From positions 124,001 to 188,000 of the forward strand of contig NZ_JAME01000003.1 in assembly GCF_000521865.1 (NCBI RefSeq): a stretch of DNA of 64,000 bases. Direction: 5' to 3'. The DNA comes from Roseivivax isoporae LMG 25204 (GTDB lineage: Bacteria > Pseudomonadota > Alphaproteobacteria > Rhodobacterales > Rhodobacteraceae). Each line of letters starts with the position of its first letter. Position 1 is the stretch's first letter. Position numbers and translations under genes: made by a program. The notes under the pieces were generated by a model. The model made no database searches. It was not told the origin of the DNA and worked only from the letters and a program-made list of their open reading frames with translations. This document shows positions 1-64,000 of this stretch, one piece after another.

Positions 1-512
1 CGCGGCTTGCCGAGGCGTTCCCGCAGGTCCTGCTGGTGCACCGGCTCGACCGCGACACGTCGGGGGTGATGATCTTTGCGCTGACGCCGCACGCGCAGCG
101 CCATCTCGGGCTGCAGTTCGAGAAACGGCAGGCCAAGAAGACCTACCTGGCGCGGGTGGCGGGGCGGCTCGAGCCGAAGACCGGGCAGGTGGATCTGCCG
201 CTGGCCGTCGACTGGCCGAACAGGCCCCTGCAGAAGGTCGACCGCGCCGAGGGCCGGCCGGCGCTGACCGACTGGCGGGTGCTGCGGGCCGCGGAGGACG
301 AGAGCCGGGTGCGGCTCATGCCGCGGACGGGGCGCAGCCACCAGCTGCGTGTGCACATGCTGGCGCTCGGGCACCCGATCCTCGGCGATCCGCTCTACGC
401 CCCCGAGACGGCGACGGCGTTCCCGCGCATGATGCTGCACGCCGAGGAGCTGCGCCTGCGCCATCCCGACGGCGGCGCGGGCGTGCGGTTCCGCGCGCCG
501 CCGCCCTTCTGA
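1..512 (+). CDS. RluA-family pseudouridine synthase, C-terminal part (partial at window start)
   Basis: This enzyme family isomerises specific uridines to pseudouridine in 23S rRNA or tRNA. The reading frame is open from base 3, so the real start lies before the window. The signature VHRLDRDTSG, holding the catalytic aspartate of the RluA group, is encoded at about bases 33-62. Downstream, the conserved segment with RTGRSHQLRVH and GHPILGDPLYA follows as in full-length members. The stop is TGA at 510-512. Which uridine is modified (RluA, RluC or RluD type) cannot be decided without the N-terminus. The next gene is convergent, 19 bases away. Confidence 0.93.
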   Translation, partial: RLAEAFPQVLLVHRLDRDTSGVMIFALTPHAQRHLGLQFEKRQAKKTYLARVAGRLEPKTGQVDLPLAVDWPNRPLQKVDRAEGRPALTDWRVLRAAEDESRVRLMPRTGRSHQLRVHMLALGHPILGDPLYAPETATAFPRMMLHAEELRLRHPDGGAGVRFRAPPPF

Positions 513-531
513 GGCGACGGCGCGACGGGTC

Positions 532-1971
532 CTACTCGGCCGCCCAGCCCGAGACGGCCTTGATCTCGGTGAAGTCCTCGATGCCGAAATGGCCGCCCTC
601 GCGCCCGTTGCCGGACTGCTTCATGCCGCCGAAGGGTGAGCCTGCGGAACGGTCCTGGCCGTTCATCTCGACCATGCCCGAGCGCAGCTGCCGCGCGAGC
701 CGGTTGCGGCGCGCGCCGTCCTGCGTCTGCACGTAGTTCGTGAGCCCGTAGACGGTGTCGTTGGCGATCTCGACCGCCTGCGCCTCGTCCTCGAACCGCA
801 TGATGGTCAGCACGGGGCCGAAGATCTCCTCGCGCGCGATGGTCATGTCGTTCGTCACGTCGGCAAAGACCGTGGGGCGGGCAAAGAAGCCTCGGTTCAG
901 GCCCTCGGGCCGGCCGGGGCCGCCGGCGACCAGCCGGGCGCCCTCGTCGATGCCCTTCTGGATCAGGTCCTGCACCTTCTGCCACTGCGTCTCGTTCACG
1001 AGCGGGCCGATATGGCGGCCGTCCTCCGAGGCGGGGCCGACCTTGACCTGCTCGGCGACGCGGGCAGCCTCGTCGACCACGCGGTCATAGACCGAGGATT
1101 CGACCAGCATCCGCGACGGCGCGTTGCAGGACTGGCCGGTGTTCTGCATCATGTGCAGCACGCCCCGCTTGACCGCCTTCTCGTCGGCATCGGCGAAGAT
1201 GAGGTTGGCGCCCTTGCCGCCGAGCTCGAGGTGCACGCGCTTCAGCGTGTCCGCGGCGTTCTTCGAGATCAGCCGGCCGGCGCGCGAGGAGCCGGTGAAG
1301 CTGACCATGTCGACGTCGGGATGACCCGAGAGCTGGGTGCCGACGCCCGGGCCGTCCCCGTTCACGAGGTTGAACACGCCCTTGGGGAACCCCGCCTCGT
1401 CCATGCATTCGGCAAAGATCATCGCCGACAGCGGGCTTTCCTCGGAGGGCTTCAGGATCATGGTGCAGCCCGCGACGGCGGCCGCGCCGACCTTGAGCGT
1501 GACCTGGTTCATGGGCCAGTTCCACGGCGTGATGAGCGCCGCGACGCCCACCGCCTCGCGGATGATGCGGTCGCCCGGCGCGTCGTCGCGCAGCGGCGCC
1601 TCGAACGGGAAGTCGCGCGCGGCGTCGAGGAACTCCTGGAGGTGGAAGGCGCCCGCGCCCGACTGGCTGCTGCGGGCGAGGTCCCGCGGCGCGCCCATCT
1701 CCTGGCTCATGGCCTCGGCGATGTCGTCCGCGCGGCGCTTGTACACCTCGAGCAGCCGCTCGAGGCAGGCGATGCGCTCGGCCGGGTCGGCGTGCATCCA
1801 GCCCGGCAGGGCGCGCTTGGCCGCGGCGACTGCGGCGTCGGTGTCGGCGGCACCGCCGAGCGAGATGACCGCGAAGGGCTCCTCGGTCGACGGGTCGATC
1901 ACCTTGTGGTCGGTGCCTGCGACCGGGTCGGTCCAGGCGCCGTCGATGTAGAATTGCCGGCGTTCGATCAT
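532..1971 (-). CDS. NAD(P)-dependent aldehyde dehydrogenase
   Basis: A 479-residue member of the aldehyde dehydrogenase superfamily, which oxidises aldehydes to carboxylic acids in the cytoplasm. Visible are the cofactor and oxyanion segment TPWNWP (Asn151), the Rossmann motif FTGSSRAG near 225, the general base in ELGGKGAN (Glu249) and the nucleophile in GQSCNAPSR (Cys282). Length is normal for the family. The frame stays open 28 codons upstream, but the ATG at 1971 is preceded by GGGAG at good spacing and begins the conserved N-terminus, so I start there. It diverges from the peroxiredoxin gene across 158 bases. The natural aldehyde is unknown. Confidence 0.93.
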   Translation of the reverse strand: MIERRQFYIDGAWTDPVAGTDHKVIDPSTEEPFAVISLGGAADTDAAVAAAKRALPGWMHADPAERIACLERLLEVYKRRADDIAEAMSQEMGAPRDLARSSQSGAGAFHLQEFLDAARDFPFEAPLRDDAPGDRIIREAVGVAALITPWNWPMNQVTLKVGAAAVAGCTMILKPSEESPLSAMIFAECMDEAGFPKGVFNLVNGDGPGVGTQLSGHPDVDMVSFTGSSRAGRLISKNAADTLKRVHLELGGKGANLIFADADEKAVKRGVLHMMQNTGQSCNAPSRMLVESSVYDRVVDEAARVAEQVKVGPASEDGRHIGPLVNETQWQKVQDLIQKGIDEGARLVAGGPGRPEGLNRGFFARPTVFADVTNDMTIAREEIFGPVLTIMRFEDEAQAVEIANDTVYGLTNYVQTQDGARRNRLARQLRSGMVEMNGQDRSAGSPFGGMKQSGNGREGGHFGIEDFTEIKAVSGWAAE

Positions 1972-2129
1972 GGGTGGTCTCCCTTCACGAGATTTCCGTA
2001 GAATTTGATCATATCGTCGCACCGCCCGCCGGCACCTGCAAGCGGCAAGCGGCACGTCGGGGGCTGCAAACGCGCATCGCCGCGCCTAGGTTGCAGGGGG
2101 AGACGCACATCATCGACACGGAGGACCCC

Positions 2130-2786
2130 ATGTCCCTGCGCATCAACGACACCATCCCCGACCTGACGGTCGAGACCGACCAGGGCACGTTCAGCCTGCA
2201 CGAGTGGATCGGCGACAGCTGGGCTATCCTGTTCTCGCATCCCAAGGACTTCACCCCCGTCTGCACGACGGAGTTCGGTGCCGTGGCGCAGCTCGCCCCG
2301 GAATGGGAGAAGCGCAAGACGAAGGTGCTGGGCATCTCCGTCGATTCGGCCGCCGACCACGTGAAGTGGAAGTCGGACATCGAGGTGGTGAGCCAAGGCG
2401 CCAAGGCGGGCTTTCCCATCGTCGCCGACACCAATCTCGAGCTGTCCAAGGCGTTCGACATGCTGCCGGCGGAGGCCTACCTGCCGGACGGCCGGACGCC
2501 CAACGACACCGCCACCGTGCGGGCGGTCTTCATCGTCGCGCCCGACAAGACGCTGAAGCTGATGATGACCTACCCGATGAACGTGGGCCGCAACTTCGCC
2601 GAGGTGCTGCGCGCCCTCGACGGCCTGCAGACCGCCGCCGCGCACGGCGTCGCGACGCCCGCGAACTGGCAGGTGGGCGACGACGTGGTGATCCCCGCGA
2701 CCGTGAGCGAGGAGGACGCGGCGACCCGGTTCGGCCAGTACCAGACCGTGCTGCCCTACCTGCGCATGACCAAGGTCCCGGGCTGA
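2130..2786 (+). CDS. 1-Cys peroxiredoxin (Prx6 type)
   Basis: A 218-residue thiol peroxidase that reduces hydrogen peroxide and organic hydroperoxides. The peroxidatic cysteine is Cys45 in the Prx6-type motif DFTPVCTTE. The long C-terminal dimerisation part (NVGRNFAEVLRALDGLQ) is also typical of Prx6, and no resolving cysteine is evident. The ATG at 2130 follows GAGGAC; the frame extends upstream into the intergenic region, but nothing there resembles the family. Divergent from the aldehyde dehydrogenase, so shared stress control is possible though no operator is obvious. Confidence 0.95.
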   Translation: MSLRINDTIPDLTVETDQGTFSLHEWIGDSWAILFSHPKDFTPVCTTEFGAVAQLAPEWEKRKTKVLGISVDSAADHVKWKSDIEVVSQGAKAGFPIVADTNLELSKAFDMLPAEAYLPDGRTPNDTATVRAVFIVAPDKTLKLMMTYPMNVGRNFAEVLRALDGLQTAAAHGVATPANWQVGDDVVIPATVSEEDAATRFGQYQTVLPYLRMTKVPG

Positions 2787-2927
2787 GGACCTGACGCCGG
2801 CCGACCCGGGCCGGTCCTGCACAGGGATGCGGCGCGGCGGCCCCGCCGGGCCGGTCGCGCGCGGGGCGCACCTTGCCTCGCGCGCGGGCTTGCGGTCTGA
2901 TCGCCAGCCGAAAGGAGCCCGCCCCTC

Positions 2928-3965
2928 ATGACCACGCCGTTCATCCTCGGCCGGACGCGCATCGCGCCCGGTGCACGCCGCACGGTCGACCTGCCGGTAT
3001 CCGTCCTGTCGGACCACACGCCCGTGACCCTGTCCGCGCACGTGGTGCACGGCCGCCGGCCGGGGCCGGTGATGTTCGTGTCCGCGGCGATCCACGGCGA
3101 CGAGGTGATCGGCGTCGAGATCGTCCGCCGGCTGCTGCGCGCCGCGCCGCTCGACCGGCTGGCGGGCACGCTGATCGCGGTGCCCATCGTCAACGCCTTC
3201 GGCTTTCTCAACCAGTCACGCTACATGCCCGACCGGCGCGACCTGAACCGGTCGTTCCCGGGACACGCGCAGGGCTCGCTCGCCGGACGGCTCGCCGACC
3301 TCTTCCTGACCGAGATCGTCGCGCGCTGCGACATCGGCATCGACCTGCATTCGGCGGCGGTCGGGCGCACCAACCTGCCGCAGATCCGGCTGACGCCCGG
3401 CAACGCGCGGCTGCGGGCGCTGGGCGCGGCCTTCGGCGCGCCGGTGACGCTGATGTCGAAGGTGCGCGAGGGGTCGCTGCGCGAGGCGGCCGAGGCCGCG
3501 GGCGTGGACCTCCTGCTCTACGAGGCGGGCGAGGGGCTGCGCTTCGACGAGGTCGCGGCGCGGGCGGGCGTCGCGGGCATCCTGCGGGTGATGCAGGCGG
3601 CCGAGATGATCGGCGCGCGGGGCGTGCCGCGGGCACGGGGCGCGTCGGTGCACTGCGAACGCTCGACCTGGGTGCGGGCGCCGTCGGGCGGCCTTCTCCG
3701 GACGCTGAAGGCGAGCGGCGACTACGTTACCGAGGGCACGGTGCTGGGCCTCGTGTCCGACCCCTTCGGCGATGTCGAGGCCGAGGTGCGCGCGCCCGCG
3801 AGCGGCATCATCGTCGGGCGCACCAACCTGCCGGTGGTCAACGAGGGCGACGCGCTGTTCCACGTGGCCGAACCGGCGCGCCCGGTGCACCACGAGACCG
3901 CGCAGGTCGAGATGGCCGAACATCTCGACGCGCCGGCGCTCTTCGACGAGGACGAGATCATCTGA
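2928..3965 (+). CDS. Succinylglutamate desuccinylase/aspartoacylase-family deacylase
   Basis: A 345-residue zinc carboxypeptidase-fold (M14-like) deacylase of the AstE/AspA group, expected to hydrolyse an N-acyl amino acid or similar amide. The zinc site is visible as AAIHGDE (His56, Glu59) and the later IDLHSA, with DLNRSFPG between them. The C-terminal 100 residues form a biotin/lipoyl-like beta domain with APASGIIVG, common in this group. It starts at ATG 2928 after AAAGGAG. It lies alone between the peroxiredoxin gene and convergent truB. The substrate is unknown; astE itself is unlikely without other ast genes nearby. Confidence 0.85.
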   Translation: MTTPFILGRTRIAPGARRTVDLPVSVLSDHTPVTLSAHVVHGRRPGPVMFVSAAIHGDEVIGVEIVRRLLRAAPLDRLAGTLIAVPIVNAFGFLNQSRYMPDRRDLNRSFPGHAQGSLAGRLADLFLTEIVARCDIGIDLHSAAVGRTNLPQIRLTPGNARLRALGAAFGAPVTLMSKVREGSLREAAEAAGVDLLLYEAGEGLRFDEVAARAGVAGILRVMQAAEMIGARGVPRARGASVHCERSTWVRAPSGGLLRTLKASGDYVTEGTVLGLVSDPFGDVEAEVRAPASGIIVGRTNLPVVNEGDALFHVAEPARPVHHETAQVEMAEHLDAPALFDEDEII

Positions 3966-3985
3966 GGCCGCGGCGGCGTCTTGCC

Positions 3986-4894
3986 TCAGCGGTGGCGGAA
4001 CACCCGGCTCGGGTGCAGTTCGCCGCCGCGATAGGTGCCGACCGCCACCGCGCGGCCGTCGAGCGCCGCCCAGCATTCGTCGCCGAATTCGAGGTCGGGC
4101 GCGATCACCATGCCCGGGTTGCCGTTGCGGAGCCGCGTCGCCGCCTCGGCGGTGCAGCGCGCCTCGGGCAGCTCGGCGAGCCCGGTCTCGAGCGGCAGGA
4201 GCCGCGCGTCGAGGTCGGGCGTGCGCGCCAGCCGCTCGATCTCGTCGAGCGCCATGCCGTCCTCGGCGTCGAACGGCCCTGACCAGAGGCGGCGCAGCTC
4301 GCGCACGTGGCCGAGGCAGCCCAGCGCCTCGCCCAGGTCGCGGGCGATGGAGCGCACGTAGCCGCCCTTGCCGCAGGTCATCTCGAGCGTCACGTGGTCG
4401 CTGTCGGGCCGGTCGGTCATCACCAGCTCCTCGACCCAGAGGGGGCGGGCGGCGATCTCCATCACCTCGCCGTCGCGGGCGCGGGCATAGGCGCGTTCCC
4501 CGTCGATCTTGACCGCGGAATATTGCGGCGGCACCTGCGCGATCTCGCCCACGAAGGCGTGCAGCGCCTCCTTGATCTCGGCGTCCGACGGGCGCGCGTC
4601 GGACGTGCCGATGACCCGGCCCTCGGCATCGTCGGTGTCGGTCGCCTGCCCGAGCCGCACGGTGAAGCGGTAGGCCTTGAGCGCATCGGTGACAAAGGGA
4701 ACGGTCTTGGTCGCCTCGCCGAGCGCCACCGCCAGAACGCCGGTCGCGTCGGGATCGAGCGTGCCTGCGTGGCCCGCCTTCTTGGCATCGAGGGCCCAGC
4801 GGACCTTGCCCACCACGGCGGTCGAGGTGATGCCGGCGGGCTTGTCCACCACCAGCCAGCCCGAGATGTCGCGTCCCTTGCGTGTGCGTGCCAT
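3986..4894 (-). CDS. truB: tRNA pseudouridine(55) synthase TruB
   Basis: TruB converts U55 of the T-loop of tRNAs to pseudouridine. The 302-residue protein has the N-terminal [12 protein letters not shown] segment, the catalytic [14 protein letters not shown] with the nucleophilic Asp47, and the conserved [20 protein letters not shown] stretch. Family length is 290-310, so it looks complete. It is the last gene of the leftward run and is convergent with the deacylase gene 20 bases away. No rbfA, nusA or rpsO neighbours are seen here. Confidence 0.96.
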
Positions 4895-4979
4895 GCCGTT
4901 CCCGTTACCCTGCCGCGGATGAGGCCGGGGGCGTAGCGGGCGCCGGGCGGGCTGTCAATCGCACCGCGCGGCGCGTGCC

Positions 4980-5177
4980 TCAGTCGAGGATGCGCGCCTC
5001 CTCGCGCAGCATCACGGGGATGCCGTCGCGGATCGGAAAGGCGAGATTCGCGTTCCGGCTCACCAGTTCCTGCCGCTCGGCGTCGTAGTCGAGCGAGCCG
5101 TGGCTGACCGGGCAGATCAGCGCCTCGAGCATCCGGCGGTCGAAGGCGGCGCGCGGCCGCGGGGCTTCGTCGGTCAT
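4980..5177 (-). CDS. Trm112-like small zinc-ribbon-type protein (UPF0434/YcaR family)
   Basis: A 65-residue protein of the Trm112/YcaR family. The core reads [13 protein letters not shown], then [18 protein letters not shown], matching the family hallmark of a short beta domain ending in FPIxDGIPVML. The paired cysteines of some members are reduced here to a single CPV motif. Eukaryotic Trm112 activates methyltransferases; the role in bacteria is not settled. Its ATG overlaps the stop of the LON-domain gene by four bases (5174-5177), so the two are translationally coupled. Confidence 0.88.
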
Positions 5178-5821
5178 TGCATCATCTCCTCACCGCCCGG
5201 GCCGCCGCGCAGCGCGTACTCGATCAGCGTCACCAGCGTCTCGCGCCGCGTGCCGAGCGACGGCGCCTCGAGCAGCGCCTGCTTGTCCTCGGGATCGAAG
5301 TCCAGAAGCATCGACAGCGAGTTGATGAGCAGCTCGTCGTCGGCCTCCTTGAGCGTCGACCAGTCGGCCGACAGGTTCCGCCACGAGAAGTAGCGGTCGA
5401 GCAACTGCAGGAAGCGGTCGCGGGGGAAGTCGTTGTCGTTCTCGGGCCCGCCCCGGTCGGCCTCGAAGCCGTCCCAGCGGACCTCGCAGCGGCGATAGGG
5501 GGTGAAGCCCTCGACCTCGCGCTCGATGCGGAAGCGCGAGATGCCGGTCAGCGTGATCATGTACCGGCCGTCCTCGGTCTCGGACAGCTGGGTCACGCGA
5601 CCGGCGCAGCCGATCGTGTGCAGGGCCTTCTTGTCGCGGCCCGGCACGGGGTTCGGCTGCACCATTCCGATCATCCGCGCGTCGGTCTTGAGGCTGTCGT
5701 CCAGCATCGCGAGGTAGCGCGGTTCGAAAAGGTGCAGCGGCAACCGGGCGCGCGGCAGCAGCAGCGCGCCGGTCAGCGGGAATACGGGGATGACCTTGGG
5801 CAGATCCGGAAGTCGCTCCAT
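5174..5821 (-). CDS. LON peptidase substrate-binding domain protein
   Basis: A 215-residue stand-alone LON N-terminal (PUA-like) domain. The hallmark start [20 protein letters not shown] is followed by [13 protein letters not shown] and an IGCAGRV strand. There is no ATPase or protease domain, so it probably binds protein rather than cutting it. It lies 27 bases after the ybbN-like co-chaperone gene and overlaps the Trm112-like gene, an arrangement I recall as common in alphaproteobacteria. A link to protein quality control is inferred from that context only. Confidence 0.9.
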
Positions 5822-5848
5822 GACGCGCCAGCTAGCCCGGACCCGGGC

Positions 5849-6763
5849 TCAGGCAAATATCATCGAGCTGAGTTTTCGACGACCGTTCAGGACGATGGGA
5901 TCGTTGGCCTTGAGCGCGTCGAAAACGGTGAAGAGCTGCGTCTTGGCGGCACCGTCGTTCCATTCCCGGTCGCGGCGGAAAAGCTCGAGCAGGTGATCCA
6001 CCGCCTCCTGCGTGCGGCCCGCCGCCTGCAGCGCCTGCGCGAGGTCGAACCGCGCCTGGTGGTCCTGCGGATCGGCGGCGACCCTTGCCTCGAGATCGGC
6101 CACCGGGCCCGCGTTCTCGGCCTGCCGGGCGAGCTGGATCTGCGCGTGCGCGGCCTCGAGTTCCGGCGCGGTCGCGATCTCGGCCGGCACGCCGTTCAGC
6201 ACCGCCTCGGCCTGCGCGACGTCGCCCATGGCGACCAGCGTGCGCACCACGCCCGCATAGGCCGTCGGGTTGCGTTCGTCCTCGCCGAGGATCGCCTGGA
6301 AGACCTGCAGCGCGTCCGCATAGGCGCCCTGATCGATCATCTCCTCGGCGGCGGCCAGCGCGTCGTCGAGCCCGCCCGACGGGTCGCCGCCCGCCTGGCC
6401 GACCAGCCGGTCGACGAAGGCCTTGATCTCGGACTGCGGAACCGCGCCCTGGAAGCCGTCGACCGGCTGGCCCTGCCAGAAGGCGTAGACGGTCGGGATC
6501 GACTGGATGCGCAGCTGGCTCGCGATCATCTGCGCCTGGTCGACGTTGACCTTGGCCATCTTGACCGCACCCTTGGCCGCGCGCACCGCGTCCTCGAGCA
6601 TCGGGCCGAGGGTCTTGCACGGCCCGCACCACGGCGCCCAGAAGTCGACGATGACGGGAACCTCGCGCGACGCCTCGACGACGTCCTGCATGAAGCTCTG
6701 CTCGGTCACGTCCTTGATGAGGTCCGGCGCTTCCTGCGCCTTGGCTGTGCCCAGTTCGATCAT
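5849..6763 (-). CDS. Thioredoxin-domain co-chaperone, YbbN/CnoX-like with C-terminal TPRs
   Basis: A 304-residue protein with an N-terminal thioredoxin fold and a helical repeat tail. The redox motif WAPWCGPCK gives Cys46 and Cys49, so unlike Escherichia coli YbbN, which has SxxC, both active cysteines are present. Residues from about 125 onward form TPR-like helices (for example AAAEEMIDQGAYADALQVFQ and QARFDLAQALQAAGRTQEAV). The family acts as a redox-sensitive holdase delivering clients to chaperones; that role is inferred. It is followed by the LON-domain gene. Confidence 0.9.
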   Translation of the reverse strand: MIELGTAKAQEAPDLIKDVTEQSFMQDVVEASREVPVIVDFWAPWCGPCKTLGPMLEDAVRAAKGAVKMAKVNVDQAQMIASQLRIQSIPTVYAFWQGQPVDGFQGAVPQSEIKAFVDRLVGQAGGDPSGGLDDALAAAEEMIDQGAYADALQVFQAILGEDERNPTAYAGVVRTLVAMGDVAQAEAVLNGVPAEIATAPELEAAHAQIQLARQAENAGPVADLEARVAADPQDHQARFDLAQALQAAGRTQEAVDHLLELFRRDREWNDGAAKTQLFTVFDALKANDPIVLNGRRKLSSMIFA

Positions 6764-6853
6764 GTTTCCGGTTCCCTCGGGCTCTCGCGTTCCTGTGATG
6801 CCGGTCTAGATGGAGCACGCGGCCCTGTGTTGCAAGGGGACGCGGCGCCCGCG

Positions 6854-7642
6854 TCAGAGGTCGAAGGTGGCGAAGACCGGGGCATGGTCGGACGGTTTTT
6901 CCCAGCCGCGGACCTCGCGCAGGATGCGGCTGCCATGCGCCGCGCCGGCGATGTCCGGCGAGGCCCAGACATGGTCCAGCCTGCGGCCCTTGTCGGCGGC
7001 GTTCCAGTCCGGCGAGCGGTAGGACCACCAGGAATAGAGTTGGCCCTCGGGGATGTCCTTGCGGGTGACGTCGACCCAGCGGCCGGCCTCCTGCGCGCGG
7101 GTCAGGTGCTCGACCTCGACCGGCGTGTGCGACACGACCTTGAGGAGCTGCTTGTGCGACCAGACGTCGTCTTCGCGCGGGGCGATGTTGAGGTCGCCCA
7201 CCAGCACCGAGCGCTGCGGCATCGTGTCGGCGAAATGCGCGGTCATGTCCGAGACGTAGTCGAGCTTCTGTCCGAACTTCACGTTCTTCTCGCGGTCGGG
7301 CACGTCGCCGCCGGCGGGGACGTAGAAGTTGTGCACGAGCACGCCGTTCGGCAGCCGCGCCGCCACGTGCCGGGCATGGCCGAGCCCCGCGAAGTCGAGG
7401 CTGCCCGCGTCCTCGAGCGGCAGCTTCGACAGGATCGCGACGCCGTTGTAGCCCTTGTCGCCGCGCGCGACCACGTGCGCGTAGCCAAGCGCGCGGAACC
7501 GTTCCATCGGGATCTTGTCGACCGGGCTCTTGCATTCCTGCAGGCACAGGACGTCGGGTGCCTCCTCCGCGAGCAGCTGCGCCACGAGCGCCTCGCGCAG
7601 GCGGACGGAGTTGATGTTCCAGGTGGCGAGCGTGAAGGCCAT
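6854..7642 (-). CDS. xthA: Exodeoxyribonuclease III / AP endonuclease
   Basis: A 262-residue Mg-dependent nuclease that cleaves DNA at abasic sites and has 3'-5' exonuclease activity in base excision repair. Visible motifs are TWNINSVR at the N-terminus, LCLQECKSP (metal-binding Glu), GDLNIAPREDD and the C-terminal SDHAPVFATF with the catalytic Asp-His pair. The ATG at 7642 starts the conserved MAFTLATWNIN; an upstream extension of 22 codons in the same frame has no family resemblance. It lies between the sua5-type gene and the ybbN-like gene. Confidence 0.95.
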   Translation of the reverse strand: MAFTLATWNINSVRLREALVAQLLAEEAPDVLCLQECKSPVDKIPMERFRALGYAHVVARGDKGYNGVAILSKLPLEDAGSLDFAGLGHARHVAARLPNGVLVHNFYVPAGGDVPDREKNVKFGQKLDYVSDMTAHFADTMPQRSVLVGDLNIAPREDDVWSHKQLLKVVSHTPVEVEHLTRAQEAGRWVDVTRKDIPEGQLYSWWSYRSPDWNAADKGRRLDHVWASPDIAGAAHGSRILREVRGWEKPSDHAPVFATFDL

Positions 7643-7726
7643 GGGCGTGTCTCCGGGCGTCGTCTGTCGGTCGCGCGGACCATGCCCGGCCCCGTGCGCC
7701 GAAGGCAACCCGGAAGCGGCTTGACC

Positions 7727-8677
7727 TCAGGCGCGGGGGGCCGCGGCCCGGCGCAGGCGGTCGTTGATCGCGACGCCGAGCCCGTGCCCGGGAACGGGCG
7801 AGACCGCGATCACCCGCGGCCCGCCGGCGTCGAGGGCGTGCAGGTGGGCGAAGAGATTCGCGGCCGCCTCGCGCAGGTCGCCCGCGGCCGACAGGTTCAG
7901 GTCGCAGGCGACGGGACCGAAGCCGAGCCGCGCCTCGCCGTCGCGCCACGCGGTCGCGTCCAGCCGGAGCGCGGCAACGGGGGCGTAATGCGACGCGGTC
8001 TGGCCGGGCGCGGTGATCGCGTCGCCCGCGGGACCGCCGGGCAGGGCGGCGCCGAGCGCCGCCTCGAGCGCCTCGCGCGGCAGGCCGCCCGGGCGCAGCA
8101 GCCGCGGCGCCTCCGCGAGGCCGAGGATGGTCGATTCGACGCCCACCTCGGTCGGTCCGCCGTCGAGCACCGCGGCGATGCGCCCGTCGAGCGTTGCAAG
8201 CACGTGCGCCGCGGTCGTGGGGCTGATCCGCCCCGACCGGTTGGCCGAGGGCGCCGCCACCGGCAGACCCGCCTCGGAAAGCAGCGCGCGGGCGACCGGA
8301 TGGGCGGGCATGCGCACCGCGAGCGTGTCGAGCCCCGCGGCCGCGAGCCGCGAGACCGGCGCGTCGGGCAGCATCGGCAGCACCAGCGTCAGCGGCCCCG
8401 GCCAGAACGCGGCCGCGAGCGCCTCGGCCGCGTCGGGCCAGGCGACGAGGCGGCGCGCGGCGGCGATGTCGGCCACGTGCACGATGAGCGGGTTGAAGCC
8501 CGGCCGGTCCTTGGCGGCGTAGATCCCCGCGACCGCGTCGTCCGATCGCGCGTCGGCGCCGAGGCCGTAGACCGTTTCCGTCGGAAAGGCGACGGCACGG
8601 CCCGCGCGCAGGTGCCCGGCGGCGCGCGCGATGCCCGCCGCGTCCGCTGCCAGCCGTTCGGTCTCCTGATCCGCCAT
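7727..8677 (-). CDS. L-threonylcarbamoyladenylate synthase (Sua5/YrdC/YwlC)
   Basis: This enzyme makes threonylcarbamoyl-AMP from threonine, bicarbonate and ATP, the first step of the t6A37 tRNA modification. The 316-residue protein has the YrdC core with FPTETVYGLGADA, AAKDRPGFNPLIVHV and the PSANRSGRISPT motif, plus a C-terminal Sua5 domain of about 110 residues (SHYAPVAALRLD linker), which marks it as Sua5-type rather than short YrdC-type. I start at ATG 8677; the frame continues open upstream only as GC-rich noise. It diverges from the acyl-CoA dehydrogenase gene across 272 bases. Confidence 0.93.
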   Translation of the reverse strand: MADQETERLAADAAGIARAAGHLRAGRAVAFPTETVYGLGADARSDDAVAGIYAAKDRPGFNPLIVHVADIAAARRLVAWPDAAEALAAAFWPGPLTLVLPMLPDAPVSRLAAAGLDTLAVRMPAHPVARALLSEAGLPVAAPSANRSGRISPTTAAHVLATLDGRIAAVLDGGPTEVGVESTILGLAEAPRLLRPGGLPREALEAALGAALPGGPAGDAITAPGQTASHYAPVAALRLDATAWRDGEARLGFGPVACDLNLSAAGDLREAAANLFAHLHALDAGGPRVIAVSPVPGHGLGVAINDRLRRAAAPRA

Positions 8678-8772
8678 CGCCCGCGTCCCCGTCCGATGCC
8701 CGCTTCCGGCGGGCGTCGCCGTCATGACCGATGCGGGCGCCGATTGGAAGCGTCGCGGGCCGTGCGCGCGTG

Positions 8773-8807
8773 ACGCCGCGTTTCCCGCCGCGGGCGGGAC
8801 GCGGCGT
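8773..8807. other. Long GC-rich hairpin in divergent intergenic region
   Basis: In the 272-base gap between the two divergent genes (8678-8949), bases 8773-8781 (ACGCCGCGT) pair perfectly with 8799-8807. After a two-base bulge, 8784-8789 pairs with 8793-8798, leaving a three-base loop: 15 G-C-rich pairs in all. No U-tract follows on either strand, so it is not a standard terminator. It may be an mRNA leader structure of the dehydrogenase gene. Nothing else recognisable lies in the gap apart from the AAAGGAGG ribosome site before 8950. Confidence 0.45.
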
Positions 8808-8949
8808 TCCGATGGACGCAGCGGCGGCGGCCTGCCACGGTGGCGGGCGAACCGGGTCCGCCCGGCACGGGGGTCGGCCCCCCGCGCCGCAGGCAGGGGC
8901 CCGCCCCAGACAGGCGCAAGCCGTCCCGCAAGGTGAAAGGAGGAGGCCC

Positions 8950-10665
8950 GTGCCCTACCGCGCTCCCGTCTCAGACTTCCTGTTCCTCTTCGACCGCGTG
9001 GTCGGGCTCGACCGCGTCGCCGCCGAGCCGCGCTTTGCCGAGGCCACGCCCGAGACCGTCGAGGCGATCCTGACCGAGGCCGGCAAGCTCTGCGAGGAAG
9101 TGGTCGCGCCCACCCGGCGCGACGGCGACCTGCATCCCGCGCGGCTCGAGAACGGCGTCGTGCGCACCTCGCCGGGCTTCGCCGAGGCGTTCCGTGCCAT
9201 GGCCGAGGGCGGCTGGATCGCGGTGTCCGCCGATCCCGATTACGGCGGCATGGGCCTGCCCATGGCACTGACCACGGCGGTGAACGACATGCTGTCGGGG
9301 GCGAACCTCGCGCTGCAGCTCAATCCGCTGCTCACGCAGGGCCAGATCGAGGCGCTCGAGCACCATGCGAGCGACGCGCTGAAGCAGCTCTACCTGCCGC
9401 GGCTCGTCTCGGGGGAATGGACCGCCACCATGAACCTGACCGAGCCGCAGGCCGGGTCGGACGTGGGCGCGCTGCGCACGCGGGCGGAACCCGACGGGCA
9501 GGGCACCTACCGGATCACCGGCCAGAAGATCTACATCACGTGGGGCGACCACGATCTGACCGACAACATCTGTCACCTGGTGCTGGCGCGGCTGCCGGGC
9601 GCGCCCGAGGGTACCCGCGGCATCAGCCTCTTCATGGTACCGAAATTCCTGCCCGACGCGGACGGCACGCCGGGGCAGCGGAACGGCGTGCGCACGGTGT
9701 CTCTCGAGCACAAGCTCGGCATCCACGGCTCGCCCACCGCGGTCCTCGACTACGACGGCGCGACGGGCTGGCTCGTGGGCGCCGAGAACGGCGGCATGAA
9801 GGCCATGTTCACCATGATGAACAATGCCCGGCTGGGCGTCGGCGCGCAGGGCGTGGGCATCGCCGAGGCGGCCTACCAGGCGGCGCTCGCCTACGCGCTC
9901 GACCGCAAGCAGGGCGCGGCGCCGATCCCGGACGGCACGGGCACCATCGTCGATCATGCGGACGTGCGCCGGATGCTCGCCAGCATGAAGGCCGATATCT
10001 TCGCCGCGCGGGCCATCGCGCTGTCCTGCGCCACCGCGCTCGACATGGCGCGGGCTACGGGGCAGGCGGAATGGCAGGCGCGTGCCGCGCTCCTGACGCC
10101 CATCGCCAAGGCGTTCGGCACCGAGGTCGGCATGGCGGTCGCGGACATGGGCGTGCAGATCCACGGCGGCATGGGCTATGTCGAGGAGACGGGCGCGGCG
10201 CAGTACCTGCGCGACGTGCGGATCACCGCGATCTACGAGGGCACGAACGGCATCCAGGCGATGGACCTCGTGTCGCGCAAGATGGCGGATGGCGGCGAGG
10301 CGGCGGTCGCGCTGCTGGACGAGGTCGAGGCCTTTGCCGAACAGGCCCGCGCGCAGGTCCCTGACCTGGCCGCGCCGGTCTGGAACGCGGCCGAGACGCT
10401 GCGCGAGGCGGTCGAATGGCTGGTGGGGCAGGGCGACCTGTCGGCGCGGTTCGCGGGCTCGGCGCCGTTCCTGCGGGCCTTTGCGCGGGTGCTGGGCGCC
10501 CACCACCACCTGCAGGCCGCCATCGCCGATCCCGGCGGCGCGAGGGCGCGGCTCGCCCGGTTCTACATCACGCGGCTCCTGCCGGAACATGCGGGCCTCC
10601 TGGCCCATGCCCGCAGCGGGGCCGAGGATCTCTACGCGATCACGCCCGACGACCTCGCCGCCTGA
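8950..10665 (+). CDS. Acyl-CoA dehydrogenase with extra C-terminal domain (DmdC-like group)
   Basis: A 571-residue FAD enzyme that introduces a double bond into an acyl-CoA. It is longer than ordinary acyl-CoA dehydrogenases because of an added C-terminal domain, a layout shared with 3-methylmercaptopropionyl-CoA dehydrogenase (DmdC) of the DMSP demethylation pathway. Visible are MNLTEPQAGSDVGAL, the FAD segment QIHGGMGYVEE and the catalytic-base region YEGTNGIQAMDL. The start is GTG 8950 (VPYRAPVSDF) behind a strong AAAGGAGGA site. Several paralogues with different acyl substrates usually exist, so DmdC activity is possible but unproven. Confidence 0.88.
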   Translation: MPYRAPVSDFLFLFDRVVGLDRVAAEPRFAEATPETVEAILTEAGKLCEEVVAPTRRDGDLHPARLENGVVRTSPGFAEAFRAMAEGGWIAVSADPDYGGMGLPMALTTAVNDMLSGANLALQLNPLLTQGQIEALEHHASDALKQLYLPRLVSGEWTATMNLTEPQAGSDVGALRTRAEPDGQGTYRITGQKIYITWGDHDLTDNICHLVLARLPGAPEGTRGISLFMVPKFLPDADGTPGQRNGVRTVSLEHKLGIHGSPTAVLDYDGATGWLVGAENGGMKAMFTMMNNARLGVGAQGVGIAEAAYQAALAYALDRKQGAAPIPDGTGTIVDHADVRRMLASMKADIFAARAIALSCATALDMARATGQAEWQARAALLTPIAKAFGTEVGMAVADMGVQIHGGMGYVEETGAAQYLRDVRITAIYEGTNGIQAMDLVSRKMADGGEAAVALLDEVEAFAEQARAQVPDLAAPVWNAAETLREAVEWLVGQGDLSARFAGSAPFLRAFARVLGAHHHLQAAIADPGGARARLARFYITRLLPEHAGLLAHARSGAEDLYAITPDDLAA

Positions 10666-10751
10666 CGCCGCGCGGGGCCGCCCTTGCGGCGACCCCGCCC
10701 GCGTGACAGGACGGACGCGTTCCGGCAGTCACGACCCGAGGAGAGCGCCCC

Positions 10752-11840
10752 ATGGACGGCACGAGCGCGCGCGGCATCCGCCATCCCTTCGCCGAGCCGC
10801 CCGAGGAGGGCGCGGCGATCGAGGTGGCCGAGGGCGTCCTGTGGATGCGCCTTCCCCTGCCGATGAAGCTCGACCACGTGAACGTCTACGCGCTTGACGA
10901 CGGCGACGGCTGGACGCTGGTCGACACCGGCTTTCACTCGAAGCGCGGCGTGGCGATCTGGGAGCGGCTCCTGGACGGGCCGCTGGCCGGCCGCCCGGTG
11001 CGCCGGGTCATCGTGACCCACCATCACCCCGACCATGTCGGCATGGCAGGCTGGTTCCAGAAGGTGCACGACGCGGAACTCGTCTCGACCCGCACCGCGT
11101 GGCTCTTCGCGCGGATGCTGACGCTCGACGTGCAGGATCGCCCGACCGAGGAGACGCTTACCTTCTGGCGCCGCTGCGGCATGGACCCCGAGATCCTCGC
11201 GCAGCGCGCCCAGGAGCGGCCCTTCAACTTCGCCGACGTGGTGCACCCGATGCCGCTCGGCTTCACCCGCGTCGCCGAGGGGGACGTGGTCCGCATCGGC
11301 GGACGCGACTGGGACGTGCGGATCGGCAACGGACACGCGCCCGAACATGCCACCTTCTGGAGCCGCGACTGCCCGCTCGTGTTGGCCGGCGACCAGATCC
11401 TGCCCTCGATCAGCTCGAACATCGGCGTCTACGCGACACAGCCCGAGGCCGATCCCGTGGCCGAGTGGCTCGAGGCCTGCGAACGGCTCGAGAGCTGCGC
11501 GCGGCCCGACCATTTCGTGCTGGGCGGGCACAAGCTGCCCTTCACCGGCCTGCCGCTCCGGATGCGGCAGCTCATCGACAACCATCACGGCGCGCTCGCC
11601 CGGCTGCACGCGCACCTGTCAGAACCGCGGGCGGCGGGCGAGTGCTTCGCGCCCCTCTTCAAGCGGCGGATCGGGCCGGCGGAATACGGGCTCGCCATGG
11701 TGGAGGCCGTCGCGCACTGTCTCAACCTCTGGCACGAGGGACGCGCCGAGCGCAGTCTGCGCGACGACGGCGCGTGGCAGTTCCGCGCTCTCGGCGACAC
11801 CCATGGCCCGCGTCAGAATGCCGGGGGGCCGCAGGCGTGA
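10752..11840 (+). CDS. Metallo-beta-lactamase-fold hydrolase
   Basis: A 362-residue MBL-fold protein. The zinc motif THHHPDHVG (His90-His95) is intact, and further ligands are likely in GNGHAPEH and the late VLGGHKLPF. The C-terminal 100 residues look like the winged-helix add-on of the LACTB2-like group, which often act on thioesters, lactones or RNA. It begins 87 bases after the acyl-CoA dehydrogenase gene on the same strand, with GAGGAGAGC before the ATG. An acyl-thioester hydrolase role fits this neighbour but is inference. Confidence 0.85.
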   Translation: MDGTSARGIRHPFAEPPEEGAAIEVAEGVLWMRLPLPMKLDHVNVYALDDGDGWTLVDTGFHSKRGVAIWERLLDGPLAGRPVRRVIVTHHHPDHVGMAGWFQKVHDAELVSTRTAWLFARMLTLDVQDRPTEETLTFWRRCGMDPEILAQRAQERPFNFADVVHPMPLGFTRVAEGDVVRIGGRDWDVRIGNGHAPEHATFWSRDCPLVLAGDQILPSISSNIGVYATQPEADPVAEWLEACERLESCARPDHFVLGGHKLPFTGLPLRMRQLIDNHHGALARLHAHLSEPRAAGECFAPLFKRRIGPAEYGLAMVEAVAHCLNLWHEGRAERSLRDDGAWQFRALGDTHGPRQNAGGPQA

Positions 11841-11897
11841 CAGGCGCCGGAAAGTGCGCTACTGCGCTGCAAGAGACGGCTTTCAGGGAAGCGAAAG

Positions 11898-12032
11898 ATG
11901 GCTGAGCACAAGCACGGCGAGATGGACATCACCGAACAGGAAAAGACCTTCGAGGGCTTCGTGACCTTCACGGTGCGCACGGTGATCGTGATCGCGGTCG
12001 GGGTCGTCCTGCTGGCGTTCGTCGGCGCCTGA
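11898..12032 (+). CDS. aa3-type cytochrome c oxidase subunit IV (44 residues)
   Basis: A very small membrane protein. It starts at ATG 11898 after AAGCGAAAG and ends at TGA 12030-12032. The N-terminus MAEHKHGEMDITEQEKTFEG is followed by one hydrophobic helix of about 20 residues (VRTVIVIAVGVVLLAFVG). This fits the bacterial aa3-type oxidase subunit IV family known from Paracoccus, where the helix packs against the core subunits and its function is unclear. No other oxidase subunit gene is near, as is usual for this orphan gene. Confidence 0.85.
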   Translation: MAEHKHGEMDITEQEKTFEGFVTFTVRTVIVIAVGVVLLAFVGA

Positions 12033-12049
12033 TCCCGGGACATCCACGC

Positions 12050-12673
12050 ATGACACTGCGCGCCTGCGCTCTGGCGCTTGCGGGCGCGCTGGCACTGGCC
12101 GGCTGCGCCACGCCGAAATCCGGCCCCGACGCCCCGCCGGAGGCGGTGGCGGCAGCCGCCTACCGCCATGACGGCCCGCCCGCGCTCACGCTCTTCACCA
12201 TGGTGAACAACTCGAGCGGCGGCGGCGAGCACACCTCGCTGATGATCAACGCCTCGCAGCGGGTCGTGTTCGACCCGGCGGGATCGGTGAGCCATCCTCA
12301 GCTGGTCGAACGGGGCGACGTCCTCTACGGTATCACGCCGGCACTGGCCGAGCTCTACGAGCGCGCCCATGCGCGCGAGACCTACCACGTTGTGATCCAG
12401 CGCATCGAGGTGCCGCCCGCGGTGGCCGAGCAGGCGCTGCAGCTCGCCATGCAGAACGGCACCGTCGCGCAGGCGTTCTGCACGCAGGCGACCTCGGGCA
12501 TCCTGCGGCAGCTGCCAGGGTTCGAATCGATCCGGCCGACATTCTTCCCAAACGCGCTGTCGCGGCAGTTCGGTGCGCTTCCGGGTGTCACCACGCGCAG
12601 GCGCTACGAGGAGGACCCGGACGACAAGAGCCTCGCGGTCGACGCGTTCTTCGATGGGGCGGCGGGCGGCTGA
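12050..12673 (+). CDS. Lipoprotein, possible permuted papain-like (NlpC/P60-type) protein
   Basis: A 207-residue secreted lipoprotein: the signal peptide ends in the lipobox LALAGC with Cys19 as lipid site. The mature part has GEHTSLMIN (His61), VVFDPAGS and later AQAFCTQAT (Cys144). A histidine before a cysteine, each followed by a hydrophobic stretch, resembles circularly permuted papain-like hydrolases such as YiiX; this is my inference from pattern only. It lies 17 bases after the oxidase subunit IV gene and is convergent with the azlD-type gene. Function unknown. Confidence 0.7.
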   Translation: MTLRACALALAGALALAGCATPKSGPDAPPEAVAAAAYRHDGPPALTLFTMVNNSSGGGEHTSLMINASQRVVFDPAGSVSHPQLVERGDVLYGITPALAELYERAHARETYHVVIQRIEVPPAVAEQALQLAMQNGTVAQAFCTQATSGILRQLPGFESIRPTFFPNALSRQFGALPGVTTRRRYEEDPDDKSLAVDAFFDGAAGG

Positions 12674-12705
12674 GCCCGCCCCCTGCAGCGGCCTCCGACC
12701 CGGCC

Positions 12706-13032
12706 TCAGCCGAGCATCAGCATGCCGAGCGCCAGCACCCCCGCGCCCGACGCCATGGCGGCGATCACGTTGCGCGTGACGAAGGCCACGGCGAGCGTGA
12801 CGCAGGCCGAGGCGATGCGCACGGGGTCGGTCTCGCCCTCGGTGGCGCGCGGCCACAGCACGAGCGGCGCGACGAGCGCGGGCAGCACCGCGACGGCGGT
12901 GTAGCGCAGGTGCCGCAGGAGCCAGGGCGGCAGCGGCCGGTCGCCCACCAGGCCGAGGAAAACGAAGCGCAGGCCGAACGACCCGATCCCGAGCGCCACG
13001 ATCACGATCCAGAGCATCGTGCGGTCGATCAT
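12706..13032 (-). CDS. azlD: AzlD-type small subunit of branched-chain amino acid exporter
   Basis: A 108-residue membrane protein with four hydrophobic helices, including LWIVIVALGIGSFGLRFVFL and VLPALVAPLVLW. It matches the AzlD partner of AzlC; together they export branched-chain amino acids or analogues. The start ATG at 13032 overlaps the stop of the azlC-type gene by four bases, so they are coupled. The frame continues open upstream inside azlC, which is coincidence. Specificity cannot be read from sequence. Confidence 0.9.
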   Translation of the reverse strand: MIDRTMLWIVIVALGIGSFGLRFVFLGLVGDRPLPPWLLRHLRYTAVAVLPALVAPLVLWPRATEGETDPVRIASACVTLAVAFVTRNVIAAMASGAGVLALGMLMLG

Positions 13033-13766
13033 GCGTCGGCCTCCTCCTTGACGACCTTCGCGGCCTCGCGCCGTTCGGTCCAGAGTTCCACCTGTGCGCC
13101 GACCACCATGCCGGCGACGCCGCCGACGATCAGGCCGAGGTTCCAGGGCAGCCAGGCGAAGCCCACGGCCACAACCGCCGCGGCGGCAGCGGCCCACCGG
13201 TGCGCGGTGGTCCTGAGCATGCCGCCGATCATGGCGAGGAAGGCCAGCGGCACGGCGAAGTCGATGCCGGTCTCGGGCGGGATCGCCGCGCCCGCCCAGG
13301 CACCCACCACAGTTGCCCCGTACCAGGGCAGGCAGATGGGAGTCACGGTGCCGAGGAAATAGCCGAGCTTCTCGGTGAGCGAGAGCGGCTTTGCCTCGAA
13401 TTCCATCTGCGAAAGCGCGTAGGTCTGGTCGACGAGGAAGTAGGCGACGAGCGCGCGCTTCCACATCGGAAGCGCGCCCAGATGCGGCGTCATCGACGCG
13501 GAATACATGGCCATGCGCAGGTTCACGGCCAGCGCCGAGGCGATCACCACCGCAAGCGGCGCGGCGTCGTTCAGCAGCTGGAGCGCGGTGAACTGGGCGG
13601 CGCCGGCAATCACGACGATCGAGAAGGCGAGCGCCTCGAAGATCGAGAGGCCGGCCTCGGTGGCGACGACGCCGAAGAGCATTCCGAAGGGCAGGATGAC
13701 GGCGAGAAAGGGCAGTCCGTCGCGGAGACCCCGCATGTAACTCGAACGTGCAGCACTTGCCGCCAT
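13029..13766 (-). CDS. azlC: AzlC-family large subunit of branched-chain amino acid exporter
   Basis: A 245-residue integral membrane protein of the AzlC/YgaZ family. Typical are GLRDGLPFLAVILPFGMLFG near the start, then AGAAQFTALQLL and NLRMAMYSASMTPHL, followed by further helices to about residue 225. It forms a two-component exporter with the overlapping azlD-type gene. The ATG at 13766 is preceded by GGGGAGACGCGGCC. A regulator gene is not adjacent. Confidence 0.92.
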   Translation of the reverse strand: MAASAARSSYMRGLRDGLPFLAVILPFGMLFGVVATEAGLSIFEALAFSIVVIAGAAQFTALQLLNDAAPLAVVIASALAVNLRMAMYSASMTPHLGALPMWKRALVAYFLVDQTYALSQMEFEAKPLSLTEKLGYFLGTVTPICLPWYGATVVGAWAGAAIPPETGIDFAVPLAFLAMIGGMLRTTAHRWAAAAAAVVAVGFAWLPWNLGLIVGGVAGMVVGAQVELWTERREAAKVVKEEADA

Positions 13767-13868
13767 GGCCGCGTCTCCCCTAGATCGGTCATTGCCTAGT
13801 CCCGCGCGCCGGCAGATGCAAATGCCCGCCGGGGGCCGGTTCGGATTTCATGCGTCGGAGAGGCACAA

Positions 13869-14732
13869 TTGAGGAGCTTCGACAGGATCGTCGTCGTGGA
13901 CTGGTCGGCGCGCTCCGCCCCCTCGCCGCGCCGCGAGAGCGCGGACGCCATCTGGATCGGCATCGCGGGGCCGGACGGCGGGACCGAGTGCGCCTACATG
14001 CGTACCCGCGCGGCGGCCGAGGCGGCGCTGGCCGCGCTGTTCGACGCAGCGCTCGACCGGGGCGACAGGGTGCTGGCGGGGTTCGACTTTCCCTTCGCCT
14101 ACCCGGCGGGGTTCGCAGGCGCGGTCACCGGGGCGGACGATCCGCTCCGGCTATGGGACTGGCTTGCGGCACGGGTCGAGGACGGGCCGGACAACGCCAA
14201 CAACCGCTGGGACGTGGCACGCGCGCTCAATCGCATGTTCCCGGGCGTCGGGCCCTTCTGGGGGTGCCCTGCCGGAGAGGCGGGGCCGGACCTGCCGGCG
14301 CGCGGCAGCCTGCGGCACGGCCACGGCATGGCCGAACGGCGGCGGATCGAGGCGCGGCTGCCCCGCGCGCAGCCCTGCTGGAAGCTCTACACCACCGGGT
14401 CGGTCGGCTCGCAGGCGCTGCTCGGCCTGCCGGTCCTGTCCCGGCTCCGGCGCCGCTACGGTGCCGACCTGAGCGTGGCCCCCTTCGAGCCGCCCGACCG
14501 CCCGCTGGTTCTGGCGGAGGCGTTCCCGTCGCTCATCGCGTCCACCGTGGCGGCGCTGGCGGAGCCGGGCGAGGTGCGCGACCGGACGCAGGTGCGCGTC
14601 CTTGCCCGCGCCTTGTGGCGGCTCGAGGCTGGCAGGCTCGACGCGATGCTCCGCGAGGGCGACCGGGAGGAGGGATGGATCCTGGGTCACGGCCACGAGG
14701 CGGTGCTCGACGCCGCGGCGCGGGTGCCCTGA
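13869..14732 (+). CDS. Conserved protein of unknown function, DUF429/RNase H-like pattern
   Basis: A 287-residue cytoplasmic protein I cannot assign. It opens with IVVVDWSARSAP and later has RVLAGFDFPFAYPAG; an N-terminal hydrophobic strand ending in Asp-Trp-Ser and a GFDxPF strand resemble the RNase H-like fold of DUF429 proteins, where acidic residues at these places would bind metal. A further motif is LYTTGSVGSQALLGLP. The start is TTG 13869, supported by GGAGAG seven bases before it. Homologues are sometimes labelled as molybdopterin or cobalamin proteins without evidence. Confidence 0.72.
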   Translation: MRSFDRIVVVDWSARSAPSPRRESADAIWIGIAGPDGGTECAYMRTRAAAEAALAALFDAALDRGDRVLAGFDFPFAYPAGFAGAVTGADDPLRLWDWLAARVEDGPDNANNRWDVARALNRMFPGVGPFWGCPAGEAGPDLPARGSLRHGHGMAERRRIEARLPRAQPCWKLYTTGSVGSQALLGLPVLSRLRRRYGADLSVAPFEPPDRPLVLAEAFPSLIASTVAALAEPGEVRDRTQVRVLARALWRLEAGRLDAMLREGDREEGWILGHGHEAVLDAAARVP

Positions 14733-14735
14733 GCC

Positions 14736-15776
14736 TCAGTCGAAGGTGCCGGCGACGCGACCGAGCAGCATGAAGGCGCGCGAGGACCGGGTGTCGGCGA
14801 AATCCGAGATCTCGGCATCGGTCGCCGCGGGCTCGAACCGGGCGAAGCCGCGGTCGTAGAGGCGCAGGAAATGGTGCGCGGCGTCGCGGAAGATCGGGTC
14901 GGCCTTCATGCGCGCCGCCGTCAGCGCGAGCGCCGAGCGGTCGCGGATGCCGCCGAGCGCCGCGATCTCGCGCCCGCGGGCGCCCTGCGCGAACCGCCGC
15001 CAGGTCTCGGGGCGGGCCATGTCGGGCTTGAGGTCGTCCATGTAGATGCCTTCCTGCGCGAGCAGGGTCAGCACGTCCTGCGCCGCCTGGATCAGCTGCG
15101 CGGCCGGGCGGTCCTTCAGCGCGCGGCGGAGCGCGGCGAAGCCCTCGCGGTCCTCGGGCGTTTCCGGGAAGTTCAGCGCGCTCACGAAGTCGGCATTGCC
15201 GAGCGGCGGCGCGTCCGTTTCGGGCGGGGTGCCGAGGGCGAAGGTCGCCTGTTCCTCGGCGCGGGGCGTCTTAGCCTGCGGCTGGGCGGGCGCGGGGCGC
15301 GCGGCGGGCGTCGCGGCGCGCGCCGGCGGCTGGCCGCCCTGCGCGCGGGTCGAGGTGAAGGTGGCGAGCGCCGCGTCGGTCTTCTTCTGCGCGGCGGCGA
15401 GCTCGTCGAGCCGCCGGGTGATCGACGTGCCCTGCTGGTCGCTTCGCCCCGACTGCGCCTGCGCCACGTAGGCCTGCCGCAGGGCGTCGACCGATGCCTG
15501 CAGCCGCGCGCTCTCGGCACGCATCATGCGGGTGGCGCGCATGGCGGTCGTGGCGACCCAGACCATCGCCACGGGCAGGAAGATCACGAGGAGCGTCAGC
15601 AGGAGCCGCAGCGCACCCTCGTCCTCGGCCGCGCCGAAGAACACGAAGTAGCCGCCGGCCACCAGCAGCCAGAGCACCGAGAGGCCCGCAGCGACGAGCT
15701 CGCCGGGCGACGGATCGGGCCGGTCGCCTCGGTCGTACAGGCCGAGGCTTCCGGGGCGCGCGTCTTCGTGGGCCAT
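14736..15776 (-). CDS. Membrane protein with coiled coil, unknown function
   Basis: A 346-residue protein. Two hydrophobic helices lie at about residues 28-48 and 57-78, followed by an amphipathic stretch (SARLQASVDALRQAYVAQ) likely to be a coiled coil, then an Ala/Pro-rich linker to about residue 185. A C-terminal helical domain contains ADFVSALNFPETPEDREGFA and DVLTLLAQEGIYMDDLKPDM. I know this as a type of conserved hypothetical in Rhodobacterales but no function is established. It lies 19 bases downstream of greA and may be co-transcribed. Confidence 0.75.
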   Translation of the reverse strand: MAHEDARPGSLGLYDRGDRPDPSPGELVAAGLSVLWLLVAGGYFVFFGAAEDEGALRLLLTLLVIFLPVAMVWVATTAMRATRMMRAESARLQASVDALRQAYVAQAQSGRSDQQGTSITRRLDELAAAQKKTDAALATFTSTRAQGGQPPARAATPAARPAPAQPQAKTPRAEEQATFALGTPPETDAPPLGNADFVSALNFPETPEDREGFAALRRALKDRPAAQLIQAAQDVLTLLAQEGIYMDDLKPDMARPETWRRFAQGARGREIAALGGIRDRSALALTAARMKADPIFRDAAHHFLRLYDRGFARFEPAATDAEISDFADTRSSRAFMLLGRVAGTFD

Positions 15777-15795
15777 GGTCCTTCCCCGGACGACG

Positions 15796-16266
15796 TCAGA
15801 CGTAGCTGATCTTGAGGATCTCGTAGGACTTCTCGCCGCCGGGCGTGCGCACCTCGACGCTGTCGCCCTCCTCCTTGCCGATGAGGGCGCGGGCGATGGG
15901 CGAGCGGACGTTCAGGAGGCCCTTCTCGATGTTGGCCTCGTGCTCGCCGACGATCTGCCAGGTCTTCTCCTCGTCGGTGTCCTCGTCGACCACGGTGACG
16001 GTCGCGCCGAACTTCACCGCGCCCGACAGGGTGCGGGGGTCGATCACCTCGGCGAGCGACAGGATGCCCTCGACCTCCTTGATACGGCCCTCGATGAAGC
16101 TCTGCTTCTCGCGCGCCGAATGGTATTCGGCGTTTTCCGACAGGTCGCCGTGTTCGCGTGCCTCGGCGATCGCGCGGATGATCGCCGGCCGCTCCTCGGA
16201 CTTGAGCGTCTTCAATTCGGCTTCGAGCGCGGCATGTCCCGCGCGGGTCATCGGTATCTTGTCCAT
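15796..16266 (-). CDS. greA: Transcription elongation factor GreA
   Basis: GreA rescues backtracked RNA polymerase by stimulating cleavage of the transcript. The 156-residue protein has the N-terminal coiled coil ([18 protein letters not shown], then [18 protein letters not shown]), which carries the acidic tip residues, and the C-terminal FKBP-like domain ([29 protein letters not shown]). The length is standard. A stable hairpin lies 20 bases before the ATG. It diverges from the ETF-ubiquinone oxidoreductase gene. Confidence 0.97.
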
Positions 16267-16285
16267 GGATCGTCCAAACGTCTTT

Positions 16286-16305
16286 GGGCGGCCCTTGGGC
16301 CGCCC
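16286..16305 (-). other. Hairpin in the greA leader
   Basis: Bases 16286-16293 pair perfectly with 16298-16305 (eight G-C-rich pairs, four-base loop). On the greA strand the hairpin is followed by AAAGACG rather than a run of T, so it is not a terminator; it would sit in the greA mRNA leader about 20 bases before the start codon. A role in message stability or translation is possible. GreA autoregulates through leader transcripts in Escherichia coli, but no similarity to that leader is visible. Confidence 0.4.
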
Positions 16306-16476
16306 GTCGGTGTCAGCCTCGCACTTGACCGCAAAGGCGGGTCGATTTCAAGGGGCGACGGGCATCGCCGGCGCGGCGGCCCCGTGTCGCAAACGGATCG
16401 CAAGACGCCGTGTCACAATTGACCCCGGCCGCCCGCGACCTTTAGTTCACGTCGAGACATGCCGAGAGGAAGCGAG

Positions 16477-18123
16477 ATGACCGACGTGACGCGCGAGGCG
16501 ATGGAATACGACGTGGTGATCGTGGGAGCGGGGCCTGCGGGCCTGTCCGCCGCGATCCGCCTGAAGCAGCTCGACGCCGATCTGTCCGTCGTCGTCCTCG
16601 AGAAGGGATCGGAGGTCGGCGCGCACATCCTGTCGGGTGCGGTCCTCGACCCCTGCGGGCTCGACGCGCTGATCCCGGACTGGCGCGACCGGAACGCGCC
16701 GGTGACGGTGAAGGTGACGCAGGACAACTTCTACCTGCTGGGCGAAGAGGGGCAGGCGCGCATCCCGAACTGGCCGATGCCGCCGCTCATGAACAACCAC
16801 GGCAACTACATCGTGTCGATGGGCAATGTCTGCCGCTGGATGGCCGAACAGGCCGAGGCGCTGGGCGTCGAGATCTTCCCGGGCATGGCGTGCTCGGAGA
16901 TCGTCTGGGGCGAGGACGGCACGGTCAAGGGCGTGGTGGCGGGCGAGTTCGGCCTCAATGCCGACGGCACGCCCGGCGACGGCTATGAACCCGGCATGGA
17001 GCTGCACGGCAAGTACGTCTTCCTCGGCGAGGGCGTGCGCGGATCGCTGGCAAAGCAGGTGATCGCCCGGCACGACCTCGCCAAGGGCAAGGAGCCGCAG
17101 AAATACGGCCTCGGGATGAAGGAAATCTGGGAGATCGACCCGGCCAAGCACCGCGCCGGCACCGTCACCCACACCATGGGCTGGCCGCTCGGCAAGAACG
17201 CGGGCGGCGGGGCGTTCATCTACCACCTGGACAACAACCAGGTCTACGTGGGCTTCGTCGTCCACCTGAACTACGAGAACCCGTACCTCTACCCCTACAT
17301 GGAGTTCCAGCGCTTCAAGCACCACCCGATGGTGAAGGAGCTGCTCGAGGGCGGAAAGCGCGTGGCCTACGGCGCGCGCGCGATCAGCGAGGGCGGCTAC
17401 CAGTCGATGCCCAAGATGGTCGCGCCGGGCGTGGCGCTGCTCGGCTGCTCGGTCGGCATGGTCAACGTCCCGCGGATCAAGGGCAACCACAACGCGATGC
17501 TGTCGGGCAAGGCCGCGGCCGAGGCCGCGCATGCGGCGATCGCGGCCGGCCGCGCCGGTGACGAGCTCGCGGACTACGAGACCGAGGTGCGTACGGGTGC
17601 GATCGGCCAGGACCTGAAGCGCGTGCGCAACATCAAGCCGCTCTGGTCGAAATACGGCCTGACGGCGAGCCTCGCGCTCGGCGGGTTCGACATGTGGACG
17701 AACACCTTCGGCTTTTCCGCGTTCGGCACGCTCGGGCACGGCAAGTCGGACGCCGCCGCGACGGGCAAGGCGAAGAACTTCAAGCCGATCGACTATCCCA
17801 AGCCCGACGGCAAGCTGAGCTTCGACCGGCTGACCAACGTGTCCTTCGCGATGACGAACCACGAGGAAAGCCAGCCCTCGCACCTCAAGCTGAAGGAGCC
17901 CGAGGTGCAGGTGACGGTGGACTGGGCGGAGTATGCCGGCCCCTCGCAGCGCTACTGCCCGGCGGGCGTCTACGAGTTCGTGGACACCGACAGCGAGCCG
18001 CGGTTCGTCATCAACTTCCAGAACTGCGTCCACTGCAAGACCTGCGACATCAAGGACCCGGCCCAGAACATCACCTGGACGACCCCGCAGGGCGGCGACG
18101 GCCCGAACTACCCCAACATGTGA
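16477..18123 (+). CDS. Electron transfer flavoprotein-ubiquinone oxidoreductase
   Basis: A 548-residue membrane-associated FAD and iron-sulfur enzyme that passes electrons from acyl-CoA and dimethylglycine dehydrogenases, via ETF, to ubiquinone. The FAD-binding motif VVIVGAGPAGLSAAIRL is at about residue 10, and the C-terminus holds the [4Fe-4S] ligands in RYCPAGVYEF and NCVHCKTCDIKDP. The ATG at 16477 follows AGAGGAAGCG; an in-frame ATG six codons earlier lacks such a site. It serves the same electron route as the acyl-CoA dehydrogenase at 8950. Divergent from greA. Confidence 0.95.
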   Translation: MTDVTREAMEYDVVIVGAGPAGLSAAIRLKQLDADLSVVVLEKGSEVGAHILSGAVLDPCGLDALIPDWRDRNAPVTVKVTQDNFYLLGEEGQARIPNWPMPPLMNNHGNYIVSMGNVCRWMAEQAEALGVEIFPGMACSEIVWGEDGTVKGVVAGEFGLNADGTPGDGYEPGMELHGKYVFLGEGVRGSLAKQVIARHDLAKGKEPQKYGLGMKEIWEIDPAKHRAGTVTHTMGWPLGKNAGGGAFIYHLDNNQVYVGFVVHLNYENPYLYPYMEFQRFKHHPMVKELLEGGKRVAYGARAISEGGYQSMPKMVAPGVALLGCSVGMVNVPRIKGNHNAMLSGKAAAEAAHAAIAAGRAGDELADYETEVRTGAIGQDLKRVRNIKPLWSKYGLTASLALGGFDMWTNTFGFSAFGTLGHGKSDAAATGKAKNFKPIDYPKPDGKLSFDRLTNVSFAMTNHEESQPSHLKLKEPEVQVTVDWAEYAGPSQRYCPAGVYEFVDTDSEPRFVINFQNCVHCKTCDIKDPAQNITWTTPQGGDGPNYPNM

Positions 18124-18135
18124 TGCCGGGGCCGC

Positions 18136-18167
18136 GCCCGCGCGCGGCGGCGATCGCCCGCGCGGGC
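18136..18167 (+). terminator. Long GC hairpin just after the ETF-QO stop
   Basis: Starting 13 bases after the stop codon, 18136-18144 (GCCCGCGCG) pairs with 18159-18167, and inside the loop 18149-18152 pairs with 18155-18158. No U-run follows, so an intrinsic terminator is not certain; it may instead protect the 3' end after Rho-dependent termination. Confidence 0.4.
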
Positions 18168-18292
18168 GGCGGTGACGAAGGCGTTATCCGCCGGGCCGGG
18201 CGGATCGGCCTCGCCCGCGTTGCATGGCATCCCCGGCGCCTGTAGGCTCGCCCAAACGGCAGCGAGTGCAGGCACAGGCGGGAGGCATCGGC

Positions 18293-20038
18293 ATGGGCGG
18301 CATCGGGAACATGCGCAGGCAGGGATTGTGCCGGCTGGCCGCGGCAGCGGCCCTGGCGCTGGCCGCCGGGATGCCTGCGGGCGTTGCGGCACAGGGCGTG
18401 TCGGGCGATTATCTCGCGGCGCGGGCGGCCAGCATGGAGGGCGACTTCAGCGCGGCGGCCCGCTACTACGACCGCACGCTGCAGCACGACCGCGAGCGGC
18501 CCGAGCTGCTGGAGCGCGCGACGTTTTCGCACCTCGCGCTCGGCGACATCGAGCGGGCGGCGACGCTTGCCGAACGTCTCGACACGCTGAACCAGCCGAG
18601 CCAGATCGCGAACCTCGCGCTTCTCGCGCAGCGGCTCGGATCCGAGGACTACGCCGGCGCCATCGCGCAGATCGACGCGGGCGACAGCGTCGGGCGCATC
18701 GTCGACGGCCTGATCCGCGCCTGGGCGCTGCTCGGGCAGGGCGACATGTCGGATGCGCTGGTGGCCTTCGACGAGGTGGGCGAGATGCAGGGCCTCGCGC
18801 CCTTCGCCACCTACCACAAGGCGCTCGCGCTGGCCTCGGTCGGCGATTACGAGGGGGCCGAGACGATCTTTGCCTCGGGGGCGCTCGGCTCGGTGCAGAT
18901 GACGCGCCGCGCGGTCATGGCGCGGGCCGAGATCCTGAGCCAGCTCGGCCGCAACGGCGAGGCGCTGGCGCTGATCGACGACGCCTTCACCGCCGGGATC
19001 GACCCGGGGCTCCGGGCGCTGCACGATGCGCTCTCGGAAGGCGAGGCTGTGCCGTTCACCCATGCGCAGCGGGCCCGCGACGGGCTGGCAGAGGTGTTCT
19101 ACACGCTTGCCGGCGCGTTCTCGAACGAGATGTCCGAGGATTTCCTGCTGGTCTACGCGCGGATCGCCGTGCACCTGCGCCCCGAACACGTGGACGGGCT
19201 TCTCCTCACGGCGGAGCTGCTCGACAGTCTCGGGCAGCACGACCTCGCGGTCGAGGCCTACCGCAAGGTGCCGCGCGACCATCCCTCCTACCATGCGGCG
19301 GAACTCGGCCGGGCGAACTCTCTGCGCGTGAGCGGCCGCACGGACGCCGCGATCGAGGTGCTGGAAAGCCTGGCGCAGACCCATGGCGACCTGCCGGTGG
19401 TGATGTCGACGCTGGGCGACCTGATGCGCCAGCAGGAACGGTTCCCCGACGCCATCCGCGCCTACACCGATGCGATCGACAGCTACGACGAGCCCGACCG
19501 CACGCAGTGGTTCCTCTACTACGCCCGCGGCATCAGCCAGGAGCGGCAGGGCAACTGGCAGGAGGCCGAGGACGATTTCCGCAAGGCGCTGGAGCTCAAT
19601 CCCGGCCAGCCGCAGGTGCTGAACTACCTCGGCTATTCGCTGGTCGAGCAGAAGGTGAAGCTCGACGAGGCGCTGTCGATGATCGAGGAGGCGGTCGCCG
19701 CGGAGCCCGATTCGGGCTACATCGTCGACAGCCTCGGCTGGGTGCTCTACCGCCTCGGCCGCTACGAGGAGGCCGTCGATCCGATGGAGCGCGCCGCCGA
19801 GCTGATGCCCATCGACCCGGTGGTGAACGACCACCTGGGCGACGTCTACTGGGCGGTCGGCAGGACGCGCGAGGCCGAGTTCATGTGGCGGCGCGCGCTG
19901 TCCTTCGTCGAGGCCGAGAACGTGAGCCAGGATGCCGATCCCGACCGCATCCGCCGCAAGCTCGAGGTGGGGCTCGACGCGGTTCTGGCCGAGGAAGGAT
20001 CGCCCCCGCTGGACGTGGCTGCCGATGGCGGTGATTGA
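18293..20038 (+). CDS. Exported TPR-repeat protein
   Basis: A 581-residue protein with a signal peptide (RRQGLCRLAAAAALALAAGM, then AQG as likely cleavage site) followed by TPR repeats over nearly the whole mature part, for example GDFSAAARYYDRTLQHDRER near the start and DFRKALELNPGQPQVLNYLG and SGYIVDSLGWVLYRLGRYEE near the end. The C-terminal repeats match the envelope TPR proteins of alphaproteobacteria. The ATG at 18293 sits seven bases after GGAGG. Its last 14 bases overlap ispE, so the two are coupled. A role in envelope assembly is likely but unproven. Confidence 0.85.
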   Translation: MGGIGNMRRQGLCRLAAAAALALAAGMPAGVAAQGVSGDYLAARAASMEGDFSAAARYYDRTLQHDRERPELLERATFSHLALGDIERAATLAERLDTLNQPSQIANLALLAQRLGSEDYAGAIAQIDAGDSVGRIVDGLIRAWALLGQGDMSDALVAFDEVGEMQGLAPFATYHKALALASVGDYEGAETIFASGALGSVQMTRRAVMARAEILSQLGRNGEALALIDDAFTAGIDPGLRALHDALSEGEAVPFTHAQRARDGLAEVFYTLAGAFSNEMSEDFLLVYARIAVHLRPEHVDGLLLTAELLDSLGQHDLAVEAYRKVPRDHPSYHAAELGRANSLRVSGRTDAAIEVLESLAQTHGDLPVVMSTLGDLMRQQERFPDAIRAYTDAIDSYDEPDRTQWFLYYARGISQERQGNWQEAEDDFRKALELNPGQPQVLNYLGYSLVEQKVKLDEALSMIEEAVAAEPDSGYIVDSLGWVLYRLGRYEEAVDPMERAAELMPIDPVVNDHLGDVYWAVGRTREAEFMWRRALSFVEAENVSQDADPDRIRRKLEVGLDAVLAEEGSPPLDVAADGGD

Positions 20039-20900
20039 GGCCTTTGCCCCGGCGAAGATCAACCTGACGCTGCACGTCACCGGCCAGCGGCCCGACGGCT
20101 ACCACGCGCTCGATTCGCTCGTCGTCTTCGCCGATGTGGGCGACAGCGTGCGCGTCGCGCCGGCCGACGCGTTGTCGCTCCGGGTGACCGGCCCGCGGGC
20201 CGACGGCGTGCCGGACGGCCCCGAGAACCTCGTTCAGAAGGCCGCGCGGCTCCTCGACCCGGTGCGCGGGGCCGAGATCGTGCTCGACAAGCGCCTGCCG
20301 ACGGCGGCGGGGCTCGGCGGCGGGTCGTCCGATGCGGCCGCCACGCTCCGCGCTTTGTCCGAGCTCTGGGGCGTGCCGGTGCCGCGGAACGCGATGATCC
20401 TCGGCGCGGACGTGCCCATGTGCCTCGCGCCCGGCGCGCAGCGCATCTCCGGCGCGGGAGAGGGGACGATGCCGGTGGAACTGCCCGAACTGCCGGCGGT
20501 CCTGGTCAATCCGGGCATGGAGCTCTCGACGCCGGCCGTCTACGGCGCGCTCGAGACCAAGGAGAACCCGCCCATGCCCGAGGTCGTGCCGACCTTCGGC
20601 GACGCGGCGGACTGCGCGCGCTGGCTGGCCGAGCAGCGCAACGATCTGGGACCCCCGGCGCGCGGTCTCGCGCCCGTTGTGGGCGAGGTGCTCGCCGCGC
20701 TCTCGGACGCGATGCTGGCGCGGATGTCGGGGTCGGGGGCGACCTGTTTCGGGCTCTATGCCGACGCGGCGGCGGCGCGCCGCGCAGCCGACCGCATCGC
20801 CGCGGCCGAACCCGGATGGTGGGTCGCCGCGGTGACGCTGAACGGCGCGGACATGGCCGCGTCCTTCGGCGAGGATCAGTTCACGCGCGCGACCACGTAG
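20025..20900 (+). CDS. ispE: 4-diphosphocytidyl-2-C-methyl-D-erythritol kinase (IspE)
   Basis: IspE phosphorylates CDP-methylerythritol in the non-mevalonate isoprenoid pathway. The 291-residue GHMP kinase has the substrate segment FAPAKINLTLHVTGQRPDGY and the ATP loop PTAAGLGGGSSDAAATL, and ends with the GSGATCFGLY motif. The ATG at 20025 lies inside the end of the TPR gene. Its 3' end overlaps the convergent polyprenyl diphosphate synthase gene by 25 bases, so two isoprenoid genes face each other. Confidence 0.96.
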   Translation: MAVIEAFAPAKINLTLHVTGQRPDGYHALDSLVVFADVGDSVRVAPADALSLRVTGPRADGVPDGPENLVQKAARLLDPVRGAEIVLDKRLPTAAGLGGGSSDAAATLRALSELWGVPVPRNAMILGADVPMCLAPGAQRISGAGEGTMPVELPELPAVLVNPGMELSTPAVYGALETKENPPMPEVVPTFGDAADCARWLAEQRNDLGPPARGLAPVVGEVLAALSDAMLARMSGSGATCFGLYADAAAARRAADRIAAAEPGWWVAAVTLNGADMAASFGEDQFTRATT

Positions 20901-21877
20901 TCGGCGAGGTCGATCAGCATCGCGCGGAAGGCGTCGTCGGGCAGGACCTGCATGGCCGCCTTCGCCTTGGCAGCCCAGCCGAGCGCGTCCTGCCGCGTCG
21001 CCTCGAGCGCGCCGTGGCGATCGAGAAGCCGCAGCGCGTGGTCGAGGTCGCCCTCCTCCTGCCGGCCCTTGCCGATGGTGCGGGCCCAGAAGGCGCGTTC
21101 CTCGGCATCCGCGGCGGCCACTGCCTTGATCACCGGCAGGGTCAGCTTGCGCTCGCGGAAATCGTCGCCGACGTTCTTGCCGGTCGCCTTGGCATCGCCC
21201 TGGTAGTCGAGGAGGTCGTCGACGATCTGGAACGCGATGCCCAGCGCGTCGCCGTATTCGTGCAGCGCGCGCACCTGCGGTTCCGGCGCGCCGGCAATGA
21301 CGCCGCCGACCTCGGTCGCCGCCGAGAACAGCGCCGCGGTCTTGCCGCGCACGATCCGGAGGTAGATCCCCTCGTCCGTCGCAAGGTCCTGCGCCGCCGT
21401 GAGCTGCAGCACCTCGCCCTCGGCGATGGTGGCGGCGGCATTGGCGAGGATGTCGAGGACCCGCAGCGAGCCGGTCTCGACCATCAGCTGGAACGACCGC
21501 GCGAAGAGGTAGTCGCCCACCAGCACGCTCGACTTGTTGTCCCAGAGCAGGTTCGCCGTGGGACGCCCGCGCCGCTGGCGGCTTTCGTCCACCACGTCGT
21601 CGTGCAGGAGCGTCGCGGTATGGATGAACTCGACCGTCGCGGCGAGGTGCACGTGGAAGGGGCCGCCATAGCCCGACATGCGCGCCGCGGCGAGTGTCAG
21701 CATGGGCCGCAGCCGCTTGCCGCCGGCCTCGACGAGGTGCGCGGTGACCTCGGGGATGCGCGGCGCGTTCTCGGACGCCATGCGCGCGCGGATCAGCCGG
21801 TTCACCGCCGCAAGGTCGTCGGACAGGGCCGCGGCCAGGCGGTCGTGCGGTTTCGCCGACGGGTGATCGAGGCTCAT
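20876..21877 (-). CDS. Polyprenyl diphosphate synthase (octaprenyl/decaprenyl type)
   Basis: A 333-residue trans-prenyltransferase that builds the long side chain of ubiquinone from isopentenyl diphosphate. The first aspartate motif is LLHDDVVDESRQRRG and the second is FQIVDDLLDYQGD; the GGKRLRPML substrate motif is near residue 53. The two residues before the first motif (TATLLHDD) are small, which favours long products. Product length (C40 or C50) cannot be read with certainty; C50 is usual in this group of bacteria. Convergent with ispE. Confidence 0.93.
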   Translation of the reverse strand: MSLDHPSAKPHDRLAAALSDDLAAVNRLIRARMASENAPRIPEVTAHLVEAGGKRLRPMLTLAAARMSGYGGPFHVHLAATVEFIHTATLLHDDVVDESRQRRGRPTANLLWDNKSSVLVGDYLFARSFQLMVETGSLRVLDILANAAATIAEGEVLQLTAAQDLATDEGIYLRIVRGKTAALFSAATEVGGVIAGAPEPQVRALHEYGDALGIAFQIVDDLLDYQGDAKATGKNVGDDFRERKLTLPVIKAVAAADAEERAFWARTIGKGRQEEGDLDHALRLLDRHGALEATRQDALGWAAKAKAAMQVLPDDAFRAMLIDLADYVVARVN

Positions 21878-21946
21878 GGAGGACCTCCTGTCGCTCTGTT
21901 CGGGACGCTCTCGACGGGGCGCGCGCCGGCGGGTTACATCTCGGGC

Positions 21947-22162
21947 ATGGAAGAACTCTTGCGCACCAACGATATCACGCTGATCCCGCTTGCCCGCACC
22001 CTGCTCGACGAGGAGGGTATAGTGAGCTTTGAACTGGACGTAAACATGAGCGTCCTCGAGGGATCCTTGGGCATTCTGCCGCGGCGGCTGATGGTGCGCA
22101 GCGCGGACCTGCCGCGCGCGCGGCGCATCCTGTGGGAAAACGGGGTGGCGTTTGAGCGATGA
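21947..22162 (+). CDS. DUF2007-family small protein
   Basis: A 71-residue protein of the DUF2007 (putative signal-transducing) family. It starts MEELLRTNDITLIPLARTLL and ends with MVRSADLPRARRILWENG. The fold resembles a PII/ACT-like ferredoxin domain. It starts at ATG 21947 and its last 11 bases overlap the methyltransferase gene, which suggests they are made together. Its function is unknown. Confidence 0.85.
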   Translation: MEELLRTNDITLIPLARTLLDEEGIVSFELDVNMSVLEGSLGILPRRLMVRSADLPRARRILWENGVAFER

Positions 22163-22925
22163 GGCCTTTGCCGATGCCGACCTGACGCAGGACGCCTTCC
22201 TCGGGGGGCGGGTGCGGCTGTGGCAGCCGCGGCGGGGCTACAGGTCGGGCGTCGACCCGGTGCTTCTGGCCGCGTCGGTGGCGGCGGTGCCCGGGCAGCG
22301 GGTGCTCGACCTCGGCTGCGGCGCGGGCGCGGCGATGCTCTGCCTCGGCGCGCGGGTTCCGGGGCTCGACCTGACCGGGGTCGAGCTGCAGCCGGCCTAC
22401 GCACGCCTCGCGCGGAGGAACGCGGCCGACGCGGAGTGTCCCGCCCGGGTGGTGACGGCCGACGTGGCGGCGCTGCCGCCCGACCTGCGGCAGGAGACCT
22501 TCGATCACGTCATCGCGAACCCGCCCTATTTCGAACCCGCCCGTCGGCAGGGCGCCGCCGATCCAGGGCGCGAAACGGGGCTCGCCGGCCCGACTCCCCT
22601 TGCGGACTGGGTAGCGACCGCGGCGCGGCGCACGGCACATGGCGGCAGCGTCACCTTCATCCAGCGGGTCGAGCGGCTGCCCGAGCTCCTCGCGGCCTTC
22701 GACGCGCGGCTCGGCGGGATCGAGTTCCTCCCGCTCGCGCCGCGCGTGGGGCGGCCTGCGCGGCTGATCCTTCTGCGCGGGCGCAAGGGTGGGCGTGCCG
22801 CGTTCCGCGCGCTGGCGCCGCTGATTCTGCATGCCGGCGACCGGCACGAAAGCGACGCCGAGGATTACGCCCCCGCGGTGGCAGCGATCCTGCGCGATGG
22901 CGCGCCGCTGCGCTTTTCGCCGTGA
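22152..22925 (+). CDS. SAM-dependent methyltransferase, TrmN6/YfiC-like
   Basis: A 257-residue class I methyltransferase. The SAM-binding motif VLDLGCGAGAAMLCLGARV and the adenine-N6 motif IANPPYFEP are plain; the latter is typical of YfiC/TrmN6, which methylates A37 of tRNA-Val. The N-terminal segment ending in RGYRSGVDPVLLAASV also fits that group. The start is TTG 22152 inside the end of the DUF2007 gene; no later start keeps the N-terminal motif. The target is inferred from the family. Confidence 0.85.
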   Translation: MSDEAFADADLTQDAFLGGRVRLWQPRRGYRSGVDPVLLAASVAAVPGQRVLDLGCGAGAAMLCLGARVPGLDLTGVELQPAYARLARRNAADAECPARVVTADVAALPPDLRQETFDHVIANPPYFEPARRQGAADPGRETGLAGPTPLADWVATAARRTAHGGSVTFIQRVERLPELLAAFDARLGGIEFLPLAPRVGRPARLILLRGRKGGRAAFRALAPLILHAGDRHESDAEDYAPAVAAILRDGAPLRFSP

Positions 22926-23042
22926 TTTCGCACGATTGTTACCGAGCCGTTAGCCGCCCGTTGCCGAATGATGCATCGCGACGTGACTTTCGGGTCGTCC
23001 TGTGCTGCAATCAAGCTCCACGTTCCCTTACAGGAGGCCCCT

Positions 23043-23219
23043 ATGAGCTTGAGTTCGCATCTGCAGGAACTGAAGAGAAAACACGCGTCGCTGAGCGAGG
23101 CGGTAGAGGCCGCGCAGCGCGCGCCGGGCATGGACCGCCTGCATGTCGCCGAGCTGAAGAAGCAGAAACTGCGTCTCAAGGAAGAGATCACGCGCCTGTC
23201 GGAAACCAGGCTGCACTGA
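23043..23219 (+). CDS. YdcH/DUF465-family small coiled-coil protein
   Basis: A 58-residue, highly charged helical protein beginning MSLSSHLQELKRKHASLSEA and ending in KKQKLRLKEEITRL, the layout of the DUF465/YdcH family. The ATG at 23043 follows CAGGAGGCCCC. It stands alone between the methyltransferase gene and a convergent hydrolase gene. The molecular function of the family is not known. Confidence 0.85.
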   Translation: MSLSSHLQELKRKHASLSEAVEAAQRAPGMDRLHVAELKKQKLRLKEEITRLSETRLH

Positions 23220-23235
23220 GGGGGTTGCACCCGCC

Positions 23236-23260
23236 CGTGCCGGGCACCGCCCGATGCACG
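23236..23260 (+). terminator. Possible terminator hairpin after the YdcH-like gene
   Basis: Bases 23236-23240 pair with 23256-23260 and 23241-23245 pair with 23249-23253, with a two-base bulge and a three-base loop. It begins 17 bases after the stop codon, but only a weak T-rich stretch (GGCTT) follows, so termination is uncertain. Confidence 0.35.
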
Positions 23261-23345
23261 GTACCGGCTTAGGGATCCCGGCGCGCGCCCGCGCCGGGGT
23301 CCACCTGGAACGACCGCATGACCGCCCGTGCCGCGGCCGGGCGTC

Positions 23346-23957
23346 TCAGCCGCGCAGGAAGGCCGTGAGCGCCTCGACCTCCGCCGGCGCGATCTCGTGT
23401 CCCCCCGCATGCCATTCCGACGTGACCTGCGCGTCCTGTGCCGACAGGTAGGCGATCAGTGCCTCCGTCATGGGCGCAGGACAGATCGGGTCGCGCCGGC
23501 CCGCCGTCACGAGGATGCGGGTTCCCGCGAGGCCCGGCTGCGGCGCCGGGTCCCACGGGATCAGCGGGTGCAGGAGCGCGAGGTCGGTGAACACCTCGGG
23601 ATGCGCCAGCGCCACCGACGCGGCGATGTTGGCGCCGTTCGAGTAGCCGAGGGCGATGGTCCGCGTGGCGCCGACCCGGTCCCTGTGCGCCGAGACGAAG
23701 CGCGCCATGGCCTCCGTCGCCCGTGCGAGGTCGTCCATGTCGTAGACGCCTTCGGCCGCGCGGCGGAAGAACCGCAGGGCGCCGCCCTCCGACACGTCGC
23801 CGCGGGGCGAGACGACATGCGCGCCGGGCAGAAGGTCCGACGCCGCGTCGTGAAATTGCCGTTCGGTCCCGCCGGTCCCGTGCAGGGTGACGACGAGGGG
23901 CGCGCCAGGGCGCCCCTGTGTCTCGGCATGGACGTAGAGGTCCGCCGCATCAGTCAT
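23346..23957 (-). CDS. Alpha/beta hydrolase, MhqD-like carboxylesterase
   Basis: A 203-residue serine hydrolase of the phospholipase/carboxylesterase type. The oxyanion region is VTLHGTGGTE, the nucleophile elbow is GYSNGAN, and the acid and histidine are likely in GRRDPICP and AGGHEI. It overlaps the upstream ring-cleaving dioxygenase gene by eight bases. The same enzyme pair (MhqD with MhqO/MhqA) in Bacillus subtilis detoxifies quinones, so a common role is inferred. It is convergent with the YdcH-like gene. Confidence 0.87.
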   Translation of the reverse strand: MTDAADLYVHAETQGRPGAPLVVTLHGTGGTERQFHDAASDLLPGAHVVSPRGDVSEGGALRFFRRAAEGVYDMDDLARATEAMARFVSAHRDRVGATRTIALGYSNGANIAASVALAHPEVFTDLALLHPLIPWDPAPQPGLAGTRILVTAGRRDPICPAPMTEALIAYLSAQDAQVTSEWHAGGHEIAPAEVEALTAFLRG

Positions 23958-24882
23958 GGATCGGCTCCAGGTAGCGGGTTTCCAGCGCCTCGCGCAGGTG
24001 CTCGTGCTGCTTGGGCAGCTTGAGCGCCTGGCCGAGATGCGCGCTGTCCTCGTCGCGGTCGAAGCCGGGCTCGTTGGTGGCCACTTCGAACAGCACGCCG
24101 CCGGGGGTGCGGAAGTAGATCGCCCAGAAATAGTCCCGGTCGATCACCGGCGTCACCTGGTAGCCCGTGTCGGTCAGCGCCTTGCGCACCTCGAGCTGCT
24201 TCGCGCGGTTCTCGACGGCGAAGGCCACGTGGTGCACCGATCCCGCGCCTTGGTCGGCCCGCGGCGCGTCGAGGCGCGTCAGGTCGATCACATGGGCGCC
24301 GTTGCCGTCCTCGAGCCGCATGCGGGTCGTGCCCTCGCGCGTCTCGTCCTCGACATAGCCCATGAAGCGCAGCAGCTCCGCCGTCGCGGCGGGATCGCGC
24401 AGCGCCATGTCGGTCGAGTGGAAGCCGCGGATCGCCACGTCGGCCGGCACGCCGTTGCCGGTCCACGGGGCGCGGTCGTCATCATCGACCTCGACCAGCG
24501 CAAAGACGTCGCCATCCGGCCCCTCGAACGCGAGCCGCGCCTCGCCGAAGCGGATGCCGGCATCGATCCCGGTGACGCCCGCGGCCGTCAGGCGGTCCTT
24601 CCAGTAGGGCAGGGCGCCGACGGGCACCGCGAAGGCCGTGACACCGACCTCGCCCGCGCCGCGCCGCCCGCGGCGGGCATGCGGGAAGGGAAAGTAGGTC
24701 ATAACCGTGCCGGGGGTGCCCGCCTCGTCGCCGTAATAGAGGTGATAGACCTCGGGCGCGTCGAAGTTGACCGTCTTCTTGACCCGGCGCAGGCCGAGCA
24801 CCTTGGTGAAGAAATCGTTGTTGGACTGTGCGCCCGACGCGAGCGAGGTCACGTGGTGCAGCCCCTTGATGTCCGTGATCAT
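23950..24882 (-). CDS. VOC-family ring-cleaving dioxygenase, MhqO/MhqA-like
   Basis: A 310-residue extradiol-type dioxygenase with two glyoxalase (VOC) modules. The expected 2-His-1-Glu iron ligands are visible in IKGLHHVTS near the start, GAGSVHHVAFAVEN near residue 210 and GVLFEVATNEPGF near 265. Relatives open hydroquinones in Bacillus and belong to the thiol-reactive quinone response. The gene is directly coupled to the MhqD-like hydrolase gene. No MarR-type repressor lies next to it. Confidence 0.88.
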   Translation of the reverse strand: MITDIKGLHHVTSLASGAQSNNDFFTKVLGLRRVKKTVNFDAPEVYHLYYGDEAGTPGTVMTYFPFPHARRGRRGAGEVGVTAFAVPVGALPYWKDRLTAAGVTGIDAGIRFGEARLAFEGPDGDVFALVEVDDDDRAPWTGNGVPADVAIRGFHSTDMALRDPAATAELLRFMGYVEDETREGTTRMRLEDGNGAHVIDLTRLDAPRADQGAGSVHHVAFAVENRAKQLEVRKALTDTGYQVTPVIDRDYFWAIYFRTPGGVLFEVATNEPGFDRDEDSAHLGQALKLPKQHEHLREALETRYLEPIHD

Positions 24883-25002
24883 GGCCGTCTCCTCGGTTTT
24901 GTTGACGCGAAGATAGGGGCGGCGCGCTGTGCGGAAAATGCGGATCCGGGCACCTGATCAGTGCGCTCTCGCACGCATCCACCTGGACGCGCGGCACAAG
25001 AA

Positions 25003-25031
25003 GGGGGCGCGTCCGCACGGAACGCGCCCCC
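25003..25031 (-). terminator. Rho-independent terminator after phaB
   Basis: Bases 25003-25012 and 25022-25031 form a perfect ten-pair G-C-rich stem with a nine-base loop. On the phaB strand the stem ends in a C-run followed by TTCTT. It lies 22 bases beyond the phaB stop codon. Confidence 0.75.
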
Positions 25032-25052
25032 CCTGGTGCCGTGGATCGGTCG

Positions 25053-25775
25053 TCAGACGAAGAACTGCGCGCCGTTCGCCGAGATCGTCGAGCCGTTGAT
25101 GAACTGCGAATCCTCCGAAGCGAGGAAGGTGACGCAGCGGGCGATCTCCTCGGGCTCGCCCAGACGGCCGGCGGGGATCATGCTGATGATCTTCTCGCGC
25201 ACCTTCTCGGGGACGGCCATGACCATCTCGGTCGCGATGTAGCCCGGGCAGATCGCGTTGGCGGTGATCCCCTTGCCGGCGCCTTCCTGCGCGAGGCTCT
25301 TCACGATGCCGAGGTCGCCCGCCTTGGTCGCGGCGTAGTTCACCTGGCCGAACTGTCCCTTCTGGCCGTTGATCGACGAGATCACGATGATGCGGCCGAA
25401 GCCGCGGTCGCGCATGCCCGGCCAGACCGGGTGCACGGTGTTGAAGACGCCGGTGAGGTTGGTGTCGACGACCTCCTTCCACTGCTCGGGGGTCATCTTA
25501 TGGAACGGCGCGTCACGGGTGATGCCGGCATTGGCCACGATCACGTCGATCGGCCCGAGATCGGCCTCGACCGCCTCGATCCCGGCCTTCGATTCCTCGT
25601 AGTCGGCGACGTTCCACTTGTAGGTCTTGATGCCGGTCTCGTCGGTGAAGGCCTTCGCCTTCTCGTCGTTGCCGGCATAGGTGGCCGCCACCTGGTAGCC
25701 TTCGGCCTTCAATGCCTTCGAGATCGCGGCGCCGATGCCGCGGCTGCCGCCGGTAACCAGTGCTGTGCGTGCCAT
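25053..25775 (-). CDS. phaB: Acetoacetyl-CoA reductase (PhaB)
   Basis: PhaB reduces acetoacetyl-CoA to (R)-3-hydroxybutyryl-CoA with NADPH, the second step of polyhydroxybutyrate synthesis. The 240-residue short-chain dehydrogenase has the cofactor motif VTGGSRGIGAA, the catalytic serine in IVISSINGQKGQFG and the YAATKAG Tyr-Lys pair. The ATG at 25775 follows GGAGGAGAAC. A patatin-like gene separates it from phaA, and an AT-rich 78-base upstream region with a dyad suggests its own promoter. Confidence 0.95.
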   Translation of the reverse strand: MARTALVTGGSRGIGAAISKALKAEGYQVAATYAGNDEKAKAFTDETGIKTYKWNVADYEESKAGIEAVEADLGPIDVIVANAGITRDAPFHKMTPEQWKEVVDTNLTGVFNTVHPVWPGMRDRGFGRIIVISSINGQKGQFGQVNYAATKAGDLGIVKSLAQEGAGKGITANAICPGYIATEMVMAVPEKVREKIISMIPAGRLGEPEEIARCVTFLASEDSQFINGSTISANGAQFFV

Positions 25776-25819
25776 TCCGTTCTCCTCCGTGGTGGCTGGG
25801 TAATTCCGTTCCAAATCAC

Positions 25820-25833
25820 TGCGATAAATCGCA
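25820..25833. promoter_or_regulatory. Perfect dyad upstream of phaB, candidate operator
   Basis: TGCGATAAATCGCA is a perfect inverted repeat of six bases with a two-base centre, placed 45 bases before the phaB ATG in an unusually AT-rich patch (25801-25853). It fits a TGC-N8-GCA pattern; PhaR repressors of PHB genes bind TGC/GCA-type dyads, so PhaR control is a reasonable guess. Confidence 0.45.
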
Positions 25834-25853
25834 ACAATATTACAAACGACAGA

Positions 25854-26711
25854 TCAGGTTTCCTCTTCGGCGTCAAGCAGCCGGCGCGCGTCCGCTTCGC
25901 CCTGGTCCCAGGTCCGCCGCAGCTTGTCGGGATCGGTGAAGTCGATCTTGTCCGCGGGCGTCTCCTCGCTCGGGCAGACGTAGTGGCGGCGGGGACTGTC
26001 CGGCATGCTGCGGTAGTCCCGCGTCAGGAGGATCAGCGTCTCGCCCCGGTCGGGCGAGGGCATCGGTGCCTGGTCGGCCATGCCGCCGTCGATCACCGGC
26101 CGCCCGTCCCAGTCGGGCGGGTCGAAGACCGGCGGGATCACCGCGGCGGCGCAGACGAGGTCGGCGAGCCGGCCTTCGCGGGCGGCCTCGTTGGCGTCCA
26201 CCAGCGTCGAGGTCAGGCCCATCTTCTCGGCCCATTCGAAATGCGGCGCGTTGATCAGGTGCAGCTCGGCTTCGTAGAACAGCGTCATCGCCGCGCCCGT
26301 GAGCTTGGGCCAGCGGCGGTCGGGCGGGTGCGCGACAAGGATCTGCAACTGCGGGCCGTCGGCCACGCGTTTCTCGGCCGCCGCGTCGATGACGCGCTCG
26401 ACGACCTCGCAGTACAGCTGCTGGTGCGAGGTGATCCCGTGTCCGCCGCGTTCGAAGAGATGCCGCGGATCGAAGAGGTTGTGGTTTCGGTCCTGATCAG
26501 AGAAGGCCGCGCACATTTCCTCGAGGAGCCTGCGCTCGATGCCCGCGAGGAACCCCACGGCCGAAAGCGCGCCGCCCGAGACGCCCGCCACGCGGTCGGG
26601 CGTCGGCCGGCGCCGTTCGCACAGCGCCTCCATGAAGCCGCCCTGCCAGAAGCAGCGCAGGCCGCCTCCGGAAAAGACGATCTGTTCGGGTGCGCGCGGA
26701 AGCCCGGCCAT
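25854..26711 (-). CDS. Patatin-like phospholipase
   Basis: A 285-residue cytoplasmic acyl hydrolase of the patatin family. The oxyanion motif VFSGGGLRCF, the nucleophile GVSGGALS (Ser45) and the dyad aspartate in VIDGGMADQ are all present. It lies between phaA and phaB, with its start 43 bases after the phaA stop. Some patatin-like proteins act as intracellular PHB depolymerases or attach to granules, so a role in granule turnover is possible but not shown by the sequence. Confidence 0.87.
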   Translation of the reverse strand: MAGLPRAPEQIVFSGGGLRCFWQGGFMEALCERRRPTPDRVAGVSGGALSAVGFLAGIERRLLEEMCAAFSDQDRNHNLFDPRHLFERGGHGITSHQQLYCEVVERVIDAAAEKRVADGPQLQILVAHPPDRRWPKLTGAAMTLFYEAELHLINAPHFEWAEKMGLTSTLVDANEAAREGRLADLVCAAAVIPPVFDPPDWDGRPVIDGGMADQAPMPSPDRGETLILLTRDYRSMPDSPRRHYVCPSEETPADKIDFTDPDKLRRTWDQGEADARRLLDAEEET

Positions 26712-26754
26712 CAGGTGACGGGCGGGGCCATGCCCCGCCGCCGGTCCGGTGGGA

Positions 26755-27930
26755 TCAGGGCCGCTCGACGCAGAGGGCGACACCCATGCCGCCGCCGATG
26801 CAGAGCGTGGCGAGACCCTTCTTGGCGCCGCGGCGCTTCATCTCGAAGAGCAGCGTGTTGAGCACGCGCGCACCCGAGGCGCCGATCGGGTGGCCGATGG
26901 CGATGGCGCCGCCGTTCACGTTCACCTTCTCGGGATCCCAACCCATGTCCTTGTTGACCGCGCAGGCCTGCGCCGCAAAGGCCTCGTTCGCCTCGACGAG
27001 GTCGAGGTCCTCGGGCTTCCAGCCGGCCTTCTCGAGCGCCTTGCGGCTGGCGTGAATCGGGCCCACGCCCATGATCGCCGGGTCGAGGCCCGCGGTGGCA
27101 TAGGACACGATGCGCGCGAGCGGCTCGATGCCGCGCTTCTCGGCGTTCTCGGCGCTCATCAAGAGGACGCCCGCGGCGCCGTCGTTGATGCCCGAGGCGT
27201 TGCCCGCGGTCACGCTGCCGTCCTTGGTGAAGGCGGGGCGCAGCTTCTGCATGCTGTCGATGGTCGCGCCGTGGCGGATGTACTCGTCCTTGTCGACGAC
27301 CGTGTCGCCCTTGCGGCCCTTGACCGTGAACGGGATCACCTCGTCGTCGAACCGGCCGGCCTTTTGCGCCGCCTCTGCCTTGTTCTGCGAGGCGAGCGCG
27401 AACTCGTCCTGCATCTCGCGGCTGATCTGCCACTTCTCGGCGACGTTCTCGGCGGTCTGGCCCATGTGGTAGCCGTTGAACGCGTCCCAGAGGCCGTCGC
27501 GGATCATCGTGTCGATGTACTTGACGTCGCCCATCTTGTGGCCGGCGCGCAGGTGCGCGGCATGGGGGCTCAGCGACATGCTTTCCTGGCCGCCGGCACA
27601 GATGATGTCGGCGTCGCCGAGCATGATGTGCTGCGCGCCGAGCGCGACCGCGCGCAGGCCCGAGCCGCAGACCTGGTTGATGCCCCAAGCCGCCGCTTCC
27701 TGCGGCAGGCCGGCATTGATGTGCGCCTGCCGGGCGGGGTTCTGGCCCTGCGCCGCGGTCAGCACCTGCCCGAGGATGGTCTCGGAGATCTCGGACTTGT
27801 CGACGCCTGCGCGCTCGACCAGCGCCTCGAGCATCGCGGCCCCCAGATCGTGCGCCGGAACCGTGGCGAAGGCGCCGTTGAAACTGCCGACCGCGGTGCG
27901 GGCAGCGGATGCGATCACGATGTTGGTCAT
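26755..27930 (-). CDS. phaA: Acetyl-CoA C-acetyltransferase (PhaA)
   Basis: PhaA condenses two acetyl-CoA to acetoacetyl-CoA, the entry step to polyhydroxybutyrate. The 391-residue thiolase carries the nucleophilic cysteine in [14 protein letters not shown], the histidine in [15 protein letters not shown] and the second cysteine in [12 protein letters not shown]. The ATG at 27930 begins [17 protein letters not shown] behind a GGAGGGAGATC site; an upstream in-frame extension is not family-like. It leads a leftward group with the patatin-like gene and phaB. Confidence 0.96.
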
Positions 27931-28062
27931 GCCTTGATCTCCCTCCGTGGTCAGGCGGGGATGCGCGGCTGCTCGCAGCGGCGCGTCCGTCCCCCGAGTC
28001 ACTACCGGGTTTGCGGGCACGGCACAACTCGCCGCTGGCGTGCAGCACGCCGCGCGGGCGGC

Positions 28063-28884
28063 TCAGGCAGAAGCCCGTCCGGCGGTGTCGCGCCAGGGCG
28101 GCTGCAGTGTCGGCGCGGCGAAGTAGTACCCCTGCAGGCAGGTCACCCCGATCCCGGCGAGAAAGGCGGCGTCGGCGGCGTTTTCCACCGATTCCGCGAC
28201 CGTCAGCAGGTCGAATTCCGTGGCCAGCGCCTGGAAGGCGCGCAGCAGGACCTGGTTGTCGGGATCGCCGGCCACGCCGCGCACGAACTGCCCGTCGAAT
28301 TTCAGGATGTCGAAGGGCAGTTCGCGGAACCAGCGGAAGCGGGTCACGTCGCTGCCGAAATCGTCGAGGGCGAAGGCTATTCCCAGCGGCTGGCAGGCGC
28401 GCATGAAGTCGAGCGTGAGGTCGGGCAGCAGCATCGCCGAGGGTTCGGCGATCTCGAGGATCAGGCGTTCGCCGAGGGTCGGGTCGTCCCGGAGCCCGCG
28501 TTCGAGCAGCTGTCGCCAGCGCGGAAAGCCGATCGAGCGGGCCGACATGTTGACCGCGAGCCGGAGATCCGGGGTTTCGCGCAGGTGGCACAGGCCGCGG
28601 TCGAGCGCCGCGCAGTCGAGTAGGCGCCCGGCCTCGGTCTCGTCGACCTCGCGCATGAACTCGGCCGCCGGGATGATCCGGCCGGTCGGGTCGAGCACGC
28701 GCACGAAGCTTTCGTAGAAGGCGACGCGCCCCTGCGCCTGCGCCGCCACCACGGGCTGGAAGGCGAGCCGCACCTGCCCGTGGCGCACGGCCTCCGTGAC
28801 CGTGGCCACCACGTCGCGGTCGCGGACCGAAAGCGCGGCATCGAGCGCGTTCCTCGGGTCGTCGGGATCCTGCGGCGGGGGCAC
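28063..28884 (-). CDS. Stand-alone EAL-domain protein with altered EAL motif
   Basis: A 273-residue EAL protein; the family hydrolyses or senses cyclic di-GMP. The signature EAL is changed to ESF (residues 58-60, context FYESFVRVLD), keeping the metal-binding Glu. Other catalytic positions are kept: Asn112 in NMSARS, Glu144 in LEIAE, Asp174-Asp175 in DDFGSD, Lys195 in LKFDG, Glu in AESVEN and Gln in LQGYYF. It has no GGDEF, sensor or membrane part. Weakened activity or a pure sensor role are both possible. It lies upstream of phaA on the same strand, 132 bases away. Confidence 0.85.
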   Translation of the reverse strand: MPPPQDPDDPRNALDAALSVRDRDVVATVTEAVRHGQVRLAFQPVVAAQAQGRVAFYESFVRVLDPTGRIIPAAEFMREVDETEAGRLLDCAALDRGLCHLRETPDLRLAVNMSARSIGFPRWRQLLERGLRDDPTLGERLILEIAEPSAMLLPDLTLDFMRACQPLGIAFALDDFGSDVTRFRWFRELPFDILKFDGQFVRGVAGDPDNQVLLRAFQALATEFDLLTVAESVENAADAAFLAGIGVTCLQGYYFAAPTLQPPWRDTAGRASA

Positions 28885-28967
28885 GGCGGGTCATCTCCTG
28901 TCCTGGTGCACCGGTTATGCCGCGCGGCGACCTAACGTCGCCTTAACGGGCGGCCGTTCGGGGCCGG

Positions 28968-28995
28968 TTGACTCCCCACCCCAGCCGTCTATAAG
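28968..28995 (+). promoter_or_regulatory. Sigma-70-type promoter for rpsD
   Basis: TTGACT at 28968-28973 and TATAAG at 28990-28995 are separated by 16 bases, a close match to the housekeeping consensus. Transcription would start near 29002, giving a leader of about 130 bases before the rpsD GTG. The leader holds CCCCGCAAGGGG and longer complementary G/C blocks. Confidence 0.75.
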
Positions 28996-29129
28996 CCCGC
29001 TTTCGTTGGTGTTGGTGGCCCCCGCAAGGGGATGCCTGTCACGGGCCCTCCGCCCGAGAGGACAACGCCCTTCAGCCGGGCCCGAGCGACCACCGCGAGG
29101 GCGCATCACATATTGAAGGAGATCAGACG

Positions 29130-29750
29130 GTGACCAAACGCACCTCTGCCAAGTACAAGCTCGACCGCCGGATGGGCGAGAACATCTGGGGTCGTCCGAA
29201 ATCCCCGGTCAACCGCCGCGAATACGGCCCCGGCCAGCACGGCCAACGCCGCAAGGGCAAGATGTCCGACTTCGGCCTGCAGCTTCGCGCCAAGCAGAAG
29301 CTCAAGGGCCATTACGGCGACCTGACCGAGAAGCAGTTCCGCCGCATCTTCGCCGAGGCCGAGCGTGTCCGCGGCGACACCGGCGAGATCCTGATCGGCC
29401 TGCTCGAGCGCCGGCTCGACGCGGTCGTCTACCGCGCCAAGTTCGTGCCGACCGTCTTCGCGGCCCGCCAGTTCGTGAACCACGGCCACGTGCTCGTGAA
29501 CGGCCGCCGGGTGAACATCCCTTCCTACCGCGTGAAGGAAGGCGACGTCATCGAGGTGCGCGAGAAGTCCAAGCAGCTCACCTCGGTGCTCGAGGCCGCA
29601 GGCCTGCCCGAGCGGGACGTGCCGGATTACCTCGAGGTCGACCACTCCAAGATGACCTGCACCTTCGTCCGCCAGCCGGGCCTCGCGGACGTTCCGTTCG
29701 CCGTGCAGATGGAACCGAACCTCGTCATCGAATTCTACGCGCAGAACTGA
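29130..29750 (+). CDS. rpsD: 30S ribosomal protein S4
   Basis: S4 is a primary 16S rRNA-binding protein that starts assembly of the small subunit and, in some bacteria, represses its own synthesis. The 206-residue protein has the N-terminal [18 protein letters not shown], the S4 RNA-binding fold with [20 protein letters not shown] and the C-terminal LVIEFYAQN. It starts at GTG 29130 after GAAGGAGATC. It stands alone, outside any ribosomal operon, behind a strong promoter and followed by a strong terminator. Confidence 0.98.
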
Positions 29751-29816
29751 TGCCGCGACCCCGCGGCGCCCTTCGGGGCGCGCCGCGGGGTCCGCATCGC
29801 TGCGCCGCACAACGAA

Positions 29817-29850
29817 GAACCCCCGCAGGCGATCCCTGCGGGGGTTCTTT
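29817..29850. terminator. Strong, probably bidirectional Rho-independent terminator
   Basis: Bases 29817-29829 pair perfectly with 29835-29847 (13 pairs, five-base loop), followed on the plus strand by TTTC and on the minus strand by TTC plus TTCGTT. It lies between the ends of convergent rpsD and the DUF1127 gene and can serve both. Confidence 0.88.
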
Positions 29851-29885
29851 CATGTCCCGGTGCCCGTTCGGGCGTCGTGCGCGGC

Positions 29886-30104
29886 TCAGACGTAGAGGAC
29901 GTCGGCGAAGACGTGGCGCGCGATGTCCTCGCGGCGGATGCCGCGGCGGGCGAGTTCCGCGTCGCTCATGGCGTTCAGCGCCTGCATCCTGCGCAGGCGC
30001 GAATTGCTTTCCGCGAGCAGGATGAACGGGCGGAACAGCTTCTCGAAAAAGCCGGTGGCGGTGCCGGTCGCCGGGGCGGCGGCGTCGGTGGATGCGTAGG
30101 CCAT
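29886..30104 (-). CDS. DUF1127-family small protein
   Basis: A 72-residue, arginine-rich protein with the DUF1127 pattern at the C-terminus: MQALNAMSDAELARRGIRRE followed by DIARHVFADV. In Rhodobacter sphaeroides a DUF1127 protein (CcaF1) binds RNA, and others link to phosphate and carbon metabolism. The ATG at 30104 has an ideal AGGAGG seven bases upstream, which suggests strong translation. It is convergent with rpsD. Confidence 0.88.
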   Translation of the reverse strand: MAYASTDAAAPATGTATGFFEKLFRPFILLAESNSRLRRMQALNAMSDAELARRGIRREDIARHVFADVLYV

Positions 30105-30400
30105 TGTCAGAACCTCCTGAAAATCTGGCCCTCCCTTTGTCCACAGAGCTAGATGCCGCAGCGCGGCATAACCAGTCCCAAGGCTGCAAGCCCGGCACCC
30201 GGGACATGCATGGCTCGGTCCCCGGAACGAAAAAGGGACGGTCCGAAGACCGCCCCCGCGTTCTGAAAAGGATGCGTAAAATCGCTCTGGTCTGGCCGCC
30301 ACCGGATGGGGACAGGCAGCGGTCGGTCACTGTCGCGGTGCCCCAGTATCAGCCGCGCATGACAGTACGACGAAATCCAGGCGAAGGTTTTCGGACGCGC
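30105..30400. other. 296-base intergenic region with a dyad upstream of the DUF1127 gene
   Basis: I see no gene here. The region must carry the promoter of the DUF1127 gene and the 3' end of the PhnM-like gene. The clearest element is ATGCCGC at 30153-30159, which pairs with 30163-30169 across a three-base loop, about 50 bases before the DUF1127 ATG. A weaker dyad (CGGTC/GACCG) lies near 30239-30253. No good -35/-10 pair stands out. Confidence 0.5.
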
Positions 30401-31582
30401 CTATCCGGTCGCGGCCAGAGCGCTGACCGCGCCGCTCGACTGCACGAACCGGTCGGCCGCCTCTCCCGCCAGGTGGGCGATGCGTCCCGCGCAGATCGTG
30501 CCCTCGATCGACCGGGTCCGCGCGTTCACCAGCGTGAGGTCGGCGCGGCGGCCGTAGTCGATCACGCCGCGGTCCGGCAGGCGCAGGATCTCGGCGGGCC
30601 CGGATGAAATCAGGGCCCAGGCCTGCGGCAGGGACAGCGTGCCGGCCTCGACCAGCCCGAACGCCGCGTCGGCCAGCGCCGAATAGACCCCGTTCGAAAT
30701 CAACGCGCTGCAGAGCCCGTCGCGGACGAGGTCGTGGGCGGTCCCGGACTCGTCCAGGACCTGCGCGGCCGGGACCGCGACCGGGTCGCCCACGGCGCGC
30801 GACAGGGCGGCGGCCTTGCGGCTCACGGGGCGGGCACACAGCTTGGCGCCGATCATCGCCCAGGTCTCGCGCGTCTCGCCGTCGGCGTCGTCGAGGCTGC
30901 CATAGGTCACGCCCAGCGTGTCGAAGCCCTCGGCGAGCCGGCAGAGGTGGCGCGGCACCTCGCGCCGTTCCCCGGCGGCCCGCCGCATCCGGCTGGCGAG
31001 GTCGGCGCGCGCGCCCGGCAGGGACGGCGCGGCGCCGGAGCGCACGAGCTGCGACAGCCGGTCGGTGAACAGCACGAGGTCGACACGGTGGCGGCGCACG
31101 GCGGCGAGGAGCGCGTCGCGCGTCTCGACCGTGTGGGTCTCGCAGGACAGCGAGACGCGCAGGTCGATGAGCCCGCGGGTCGCCACGAAGCCCTCGTGCG
31201 CGGCGAGGAAGGCCTGCGCGGCCTCGGGTGCGGCGGTGCCGCCCTCCCAGCTCCACCCCTGCGCGATCCAGGCGGTGGTGACGCCGTTCGCGGCGGCCTC
31301 GCGCTCGATCGCGGCGAGGAAGGTCGCCGTGTGGCGGGCACCGGCGTGCTGTGGAACCGCGTGCTGGGGGATCGGGCGTTCGGCGTGAAGGTCGACGATG
31401 CCCGGCAGGACGAGGAAGCCCGACAGGTCGACCTCGGGCAGCGGGCCCTTCGAGATGCGGCCGTCCTCGATGGCCACCGACCGCCGCTGCAACATGCCGC
31501 CACGCAGCACCGTCGCCCCGGTCAGGCGGACGCGCACGGACCGCGCACGGGGCGGCAGGACGGGACGGATCTCGGTCATCAT
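30401..31582 (-). CDS. PhnM-like amidohydrolase-fold protein lacking most metal ligands
   Basis: A 393-residue protein clearly related to PhnM, the alpha-D-ribose 1-methylphosphonate 5-triphosphate diphosphatase of the C-P lyase pathway: LSGFLVLPGIVDLH, ANGVTTAWIAQGWSWEGG, SCETHTVET and DRGVIDYGRRADLTLV all fit. But key metal positions differ. LHxD is LHAE (66-68), the GSHDD motif is GSLDD with Leu230, and the SDYY/HYP motif is SNGVYS with Asn297; only Glu148 and the first His are kept. It starts at ATG 31582 or 31579, with no strong ribosome site. No other phn gene is near. Probably not a PhnM enzyme; role unknown. Confidence 0.8.
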   Translation of the reverse strand: MMTEIRPVLPPRARSVRVRLTGATVLRGGMLQRRSVAIEDGRISKGPLPEVDLSGFLVLPGIVDLHAERPIPQHAVPQHAGARHTATFLAAIEREAAANGVTTAWIAQGWSWEGGTAAPEAAQAFLAAHEGFVATRGLIDLRVSLSCETHTVETRDALLAAVRRHRVDLVLFTDRLSQLVRSGAAPSLPGARADLASRMRRAAGERREVPRHLCRLAEGFDTLGVTYGSLDDADGETRETWAMIGAKLCARPVSRKAAALSRAVGDPVAVPAAQVLDESGTAHDLVRDGLCSALISNGVYSALADAAFGLVEAGTLSLPQAWALISSGPAEILRLPDRGVIDYGRRADLTLVNARTRSIEGTICAGRIAHLAGEAADRFVQSSGAVSALAATG

Positions 31583-31668
31583 GCAGGGTGTTCTATCGCC
31601 CCAACATGTCGCGGGAATGACAACCTTCCCCTGTGTTTGCAGGCCGTATCTCGCGCGCGGGCGGGCCC

Positions 31669-32694
31669 TCAGCGGCGCTTCAGCGTCTCGCCGTAGCTGA
31701 TCGTCGGCGTGAGCTCGATCACCTTCTCGGCCGCGCTGGCGGGATCGGCGACGCGCGCGGCGATGATCTGCGCCGCCTTGCGTCCGATCTCGGCCCGGCA
31801 GGCGTCCATGGTGGCGAGCTTGCGCGGCAGCCCGTCGAGCAGTTCCACGCCGTTGAAGCCGGCCAGTCCGACCTGCCCGGGCACGTCCACGCCGAGGTCG
31901 AGCAGGTGCAGAAGCCCACCTGCACCGATCATGTCGTTGGAGTAGTAGAGGAAATCGAGCTCTGGCGTGCGTTCGAGGATGGTGCGCGTCATCTCGCGCC
32001 CCTTGGCCAGCGCGGAGCCGCCCGAGTAGAACTCCTGGTCGGCGACCTCGATCCCGTGCTTGGCCAGGTGTTCCGTGAAACCCTCGAAGCGTTTGCGCGC
32101 CCGGTGGTCGAGCGGCATCTTGGTCCCGAGAAAGCCGATCTGGGTGTAGCCTGCGCGGATGATGGCACGGGCCATCTCGCGTCCCGCCCGGCGGTGCGAG
32201 ATGCCCACGGCGGCGTCCACGGGGGTGCCGTCGGTGTCCATGATCTCGACCACCGGGATGCCGCTGGCCTTGAGCATGGCCCGCGAGGCGTCGGAGTGTT
32301 CGAGCCCCGCGATGATGACGCCCGAGGGCCGCCACGACAGCATCTCGTAGAGGACGCGCTCCTCCTTTTCCGGCAGGTAGTCGGTCACGCCCACGACGGG
32401 CTGCAGGTCGGTCTCCTCCAGCTCCTGGCTGATGCCGGACATGACCTCGGGAAACACCATGTTGCGCAGCGACGGGATGATGACGGCGACGAGGTTCACC
32501 CGCTGGCTCGCCAGCGCGCCCGCGATCTTGTTCGGCACGTAGCCGAGCGCCTTGGCGGCCTCGAGCACACGTTCGCGGGTGGCCTGGCTCACGTCGCCGC
32601 GGTTGCGCAGCACGCGGCTCACGGTCATTTCGGACACGCCCGACGCTTCGGAGACGTCGCGCAGGGTGAGCGGGCGGTGATCGGTCGGCGCCAA
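31669..32694 (-). CDS. LacI-family transcriptional regulator
   Basis: A 341-residue repressor: helix-turn-helix LTLRDVSEASGVSEMTVSRV at residues 9-28, the hinge helix with NKIAGALASQRVN, and a periplasmic-binding-protein-type ligand domain (VAVIIPSLRNMVFPEV onward). The ligand domain resembles the GntR-type sugar-acid regulators, but the effector is unknown. It lies between the PhnM-like and cyclodeaminase-like genes, and sequences resembling one operator occur before its own gene and in the divergent enamidase/hydroxylase promoter region, so it probably controls this locus. Confidence 0.93.
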   Translation of the reverse strand: MAPTDHRPLTLRDVSEASGVSEMTVSRVLRNRGDVSQATRERVLEAAKALGYVPNKIAGALASQRVNLVAVIIPSLRNMVFPEVMSGISQELEETDLQPVVGVTDYLPEKEERVLYEMLSWRPSGVIIAGLEHSDASRAMLKASGIPVVEIMDTDGTPVDAAVGISHRRAGREMARAIIRAGYTQIGFLGTKMPLDHRARKRFEGFTEHLAKHGIEVADQEFYSGGSALAKGREMTRTILERTPELDFLYYSNDMIGAGGLLHLLDLGVDVPGQVGLAGFNGVELLDGLPRKLATMDACRAEIGRKAAQIIAARVADPASAAEKVIELTPTISYGETLKRR

Positions 32695-32713
32695 CGCGGG
32701 TCTCCTGTCGGGA

Positions 32714-32733
32714 TGCTGTCGTATGCTAGCGCG
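32714..32733. promoter_or_regulatory. Operator-like site upstream of the LacI-family gene
   Basis: The core TCGTATGCTA (32719-32728) is identical over ten bases to the core of the candidate operator at 35121-35140. It lies about 25 bases before the regulator's start codon, where binding would give autoregulation. The outer symmetry is poorer than at the 35 kb site. Confidence 0.45.
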
Positions 32734-32772
32734 AAGCCGCGTGGCCGCACAAGCGACGGGCGCGCGGCGGGG

Positions 32773-33693
32773 TCAGGCGACCGACGCGATGTAGCCCGCG
32801 ATCATCAGGTCGAGATGCGCGCCGCCGCCGTTCTTGAAGACCGTGATGTCCCGGGGACTTGTGCGCCCCTCGGCGCCGGCGGCGAGATCGTAGAGATCGG
32901 CCCGCACGTCGGCCTCGCGGAGCGCGCCCGAGGCGAGCGGGATCATCAGCTCGCCGATGTGGTGCAGCGTGGTCTCGCGGCTGTCGACGAAGAGCCGTCC
33001 GCCCGCGATCAGCGCGTCGTCGGCCTCGCGCATGTCGGCCTTGAAGGCGCCGATCAGGTCGACATGCGTGCCGGGCCGGATCCAGTCGCCGCGGAGGATC
33101 GGCGTGCGGGTCATGGTGGCGGTCGAGACGATGTCGGCCTCGGCCGCCGCGGCGGCGAGATCCGGTGCGGGCTCGACCGGCAGGCCCTCGTCGCGGAAAG
33201 GTTCGGCGAAGGCGCGGGCCTTGTCGGCGTCGCGGGCCCAGACCGCGATGCGCTCGAGCCCCGGAAAGATCGCGCTGTAGGCGCGCACCAGAGACCGCGC
33301 CACCGTGCCTGCGCCGACGACGAGCAGCGTGCGGCTGTCGGGCCGCGCGAGCAGCTCGGCGCCCAGCACCGAATCGGCCGCGGTCTTGAACTCGGTGACG
33401 AGCCGGCTCTCGATCACCGCGGAGAGCGCTCCATCCCCGGGGGCGAAGACCAGCATCGCGCCCTGCACCGTGGGCAGGCCGCGCGCCGCGTTCCCGGCCA
33501 CGACGCTCACGGACTTCACGCCGTAGCCGAGGTCGGGAATGTAGGCCGCGCGCGACAGGAGCGTCGCGTCGGAGGGCCCGAGGAAGGTGTCGCCGATCTC
33601 GGCCCGCGGGCGGCGGTGGCCCGCGAGGATCGCGTCGCAGGCGCCGCGCCAGCTCAGCCGGTGGGCGGTGGCGTCGTGGGTGATGAGCTTCAT
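32773..33693 (-). CDS. Ornithine cyclodeaminase/mu-crystallin-family reductase
   Basis: A 306-residue NAD(P)-binding protein. The Rossmann motif is LLVVGAGTVARSLVRAY near residue 130, with the following STATMTRTPILRGDWIRPGT and HVDLIGAF typical of the family. Members include ornithine cyclodeaminase, alanine dehydrogenase and reductases of cyclic imines (pyrroline- or piperideine-2-carboxylate). The sequence does not single out ornithine. It is 60 bases downstream of the enamidase-like gene, so a cyclic imine or amino acid from ring cleavage is a plausible substrate. Confidence 0.88.
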   Translation of the reverse strand: MKLITHDATAHRLSWRGACDAILAGHRRPRAEIGDTFLGPSDATLLSRAAYIPDLGYGVKSVSVVAGNAARGLPTVQGAMLVFAPGDGALSAVIESRLVTEFKTAADSVLGAELLARPDSRTLLVVGAGTVARSLVRAYSAIFPGLERIAVWARDADKARAFAEPFRDEGLPVEPAPDLAAAAAEADIVSTATMTRTPILRGDWIRPGTHVDLIGAFKADMREADDALIAGGRLFVDSRETTLHHIGELMIPLASGALREADVRADLYDLAAGAEGRTSPRDITVFKNGGGAHLDLMIAGYIASVA

Positions 33694-33753
33694 GGCATCC
33701 AGTTGGCACCGCGAATGGCGCGCGCCGTCAAGCCCTTCCGCGGGGTTGCCGGG

Positions 33754-34941
33754 TCAGGCCAGCGCGCCGCGCACGAGTTCCGGCAGCCGCGTGGCGGGCG
33801 GCGTGTTGCGCGACCGCGCGGTGCGCGGCAGCCCGTCGATCACCGTCATGCCGACGCCCGGAAGGTTGCCGAGCGCCACGGATTCGAGCAGGTCGCGCCC
33901 CGGCGCATGCTGGGCCTGGTCCATCAGCACGAAATCCGCCGCGCGACCGACCTCGATCATCCCGCAATCGAGCTCGCGCCGCCGCGCGGTGTTGCCCGAG
34001 CCGAAACAGAACGCGATCTCGGCCGGCACGTTGCCGAGGGCGGACAGCATCGCGATCATCCGCAGGATGCCCAGGGGCTGCACGCCCGATCCCGCCGGCC
34101 CGTCGGTGCCGAGGATGATCTGGTCGAGCTTGCCCAGTTCCCGTGCGGTGTTGAGCGTGAGCAGCGCCGCGCGCTCGTTGCCGTTGTGCACGATCTCGAG
34201 CGCGGCGGTGCAGGTCTCGCAGAGACAGGTGATCTGGTCGTCGGGCAGGGCGGAATGGCCGCCGTTGATGTGCCCCACCACGTCGGTGCCGGTCTCGAGC
34301 ACCATGTCCGCGTCGATGAGGCCGGAGCCCGGGATCGACGGGCCGCCGGTGTGGATCGTCGACTGGATGCCGTGCTTGCGCGCCCACTCGACCATCTGGC
34401 GGGCGGTCTTGCCGTCCTTGACCGAGCCGAGGCCCACCTCGCCCATGAGCCGCACGCCGGCCGCCGCGAGCTCCGCGAAATCGTGCTCCTCCATCCCGTG
34501 CTCGATCACCGGGGCGCCGGCATGGACCTTGACGCCCGAGGGGCGGAAATTCTCGTACCAGCGCTGCGCGGCGATCGACATCGCCTTGAGCCCGACGATG
34601 TCCTTGGGCCGGCCCGGCATGTGCACCTCGCCGGCCGAGATCATGGTGGTGACGCCGCCGTGCAGGGTCGAATCGATCCAGTGGAGCTGCTGCTGGCGGG
34701 GCGTGTAGTCGCCCACGACCGGGTGCACGTGACTGTCGATGAGCCCCGGCGCCAGCGCCGCGCCGTGCGCGTCGATCTCGTGGGTCGCCCCCTCGATGTC
34801 GATGTCGCCCGCGCGCCCGATGGCGGTGATCCGGCCGCCCTCCGCGACCACGCAATCGGCATCGAGGATCGGCTCCTCCATCCGGCCCGACAGCATCAGG
34901 CCCACGTTGCGGATGACCAGTTTCTGCGTCGTGTCGGACAT
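33754..34941 (-). CDS. Enamidase-like amidohydrolase (6-oxo-1,4,5,6-tetrahydronicotinate hydrolase type)
   Basis: A 395-residue metal-dependent amidohydrolase very similar to Eubacterium barkeri enamidase, which opens 6-oxo-1,4,5,6-tetrahydronicotinate to 2-formylglutarate and ammonia. Shared stretches include LHGGVTTMISAG, PGRPKD, RPSGVKVHAGA and HTGGPSIPGSG. The binuclear metal ligands are in place: His71 and His73 (SHVHP), Glu168 (GEVGLG), His197, His224 (GHINGG) and Asp280 (GTDGPAG). It starts at ATG 34941 after AGGAGC and diverges from the hydroxylase operon. Activity on nicotinate itself is inferred. Confidence 0.9.
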   Translation of the reverse strand: MSDTTQKLVIRNVGLMLSGRMEEPILDADCVVAEGGRITAIGRAGDIDIEGATHEIDAHGAALAPGLIDSHVHPVVGDYTPRQQQLHWIDSTLHGGVTTMISAGEVHMPGRPKDIVGLKAMSIAAQRWYENFRPSGVKVHAGAPVIEHGMEEHDFAELAAAGVRLMGEVGLGSVKDGKTARQMVEWARKHGIQSTIHTGGPSIPGSGLIDADMVLETGTDVVGHINGGHSALPDDQITCLCETCTAALEIVHNGNERAALLTLNTARELGKLDQIILGTDGPAGSGVQPLGILRMIAMLSALGNVPAEIAFCFGSGNTARRRELDCGMIEVGRAADFVLMDQAQHAPGRDLLESVALGNLPGVGMTVIDGLPRTARSRNTPPATRLPELVRGALA

Positions 34942-34968
34942 CGGACAGCTCCTGCGGCGTTGGAAAAG

Positions 34969-34988
34969 TTTGTTTGAACGCTAACAGC
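34969..34988. promoter_or_regulatory. LacI-type operator candidate before the enamidase gene
   Basis: TGTTTGAACGCTAACA (34971-34986) is an imperfect dyad with half-sites TGTT and AACA and a CG near the centre, as in LacI-family operators. The half-site GCTAACA recurs at 35132-35138. It overlaps the proposed -10 box of the enamidase promoter. Confidence 0.5.
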
Positions 34989-35005
34989 TTCGGCGCGCCG
35001 ATCAA
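34978..35005 (-). promoter_or_regulatory. Candidate promoter for the enamidase-led leftward genes
   Basis: On the minus strand TTGATC (35000-35005) and TAGCGT (34978-34983) are 16 bases apart, and the -10 box lies inside the operator-like dyad. The predicted leader is about 30 bases with AGGAG before the ATG. Confidence 0.45.
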
Positions 35006-35095
35006 GCGCCCGGTGCGCGCGGCCTGCGCGGCGCGCGGCGCTGCCCGGGAAAGGGGCGCCGGCGGGGTGCGGACGCACCGGCCGCGCGATTGTCG

Positions 35096-35125
35096 TTGAC
35101 AGGAGCACCCGTGGCGATTTCTTAT
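35096..35125 (+). promoter_or_regulatory. Candidate promoter for the hydroxylase operon
   Basis: A perfect TTGACA at 35096-35101 is followed, 18 bases on, by TCTTAT at 35120-35125 (four of six matches). The operator-like dyad at 35121-35140 covers the -10 box and the start site, the classic layout for repression. Confidence 0.55.
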
Positions 35126-35140
35126 TCGTATGCTAACAAG
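35121..35140. promoter_or_regulatory. LacI-type operator candidate before the hydroxylase operon
   Basis: CTTATTCGTATGCTAACAAG is an imperfect 20-base palindrome with seven of ten matching pairs. Its core also occurs upstream of the LacI-family gene and its right arm upstream of the enamidase gene. This region is visibly less GC-rich than its surroundings. Confidence 0.6.
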
Positions 35141-35196
35141 TTTTTCGCAGCGGGACCGGGCCGCGCAGGCGGTGCCCGGTCGAGAGTGAGGCGGCG

Positions 35197-36042
35197 ATGC
35201 CCTATCTTGCCCCGACCCGGCTCGACGAGGCCCTGGACGCCCTGACCGAGGGCGCGGCCATCATCGCGGGCGGCACAGACTGGTATCCGGCACAGGGCAC
35301 GCGGCCCTTCGCGGGCACGCTGCTCGACGTGACCCGGATCGAGGGGATGCGCGGCATCGCACGGGCCGCGGACGACAAGGGCTGGCGGATCGGCGCGGCG
35401 ACCACCTGGACCGACGTGGCGCGCGCGGACATGCTGCCGCCCGCCTGCGACGGGCTGCGCGCTGCCGCACGCGCCGTGGGCGGCATCCAGATCCAGAACG
35501 CGGCCACCGTGGCGGGCAATCTCTGCAACGCCTCGCCGGCCGCCGACGGGGTGCCTCCACTCCTCGCGCTCGACGCCGAGGTGGAGCTGACGGGCCCGCG
35601 CGGCGCGCGCCGGCTGCCCCTCGCGGAGTTCGTGACCGGCGTCCGGCGCACCGCGCGCGCCCCGGACGAGCTGGTGACGGCGCTCGTGCTTCCCGACCCG
35701 CCCGAAGGAGCGCATGGCAGCTTCGTCAAGCTCGGGGCGCGCGCCTACCTCGTCATCTCGATCGTCATGGTGGCGGCCGTCGTGTCGGTGACCGCCGGCC
35801 GCGTGCGCGGTGCACGGATCGCCGTCGGCGCGGCCTCACCCGTCGCGGTGCGCCTGCCTGCGCTCGAGGCGGCGCTCGAGGACTGCGCGCTTGGCGAGGT
35901 CGACGCGGTCGTCGCCGCGCATGCCCCGTTTCCGGCACTGACGCCCGTGGACGACATCCGCGCCAGCGCCGCCTACCGGCACGAGGCGGCCGCCGAGGCG
36001 GTGCGCCGCGCGCTCGCCGCCGCCACGCGAGGAGACGCATGA
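35197..36042 (+). CDS. FAD-binding subunit of a xanthine-dehydrogenase-family hydroxylase
   Basis: A 281-residue medium subunit of the CoxM/NdhF type that carries FAD between the iron-sulfur clusters and the external acceptor. Visible are the FAD motifs AIIAGGTDWYP near residue 27 and TVAGNLCNASPAADGVPPLL near 108. It is the first gene of the rightward operon, and its stop overlaps the start of the large subunit gene. Together they should hydroxylate an N-heterocycle using water as oxygen source, as nicotinate dehydrogenase does at C6. Confidence 0.92.
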   Translation: MPYLAPTRLDEALDALTEGAAIIAGGTDWYPAQGTRPFAGTLLDVTRIEGMRGIARAADDKGWRIGAATTWTDVARADMLPPACDGLRAAARAVGGIQIQNAATVAGNLCNASPAADGVPPLLALDAEVELTGPRGARRLPLAEFVTGVRRTARAPDELVTALVLPDPPEGAHGSFVKLGARAYLVISIVMVAAVVSVTAGRVRGARIAVGAASPVAVRLPALEAALEDCALGEVDAVVAAHAPFPALTPVDDIRASAAYRHEAAAEAVRRALAAATRGDA

Positions 36043-38786
36043 TGGATCGCATCGCGGCCGAGACGCTGACGGCCTTCATTCTCAACGGATCCGACGTGCA
36101 GGCGGCGCCGCGGCTCGGCGAACGTCTGTCCGAGACGCTGCGCGAACGGCTGGGCGCGCGCGACGTCAAGGTCGGCTGTAACGCGGGCGATTGTGGCGCC
36201 TGCACGGTGCTGGTCGACGGCGCGCCGGTCTGCGCCTGCCTCACGCCCGCGCAGGCAGTGGCCGGGCGGCGGGTCGAGACGCTCGCTGGGCTCGTGGCGG
36301 CGGATGCCGACGCGGCCCGGCTCGCCCGCAGCTTCGAGCGGCACCAGGCGGCGCAGTGCGGCATCTGCACGCCCGGCATGATGGTGTCGGCGGTGGCGCT
36401 GCTGCGCACGGTGCCCGAGCCCTCGGAGGCGCAGGTCGCCGACGCGGTGGGCGGCGTCCTCTGCCGCTGCACGGGCTACCGCAAGATCCTCGAGGCCGTC
36501 CGCACCGCGCACGAGGACGCCGGGCCCGCGCCCGAGGCCGGCCTCGGCGTGGCCGCGCCGCGGCTCGACGGGCGGGCCAAGGTCGCAGGCACCGAGCGGT
36601 TCGGCGACGACGTGGCGCCCGCGGGGGCGCTGGTGGCGCGCGCGGTCCGCGCCCCGCACCACCGTGCGCGGTTCGCCTTCGGCGACCTCGACGGCTGGCG
36701 CGCGGCGCATCCGGGCGTCGCCTGCGTGCTGACCGCCGCGGACGTGCCGGGGCCGAACGCCTACGGAACCATCCCGGGCTTCGAGGATCAGCCGGTCTTT
36801 GCCGAGGGCGAGACCCGGTTCAAGGGCGAGGCGGTCGCCTGCGTCGTGGGCACGGCCGAGGCGGTCGCGGCGCTGGACCTCGGGCACTTCCCCGTGACGT
36901 GGGAGCCGCTGACGCCGCTCCTGGCGCTCGACGACGCGCTGGCCGAGGGGGCGGGCGACCTGCATGCGGGCCGTGCGGGCAACGTGATGTGCGGCGGGCG
37001 CGTGGCCTGCGGCGATGCGGACGCGGCGCTGGCGGCCGCGGCCGAGGTGGCCGAGATCGAGATTGCCACCAGTTTCGTCGAACACGCCTATATCGAGCCC
37101 GAGGCGGGCTATGCCGAGATGGTGGAGGACAGGCTGCACCTTCATACCTGCACGCAGGCCCCGGGCATGTTCCGCGACGGCCTCGCGCGGCTCCTCGCGC
37201 TGCCGGCGGACCGCGTGCGCGTGGTGCCGACCGCGGTGGGCGGCGGGTTCGGATCGAAGCTCGACCTGACGCTGCAGCCCATGGTGGCGCTCGGCGCGAT
37301 GCGCACGGGAAAGCCCGTGCGCATGTGCTACGAGCGCACGGAATCCATGGCGACGACCACCAAGCGGCACCCCGCGCGCATCGCCGTCCGGGTCGGCGCG
37401 GCGGCCGACGGGCGGCTGTCGGGCATGACCTTCCGCGGCGACTTCAACACCGGGGCCTATGCGAGCTGGGGGCCCACGGTGGCGAACCGGGTGCCGATCC
37501 ACGCCTCGGGGCCCTATGCGTGCCGCGACTACCGCGCCGAGAGCCGCGCCATCCACACCCATTCCGCGCCCTCGGGCGCCTTCCGCGGATTCGGCGTGCC
37601 GCAATCGGCGATCGCGCAGGAAGCGGCCTTCGACATGCTCGCCGCGCGGCTCGGGATCGACGCGCTCGACTTCCGCATCCGCAACGCGCTGCGCGACGGG
37701 ATGCCGACGGTCTGCGGGCAGGTCTTCGACAGCGGGGTCGGCATCGTCGCCTGCCTCGAGGCGCTGCGGCCGGCCTGGACCAAGGCGCTGCGCGACTGCG
37801 CGTCCTTCGACCCCGCCGGCGGGCCGCTCCGCCGGGGCGTGGGCGTCGCGGCGGGCTGGTACGGCTGCGGCAACACCTCGCTGCCGAACCCCTCGACCAT
37901 CCGGGCGGGACTCACCGCCAGGGGCCGCGTGGTGCTCCACCAGGGCGCGGTCGACATCGGGCAGGGGTCGAACACCGTGATCCCGGTGATCTTCGCCGAG
38001 GCGCTGGGCGTGCCGGTGGCGGACATCGACATTCTCGGCGCCGACACGGACCTGACGCCCGACGCGGGCAAGACCTCTGCCTCGCGCCAGACCTTCGTCA
38101 GCGGCAACGCCGCGCGCGCCGCGGGCGCGGCGCTGCGGGCCGCGATCCTGCGCACGGCCAATGCCGGGCCCGATGCCGAGATCACGCTCGGCGACGGCCA
38201 CGTGCACGTGCGCGACGGCACCCGGATCGAGGCGCTGGACCTCGCCCGGCTCGATCCCGATCCCGCGGGCTACGTCCTCGCGGCGGAAGAGACATGGGAC
38301 CCGCCCATCGCGCCGCTCGACGCGGACGGGCAGGGCATTCCCTACGCGCAGTTCGGCTACGCGGCCCACCTCGCCGAGGTGGAGGTGGACGTGGCGCTCG
38401 GCACCGTGCGGCCGCTCCGGATCGTCGCCGCCCATGACGTCGGCCGCGCGATCAACCCGCTGCTCGTCGAGGGGCAGGTCGAGGGCGGCGTGGCGCAGGG
38501 CCTCGGCATGGCGCTGATGGAGGAATTCGTGCCGGGACGGACCGAGAACCTGCACGATTACCTGATCCCCACCGCGGGCGACGTCCCGCCCGTCGAGACA
38601 CTGGTGCTGGAGGTCCCGGACCCGGTCGGGCCCTTCGGGGCCAAGGGGCTTGGCGAGCACGCGCTGATCCCGACCGCGCCCGCGATCCTGAACGCGATCC
38701 GGCACGCGACCGGCGTGACGGTGACACAGGTGCCTGCCACGCCCGCGCGGCTGCGCGCCGCGCTGAAGGAGGCTGGCCATGCCTGA
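36039..38786 (+). CDS. Fused [2Fe-2S]/molybdopterin hydroxylase large subunit (nicotinate dehydrogenase-like)
   Basis: A 915-residue protein fusing the small iron-sulfur subunit (1-160) to the molybdopterin subunit (about 170-915). Plant-type [2Fe-2S] ligands are Cys47, 52, 55 and about 65-67; the second cluster uses Cys107, 110, 142 and 144 (QCGICTPG, CRCTGY). The Mo domain has VGGGFGSK, SGAFRGFGVPQ and the catalytic Glu873 in GAKGLGEHAL. In most CO-dehydrogenase-like enzymes these are separate genes. With the reductase and enamidase neighbours, C6 hydroxylation of nicotinate or a close analogue is the best guess. Confidence 0.9.
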   Translation: MMDRIAAETLTAFILNGSDVQAAPRLGERLSETLRERLGARDVKVGCNAGDCGACTVLVDGAPVCACLTPAQAVAGRRVETLAGLVAADADAARLARSFERHQAAQCGICTPGMMVSAVALLRTVPEPSEAQVADAVGGVLCRCTGYRKILEAVRTAHEDAGPAPEAGLGVAAPRLDGRAKVAGTERFGDDVAPAGALVARAVRAPHHRARFAFGDLDGWRAAHPGVACVLTAADVPGPNAYGTIPGFEDQPVFAEGETRFKGEAVACVVGTAEAVAALDLGHFPVTWEPLTPLLALDDALAEGAGDLHAGRAGNVMCGGRVACGDADAALAAAAEVAEIEIATSFVEHAYIEPEAGYAEMVEDRLHLHTCTQAPGMFRDGLARLLALPADRVRVVPTAVGGGFGSKLDLTLQPMVALGAMRTGKPVRMCYERTESMATTTKRHPARIAVRVGAAADGRLSGMTFRGDFNTGAYASWGPTVANRVPIHASGPYACRDYRAESRAIHTHSAPSGAFRGFGVPQSAIAQEAAFDMLAARLGIDALDFRIRNALRDGMPTVCGQVFDSGVGIVACLEALRPAWTKALRDCASFDPAGGPLRRGVGVAAGWYGCGNTSLPNPSTIRAGLTARGRVVLHQGAVDIGQGSNTVIPVIFAEALGVPVADIDILGADTDLTPDAGKTSASRQTFVSGNAARAAGAALRAAILRTANAGPDAEITLGDGHVHVRDGTRIEALDLARLDPDPAGYVLAAEETWDPPIAPLDADGQGIPYAQFGYAAHLAEVEVDVALGTVRPLRIVAAHDVGRAINPLLVEGQVEGGVAQGLGMALMEEFVPGRTENLHDYLIPTAGDVPPVETLVLEVPDPVGPFGAKGLGEHALIPTAPAILNAIRHATGVTVTQVPATPARLRAALKEAGHA

Positions 38787-38816
38787 CCGGACCCGCGCCG
38801 ACCAAGGGAGGCTGAC

Positions 38817-40310
38817 ATGCCCGACGACCGCGTGACGGCGCCCCCGTCCGAGAAGATCCGCTGCGACGCCTGCCCGGTGATGTGCTACATCGCCGAGGGC
38901 CGCGCGGGCGCCTGCGACCGCTACGCCAACCACGGCGGCACGCTGGTGCGGCTCGATCCCCTGACGGTGATCGAGCGCGGCGCGCCGGCGGTCGCCTTCC
39001 TCGACACCGGGGAGAACGCGCAGGATTGGGACGGCGACGTCATCCAGGGCGCGCGGTCCTTCGTGACGGCCGTGGGCGCCGGGACGACCTATCCCGACTA
39101 CAAGCCCGCGCCCTTCATCGTCAGCCAGGAGGTGCAGGGCATCGACATGGTCACAGTGGTGACCGAGGGGATCTTTTCCTATTGCGGCGTGAAGGTGAAG
39201 ATCGACACCGACCGCCACATCGGCGAGGAGCGCAGCCCGGTCCGCGTCGACGGCGAGATGATCGGGCACGTGATGACGGCGGAATACGGCTCGAAGATGC
39301 TGTCTCTCGGCGGGGTCGAGCACCTGACCGGCGGGTCCAAGAAGGAGGGCCGCGTCACCTGCGAGGCGCTGCTCGCGCTCTGCAACCGCGAGCCGGTCGA
39401 GATGCAGATCGACGGCGGCGCGACGCTGGTGGTGCAGGCGGGCCATCCGCCGGTCATCAACGGCGCGCCGGAGCGGCTGATGCGCGTGGGCTGCGGCTCC
39501 GCGACCATCGGCATGTTCGCGCAGCAATGGCAGGGTCACGTGGACGAGGTCGTGGTGGTCGACGACCACATCACCGGGGTGCTGACCGAGCACGAGGCGG
39601 GTCGGGGGCTCGACATGACGCCGTCGGGCATCCGCGTGGCCGGACGCCGGTCGACGCCCGGGCGCTATTTCCAGGTTGCCGCGCCGGGGACCGGCTGGGG
39701 CGGGACCGACATCGAGGACCCGCTGACCATCCTCAAGCCCGCGGACCCGAAACGCGCATGGGCGGGCCTGAGGCTCCTCATGATCTCGACCACCGGCGAG
39801 CAGGCGGCCTATTACGTGCTCGACGGCGACCTCGTGCCGCAGCCGGCCGGGATGCCCCCTGCGCTGGCCGCGGTGGCCGAGCGGATCGCCGAGAACTGCG
39901 AGCCCTCGCTCTGCTCGGTGCTGTTCATGGGCGGGGCGGGAGGGTCCCTGCGCGCCGGCGTGACCGAGAACCCGGTGCGGCTGACGCGGTCGGTGAAGGA
40001 TGCGCTGACCCACGTCTCCTGCGGCGGCGCCGAGGCCTATGTCTGGCCCGGCGGCGGCATCACCTTCATGGTCGACGTGATGGACATGCCCACGAATTCC
40101 TTCGGCTCGGTGCCGACGCCCGCGCTGGTCGCGCCCATCGAGTTCACGCTGCGGCGCGAGGATTACGGCGCGCTCGGCGGCCACGTGGACCGGATCCGGC
40201 CGGTCGAGAGCGTCATCACGCCCCAGATCCGCCGCGTCCCGCCCCGCGAGGGCGAACCCGATCCGGCGGACCGCGAGAATTTCCGATGGTCGCGCGGGCG
40301 GCGCGGATGA
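38817..40310 (+). CDS. 6-hydroxynicotinate reductase-like iron-sulfur protein
   Basis: A 497-residue protein matching the 6-hydroxynicotinate reductase family, which reduces 6-hydroxynicotinate to 6-oxo-1,4,5,6-tetrahydronicotinate in anaerobic nicotinate breakdown. The N-terminus has an iron-sulfur motif C-x2-C-x3-C-x9-C (Cys16, 19, 23, 33; CDACPVMCY then GACDRY). A later stretch GCGSATIG (Thr230) loosely resembles flavin attachment sites. It starts at ATG 38817 behind AAGGGAGG and overlaps the UPF0280 gene. Finding this reductive enzyme in what looks like an aerobic alphaproteobacterium is notable. Confidence 0.85.
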   Translation: MPDDRVTAPPSEKIRCDACPVMCYIAEGRAGACDRYANHGGTLVRLDPLTVIERGAPAVAFLDTGENAQDWDGDVIQGARSFVTAVGAGTTYPDYKPAPFIVSQEVQGIDMVTVVTEGIFSYCGVKVKIDTDRHIGEERSPVRVDGEMIGHVMTAEYGSKMLSLGGVEHLTGGSKKEGRVTCEALLALCNREPVEMQIDGGATLVVQAGHPPVINGAPERLMRVGCGSATIGMFAQQWQGHVDEVVVVDDHITGVLTEHEAGRGLDMTPSGIRVAGRRSTPGRYFQVAAPGTGWGGTDIEDPLTILKPADPKRAWAGLRLLMISTTGEQAAYYVLDGDLVPQPAGMPPALAAVAERIAENCEPSLCSVLFMGGAGGSLRAGVTENPVRLTRSVKDALTHVSCGGAEAYVWPGGGITFMVDVMDMPTNSFGSVPTPALVAPIEFTLRREDYGALGGHVDRIRPVESVITPQIRRVPPREGEPDPADRENFRWSRGRRG

Positions 40311-41152
40311 GGCCAGCCGCGGCGCTTCTCCCGGGGGACCGGCTGCACCTCCAGCACGGGCCGATCGACCTCGTCATCGGGGCCGAGGGCGACCGGCGGG
40401 CGGCCTTTGCCGCCGCGCGGGCGCGGTTCGACACGGTGCTCGAGGAACTGGTGGCGGAGCTGCCGCAGCTGCGCCGCCCGGTGCCCTCGCCCACGCCCGA
40501 GGGAGAGACCGCGCGGCGCATGCACGCGGCCTGCCTGCCGCACGCGGACGGCATCACGACGCCCATGGCCGCGGTCGCCGGGGCGGTGGCCGAGACGGTG
40601 CTGGCGGCGATGGTCGCGGCGGCCCCCCTGAGGCGCGCCTATGTCAACAACGGCGGCGACATCGCGCTGCACATCGCGCAGGGCGCGGAATACGCGGCGG
40701 GCATCGCCGCGCCCGACGGCACGTCGCTCGGGACCGCGCGGATCGCCGCGGGGGACCCGGTGCGCGGCATCGCCACGAGCGGGCAGGGCGGGCGGAGCCT
40801 GAGCCTCGGGATCGCGGACGCGGTCACGGTGCTCGCGGCCTCGGCCGCCGCCGCCGACGTGGCGGCCACGCGCATCGCCAATGCCGTCGACCTCGCGGGC
40901 CATCCTGCGATCCGCCGCGCGCCCGCCGCGACGCTGCGGGACGACAGCGACCTCGGGCAGGTGGCGGTCGTCACCGCCGTAGGCTTGCTCGACCCCGAGG
41001 ACATCGCCGCGGCGCTCGACCGCGGCGCCCGCGCCGCCGACGCGATGCGCCGCGCGGGCCTGATCGCCGCGGCCGCGCTGTTCCTGCGGGGATCGACCCG
41101 CAGCACCGGCGCGCTCGCCCCGCAACGCCTAAGGAGACCGGAACATGCCTGA
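40307..41152 (+). CDS. UPF0280-family, ApbE-like protein
   Basis: A 281-residue protein of UPF0280, related to ApbE flavin transferases. The signature YVNNGGDIALHI near residue 120 matches the NxGGDI segment of ApbE, and GIATSGQGGRSLSLGIADAV resembles its later substrate loop. ATG 40307 overlaps the reductase stop; an in-frame ATG at 40286 is possible. The position inside the operon suggests it matures a flavoprotein, most likely the reductase upstream; this is inference. Confidence 0.85.
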   Translation: MRPAAALLPGDRLHLQHGPIDLVIGAEGDRRAAFAAARARFDTVLEELVAELPQLRRPVPSPTPEGETARRMHAACLPHADGITTPMAAVAGAVAETVLAAMVAAAPLRRAYVNNGGDIALHIAQGAEYAAGIAAPDGTSLGTARIAAGDPVRGIATSGQGGRSLSLGIADAVTVLAASAAAADVAATRIANAVDLAGHPAIRRAPAATLRDDSDLGQVAVVTAVGLLDPEDIAAALDRGARAADAMRRAGLIAAAALFLRGSTRSTGALAPQRLRRPEHA

Positions 41153-41729
41153 CGTGCAGATCCGCAAGATCGCCACGCTCATCGAGGAGGTGCGCCACGA
41201 ATTCGGGCCCCCGCCCGGGACGCCGCTCCTGCGGGGCGCGATCCTCTGCGCCATCGCCAATCCCTATGCCGGCGCGTACGCGCCCGACATCGCGCCCTTC
41301 ATGGAGGACCTGAAGCCGCTCGGCCTCGACATGGCGAACCGGCTGCTCGCGGCGCTGGGCGGCGACCCGGCGCGGATCGAGGGCTACGGCAAGGGGGCGA
41401 TCGTGGGCGGCGCGGGCGAGCTCGAGCACGGCGCGCTCTGGCACGTGCCCGGCGGCTACGCCATGCGCGAGGCGCTGGGCGGAGCCATGGCCATCGTGCC
41501 CTCGACCAAGAAGGTGGGGGGCGTCGGCGCGCGGCTCGACGTGCCGGTGACGCATGTGAACGCCTCCTACGTGCGCTCGCATTTCGACGCGATGGAGGTC
41601 GGGCTGCCGGACGGACCCAGGGCCGACGAGATCGTCGTCGTCCTGGTCATGACCACCGGCGCGCGGGTGCATGCGCGCGTGGGCGGACTGGCGGCGGCCG
41701 ACATCGAGGGAAAGGACGGACTGAGATGA
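41145..41729 (+). CDS. PF06684 (amino acid synthesis family, DUF1185) protein, copy 1
   Basis: A 194-residue protein of PF06684. Family marks are NPYAGAYAPDIAPFMEDL, YGKGAIVGGAGELEHGALWH, PSTKKVGGVGARLDVP and VRSHFDAMEV. The family's fold is chorismate-mutase/YjgF-like, and its function is unknown; the name comes from genome context. The gene overlaps the UPF0280 gene by eight bases and the second copy by four, so a heteromeric pair is likely. A step after ring opening is a guess. Confidence 0.88.
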   Translation: MPDVQIRKIATLIEEVRHEFGPPPGTPLLRGAILCAIANPYAGAYAPDIAPFMEDLKPLGLDMANRLLAALGGDPARIEGYGKGAIVGGAGELEHGALWHVPGGYAMREALGGAMAIVPSTKKVGGVGARLDVPVTHVNASYVRSHFDAMEVGLPDGPRADEIVVVLVMTTGARVHARVGGLAAADIEGKDGLR

Positions 41730-42310
41730 GCGCGGACATCCGGAAGATCGCGGTCTGGGTCGAGGAAACCCACCGCGAGGCGGGGCGCGCCATCGCGCCC
41801 GCGACCCGCAAGGCGGTGGCGGCGGCGGTGATCGCGAACCCCTTCGCCGGGCGCTACGAGGAGGACCTCGCGCCGCTCATGGAGATCGGCGCGGAACTGG
41901 GCGGGCTTCTCGGCGCGCGCTGCGTGGCGGCGCTCGGCATCGCGCCCGGGCAGGCGGAGAGCTACGGCAAGGCGGCGATGGTGGGCGAGAACGGCGAGCT
42001 CGAGCACGCGGCGGCGATCCTGCATCCGAAGCTCGGCGCGCCGCTCCGCGCCGCGGTCGAGAAGGGCGCGGCGCTGGTGCCCTCGTCGAAGAAGATGGGC
42101 GGGCCGGGGCAGGTGCTGGACGTGCCGCTCGGGCACAAGGACGCGGCCTATGTGCGCTCGCATTTCGACGGGATCGAGATCCGGCTGAACGACGCGCCGC
42201 GGGCGGACGAGATCCTCGTGGCGGTCGCGGTCACCGATTCCGGGCGGCCCCTGCCGCGTGTGGGCGGGCTCACCGCGGCGGAGGCCAAGGGCGAGGACGG
42301 CCTGCGCTAG
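41726..42310 (+). CDS. PF06684 (amino acid synthesis family, DUF1185) protein, copy 2
   Basis: A 194-residue paralogue of the preceding gene, equal in length and aligned end to end: NPFAGRYEEDLAPLMEIG, YGKAAMVGENGELEHAAAIL, PSSKKMGGPGQVLDVP and VRSHFDGIEI. Copies 1 and 2 differ most before residue 30 and in the region around 55-65, so they diverged long ago rather than by recent duplication. It ends the six-gene operon; a hairpin follows 11 bases later. Confidence 0.88.
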   Translation: MSADIRKIAVWVEETHREAGRAIAPATRKAVAAAVIANPFAGRYEEDLAPLMEIGAELGGLLGARCVAALGIAPGQAESYGKAAMVGENGELEHAAAILHPKLGAPLRAAVEKGAALVPSSKKMGGPGQVLDVPLGHKDAAYVRSHFDGIEIRLNDAPRADEILVAVAVTDSGRPLPRVGGLTAAEAKGEDGLR

Positions 42311-42320
42311 GCGGGCGGCG

Positions 42321-42339
42321 CCGGGGGCTCCGCCCCCGG
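42321..42339 (+). terminator. GC hairpin ending the hydroxylase operon
   Basis: Bases 42321-42328 (CCGGGGGC) pair with 42332-42339 around a three-base loop, followed by ACCCCCGGGATATTTCCGCC. A G/C hairpin followed by CGGGATATTT recurs between convergent genes in Rhodobacterales as I recall, so this is likely the terminator for the operon and perhaps for the convergent ileS. Confidence 0.6.
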
Positions 42340-42391
42340 ACCCCCGGGATATTTCCGCCAAGAAGAAGGGGCGGGGCGGTCCCCGCCCGCC

Positions 42392-45300
42392 TCAGCCGAG
42401 GGCCGCGTCGCAGCGCGCGCAGACGGCGGGATGCCGGTGGGTGCCCACGTCGGGCAGGATCTTCCAGCAGCGCTCGCATTTCCCGCCATCGGCGCGTTCG
42501 AACACCACGCCGATGCCGGGGCTCTCGGCGAGGCGGAAGCCGTCGGAGGGCACCGGGTCGCCCGAGAGCGCGATGCCCGAGGTGATGCAGATGTCGTCGA
42601 AGGGCACGTCCCGCAGCGCCGCGAGGATCTCGGTGTCCTCCACATGCACCACCGGGGCCGCCTCGAGCGAGGCGCCGATCGCCTTGTCGGTGCGCTGCAC
42701 TTCGAGCGCCGCGGTCACCACGCGCCGGGCCTGGCGCACGCGCGCCCACTTGGCGGCGAGCGCGTCGTCGCGCCATCCGGCCGGGGTCTCGGGCATGTCC
42801 TGCAGGTGGACGGAGCTGTCCTCGCCCGGGAACCGCTCGAGCCAGACCTCCTCCATGGTGAAGACGAGCACCGGGGCGAGCCAGGTGGTCAGCCGGTGGA
42901 ACAGGAGGTCCATCACCGTGCGCGCCGCGCGCCGGCGCGCGGTGTCGCCGTCGCAGTAGAGCGCGTCCTTGCGGATGTCGAAATAGTAGGCCGAGAGGTC
43001 GATGGTGCAGAAGTCGAAGAGCGTGCGGAACACGCCCTGGAAGTCGAAGCTGCGGTAGCCCTCGCGCACCCGGACGTCGAGTTCGGCGAGCCGGTGCAGC
43101 ACCCAGCGCTCGAGCTCGGGCATCTCGGCCGGCGCGACGCGGTCGGCTTCGGAGAAGTGCGACACCGCGCCCAGCAGGAAGCGCATGGTGTTCCTGAGCC
43201 GCCGGTAGCTGTCGGCGGTGCCCTTCAGGATCTCGGGGCCGATGCGCTGGTCGGCGGTGTAGTCCGCCTGCGCCACCCAGAGCCGCAGGATGTCGGCGCC
43301 GTACTGCGTGACCACCTCGTCGGGCACCACCGTGTTGCCGAGCGACTTCGACATCTTGTTGCCCTTGGCGTCGAGCGTGAAGCCGTGGGTCACCACGTTG
43401 CGGTAGGGTGCCCGGCCGATCGTGCCGCAGGCCTGCAGCATGGAGGAATGGAACCAGCCGCGGTGCTGGTCGGTCCCCTCCATGTAGACGTCGGCGATGC
43501 CGTCCTCGGTGCCGTCCGCGCGGTCGCGCAGCACGAAGGCGTGGGTCGAGCCGGAATCGAACCACACGTCGAGGATGTCGAACACCTGGTCCCACTGGGC
43601 CGGGTCGTGGTCGTCGCCGAGGAAGCGTTCCTTGGCACCGGGCTTGTACCAGGCATCCGCGCCCTCGGCCTCGAACGCCTCGAGGATGCGGGCGTTCACG
43701 GCCGGATCGCGCAGCAGGAAATCGGGGTCCGTGGGCTTGCCGCCGGCCCGGGTGAAGCAGGTGAGCGGCACGCCCCAGGCGCGCTGGCGCGACAGCACCC
43801 AGTCGGGCCGCGCCGCGATCATCGAGTGCAGGCGGTTGCGCCCGGAGCGCGGCGTCCAGGTCACGAGCTCGTCGATCGAGCGCAGCGCGCGTTCGCGGAT
43901 CGTGGTGCCGTAGGTGTCCTGCCCGTCGCCCACGGGGCGGTCGATGGCGGCGAACCATTGCGGCGTGTTGCGGTAGATGACCGGCGCCTTCGAGCGCCAG
44001 GAATGCGGATAGGAATGCTTGATCTTGCCGCGCGCCAGGAGGCCGCCGACGGCGGCGAGCTTGTCGATGACGGCCTTGTTGGCGTCGCCTTCCTTGCCGT
44101 TCTCCCGGAGGATGCGCGCGCCGCCGAAGAAGGGCAGGTCGGACCGGAAGCTGCCGTCGTCCATGACGTTGTAGGTGATGACCTGCTCGAGCATGCCGAG
44201 ACCGCGGTAGAGGTCGTATTCCTCCATCCCGTGCGAGGGCGCGCAATGCACGAAGCCCGTGCCCTCGTCGTCGGTCACGAAGTCGGCGGCGCGGAAGTCG
44301 CGCGGGCCGTCCCATTCGCCGCCCGAGCCCTCGGCCCCGGCGAGCGGGTGGGCGAGCGTCATGGCGCCGAGCTGCTCGGGGGTCACGTCGCGCAGGCGCC
44401 GCCACTGCCCGTCCGACAGGCGTGCCTTGGCGAAGGTCTGCGCGGCCAGCCGGTCGGCGAGGATGAAGCGGTCGCCGGGCGCGGCCCAGCATTCCTCGGG
44501 CGTCTCGGTCACCTCGTAGAGCCCGTAGGCGAAGTCGGCGCCGAACACGACGGCCTTGTTCGACGGGATGGTCCAGGGCGTGGTGGTCCAGATCACCACG
44601 TTCGCGCCGACGAAGGCCTCGCGCGCCTCGGCCTTGGCGCGCACGACCGCCTCGCGCTCGTCGTCGGTCGCCTCCTCGTCCGAGACGTCGAGCTCGGGCA
44701 TCGAGAAGTCGGTGACGCGGAACTTCACCCAGATGGTGAAGCTCTCCTTGTCGTGGTACTCGACCTCGGCCTCGGCGAGCGCGGTCTTCTCGACCGGGGA
44801 CCACATCACCGGCTTCGAGCCCTGGTAGAGCACGCCCGACATCAGGAACTTCTGGAAGTCCTCGGCGATGATGCGCTCGGCGCGGTAATCCATCGTCAGG
44901 TAAGGCGCGGCCCAGTTGCCGGTGATGCCGAGCCGCTTGAACTCGTCGCGCTGGATGTCGATCCAGCCCTCGGCGAACTTCCGGCATTCCTGGCGGAAAT
45001 CGACGACGTCGACCTCGTCCTTGTCGAGCCCCTTGGCGCGGTACTGCTCTTCGATCTTCCACTCGATGGGCAGGCCGTGGCAGTCCCAGCCGGGGATGTA
45101 GCGCGCGTCGTGCCCCATCATCTGGTGGCTGCGCACGATCATGTCCTTGATCGTCTTGTTCAGCGCGTGACCGATATGCAGGTGGCCGTTGGCGTAGGGC
45201 GGGCCGTCATGCAGGGTGAAGGGCGGCCGCCCGGGCTTTTCCCTCAGGCGGTCGTAGACGCCGATCCGTTCCCACCTCTCGAGCCAGCCGGGCTCGCGCT

Positions 45301-45397
45301 TGGGCAGGCCCGCCCGCATGGGAAAGTCGGTCCGGGGAAGGTTCAGCGTGTCCTTGTAGTCGGGCACGGTACGGGTGTCGGTCGTGTCGGCGCACAT
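42392..45397 (-). CDS. ileS: Isoleucyl-tRNA synthetase
   Basis: IleRS charges tRNA-Ile and edits mischarged valine. The 1001-residue class I synthetase has the HIGH motif in GHLHIGHALNKTI, the editing domain (VIWTTTPWTIPSNKAVVFG), the KMSKS loop in GNKMSKSLGN and the C-terminal zinc ribbon CERCWKILPDVG then CARCDAALG, which marks the common bacterial type. The ATG at 45397 lies at the right edge of a 463-base gene-free stretch. Convergent with the PF06684 pair. Confidence 0.97.
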   Translation of the reverse strand: MCADTTDTRTVPDYKDTLNLPRTDFPMRAGLPKREPGWLERWERIGVYDRLREKPGRPPFTLHDGPPYANGHLHIGHALNKTIKDMIVRSHQMMGHDARYIPGWDCHGLPIEWKIEEQYRAKGLDKDEVDVVDFRQECRKFAEGWIDIQRDEFKRLGITGNWAAPYLTMDYRAERIIAEDFQKFLMSGVLYQGSKPVMWSPVEKTALAEAEVEYHDKESFTIWVKFRVTDFSMPELDVSDEEATDDEREAVVRAKAEAREAFVGANVVIWTTTPWTIPSNKAVVFGADFAYGLYEVTETPEECWAAPGDRFILADRLAAQTFAKARLSDGQWRRLRDVTPEQLGAMTLAHPLAGAEGSGGEWDGPRDFRAADFVTDDEGTGFVHCAPSHGMEEYDLYRGLGMLEQVITYNVMDDGSFRSDLPFFGGARILRENGKEGDANKAVIDKLAAVGGLLARGKIKHSYPHSWRSKAPVIYRNTPQWFAAIDRPVGDGQDTYGTTIRERALRSIDELVTWTPRSGRNRLHSMIAARPDWVLSRQRAWGVPLTCFTRAGGKPTDPDFLLRDPAVNARILEAFEAEGADAWYKPGAKERFLGDDHDPAQWDQVFDILDVWFDSGSTHAFVLRDRADGTEDGIADVYMEGTDQHRGWFHSSMLQACGTIGRAPYRNVVTHGFTLDAKGNKMSKSLGNTVVPDEVVTQYGADILRLWVAQADYTADQRIGPEILKGTADSYRRLRNTMRFLLGAVSHFSEADRVAPAEMPELERWVLHRLAELDVRVREGYRSFDFQGVFRTLFDFCTIDLSAYYFDIRKDALYCDGDTARRRAARTVMDLLFHRLTTWLAPVLVFTMEEVWLERFPGEDSSVHLQDMPETPAGWRDDALAAKWARVRQARRVVTAALEVQRTDKAIGASLEAAPVVHVEDTEILAALRDVPFDDICITSGIALSGDPVPSDGFRLAESPGIGVVFERADGGKCERCWKILPDVGTHRHPAVCARCDAALG

Positions 45398-45860
45398 GTC
45401 GGGCGTCCTCGGGCAATCTTCGGGATCGGTCGAAATGAGGGGCGGCGCGGGCGTCCAGACGCCATTGTCCCGGCGCAGCGTGCTGGTGTCACGGCGCCGG
45501 GCAGCTAATTCGGATGAGGATCTTGAAGGATGCCGTCATGGCGCGGGTTATAGGCCCGCGGCCGGGCGAGGTAAAGCCGGCGGGCGGCCTGCGGGCCCGC
45601 CGCGCGGCCCGGCGGGCGTCGGCCGGTTCCGACCGATCGGCGCGCGCATCGGCAGGGCCTTGCCGGGGCGGGCGGTGCCGCGCTGCGGCGCGGCCGGAAC
45701 CGGCCGAGGCGCGGGGGCGGTTCCGGCAGGCTTCGGCCGCTTTCCGGCCGTTCCACCGTCCTCCCATGGCGAACCGGGACGTGCGGCCCAATCTCCTGGA
45801 ACAGGTCCCGCCGCACGATGCAGGGTGGGGCACAGTCGCGACCTCAGAGGAGTGATCGTC
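45398..45860. other. 463-base intergenic region with inverted repeats
   Basis: I find no convincing gene; short open frames on both strands are low-complexity Arg/Pro/Gly/Ala products. The region must carry the ileS promoter (leftward) and that of the small membrane protein gene (rightward). It is rich in dyads: GGCCGGAACCGGCC at 45692-45705 is a perfect palindrome, GGCCGGTTCC at 45621-45630 pairs with 45696-45705, and CGCGGGTTATAGGCCCGCG lies near 45543-45561. A structured leader or small RNA is possible. Confidence 0.5.
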
Positions 45861-46157
45861 ATGGCTTACAGCGACCGGAACCAGTCGACCGACCCCTACG
45901 TGCAGCCGATGGGCGCGGACCCGTCCATGCGTGCCCCCGCCTCGACGGGCAGCGCGCTTGCGGGGCTCGGCGTGGTGCTCGCGCTCATCCTCGCGGTGAT
46001 CTTCGGCACCAGCATGCTCGGCGGCTCGGACGATGCCGCGACCGGGGAGACGGTCCCCGCCGTCGAAAGCGGCGCGCCGGCCAGCGACGCGGCCGATGCG
46101 CCGCTCGCCCCCGCAGGCGAGGCGCCGACCGCGGGTACGGCTGCCCCGGCCGAGTGA
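45861..46157 (+). CDS. Small single-helix membrane protein, unknown
   Basis: A 98-residue protein: a polar N-terminus of about 30 residues, one hydrophobic helix (SALAGLGVVLALILAVIFGT) and an acidic Ala/Pro/Thr-rich tail, likely outside the membrane. No signal peptide or domain is recognised. It starts at ATG 45861 after AGAGGAGTG. The even codon use and ribosome site support a real gene. Confidence 0.65.
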   Translation: MAYSDRNQSTDPYVQPMGADPSMRAPASTGSALAGLGVVLALILAVIFGTSMLGGSDDAATGETVPAVESGAPASDAADAPLAPAGEAPTAGTAAPAE

Positions 46158-46246
46158 CCTTCCCCATACATGCGCCCCGGTCTCCCCGCCGGGGTGCATG
46201 GCGCGGCGGGACTGGCTCCCGCCGCGCAGGATGCTAGAAGGGGCGC

Positions 46247-46810
46247 ATGAGCCCTGCGCCCCTCTTTCCGCCCCTCGACGACGCCGACTGGCCGGACCGG
46301 CTGGACCACCTGCGCGACAGCTTCGCCACGCGGCTCGACGTCTACCGCACCATGGCCCACCGGCCCGACCTGCTTGCCGCCTGGGCGCCGCTGCGCGATC
46401 ACGTGGTGGTCAAGACGGCGCTCGGCGCGGAGCTGTCGGAGATCGCCATCCTGCGCATCGGCCACCGGGCGGGATCGCGCTACGAATGGGCGCACCACGT
46501 GGTGCGTGCCCGCGCGCTCGACATGCCGGACGCGCGCATCGCGTCGGTCGCGGGGCCGCTCGACGGCATGGCGACGGACGACGCGGTGATCGCCGGCGCG
46601 GTCGACCGCCTCTTCGATCACCAGGGCCTGCGCCCCGAGGACGCGGAGGCCGTCCGAGCGCTCGTGGGCACGGACGGCCTCTTCGACCTGATCGCGACGT
46701 TCGGTTTCTACATGACGCTCGCCGCGCTGCTGAAGACGGCCGGCACCCCGGTCGACGCGGACGTCGCCGCGGCGCTCGAGGCGCGGCCGTTCAATCCATC
46801 CGTACCGTGA
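46247..46810 (+). CDS. Carboxymuconolactone decarboxylase-family protein
   Basis: A 187-residue protein of the CMD/AhpD-like fold. The family stretch ELSEIAILRIGHRAGSRYEW followed by AHHVVRARALDMPDARI is present, but the CxxC of AhpD peroxidases is absent, so it is not a peroxidase of that type. Stand-alone members of this kind have no settled function. Its end overlaps the end of the spike-like gene by 20 bases. Confidence 0.85.
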   Translation: MSPAPLFPPLDDADWPDRLDHLRDSFATRLDVYRTMAHRPDLLAAWAPLRDHVVVKTALGAELSEIAILRIGHRAGSRYEWAHHVVRARALDMPDARIASVAGPLDGMATDDAVIAGAVDRLFDHQGLRPEDAEAVRALVGTDGLFDLIATFGFYMTLAALLKTAGTPVDADVAAALEARPFNPSVP

Positions 46811-49073
46811 TGTTCAGGTCGCCCAGCACGGGTTCCGGGAAGATCACGTGCACGAGGTTGCGCTGTCCGCCCATGGCGGCGGCGGTATAGGGCATGAACC
46901 ACTCGCTGACATTCGCCTCGTTGCGCAGCCGCGAGCGGTAGGCGATGGCATCCACGTCGCGCGCGTAGGCGTCGAAAGGCAGGTTGTGGTCGGTGTCGAT
47001 GACCCAGGTGTCCGAATGGCTGGCCTGGGTATGCGCGACCACCAGCGGGTTCGCGGTCGCGTACGTGATGTTGTGATAGGTGTTGTTGGTGAAGGTGACC
47101 CGCCGCATCCGCGAGAAGTCGAGCGGGGCGAAGGACGTGTCGACCCGCTCGACCCGGCTGATGGCGACGCCCGAGGCGCGGAACGTGTTGCCCGAGACGT
47201 TGAACCCGTTCACCCGGTGGTCCCGGCCATACGGCTTGACCACGATGAACGAGAAGGTCGGCGCGACGTCCGAGCAGAGAAACACGTTGTCGCAGATCGA
47301 CAGCCCGGCGAAGCCGAATCCGCCGGTATTGTCGGGCAGCGCCTCGCGCTCGTTCGTCCATTCGACGAAGCAGTTGTCGATGTAGTTGCCCGTGATCGTG
47401 GTGTTGCAGGCCCGGATCGGGATCACGATGCCGGCGGTGCGGATGCCGTTCGGGTTGCCGTCGCCCTGGAAGAAGTGGTTGCCGCTGATCAGCCCCTGGG
47501 CCCCCGACATGACGAGGAAGTGGCGGAACTGCGAGGCGCGGTTGTCGCGGATCTTGACGTCGTTGGCGTTGGTGTTGATCGCGACCGACTGACGGTTCTG
47601 AGCCGTCAGGTCGCCCTCGTAGCTGACGAAGTTGCAGCGTTCGATCATCAGGCCCTGGCAGCCGGTGCCGTGGCTGGTGATCGCGCGCCGGTGGGGCCGG
47701 TTGAAAGTGCAGTCGCGAATCTTGTTCACGACGCCCTGCGGCGGCAGCAGGATGCCGTTCGCGACCTCGCCCATCTGGAACTCGATGCTGTCCAGCACGA
47801 ACACGTCGAGCCGTTCGAACCCCGAGAAATCCAGCATGTACTTGAAGCGGGTGAAGGTGAAGCTCTGCGTGCCCTCGGCGTCCGACAGCGATTCCGACAG
47901 CGCGACCTCCTGCGCCGCGACGTTCTTGGAGGTGACGTAGATCTCGCGCCCGACGCCCGCGCCGGTCACCAGCGCGCCGACAGGCACGTTCGCCACGTTG
48001 GTGACACCGGTCAGGCGCTTGCTGTTCGTCGCCGCGTAGGTGGCCTGGCTCGTGACCACGGTCGGCGCCCACGCGCTGCCGCCGCTGGTGCTGAACTGCC
48101 CGTTGCGGATCACCCGCCGCTGGGCAAAGCTCGTGCGGTTCGGCACCACCGCCTGCATGTCGATCGGGCCGGACAGGTCGATCCGCCGCCCGCGCATGTC
48201 GAGGCTTTCGTGGTTCGCGTTGTTCAGGAGCGCCTGGAACGCCTTCTGGAACCCCGTGCGCTCGTCCCCGAAGGCGTCGATGTAGGTCGGAAGGTCGAAG
48301 GATTTGGTGAGCGCGAGGATCGCGTCCGCCGGCATGGTCACGCGACCCTCGAACACCACGCGGTGGTCGAGCGTGACCGAGCTGGCGAGCCGGTAGGTGC
48401 CCGCCGAGACGAGGATGGTGCGCCCGTCCGCGTCGGCATCGGCGGCCTCGAACGCCGCGCTGTCGTCGGTGGTCCCGTCGCCCGCCGCGCCGTAGTCGCG
48501 CACGTCGACCACGTTCAGCATCGTGCGCAGGAAGACCGAGGTCACGTCCTCGATCTCGATGTCATCGATGCGCACGATGCCGCCCGTGGGGCCAGTCAGG
48601 TCGAGACCGAAGTGACCGTGCACCGGCGCCGTGCCCCAGGCCATGTCGACCCCCGGGCGCGTGCCGGTGCCGACGATCGCGCTGACCTCGACCACGCGGC
48701 CATAGGCGGTCAGGGCGACCGCCGGCCCGGTCTCGACCAGCCCGGTGACGTGGGCGCCGCCCGCGCGCACTGCGTGTCCGGCGATGCGCACGCTCGGCAG
48801 CGCGCCCGACACCGCCTTCACCCGCGCGGTCACGCGCAGATAGCAGCCGGGCAGGATAGGCGTCTGCCCCATGTAGCGCAGGCGCTGCGTCGCCTCGGTC
48901 TTGGCCATCTCGAGGCAGCCGCCGAAATCCTGGTCGGCCGGGACGAAGGCGGCGGTGGCGACGCCCTGGTAGGTCGCCGATCCCGGGGTTCCGTCCGTTC
49001 GCGACCAGACCCCGAGCCCGGCCGCGAACGCCGTGGGCTGGAACACCACGCCGTCGGTAATCGCCTTGTTCAT
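46791..49073 (-). CDS. Large beta-helix protein (pectate lyase/GH28-related), possible GTA or phage spike
   Basis: A 760-residue protein with no signal peptide. Residues 1-190 look like a carbohydrate-binding jelly roll, introduced by MNKAITDGVVFQPTAF. From VVDVRDYGAAGDGTTDDSAA near 190 a pectate-lyase-3-type parallel beta-helix runs to the end, with repeated short N-x-F/Y strands. Layout and start resemble spike or tail-fibre proteins, and Rhodobacterales carry orphan genes of this kind that I associate with the gene transfer agent. No phage genes are adjacent. AAGGGAG precedes the ATG. Glycan binding or cutting is likely. Confidence 0.75.
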   Translation of the reverse strand: MNKAITDGVVFQPTAFAAGLGVWSRTDGTPGSATYQGVATAAFVPADQDFGGCLEMAKTEATQRLRYMGQTPILPGCYLRVTARVKAVSGALPSVRIAGHAVRAGGAHVTGLVETGPAVALTAYGRVVEVSAIVGTGTRPGVDMAWGTAPVHGHFGLDLTGPTGGIVRIDDIEIEDVTSVFLRTMLNVVDVRDYGAAGDGTTDDSAAFEAADADADGRTILVSAGTYRLASSVTLDHRVVFEGRVTMPADAILALTKSFDLPTYIDAFGDERTGFQKAFQALLNNANHESLDMRGRRIDLSGPIDMQAVVPNRTSFAQRRVIRNGQFSTSGGSAWAPTVVTSQATYAATNSKRLTGVTNVANVPVGALVTGAGVGREIYVTSKNVAAQEVALSESLSDAEGTQSFTFTRFKYMLDFSGFERLDVFVLDSIEFQMGEVANGILLPPQGVVNKIRDCTFNRPHRRAITSHGTGCQGLMIERCNFVSYEGDLTAQNRQSVAINTNANDVKIRDNRASQFRHFLVMSGAQGLISGNHFFQGDGNPNGIRTAGIVIPIRACNTTITGNYIDNCFVEWTNEREALPDNTGGFGFAGLSICDNVFLCSDVAPTFSFIVVKPYGRDHRVNGFNVSGNTFRASGVAISRVERVDTSFAPLDFSRMRRVTFTNNTYHNITYATANPLVVAHTQASHSDTWVIDTDHNLPFDAYARDVDAIAYRSRLRNEANVSEWFMPYTAAAMGGQRNLVHVIFPEPVLGDLNITVRMD

Positions 49074-49174
49074 CGCACTCCCTTTCCTCGCGCGGACAGG
49101 GAGAAGGGAGTAGGTCGCGAAGGTTGAGGCCGTCCTGCGCCACCGTCACGGTGGCGTTGCGCCCCCGGCCCCGG

Positions 49175-49582
49175 TCAGGCCGACAGGTCGGGCTGCGCGA
49201 CGACGCGGACGCCACCGATGCGCCACGCCCCGCCCATGTCGCGCATGTCGTAGTCGAGCACGTGCACCGCGCCCGCCGCGTCGCGGACGATCACCCGCTG
49301 CCAGAGGATGCCGCCTTCCTCGAAGAGGTCGCCGAAGGTCACCTCGGCCGGCCGCCAGACCATCGGGTAGCCGCGTTCGACCATGAGGCCGAAGTTCTCG
49401 GGCGTCCGGAACATGTTCTGGATCATCGGCGCGGCAAAGCCGAACGCCGTCGCCACGTCGTCGTTGCGGAACGCCTCCATCTGTCCCGAGATGACCGCCT
49501 CGATATCGCCGCCGCGCGAGTCCTGCGCCGTGGCGAGGGTCGCGACGGCCAGTGCCGCCGCAAGGACCAGGGTCCGGATCAT
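49175..49582 (-). CDS. DUF4864-family exported protein
   Basis: A 135-residue protein with a signal peptide (MIRTLVLAAALAVATLATAQ) and a mature domain of the DUF4864 type, marked by IEAVISGQMEAFRNDD and ENFGLMVERGYPMVWRP. The fold is probably NTF2-like. The function is unknown. The ATG at 49582 follows GGAGGCGC; a longer in-frame version would hide the signal peptide. A 101-base gap separates it from the spike-like gene. Confidence 0.85.
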   Translation of the reverse strand: MIRTLVLAAALAVATLATAQDSRGGDIEAVISGQMEAFRNDDVATAFGFAAPMIQNMFRTPENFGLMVERGYPMVWRPAEVTFGDLFEEGGILWQRVIVRDAAGAVHVLDYDMRDMGGAWRIGGVRVVAQPDLSA

Positions 49583-49742
49583 GTGCGCCTCCTCCAGCCG
49601 CGCGTCTCTCCTCCGGAGCCACGTAGCGCCGGGACACGCGGTTTCACGACTGCTTGGCATCGTGCCGGGCCCGCTTGCCGCCCGGGGCGCGCACGCCTAA
49701 CGTCGGCGCCGACACACGACCCTGCCATCACGAGGTCCATCC

Positions 49743-50168
49743 ATGGCCGACAGCATCGAACATCCGCTCAGTCCGCAGGACTGCCTCGTGGCGCTGATGA
49801 TCGCGGTTTCCGCCTCCGACGAGAACATCCGCACCGCGGAGCTGCTCAAGATCCAGTCGGCGGTGTCGATCCTGCCGATCTTCCGCGACTACGACGGCGA
49901 CCGCATCCAGAAGATGTCGCGCCTGATCTTCGACCTCTTCGATCAGGAGGACGGGCTCGACGCGCTCTTCGGTCTCCTGCGCGAGAACCTGCCCGAGCGG
50001 CTGAACGAGACCGCCTATGCGCTGGCCTGCGACGTGGCCGCCGCCGACGGCTCGCTCGCCGAGACCGAGCTGCGGCTGCTCGAGGAGATCCGCTACGAGC
50101 TCGACATCGACCGCCTGCACGCGGCGGCGATCGAGCGCGGGGCCCGCGCCCGCCACCTGCGCGCCTGA
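49743..50168 (+). CDS. TerB-like (tellurite resistance TerB family) protein
   Basis: A 141-residue helical protein of the TerB-like fold: an N-terminal helix with CLVALMIAVSASDENIRTAE and a second with ALACDVAAADGSLAETELRL, each holding acidic residues that could bind a metal ion as in TerB. No other ter genes are near, so tellurite resistance is not implied. Stand-alone members are common in alphaproteobacteria with unknown role. Confidence 0.8.
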   Translation: MADSIEHPLSPQDCLVALMIAVSASDENIRTAELLKIQSAVSILPIFRDYDGDRIQKMSRLIFDLFDQEDGLDALFGLLRENLPERLNETAYALACDVAAADGSLAETELRLLEEIRYELDIDRLHAAAIERGARARHLRA

Positions 50169-50281
50169 CGCGGGCCGGGCGCCGCGCCATGCCGGACGGT
50201 GATGGGCGGGCGCACGGGTTCTGATTTGACGCCCGCCGGTGCCGGTGTAGACCGGCGGGCGTCTCCCAGGAGGTCCACGTC

Positions 50282-51529
50282 ATGGACAGACCCGCCCCCC
50301 TCGTAACGCCCGTACTCGTCGCGGGCTGCATCATCATCCTCGTGTCGTTCGCGGTCCGCGCGAGCTTCGGCGTCTTCCAGATCCCCATCGCCGAGGAATT
50401 CGGCTGGCTCCGGTCCGAGTTCTCGCTCGCCATCGCGATCCAGAACCTCGCCTGGGGCATCGGGCAGCCGATCTTCGGGGCGGTCGCAGAACGGCTGGGC
50501 GACCGGCTCGCGATCGTCATGGGCGCGCTCGCCTACGCCGCGGGGCTCGTGCTGTCGAGCTTCGCCACAACGCCCGAGGCGCACCAGATGCTCGAGGTGC
50601 TCGTGGGCTTCGGCATCGCGGGGACCGGGTTCGGCGTCATCCTCGCCGTGGTGGGCCGCGCCAGTTCCGACGACAACCGCTCCATGTCCCTCGCCATCGC
50701 CACCGCCGCAGGCAGCGCGGGCCAGGTGTTCGGCGCGCCGCTGTCGGAATGGATGCTGGGCTTCCTGTCCTGGCAGCAGGTCTTCCTCGTCTTCGCGGCG
50801 GCCATCCTCGCGGTCCTGATGGTCCTGCCGATGATGCGCGCGCCCGAACCCGCGAGCCGCGCCGAGCTTCAGGACAGCATGGGCACGATCCTGTCGCGCG
50901 CGGTGCGCGATCCGTCCTTCGCGCTGATCTTCATCGGCTTCTTCTCGTGCGGCTATCAGCTCGGGTTCATCACGGCGCATTTCCCGGCACTGGTGACCGA
51001 GATGTGCGGCCCGATCCTGCAGGGCGGCGTCCTGCATTCCGTGGGCATCACCACGACCTCGGCGCTGGGCGCGGTGGCGATCTCGCTCATCGGGCTCGCC
51101 AACATCGCCGGCACGCTGACCGCCGGCTGGGCCGGACGGCGCTGGACCAAGAAGTACCTTCTGGCCGGCATCTACGTGGGCCGCACGATCGCGGCGGGCC
51201 TCTTCATCCTGCTGCCGATCACGCCCGGATCGGTGCTGGTCTTCAGCCTCGTGATGGGGTCGCTCTGGCTTGCCACGGTGCCGCTGACCTCGGGGCTCAT
51301 CGCGCACATCTACGGGCTGCGCTACATGGGCACGCTCTACGGCATCGTGTTCTTCTCGCACCAGCTCGGCAGCTTCATCGGCGTCTGGCTCGGCGGGCGG
51401 CTCTACGACCTCAACGGCGACTACACGCTGGTCTGGTGGGTCGGTGTCGCGGTGGGAGCGCTCTCGGCCATCGTGCACCTGCCGGTGCGCGAGGCGCGCG
51501 TGCCCGTGGCCGCGTCGGCCTCCGCCTGA
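50282..51529 (+). CDS. Major facilitator superfamily transporter
   Basis: A 415-residue membrane protein with about 12 hydrophobic helices, the MFS loop 2-3 motif GAVAERLGDRLAIVMG at about residues 70-85 and a matching second-half motif near WAGRRWTKKYLLAG. The N-terminal segment SFGVFQIPIAEEFGWLRSEF resembles the monocarboxylate/oxalate-type (OFA, MCT) group. The substrate is unknown. It starts at ATG 50282 after CAGGAGGTCC and is convergent with the marR-type gene four bases away. Confidence 0.87.
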   Translation: MDRPAPLVTPVLVAGCIIILVSFAVRASFGVFQIPIAEEFGWLRSEFSLAIAIQNLAWGIGQPIFGAVAERLGDRLAIVMGALAYAAGLVLSSFATTPEAHQMLEVLVGFGIAGTGFGVILAVVGRASSDDNRSMSLAIATAAGSAGQVFGAPLSEWMLGFLSWQQVFLVFAAAILAVLMVLPMMRAPEPASRAELQDSMGTILSRAVRDPSFALIFIGFFSCGYQLGFITAHFPALVTEMCGPILQGGVLHSVGITTTSALGAVAISLIGLANIAGTLTAGWAGRRWTKKYLLAGIYVGRTIAAGLFILLPITPGSVLVFSLVMGSLWLATVPLTSGLIAHIYGLRYMGTLYGIVFFSHQLGSFIGVWLGGRLYDLNGDYTLVWWVGVAVGALSAIVHLPVREARVPVAASASA

Positions 51530-51533
51530 TCCC

Positions 51534-51977
51534 CTAGCCGGCGGGCGCGTCGAGCTTGACGCGCAGCTCGCGCAGGACCGGCAGCGCCGCGCGCACCTTC
51601 TCGGCGCCGAGCGCTTCGGCCGTCTCGGCGATCACCGGCGCGATGGCGGCGAGGGCGGTGTCGCGGGCGTCGCGGCCCGCCGGGCTGATCGCCACGAGCT
51701 TGCGCCGCGCGTCGTCCCAGTCCGGGCGGATGTGCACGTAGCCCGCCATCTCGAGCCGCGCGAGCGTGTTGGTCATGGCCCCGCGCGTCACGTGGAAGCT
51801 GCGGGCGAGCTGCGCCGGCGTGCGTTCGTCTCCGGACCGCGCGAGCTGGTTCAGGACCGAGAAATGCGAGATCTCCATCCCCTTGGGGAGGACGCGTGTC
51901 AGGCGGCCGCGCAGCAATTGGTCCGCGGCGAGGATCTCGCTCACGAGGGCGATGGCGAGCGCGCTCGAATCCTCCAT
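51534..51977 (-). CDS. MarR-family transcriptional regulator
   Basis: A 147-residue winged-helix regulator: TPAQLARSFHVTRGAMTNTL is the recognition part and HIRPDWDDARRKLVAISPAG the wing. MarR proteins usually repress a neighbouring gene and respond to phenolic or oxidising compounds. It is the last gene of a leftward run, one base overlapping the nitrilase-type gene. The convergent MFS gene is not an obvious target. Confidence 0.9.
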   Translation of the reverse strand: MEDSSALAIALVSEILAADQLLRGRLTRVLPKGMEISHFSVLNQLARSGDERTPAQLARSFHVTRGAMTNTLARLEMAGYVHIRPDWDDARRKLVAISPAGRDARDTALAAIAPVIAETAEALGAEKVRAALPVLRELRVKLDAPAG

Positions 51978-52810
51978 CAGGGCCCCGTGAACGCGCGGTC
52001 GTGGGTCAGCGACGGCACCTTGCGGCGCGCCTCGGCGACTGCGTCGCGATCAATCTCCACGTAGGTCACGCCGGGCGCGGTGCCCGCATCCGCCACGACC
52101 TCGCCCCAGGGCGACACGGCGAGGCTGTGTCCGTGCGTCTGCCGCGCGCGGCCCTCGCGCGCCGCGTGCGTCCCGGTCTGCGCCGGCGCCAGGACCCAGG
52201 CGCCGCACTCGATGGCGCGCGCGGTCAGCAGCGGCTGCCAGTGCCGCGGACCCGTGCCCGGCGAGAATGCCGAAGGCACCGTCAGGATCTCGGCTCCCGC
52301 CTGCGCGAGCGCGCGGTAGAGGTAGGGAAAGCGCAGGTCGTAGCAGACCGTCAGCCCGACCCGCCCGAACGGCGTGTCGGCCACCACCGCGCGGTCGCCC
52401 GGCGCATAGCCCGCGCTTTCGCGGTAGGTCTCGGTCTCGCTCACCTGCACGTCGAACATGTGCATCTTGTCGTAGCGCGCCGCAATGCCCCCATCGGGTC
52501 CGATCAGGAACGACCGGTTGGCGAAGCGCTCTTCCGGCGGGTCGGACTTGAGCGCCAGCGATCCGGCAAGGAGCCAGAGCCCGTGCCGCGCGGCGGCCTC
52601 GCGCAGCGCCGCGAGCGTCCCGTCCTCCGTCTCGGTGCGCAGGACCGCCTGTTGCCGGGCACGGCTCGCCGACACGCAGTTCGTGACCTCGGGCGTCAGC
52701 ACGAAGTGCGCGCCGTCCGCGGCCGCCTCGGCGATGGCGGCGCAGGCGGCCGCGGCGTTCGCGTCGGGATCGTCCGAGGCGGTGAGCTGGATCAGCGCCG
52801 CGCGGGTCAC
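51977..52810 (-). CDS. Carbon-nitrogen hydrolase (Nit1/omega-amidase-like)
   Basis: A 277-residue nitrilase-superfamily amidase. The catalytic triad is visible: Glu in FVLTPEVTN, Lys in YDKMHMFDV and Cys in LTVCYDLRFPYLY. The sequence fits the Nit1/Nit2 group, which hydrolyses deaminated glutathione or alpha-ketoglutaramate. The start is GTG 52810, overlapping the grxC stop, which fits a thiol-metabolism link with glutaredoxin. The frame continues upstream only as noise. Confidence 0.9.
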   Translation of the reverse strand: MTRAALIQLTASDDPDANAAAACAAIAEAAADGAHFVLTPEVTNCVSASRARQQAVLRTETEDGTLAALREAAARHGLWLLAGSLALKSDPPEERFANRSFLIGPDGGIAARYDKMHMFDVQVSETETYRESAGYAPGDRAVVADTPFGRVGLTVCYDLRFPYLYRALAQAGAEILTVPSAFSPGTGPRHWQPLLTARAIECGAWVLAPAQTGTHAAREGRARQTHGHSLAVSPWGEVVADAGTAPGVTYVEIDRDAVAEARRKVPSLTHDRAFTGP

Positions 52811-53064
52811 GCCGCGATCAGCGGGTCGAGCTTGCCCGCGCGGTCGAGCGCGTAGAGTTCGTCGCAGCCGCCCACGTGGGTCTCGCCCACGAAGATCTGC
52901 GGGACGGTGCGCTTGCCGTTGGCGCGCTGGATCATCTCGGGCTTGCGGTCGGGGTTCTGCCAGACGTCGATCTCGGTGAAGCTGACGCCCTTCTGGGTCA
53001 GCAGGCGTTTCGCGGCGTGGCAGAAGCCGCACATCGGCGAAGTGTAGATTTCCACGTTCTGCAT
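52807..53064 (-). CDS. grxC: Glutaredoxin 3
   Basis: An 85-residue dithiol glutaredoxin that reduces disulfides with glutathione. The active site is CGFC (Cys12, Cys15) in YTSPMCGFCHAAK, with the glutathione-binding TVPQIFVGETHVGGCDEL downstream. The common bacterial motif is CPYC or CGYC, so CGFC is a mild variant. ATG 53064 is preceded by AAAGGAGCC. It lies between comF and the nitrilase-type gene. Confidence 0.94.
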   Translation of the reverse strand: MQNVEIYTSPMCGFCHAAKRLLTQKGVSFTEIDVWQNPDRKPEMIQRANGKRTVPQIFVGETHVGGCDELYALDRAGKLDPLIAA

Positions 53065-53095
53065 GTCTCGGGCTCCTTTCGGCGTTTCCCGCAAT

Positions 53096-53827
53096 CTAGG
53101 TATCCCGGGCGACACGCGCCAGCGCTGCGACGCATACCGGGCCTGCGCCCGCGGCGATCAGGGCATCGGTGGCGGCGGACAGCGTGGCGCCCGTCGTCAT
53201 CACGTCGTCGACGAGAAGGATGGGCCGTCCCGCGATCGCCGCGCGCCGCCGCGGCCGCACCGCGATGGCATCGCCCAGCACCGCGAACCGCTCCTCGCGC
53301 GTCCGGCCGTCGAGGCTCGGCGTCCTGACCCGGCGCACCAGCGCGTCGGGACACGCGTCGTGTCCCGTCACGCGCGCCAGCGCCTGCGCCAGCAGCGCCG
53401 ACTGGTTCGACAGTCGCCGCAGGAGCCGCGTCAGGTGCAGCGGCACCGGGACGATCAGCGTGTCGGGGACGAGAAGCGGCGCGGCGGCGCGCGCCATCCA
53501 GCGCGCGGCGGGCAGGGCGATGTCGTGACGGTCGCCGTGTTTCAGCGCAAGGACCAGCGCGCGGCCGGTGCCGCGGTAGAGCAGGGCGGCGCGTCCACGC
53601 GCCCAGGGCCGGGCGATGCGCATGCACTCGTCGCACGATTCGGCCCCGGCGGTCGGATCGCCGGGCAGGGGCACGCCGCACAGGTCGCAGACCAGCCCCG
53701 AGATGAAGGCGGTTCCGCCCCAGCACGCGCCGCAGAGCGCCGCGTCGCTTTCGACGAGCCCGCCGCAGGACAGGCAGCGCGGCGGGTAGACGGCCCGGAT
53801 CGCGGTTTGCAACCGTTCGCGCAGCAT
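53096..53827 (-). CDS. ComF-family phosphoribosyltransferase-like protein
   Basis: A 243-residue ComF protein. The N-terminus carries paired cysteines of zinc ribbons (Cys18/21, 32/35, 47/50, 65/68), and the C-terminus the PRPP-binding motif ILLVDDVMTTGATLSAA. ComF is needed for DNA uptake in competent bacteria; many alphaproteobacteria carry it without known competence. It heads the leftward comF-grxC-nitrilase-marR run and diverges from a methyltransferase gene after 14 bases. Confidence 0.92.
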   Translation of the reverse strand: MLRERLQTAIRAVYPPRCLSCGGLVESDAALCGACWGGTAFISGLVCDLCGVPLPGDPTAGAESCDECMRIARPWARGRAALLYRGTGRALVLALKHGDRHDIALPAARWMARAAAPLLVPDTLIVPVPLHLTRLLRRLSNQSALLAQALARVTGHDACPDALVRRVRTPSLDGRTREERFAVLGDAIAVRPRRRAAIAGRPILLVDDVMTTGATLSAATDALIAAGAGPVCVAALARVARDT

Positions 53828-53841
53828 CCTATCTCCCCTCC

Positions 53842-54663
53842 ATGACCGCGACGCCCACCCTGACCGACCGCACGGCGCTGGACCGCCACCGCACCCGCGC
53901 CCGGCGCGCGCCCGAGCTGTTCCTGCACGAGGCGGCGGCGGACGATCTCGAGGATCGTCTCTCGGTGGTTAACAGGACGTTCACCCGCCCCGCCGTGGTC
54001 ACGCCCTATCCCGAACTGTGGGAGGGCAGGCTGCCCGGCGCCTGCGTGGTCGCGGACGATGCGGTGCTCGCCCTCGAGCCCGGGGCGCACGATCTCGTCC
54101 TGCATGCGCTGGCGCTCCACTGGGCGGACGACCCGGTGGGCCAGCTCATCCAGTGCCGCCGCGCCCTGCAGCCGGACGGGCTGTTCCTTGGGGTGGCCTT
54201 CGGCGGCCGAACCCTCACCGAACTGCGCGCGGCACTCGGACAGGCCGAGGTCGAGGTCACCGGCGGGCTCAGTCCGCGCGTGGCGCCGATGGCCGACATC
54301 CGCGATCTGGGCGCGCTCCTGCAGCGGGCGGGGCTGGCCCTGCCGGTCGCGGACGGCTTCGCCCTGACCGCCACCTACGAAAGCGCGCTGCACCTCATGC
54401 GCGACCTGCGCGCCATGGGCGAGACCAACGCGCTCGCCGCGCGGCTGCGCCACCCGACGCGGCGGTCCGTCCTGATGCGCGCGGTCGCGCTTTACGCCGA
54501 GGCGTTCGCGGGCGAGGATGGGCGCGTTCCCGCGACCTTCGACTTCGTGGCCCTGACGGGCTGGGCGCCCGACGAAAGCCAGCCGCGCCCGCTGCGCCCG
54601 GGCTCGGCCGCGCACCGGCTGGCCGATGTGCTGGGCACCGAGGAAAAACCGCTTCGGGATTGA
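53842..54663 (+). CDS. SAM-dependent methyltransferase-like protein (BioC/NDUFAF5-like)
   Basis: A 273-residue protein of the class I methyltransferase fold, most like mitochondrial NDUFAF5 and bacterial BioC: HDLVLHALALHWADDPVGQL and LQPDGLFLGVAFGGRTLTEL are shared marks. The usual glycine-rich SAM loop is weak near residues 60-75, so activity is uncertain; NDUFAF5 hydroxylates a complex I subunit rather than methylating it. It is divergent from comF and precedes hemH by about 70 bases. Confidence 0.82.
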   Translation: MTATPTLTDRTALDRHRTRARRAPELFLHEAAADDLEDRLSVVNRTFTRPAVVTPYPELWEGRLPGACVVADDAVLALEPGAHDLVLHALALHWADDPVGQLIQCRRALQPDGLFLGVAFGGRTLTELRAALGQAEVEVTGGLSPRVAPMADIRDLGALLQRAGLALPVADGFALTATYESALHLMRDLRAMGETNALAARLRHPTRRSVLMRAVALYAEAFAGEDGRVPATFDFVALTGWAPDESQPRPLRPGSAAHRLADVLGTEEKPLRD

Positions 54664-54736
54664 ACGATTCCGAGATTGAACCGAAGGCCGCGGTCGTTAC
54701 GTATCAGGCCTGACTAGAAAGGATCAGGACGACGTG

Positions 54737-55801
54737 ATGCTGGATGCCTCAAAGGCCGCAACCCGGCCCGCCCACGCCCCCGCCGACCACCCCAAGGTCG
54801 CCGCCGAGAAGGTCGGCATCCTGCTGGCCAATCTCGGCACGCCGGACAATTACGACTACTGGTCGATGCGGCGCTATCTCAACGAGTTCCTGTCGGACCG
54901 CCGCGTCATCGACTACAGCCCTTGGCTGTGGCAGCCGCTCCTGCAGCTCGTGATCCTGTCCAAGCGCCCGTTCTCGAGCGGCGAGGCCTACAAGTCGATC
55001 TGGAACGAGGACAAGGGCGAAAGCCCCCTCATGACGATCACCAAGGCGCAGACCGCGCGGATCGCCAAGGCCATGCAGGACCGCTACGGCGACCAGGTCG
55101 AAGTCGATTTCTGCATGCGCTACGGCAACCCGTCGACGAAGTCGAAGGTGCGCAAGCTCGTCGAGGCGGGATGCCGGCGGATCCTGTTCTTCCCGCTCTA
55201 CCCGCATTACGCGGGCGCGACCTCGGCCACCGCCAACGACGCCTTCTTCCGCGCGCTGATGGACGAGAAGTGGCAGCCGACCGCGCGCACGGTCGATCCC
55301 TACTTCTCGCATCCGCTCTACATCGAGGCGCTGGCGCAGTCGATCGAGCGCGCCTATGCCGGGCTCGAGACGCGGCCCGACATCCTCGTCTGCTCCTATC
55401 ACGGCGTGCCCAAGCGCTACCTGATGGAGGGTGACCCCTACCATTGCCAGTGCCAGAAGACGACGCGGCTCCTGAAGGAGCGGCTCGGCTGGGCGGATAC
55501 CGAGATCACGACGACCTTCCAGTCGCGCTTCGGACCCGAGGAATGGCTCAAGCCCTACACGGTCGAGGAGGTCGCCCGCCTCGCCGAGGAGGATGGCAAG
55601 AAGCGGATCGCGGTCTGCGCCCCCGCCTTTTCGGCCGACTGTATCGAGACGCTCGAAGAGATCAACGAGGAGATCAAGGAGAGCTTCGAGGAGGCCGGCG
55701 GCGAGGAATTCACCTACATTCCCTGCCTCAACGACGACGACGCGCATATCGCGGCGCTGTCTGCCGTGATCGAGGATAACCTCGAGGGCTGGCTCGACTG
55801 A
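54737..55801 (+). CDS. hemH: Ferrochelatase
   Basis: HemH inserts ferrous iron into protoporphyrin IX, the last step of heme synthesis. The 354-residue protein has VGILLANLGTPD at the N-terminus, the FPLYPHYAGATSAT stretch, the catalytic-histidine motif VCSYHGVPKRY and CAPAFSADCIETLEEI near the end. I start at ATG 54737 with CAGGAC before it; GTG 54734 is possible. Cysteines around YHCQCQKTT resemble partial iron-sulfur ligands of some ferrochelatases. Confidence 0.96.
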   Translation: MLDASKAATRPAHAPADHPKVAAEKVGILLANLGTPDNYDYWSMRRYLNEFLSDRRVIDYSPWLWQPLLQLVILSKRPFSSGEAYKSIWNEDKGESPLMTITKAQTARIAKAMQDRYGDQVEVDFCMRYGNPSTKSKVRKLVEAGCRRILFFPLYPHYAGATSATANDAFFRALMDEKWQPTARTVDPYFSHPLYIEALAQSIERAYAGLETRPDILVCSYHGVPKRYLMEGDPYHCQCQKTTRLLKERLGWADTEITTTFQSRFGPEEWLKPYTVEEVARLAEEDGKKRIAVCAPAFSADCIETLEEINEEIKESFEEAGGEEFTYIPCLNDDDAHIAALSAVIEDNLEGWLD

Positions 55802-56001
55802 ACGTGCGGTCCTGCCACGGCACGGCGGCGGATTTTCCGCGATAAGGCCGCAATCCCGCCCTCGCCTGTGCGGATTGTTGCGGCTTTCTGGCTGAACGTG
55901 CGGAGCAACCGCGCGCTGCGGGGGTGGGGTCTTCATGACTGGCTTCCCACACTCCCGCGGTGCGACGGTGATCCCGTCCCTCCTCAGAGGCGTTCGCCGC
56001 G

Positions 56002-56832
56002 ATGACGCAACAGACCCGGACCCCCTTCGACGGCGCGCTCAGGCGCATCGGCCTTCTGCTGGCGCGGTTCCTGACCCGGGCGGACGGGCGCGGCAGCACC
56101 TACGCGCCCGCCGATTTCGCCAAGCTGTCGGCGACGCTGCGCAAGGGTGACGTGCTGCTGGTCGACGGCCAGTCGCTTGTGGGCAGTTCGGTCAAGTACC
56201 TCACCCAGTCCACCTGGTCGCACGTGGCGCTCTACGTGGGCGATGCGCTCGGTCCGGCGCCGGACGGAGGCGAGCCGCACCGGCTGGTCGAGGTCAATCT
56301 CGGCGAGGGCTGCGTGTCCTCGCCGTTGTCGAAATATGCGAGCTTTCACACCCGCATCTGCCGGCCCCGCGGGCTCAGTCCCGAGGACCGCGCCCGTGTG
56401 GTGGCGTTCATGATCGAGCGCATCGGCCTGAAATACGACCTGCGCAACATCTTCGACCTGATGCGTTTCTTCCTGCCGCGCCCGCCGGTGCCCCAGCGCT
56501 GGCGGCGGCGCATGCTGGCGCTCGGCTCCGGGGATCCCACGCGGGCGATCTGTTCTTCGCTCGTGGCGCAGGCTTTCCAGCACGTGGGCTACCCGATCCT
56601 GCCCACCGTGCGCGAGGTCAAGCTGCGCACCCGGTCGAGCGAGACGCGGCGCGAAATCCTGCACATCCGGCACCATTCGCTCTACGCGCCGCGGGATTTC
56701 GACATCTCGCCCTATTTCGAGATCGTGAAGCCGCATCTCGCCCAGGGCTTCGATCCCGCCGCACTGATCTGGGCGCACGAGGTCCCGGACGAGGTCGGCG
56801 GCGCCGAGGCCTACCAGTTCGCGGCGGAGTGA
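56002..56832 (+). CDS. YiiX-like permuted papain-fold (NlpC/P60-type) protein
   Basis: A 276-residue protein of the YiiX/YebB-like cysteine hydrolase group. The permuted catalytic residues are visible: His74 in STWSHVALYVG, Glu97 in RLVEVN and Cys184 in AICSSLVAQAF. It starts with a short amphipathic helix and no clear signal peptide, so it may be cytoplasmic or membrane-attached. Relatives are thought to cut amides or ester bonds in lipids or peptides. A 200-base gap separates it from hemH. Confidence 0.82.
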   Translation: MTQQTRTPFDGALRRIGLLLARFLTRADGRGSTYAPADFAKLSATLRKGDVLLVDGQSLVGSSVKYLTQSTWSHVALYVGDALGPAPDGGEPHRLVEVNLGEGCVSSPLSKYASFHTRICRPRGLSPEDRARVVAFMIERIGLKYDLRNIFDLMRFFLPRPPVPQRWRRRMLALGSGDPTRAICSSLVAQAFQHVGYPILPTVREVKLRTRSSETRREILHIRHHSLYAPRDFDISPYFEIVKPHLAQGFDPAALIWAHEVPDEVGGAEAYQFAAE

Positions 56833-56845
56833 TCGGAAACGGCTC

Positions 56846-57331
56846 TCAGACCAGTTCGCGCGGCACCACGAAATCGACGGTGCGCGCCTCGCCCCAGGCA
56901 AGGTCGGGCCAGAGCGTGCCGGGCAGGTCCGCCACCAGCGTCGCGCCGGTCGGATAGTCGCGGAAGCGCGGATGGACGGGCGGATCCTCGACGATGCGCC
57001 CGGCGAATTCGGCAAATCCCGGATTGTGCCCGATGACCAGCACCGCCTCGCCGTCGGCATGGTGCAGCGCCCGCAGGATCGTGTGCGGGTCCGCGTGATA
57101 GAGCCGGTCCTCGAACCGCACGGGCGCGTCGATGTCGAGCCGCGCCAGCGTCTCGCGCGTGCGCGTCGAGGAGGAACACAGCACCTGGTCCGGCAGGTAG
57201 TCGTGCGCGCGCATCCAGTCTCCGAGCGCCTCGGCGCTCTTGCGGCCCCGCGGGTTCAGCGGCCGGGCGTGATCGTCCTCGCCGAGCGACCAGTCCGACT
57301 TGGCGTGACGCATGAGGAAAAGCCGGGGCAC
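56846..57331 (-). CDS. SixA-like histidine phosphatase
   Basis: A 161-residue phosphatase with the RHAKSDW motif at residues 8-14, which holds the phosphorylated histidine, and the later VIGHNPGFAEF. The short form matches SixA, which dephosphorylates histidine-containing phosphotransfer domains. The gene follows argB on the same strand by 12 bases, at the end of the yidC-MOSC-engB-argB run. The target protein is unknown. Confidence 0.9.
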   Translation of the reverse strand: MPRLFLMRHAKSDWSLGEDDHARPLNPRGRKSAEALGDWMRAHDYLPDQVLCSSSTRTRETLARLDIDAPVRFEDRLYHADPHTILRALHHADGEAVLVIGHNPGFAEFAGRIVEDPPVHPRFRDYPTGATLVADLPGTLWPDLAWGEARTVDFVVPRELV

Positions 57332-57343
57332 GCGCGGACCGCC

Positions 57344-58237
57344 TCAGTCCGACGCGCTGCGGCTGGGAAGATCGGGCGACCGTATCAGCGACCCCGCGCC
57401 ATGCTCGGTGAAAAGCTCGAGCAGGCAGGCATTGGGCACACGGCCGTCGAGGATCACGACCCCGCGCACGCCCTGCTCGATCGCCTTCAGCGCCGTCTCG
57501 GTCTTGGGGATCATGCCGCCCGCGATCACGCCCTCGGCGGTCAGCTTGCGCACGTCGTCGGGCGAGAGCTGCGTGACGACCTCGCCCGAGGCGTCCTTCA
57601 CCCCGGCGACGTCGGTCAGGAGCAGGAGCCGGTCGGCCGCCAGCGCGCCGGCGATGGCGCCCGCGGCGGTGTCGCCGTTCACGTTGAAAGTCTCGAGCGG
57701 GTCCATGCCGGTGGCGACGGGGGCCACGACCGGGATGATCCCCGCCGAGAAGAGGTCGCGCAGCACCTGCACGTTCATCTCGATGGGCCGCCCGACGAAG
57801 CCCAGTTCGGGATCGTCGGCCTCGCACACCATGAGGTCGTCATCCTTGCCCGAAAGCCCGACCGCGCGGCCGCCTTCGTCCATGATCGCCTGCACGATGC
57901 GCTTGTTCACGAGGCCGGTCAGGACCATCTCGACGACCTCGACCGTCTTCTGGTCGGTGACACGCTTGCCGCGCACGAACCGCGACTCGATCCCGAGCCG
58001 CCCGAGCAGGTCGTTGATCATCGGCCCGCCGCCATGCACGACGATCGGGTTCATGCCGACCTGCCGCATCAGCACGATGTCGCGGGCAAATCGGGCCATT
58101 TCCGTCGCATCGCCCATGGCGTTGCCGCCGAACTTCACGACGACGACCGCGCCGGAATAGCGCTGCATGTAGGGAAGCGCCTCGGAAAGCGTGCGTGCGG
58201 TGGCGTGCCAGTCTCGGTTCATGTCCTGCGGTTTCAT
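57344..58237 (-). CDS. argB: Acetylglutamate kinase
   Basis: ArgB phosphorylates N-acetylglutamate, the second step of arginine synthesis, and is usually the arginine-sensitive control point. The 297-residue amino acid kinase has [21 protein letters not shown]-like [11 protein letters not shown] and [14 protein letters not shown]. The N-terminal helix of about 25 residues ([20 protein letters not shown]) is the kind that makes arginine-sensitive hexamers. ATG 58237 is used; ATG 58222 is possible. Confidence 0.96.
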
Positions 58238-58307
58238 CTCTCGCCGGTCCGGAATGCGGGCCCGCCGGTTATCGGGCGAGACGCGGCCGGGCGCAAGGGC
58301 CCGGCGT

Positions 58308-58961
58308 TCAGGGCAGCGTGGCGATGATGCCGCGCAGGACGTCGATGCCGTCGCCCGTCTCGGAGGAGGTCAGCACGATCTCGGGAAACGCGGCCGGATG
58401 GGGCCCGAGCGCCCCGCGCACCTGGTCGAGAACGCGGTCGAGGTCGCGCGCCTTGACCTTGTCGGCCTTGGTCAGCACCGCCTGGAAGGTCACCGCGCTG
58501 CGGTCGAGCAGCGTCAGGATCTCCTCGTCCACCTTCTTGACCCCGTGGCGCGCGTCGATCAGCACGAAGGCCCGGCGCAGGCCGGCGCGGCCAGACAGGT
58601 AGCGCTTGAGCAGGCGCTGCCAGCGCTCGACCACGGCCACCGGCGCGTTCGCGAAACCGTAGCCCGGCAGGTCGACGAGGTAGTGCGTCTCGCCCAGCGT
58701 GAAGTAGTTGATCTCCTGCGTGCGGCCGGGCGTGTTCGATGCCCGCGCAAGCCCGCGCCGGCCGGTCAGCGCGTTGATCAGCGACGATTTTCCCACGTTC
58801 GACCGCCCGGCAAAGCAGACCTCGACGCGGTCGTCCGCGGGCAGCCCCTCCATGGCAACGACGCCCTTGAGGAAATCGGCGCCGGGCGCGAACAGCCGGT
58901 GCGCGGCGGCGGCGGCCTCTGCCTCGGGGGCGGGGGCAAGGGGGAAGGGCAGGGAGGTCAC
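58308..58961 (-). CDS. engB: Ribosome biogenesis GTPase EngB (YsxC/YihA)
   Basis: A 217-residue GTPase needed for assembly of the large ribosomal subunit. The G1 motif is [15 protein letters not shown]2 is NTPGRTQ, G3 is VDLPGYG and G4 is TKADK. It starts at GTG 58961, overlapping the stop of the MOSC gene in a GTGA, so coupled translation is likely. It lies in the yidC-MOSC-engB-argB order found in Rhodobacterales. Confidence 0.95.
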
Positions 58962-59701
58962 AGGAGCCGCACCGTGTCGCCGGTGGTCACGCGGCCGCCG
59001 CGCACCACTTCGGCCATGACCGAGAAATCCGTGTGGCCCCAGCTGCCGAGGGTCGCCAGCATGTCCGTGTCGCGTTGCCCGGTGTCGGGATTGGCCTCGG
59101 TCGCGCGGCAGCGCCCGGTGCGCTCGCGCACCTTGAACACCGCGCCGCCCACCTGCACCTCGCGGCCGATCCAGTCGAATTCCTCCCACGGGGCGAGACC
59201 GTCCAGCCACACATTGCCGCGCCAGCGGTGGATCGACAGCGGGCGGCCAATCCGCTGCTCGACCGCGCGGTGCGACGACATGTTGCAGAGCGTGAGTGAC
59301 GCAAAGTCGCTGTCGGTCATGCCGCGCGCCTGCGCGCGCACGATCCGCGCGGGCTGCCACGTGCTGTCCCCGTGCAGCGGGCGGACCCAGTCGAGGAAGG
59401 CGGCGCCGTCACGGTCGGGCGAAAGCGTGATGTCGGGCCGGTCGGGGTGCGACAGCGTGACCGTCTCCGCCGCCTCGTCGAGCCGGACCGAGATCGCCAT
59501 CAGCGCCGGGACGTTGGCGCCTCGGGTGAAGTTGCGGCAGGGCAGCCATTCGGAGCCGTCCGCGTCCGAGCGCTGGTGCGCCACGGCCCAGACCCGGTCC
59601 CACGGCATCGTGCGGCCGGCGGTCAGGTCGACCGCCTCCACCGCCTCGCGGCCGTGCGCCTTGATCGGAAAGCGCCAGAGCCCGGTGACCCGTGCGCTCA
59701 T
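58958..59701 (-). CDS. MOSC-domain protein
   Basis: A 247-residue protein with an N-terminal MOSC beta-barrel domain (VTGLWRFPIKAHGREAVEAV) and the main MOSC domain with RFRG-like RWRGNVWLDGLAPWEEFDW and RTGRCRATEANPDTGQRDTD, where the cysteine lies as in sulfur-carrier members. Such proteins relate to the molybdenum cofactor sulfurase C-terminus; some reduce N-hydroxylated compounds. The start overlaps the yidC stop by four bases. Confidence 0.9.
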   Translation of the reverse strand: MSARVTGLWRFPIKAHGREAVEAVDLTAGRTMPWDRVWAVAHQRSDADGSEWLPCRNFTRGANVPALMAISVRLDEAAETVTLSHPDRPDITLSPDRDGAAFLDWVRPLHGDSTWQPARIVRAQARGMTDSDFASLTLCNMSSHRAVEQRIGRPLSIHRWRGNVWLDGLAPWEEFDWIGREVQVGGAVFKVRERTGRCRATEANPDTGQRDTDMLATLGSWGHTDFSVMAEVVRGGRVTTGDTVRLL

Positions 59702-61590
59702 TTCCTTCCCGACTTGGTACCGGCGTCCTTGGCCTCGCGCGGGCCGCGCGAGAAGCTCGACTTGATGTTGCCGAACACGTCCGGCTTGTAGCCCTGGCTC
59801 CGCATGATCGAGTACTGCTGGATGAACGTGATCGTGTTGTTCGCGATCCAGTAGACCACCAGGCCACTGGCGAAGCCGCCCAGCATGAACATGAACACCC
59901 ACGGCATCCAGGCGAAGATCATCGCCTGCGTCGGGTCGGGCGGCGCCGGGTTCAGTTTCTGCTGCAGCCACATCGAGATGCCGAGCAGCAGCGGCAGGAT
60001 GCCGATGAAGATCAGCGCCACGATCGACCCCGGTTCCGGCGCGGCCCAGGGCAGGAGCCCGAAGAGGTTGAAGAACGACGTCGGGTCGGGCGCGGACAGG
60101 TCCTGGAACGGTCCGAAGAACGGCGCGTGCCGCAGCTCGAGCGTGACGAAGATCACCTTGTAGAGCGAGAAGAAGATCGGGATCTGCAGCAGGATCGGCA
60201 GGCAGCCCGAGGCCGGGTTCACCTTTTCCTTCTTGTAGAGCTCCATCATCTCCTGCTGGAGCTTCTGGCGGTCGTCGCCGGCACGCTCCTTGATCTTCTC
60301 CATCTCGGGCTGGAGTTCCTTCATCTTCGCCATCGAGACGTAGGACTTGTAGGCCAGCGGGAAGAGGATCGCCTTGATGATCAGGGTGAGGCCGATGATC
60401 GACCAGCCCATGTTGCCGATCAGCTTGTTCAGCTCGTGCAGGCCGACGAAGATCGGCTTGGTCAGGAAGAAGAACCAGCCCCAGTCGATCGAGTCGACGA
60501 AGCGGTCGATCTCGGGCGCGTTCGGGTCGCGCTCGACGCCGATCATGCGCGAGATCCATCCCGGCTGGTTCTGGTAGTCGCGGATCGCCTCCCATTCCTT
60601 GGCGCCGGCGAAGAGGCGCGTGGTCACCTCGGCGCTCTGGCCGGCGGCGACGGACATGGTCGGCAGGACCTGCTCGGTCTGGTAGATGTCGCGGCGCTCG
60701 TCGTACTTGGCGACCGCCTTGAAGCCCTGGCCCTGCGGCGGGATCATCGTCGACATCCAGTAATGGTCGGTGAAGCCGATCCAGCCGTCCTCGGCCACCT
60801 GGAAGACCTCGGCACGGGCGCCCTCGGCGGCATTCTGGTCGAGCTCGGTAAGGTTGTCCCACGAGGTCTCGGTCAGCTCGCCATCGGACATGACGATGGC
60901 GCCTTCGTGCAGGATGAAGAAGTTCTTGGCGTTCACGGGTTCGCCGTGGCGCGCGAGGATTCCGTAGGGCGCGAGCGCGGCCGTGGCCTCGGTCGGGTTC
61001 TCGATGCGCTGGGTGACGGTGAACATGTAGTTGTCGTCGACCGCGATGGTGCGGTCGAAGATCAGCCCGTTCGGGCTTTCCCAGCGCAGCGTGACCGGGG
61101 CGCCGGGCGCCAGCGTCCCGCCGTCCGCCACCGTCCACTCGGTGTTGGGCCCGGGCACGTCCTCGGGCGCGACGCCCTGGCCGGGGGCCCAGCCGTAGAG
61201 CGCGTAATAGGCGTCCTGGCCGCCGACCGGGTTGAACAGGTGGACGATCTCGGAATCGTCCTCGATCGTCTCGGTGTAGTCCTTGAGCTGCAGGTCGTCG
61301 ATGCGACCGCCGAGCAGCGAGATGGAGCCCGCGAGCCGCGGGGTGTCGATCTCGACGCGCGGCACGTCGGCGCCCGCGCTCTGCGGCTCGGTCTCGTTGC
61401 TGTCGGTGGTGGCGGCGTCGGGCGCGGCGCTCGGCGTGACGGCGGTGCCGTCGGCCGATTGCGTGTCCGACACGGTCGTGCCCTCGTCGGTGATCTCCGG
61501 CTCGGGGGGCGGGAACAGCAGGAACCACACGAGGATCACGAGGAAGCTGAGCGCCGTCGCAATGATGAGGTTCTTGTTCTGATTGTCCAT
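59698..61590 (-). CDS. yidC: Membrane protein insertase YidC
   Basis: YidC inserts and folds inner membrane proteins, alone or with SecYEG. The 630-residue protein has an N-terminal signal-anchor (IIATALSFLVILVWFLLFP), a large periplasmic beta domain to about 370, then the conserved five-helix core with QKLQQEMMELYKKEKVNPAS and FVTLELRHAPFFG. The length is normal for Gram-negative YidC. The ATG lies at 61590, downstream of a 125-base gap from the EAL gene's stop. It heads the run to sixA. Confidence 0.97.
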   Translation of the reverse strand: MDNQNKNLIIATALSFLVILVWFLLFPPPEPEITDEGTTVSDTQSADGTAVTPSAAPDAATTDSNETEPQSAGADVPRVEIDTPRLAGSISLLGGRIDDLQLKDYTETIEDDSEIVHLFNPVGGQDAYYALYGWAPGQGVAPEDVPGPNTEWTVADGGTLAPGAPVTLRWESPNGLIFDRTIAVDDNYMFTVTQRIENPTEATAALAPYGILARHGEPVNAKNFFILHEGAIVMSDGELTETSWDNLTELDQNAAEGARAEVFQVAEDGWIGFTDHYWMSTMIPPQGQGFKAVAKYDERRDIYQTEQVLPTMSVAAGQSAEVTTRLFAGAKEWEAIRDYQNQPGWISRMIGVERDPNAPEIDRFVDSIDWGWFFFLTKPIFVGLHELNKLIGNMGWSIIGLTLIIKAILFPLAYKSYVSMAKMKELQPEMEKIKERAGDDRQKLQQEMMELYKKEKVNPASGCLPILLQIPIFFSLYKVIFVTLELRHAPFFGPFQDLSAPDPTSFFNLFGLLPWAAPEPGSIVALIFIGILPLLLGISMWLQQKLNPAPPDPTQAMIFAWMPWVFMFMLGGFASGLVVYWIANNTITFIQQYSIMRSQGYKPDVFGNIKSSFSRGPREAKDAGTKSGRK

Positions 61591-61715
61591 AAGGTGTGGA
61601 TCCCCGTCCTGGGCTGGGTCTGCGGCGGTTCAACAGACCGCGTGGGCCGAGGTCAAGGGGAATCGCGGTCACATCCGGGCAAGGTGACCGCCCGTCGCGG
61701 GACCGTTCGCGGCGC

Positions 61716-63266
61716 TCAGCGGGCCTTGCGCCGCGTGCCCGGCAGGGGATCGAGCGTGCCCAGCGTCGCCGCGTGGCGGCGGGCCCAGTCGGCGAACTGC
61801 GTCGCGGGCATGGGCCGCGCGATTCCGAAGCCCTGCACGTGGTCGCAGCCCAGCTGAGCGAGGAGCGCATGTTCGCCCGCGCTCTCGACCCCCTCGGCGA
61901 GCGTGGCGATCCCCAGCTGGTCGGCGAGGCTCAGGAGCGCGCAGACCATGCGCCGCTGCGCGGGGTCGCGGTCGATCCGGGCGACGAAGCTGCGGTCGAT
62001 CTTGATGCGGTCCGCGGGCAGGCGCTGCAGCGACAGGATCGACTGGTTGCCGGTCCCGAAATCGTCGAGGTCGATGCCGCACCCGAGCGCCTTGAGCTGC
62101 GCCGCGACACGCGCGACCTCGCATTCGCCGGAGACGGCGAGCACGGTCTCGAGCACCTCGACCACCAGCCGCTTGCCGTCGAGCCCGTAGCGGTCGAGGT
62201 CCCATTTCAGCTTTTCCGGAAAGGTCGGGTCGCGCAGTTCCCGCGCCGAGAGGTTGATGCCCACCCGCGGAATGTCGAGGCCCTGCGCGTCCCAGTCCCG
62301 CAGCGCGGCGAGGGCGGCCCGGCGGATGACGTCCCCGAGCCGCGGCATGTGGCCGCCACGTTCCGCCGCGTCGAGGAACTGCGCGGGCGAGATCACGCCG
62401 TAATCGGGATGCACCCAGCGCGCCAACGCCTCCACCCCGCTGATGCGGCCGGTCGAGGTGCAGATCTGCGGCTGGAACCAGGGCTGAATCTCGCCGTTCT
62501 CGAGCGCCTGCGGCAGGCCCGAGCGCACCGCGTCGCGCATGGCCTGCGACACGCACAGGCCGGAGGACCAGACGCGGATGGCGGAGCGGCCCTGGCGCGA
62601 CGCCTCTGACAGTGCCGACAGCGCAGCGTCGAGCAGCGACTCGCCGCTCGCGCCGGGGCCGAGCCGGTCGGAGCCGCAGATGCCGAGCGATGCGGTCAGG
62701 TAGCGCTTGCCGCGATCGAGGCGCAGCGGCTCCTCCAGCGCGGCCTGGAGCCGGCAGCCGAGATCGGTCAGCGATTCCGTGTCGAGGCGGGCGCCCGGGG
62801 CGAGAAGGGCGAGAAAGCGCTGGTCGCCCACGGCGAACACCGCGTCCTCCGCCCGCAGCGCGCCGCGCAGCCGGGCAAGGCAGGTGTCGCGCGCCTGCGA
62901 CGCGGCGCGTTCGCCGTCCTCCGCCCCGATGGCGGCGATGCCCTCCACGTCCATCGCCACGCAGCCGGTGGCGAGGCAGGCGGCGTCCGCGTCGCGCAGC
63001 AGGCGGCCCGCCAGGGCCTCCGCCCGCGGGATGTCGAGCCGGTCGACCCGCACGGGCAGGGCCGCGACCGCCGGCGGCCGCGTCGCCGTCGCCGTCGCCA
63101 GGATGACCGCCGTGCAGAGCGATGCGGCGAGCAGGAGCGGCTCGCCGCCGATCCACCAGGCGCCCAGCACCGCGGCGGCCACGACGGCCACCGCCCAAGG
63201 ACCGCCGGCGAGCCGGCGCAGTGCCGTACCGGCGCGCGCGCCGGTCGTTCCGGATTTCCGGATCAT
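61716..63266 (-). CDS. Membrane protein with degenerate GGDEF and intact EAL domain
   Basis: A 516-residue protein. Two hydrophobic segments at about 23-40 and 44-61 anchor it. Residues 75-245 form a GGDEF-like domain in which the signature is GDQRF (147-151), so cyclase activity is unlikely. The EAL domain is complete: EAL at 279-281 in GVEALARWVHP, NLSA, EVLETV, DDFGTGN, IKIDRSF and AEGVES. It should hydrolyse cyclic di-GMP, perhaps controlled by the GGDEF-like part. ATG 63266 follows a G-run and diverges from ttcA across 164 bases. Confidence 0.9.
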   Translation of the reverse strand: MIRKSGTTGARAGTALRRLAGGPWAVAVVAAAVLGAWWIGGEPLLLAASLCTAVILATATATRPPAVAALPVRVDRLDIPRAEALAGRLLRDADAACLATGCVAMDVEGIAAIGAEDGERAASQARDTCLARLRGALRAEDAVFAVGDQRFLALLAPGARLDTESLTDLGCRLQAALEEPLRLDRGKRYLTASLGICGSDRLGPGASGESLLDAALSALSEASRQGRSAIRVWSSGLCVSQAMRDAVRSGLPQALENGEIQPWFQPQICTSTGRISGVEALARWVHPDYGVISPAQFLDAAERGGHMPRLGDVIRRAALAALRDWDAQGLDIPRVGINLSARELRDPTFPEKLKWDLDRYGLDGKRLVVEVLETVLAVSGECEVARVAAQLKALGCGIDLDDFGTGNQSILSLQRLPADRIKIDRSFVARIDRDPAQRRMVCALLSLADQLGIATLAEGVESAGEHALLAQLGCDHVQGFGIARPMPATQFADWARRHAATLGTLDPLPGTRRKAR

Positions 63267-63430
63267 GCCAAGCCCCCCAGCCGCTATGATCGGGGCCGAC
63301 CCTACGTGCGAGCCCTGAGGCAAGCGTTAACGCTCGTACGGATTCCCGATCGCATTCGACGGACCGTCGGGCGTGGGCCGACGCACGCGCCCCCTTCCCG
63401 CGCGGGCGGCTTTGCTTTACTGCCGCGGCC

Positions 63431-64000
63431 ATGCTCGATGACCTTGACGACATCCATCCCCTGTTCCACGGCGCGCCCCGCACGACGGAGTTCCGCAAGC
63501 TGCGCAAGCGCATCGTGCGGCAGGTGCGCGAGGCCGTGGACCAGTACGGGATGGCGCAGGCGCGCGACGCGCGCTGGCTCGTCTGCCTGTCGGGCGGCAA
63601 GGACAGCTACACCCTGCTCGCGGCCCTCATGGAGCTGAAGTGGCGCGGCCTCCTGCCGGTCGACATCCTGGCCTGCAACCTCGACCAGGGACAGCCGGGC
63701 TTTCCGGCGACGGTGCTGCCCGAATTCCTGCAGAAGATGGGCGTGCCGCACCGCATCGAGTACCAGGACACCTATTCGATCGTCGTCGACAAGATCCCGC
63801 AGGGGCGGACCTTCTGCGCGCTCTGCTCGCGCCTGCGCCGCGGCCATCTCTACCGCATCGCGCGCGAGGAGGGATGCAGCGCCGTGGTGCTGGGCCACCA
63901 CCGCGACGACATCCTCGAGACGTTCTTCATGAACCTCTTCCATGGCGGGCGGCTCGCGACGATGCCGCCCAAGCTGGTGAACGAGGAGGGCGACCTCTTC
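63431..64000 (+). CDS. ttcA: tRNA 2-thiocytidine(32) synthetase TtcA, N-terminal part (partial at window end)
   Basis: TtcA thiolates cytidine 32 of tRNA using ATP and an iron-sulfur cluster. The frame is open from ATG 63431 to the last base, 190 codons. The PP-loop SGGKDS is at residues 54-59 and the first pair of cluster cysteines is CALC (129 and 132) in [13 protein letters not shown]; the third cysteine lies past the window. [16 protein letters not shown] is also typical. Confidence 0.94.

Follow-up and report, generated by a model that had tools for sequence, protein, structure and literature searches.

The nicotinate cluster of Eubacterium barkeri (locus L038) carries genes for an FAD/Fe-S/Mo hydroxylase, for 6-hydroxynicotinate reductase (Hnr) and for enamidase (Ena), with a UPF0280 gene directly after hnr and a PF06684 gene directly after ena. 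E. barkeri Hnr has a covalent flavin. The reductive route also has a precedent in aerobes, as had been noted in the initial annotation: in Azorhizobium and Bradyrhizobiaceae, the gene of an Hnr homologue sits in a cluster that also holds genes for the initial three steps and for two conserved unknown proteins (PMC3511419). The window analysed here is a 64-kb stretch of DNA, and a block in it shares features with both clusters. Because a like block was published for Azorhizobium and Bradyrhizobiaceae, the present one is a new case of a known type, a further member of a published pathway type. The block itself is ordinary; its value is comparative, in that a role of UPF0280, a role of PF06684 and a replacement of Ena by the caprolactamase-like HyuAB become testable.

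As initially annotated, nine genes with open frames are arranged divergently, and ORF and family searches recovered each family in place (Table 1). Neighbouring genes of the + strand overlap, with the sole exception of a 30-bp gap before the Hnr gene. The GC content of the + strand block is 74.5%, against 70% on both flanks. Third-position GC was 0.90-0.96 in the block genes and 0.91-0.96 in three neighbours; no conclusion on horizontal gain was drawn from composition. Hnr was present in 79 of the 198 genomes sampled from the window's family.

Table 1. Genes and candidate operators of the block (window coordinates).
Feature	Coordinates	Strand	Characteristics
LacI/GntR-type transcriptional regulator	31669..32694	-	TTG start; PF00356, PF00532
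Ornithine cyclodeaminase / delta1-piperideine-2-carboxylate reductase-like protein	32773..33693	-	PF02423
Enamidase (Ena), amidohydrolase	33754..34941	-	2VUN match; six presumed metal-ligand positions kept
Candidate LacI operator 1, TGTTTGAACGCTAACA	34971..34986	+	adjoins Ena start; GCTAACA site
Candidate LacI operator 2, TATTCGTATGCTAACA	35123..35138	+	upstream of FAD gene; GCTAACA site
FAD subunit of molybdenum hydroxylase	35197..36042	+	PF00941, PF03450
Fused [2Fe-2S]/molybdopterin subunit, presumed nicotinate hydroxylase	36039..38786	+	PF01799, PF02738, PF20256; motifs
6-hydroxynicotinate reductase-like protein (Hnr)	38817..40310	+	43% identical to the E. barkeri protein at the hnr position
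UPF0280/COG2122, presumed Hnr maturase	40307..41152	+	constant Hnr neighbour; ApbE fold (model)
PF06684 protein, copy a	41145..41729	+	PF06684, 230.5 bits
PF06684 protein, copy b	41726..42310	+	PF06684, 245.6 bits

The proposal that hydroxylase, Hnr and enamidase form an upper reductive route was borne out, Hnr and Ena being 43-44% identical to their counterparts in the E. barkeri nicotinate cluster. Compared by segment, the hydroxylase reaches 32-44% identity with its E. barkeri counterpart, from which it differs in having its Fe-S and Mo subunits fused. The Mo subunit carries the AFRGFG and GLGE motifs and nine cysteines within its first 170 residues, of which C47, 52, 55, 67, 107, 110, 142 and 144 were assigned by their spacing to two putative 2Fe-2S clusters; subunits of E. 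barkeri nicotinate dehydrogenase (3HRD A, B and D) are among its PDB matches, although not at the top rank. The Hnr-like protein had no match in Pfam or NCBIfam at E <= 0.001 and no meaningful match among PDB sequences, and its predicted model (pLDDT 82.5) matched no PDB fold at E <= 0.001. Unlike E. barkeri Hnr, it has no N-terminal ferredoxin-like domain. The host is probably an alphaproteobacterium, and its block is likely to code for the upper reductive route for nicotinate, or for a very close pyridine carboxylate, with UPF0280 maturing Hnr, PF06684 acting at ring opening or just after it and LacI acting as a repressor. The hydroxylase would convert nicotinate to 6-hydroxynicotinate; Hnr, as an iron-sulfur enzyme, would convert the latter to 1,4,5,6-tetrahydro-6-oxonicotinate (THON), and Ena would open the THON ring hydrolytically, giving 2-formylglutarate and ammonia. 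UPF0280 might mature Hnr by installing its covalent flavin, and the adjoining LacI regulator probably represses the divergent promoters. The analysis establishes gene content, homology, the conservation of the Ena positions, co-occurrence and the fold of the UPF0280 model; catalysis at every step, the substrate, the regulation and the lower pathway are inferred from these.

Seven presumed lower-pathway ORFs of E. barkeri (hydroxymethylglutarate, methyleneglutarate route) had no match at E <= 1e-5 in the 64-kb window, in agreement with the initial annotation; the search covered this window, and therefore only the upper route is claimed. By analogy with Azorhizobium, we infer a lower pathway that would run via glutarate. 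UPF0280 and PF06684 had also been read as pointing to another substrate or lower pathway, and this part has to be abandoned because the E. barkeri nicotinate cluster itself contains both; they are thereby ruled out as markers of another substrate. Both are present in nine of the ten loci L038-L047, and the contig of the tenth (L042) breaks off in the hnr region. The window differs from E. barkeri in having two PF06684 genes, and from Azorhizobium and Bradyrhizobiaceae in that the putative nicotinate ABC transporter is unmatched beside the block. At E <= 1e-5 the E. barkeri transporter, used as a query, matched nothing in the 64-kb window, and neither did the two substrate-binding-protein and the permease (ABC transporter) queries or the transporter, MarR, ferredoxin-NADP reductase and Rieske queries from related clusters. 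An ABC transporter is present beside the block in close relatives (L158-L161).

The window has LacI where related loci often have MarR (4 of 5 plasmid, 36 of 58 class and 16 of 20 family loci). The best NCBIfam match of LacI was NF052440, with 286.7 bits, under the cut-off of 400. By sequence comparison LacI is peculiar to the window locus, and it is likely to be a local regulator of the block. No consensus sigma-70 promoter was found within 34700-35400. The cyclodeaminase-like reductase scored 253.8 bits with its best NCBIfam family, NF004793 (cut-off 322). The initial annotation had listed it among the signs of a different lower pathway or substrate; it is probably no pathway gene, because its spread through the family does not depend on the block: homologues with 45-68% identity were found in 8/8 genus-mates and in 13/16 other genomes of the family, these 13 including seven of the eight that have no Hnr.

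The amidohydrolase groups with enamidase and not with hydantoinases, as had been annotated; a hydantoinase-like grouping, which the initial annotation had named as a refuting outcome, thus did not arise. Its match to the solved E. barkeri enamidase 2VUN had E = 1.3e-105, whereas the next PDB chains, including a hydantoinase, reached only about 5e-6. It is identical to the E. barkeri ORF at 171 of 386 aligned positions, and the claim that the binuclear metal ligands are in place is supported by the alignment of H71, H73, E168, H197, H224 and D280 with E. barkeri H67, H69, E164, H193, H220 and D276, which we take to be the metal ligands of enamidase. Ring openers were surveyed in the 68 genomes with Hnr among the 385 sampled from the window's class. 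Each of the 68 had one close ring-opener homologue and no more, Ena in 30 and the caprolactamase-like HyuAB in 38; remoter paralogues occur on the Ena and the HyuAB sides alike. On the Hnr tree, from which five short Hnr rows were left out (L040, L042, L045, L081, L082), the Ena/HyuAB label changed at least seven times on supported branches. HyuAB belongs to sister clusters and is absent from the window. Its best NCBIfam relatives are the subunits of caprolactamase CapAB, at 482.5 bits for Neorhizobium HyuA and 309.2 bits for HyuB, both below the cut-offs of 1000. This distribution points to Ena and HyuAB as two interchangeable, unrelated ring-opening enzymes, a clean-looking case of unrelated lactam-opening enzymes replacing each other. 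No description of the pattern was found in the open literature searched, as far as its available text extends.

UPF0280 follows the distribution of Hnr in the same sample. It was found in all 68 Hnr genomes (65 above the cut-off, three in fragments), and the 317 genomes of the class that have no Hnr gave six weak matches, none above the cut-off. The window protein scored 334.4 bits with NF003322, passing the curated cut-off of 290, and its model has the fold of the flavin transferase ApbE, with modest Foldseek TM-scores against ApbE chains (0.32-0.53 by query length). Because of this fold and of the strict co-occurrence with Hnr in the sample, UPF0280 is probably an Hnr maturase. Its function is debated: in PMC5764234, COG2122 is suggested to act with DUF39 in homocysteine synthesis. 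The COG2122 proteins of Desulfovibrio and methanogens (DVU1097, 2O34) share fold and sequence family with the window protein, but they are tied to DUF39 and homocysteine synthesis (PMC5764234) and the window protein to Hnr. Hnr was examined as a possible DUF39 relative, both being linked to COG2122, and profile and sequence comparison lent this no support: the hhalign probability of Hnr against DUF39/PF01837 was 0.1-0.3%, and shuffled controls topped the hmmsearch list. One of these comparisons used 30 of the 32 DUF39 sequences, two short reads having been removed. Our results point to UPF0280 as an overlooked partner of Hnr, and to Hnr as the one clear partner of UPF0280 in the sampled class, a pattern of which no description was found in the accessible text of the open literature searched.

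Other readings of the block were considered. The substrate of the hydroxylase could be another pyridine carboxylate or N-heterocycle, with Hnr and Ena processing the product by the same chemistry. The hydroxylase is the part that differs most from E. barkeri, and the entry step may vary between related clusters, some of which have a NicB-like enzyme (L035, L037, L104) or a Rieske oxygenase (2/5 plasmid and 12/58 class Hnr loci). However, Hnr and Ena are both of E. barkeri types, and the like block in PMC3511419 belongs to degraders of nicotinate and 6-chloronicotinate, which renders this reading quite improbable. It is also unlikely, if less so, that HyuAB is no substitute for Ena and that Ena and HyuAB clusters handle different compounds, with the hydroxylation and reduction steps in common. 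In favour of this, the two openers are unrelated, and PF06684 copy b was found in 23 of 27 fetched loci from genomes with Ena but in only 1 of 31 from genomes without it (58 neighbourhoods fetched out of 67 other Hnr genomes). The presence of a single close opener homologue in every Hnr genome, the repeated changes on the Hnr tree and the relatedness of HyuAB to caprolactamase subunits, though below cut-off, argue instead for replacement, as does the finding that Ena in one genome and HyuBA in another genome of one family adjoin the same kind of Mo-hydroxylase gene (L071, L077).

How UPF0280 would mature Hnr is less clear-cut. According to PMC12052999, the catalytic base of Vibrio cholerae ApbE is His257 and the target motif is D-x-x-[ST]-G-A-[ST]; in the region of the ApbE base no UPF0280 column had His in at least 10 of 21 sequences, and the motif occurred in none of 69 Hnr sequences, so that an ApbE-type signature was rejected. 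According to PMC5764234, COG2122 homology seemingly stops short of the ApbE flavin-binding region. The chances are about even that UPF0280 is a maturase of another type or an Hnr subunit, with a role such as the delivery of sulfur or Fe-S, and not a flavin transferase. In addition to the missing His and motif, this is favoured by the six invariant cysteines of Hnr (C16, C19, C23, C33, C226 and C361 in the 37-row alignment A2) and by the mutant fitness of COG2122, which follows that of DUF39 (r = 0.98), a persulfide role being proposed (PMC5764234). It is opposed by the ApbE fold of the model, by the searches above, which showed no sequence relation between Hnr and DUF39, and by the E. barkeri UPF0280, which exceeds the Pfam ApbE cut-off of 25.6 bits with 29.5, although the window protein (14.5) does not. 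The combined proposal that UPF0280 is a dedicated cytosolic maturase, attaching the covalent flavin to Hnr in an ApbE-like reaction that relies on altered catalytic residues, and that the class repeatedly swapped the metal-dependent enamidase for an ATP-driven caprolactamase-like HyuAB, is tentative and, taken as a whole, rather doubtful. There remains a minor but appreciable chance that LacI and the cyclodeaminase-like gene are an unrelated neighbour and that the block escapes LacI control. Apart from the window's own, 83 Hnr loci (5 plasmid, 58 class, 20 family) gave no LacI match at E <= 1e-10, and many members of the family have the cyclodeaminase-like gene with no adjoining block; in five genus-mate neighbourhoods, no other block gene was found beside it except for a 27% LacI-family match (L191). 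Against this, LacI shares a strand with Ena and is situated downstream of it, and the window contains just two GCTAACA sites, a pattern picked after inspection, both of them in the Ena/FAD divergent intergenic region.

Both PF06684 copies exceed the gathering cut-off of 27 (scores in Table 1). Copy b is nearer to E. barkeri than copy a, with 52% identity to the gene after ena, and has a solved relative, 2QTP (E=1.2e-99). A PF06684 structure, SPO0826, comes from Ruegeria pomeroyi DSS-3, and Sulfitobacter pontiacus (L033) is another marine strain with a like block. In raw counts, 34 of 69 rows had both copy b and Ena, 29 had neither and 3 + 3 were discordant; after correction for the tree, two to three of seven independent pairs were concordant, none opposite and four to five showed no difference, which is not significant. 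The amino-acid label of PF06684 rests partly on adjoining genes for a branched-chain amino-acid-type ABC transporter (PMC2954203), and the present comparison makes the role of the family testable. The type of ABC transporter behind the label also flanks Hnr clusters.

The divergent locus with hydroxylase, 6-hydroxynicotinate reductase-like (Hnr) and enamidase-like (Ena) genes described in the initial annotation is present in full at 31669-42310. The plus-strand genes overlap or lie 30 bp apart and are therefore probably one operon. The source genome is a 4.9-Mb assembly in 203 contigs, and the nearest named relatives of the window Hnr are on Sulfitobacter plasmids (82%), which points to an alphaproteobacterium.

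Genes of the block and its flanks (window coordinates)
Feature	Position	Strand	Remark
PhnM-like amidohydrolase	30404-31579	-	Downstream of LacI; NF011987 201.9 bits, below the cut-off of 253
LacI	31669-32694	-	
Ornithine-cyclodeaminase-family reductase	32773-33693	-	
Enamidase-like amidohydrolase	33754-34941	-	
FAD subunit, fused 2Fe-2S/Mo subunit, Hnr, UPF0280, two PF06684 proteins	35197-42310	+	Divergent
IleRS	42392-45397	-	Beyond the block; named from reading its sequence

The window amidohydrolase matched the solved Eubacterium barkeri enamidase over its full length (E = 1.3e-105; 171 of 386 positions identical), and the six presumed ligand positions are kept, in agreement with the metal ligands first reported. 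For the hydroxylase, matches to molybdenum hydroxylases were numerous; they include the nicotinate dehydrogenase subunits of E. barkeri, which do not rank first. The window Hnr had no match to a curated family above cut-off, nor to a solved chain by sequence; the protein encoded at the hnr position in E. barkeri shares 43% identity with it and has an additional N-terminal ferredoxin-like domain. A structural model of Hnr (38817-40310; pLDDT 82.5, pTM 0.78) had no PDB match at E <= 0.001; judging from this model, the fold may be uncharacterised.

UPF0280, PF06684 and the cyclodeaminase-like reductase had initially suggested that the substrate or the lower pathway differs. Searching with the enamidase of E. 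barkeri returned 11 loci: the E. barkeri cluster (L038), nine at 60-97% identity (L039-L047) and the remote L048 (25%). The enamidase occurs together with hydroxylase and Hnr in all ten of L038-L047, and UPF0280 and PF06684 are both found in nine; in the exception, L042, the contig ends in the hnr region, the hnr frame stopping after 261 residues, 217 bp from the end. None of hydroxylase, Hnr, UPF0280 and PF06684 was found in L048, and neither HyuA nor HyuB, the presumed caprolactamase-like alternative ring opener, was matched in any of the 11 loci. In E. barkeri UPF0280 directly follows hnr and PF06684 directly follows ena; this cluster thus itself has both genes, which removes the argument drawn from them. 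The cyclodeaminase-like gene is common across the family, with or without the block, and was matched at 35-38% in 3 of the 83 Hnr loci compared with the window. The nicotinate cluster published for Azorhizobium, Bradyrhizobium, R. palustris and strain SG-6C is described as combining genes for the first three steps with those for an Hnr homologue, a putative ABC transporter and a pair of conserved proteins of unknown function (PMC3511419). The route to 2-formylglutarate via 1,4,5,6-tetrahydro-6-oxonicotinate (THON) and enamidase is summarized in PMC9304392, and its last step is described in PMC7356986. In conclusion, the block is real and apparently an intact upper nicotinate pathway of known kind, whose substrate is quite probably nicotinate or a very close analogue.

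Hnr is present in 68 of 385 class genomes (a 69th match, in G167, was excluded as a 35-residue, 20-bit fragment), in 79 of 198 sampled family genomes and on 26 plasmid records. Within the window's group the block is nothing unusual. Its interest lies in UPF0280 as a constant partner of Hnr and in two exchangeable ring openers, Ena and HyuAB.

Of the 68 Hnr genomes, 30 have an Ena homologue of at least 65% identity and the other 38 a HyuB homologue with a best match of at least 64% (a partial gene in G064); no genome had both close openers and none had neither. Remoter paralogues do cross this line: of the 30 Ena genomes, nine, including the window's own (G000:C15), carry HyuB-like ones at 42-45%, and three of the 38 Hyu genomes (G064, G104, G289) carry enamidase-like ones at 35-38%. 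Among the 317 Hnr-less genomes, HyuB reached at least 60% in four, at 62-63%, and 51-58% in a few more; a close enamidase was found in one (G082, locus L203, 74%; no Hnr detected). The four (G114, G217, G307, G383) all belong to one bacterial family. In a 69-row Hnr tree whose class rows are labelled by genome and whose plasmid and anaerobe rows are labelled by locus, the opener label changes nine times, at least seven of them on well-supported branches. In family f104, a Mo-hydroxylase-like gene is followed by Ena in locus L071, and one of the same kind by HyuB and HyuA in L077, at unequal distances to the Hnr genes. The curated families nearest to Neorhizobium HyuA and HyuB are, below cut-off, the subunits of caprolactamase, an ATP-dependent lactam hydrolase (PMC8453981). 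This pattern is most simply read as a non-orthologous replacement of the enzyme for the THON step; the window is a member of the Ena branch.

PF06684 was found in 59 of the 68 Hnr genomes (30/30 Ena, 29/38 Hyu). The class search gave 16 remoter enamidase-like matches (35-41%), and in 7 of 11 fetched neighbourhoods of these PF06684 adjoins the amidohydrolase without Hnr. PF06684 therefore appears to be linked to ring opening. The link between PF06684 copy b, the second in the window, and Ena was not significant once tree-corrected. The seven paralogues (L195-L201, 37-41% identity) each have their own PF06684, L200 also a Mo hydroxylase; the twelfth fetched locus, L203, is without PF06684. The solved PF06684 relative SPO0826 (2QTP) is described as lying near branched-chain amino-acid-type transporter genes, on which its amino-acid label partly rests (PMC2954203). 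Transporter-query matches occurred near Hnr in 5/5 plasmid and 29/58 class loci.

LacI was matched in none of the other 83 Hnr loci (5 from plasmids, 58 from class genomes and 20 from family genomes), and MarR in 4/5, 36/58 and 16/20 of these, respectively. Both GCTAACA sites of the window are in the Ena-FAD gap, within imperfect LacI-like palindromes. Two sites anywhere in the window, for a pattern picked after inspection of the sequence, occurred in 20 of 100 shuffles and are not rare by chance; their clustering, rather than their number, is suggestive. Transporter, MarR, Fpr and Rieske queries had no match within the 64-kb window. Fpr, a possible electron donor, was found near Hnr in 5/5 plasmid, 3/58 class and 4/20 family loci. 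A VanA-type Rieske oxygenase gene was near the block in 2/5 plasmid and 12/58 class loci (L033, L036, L159-L161 and others), and a RibD_C-type reductase gene directly follows it in Sulfitobacter mediterraneus (L034, 15538-16065).
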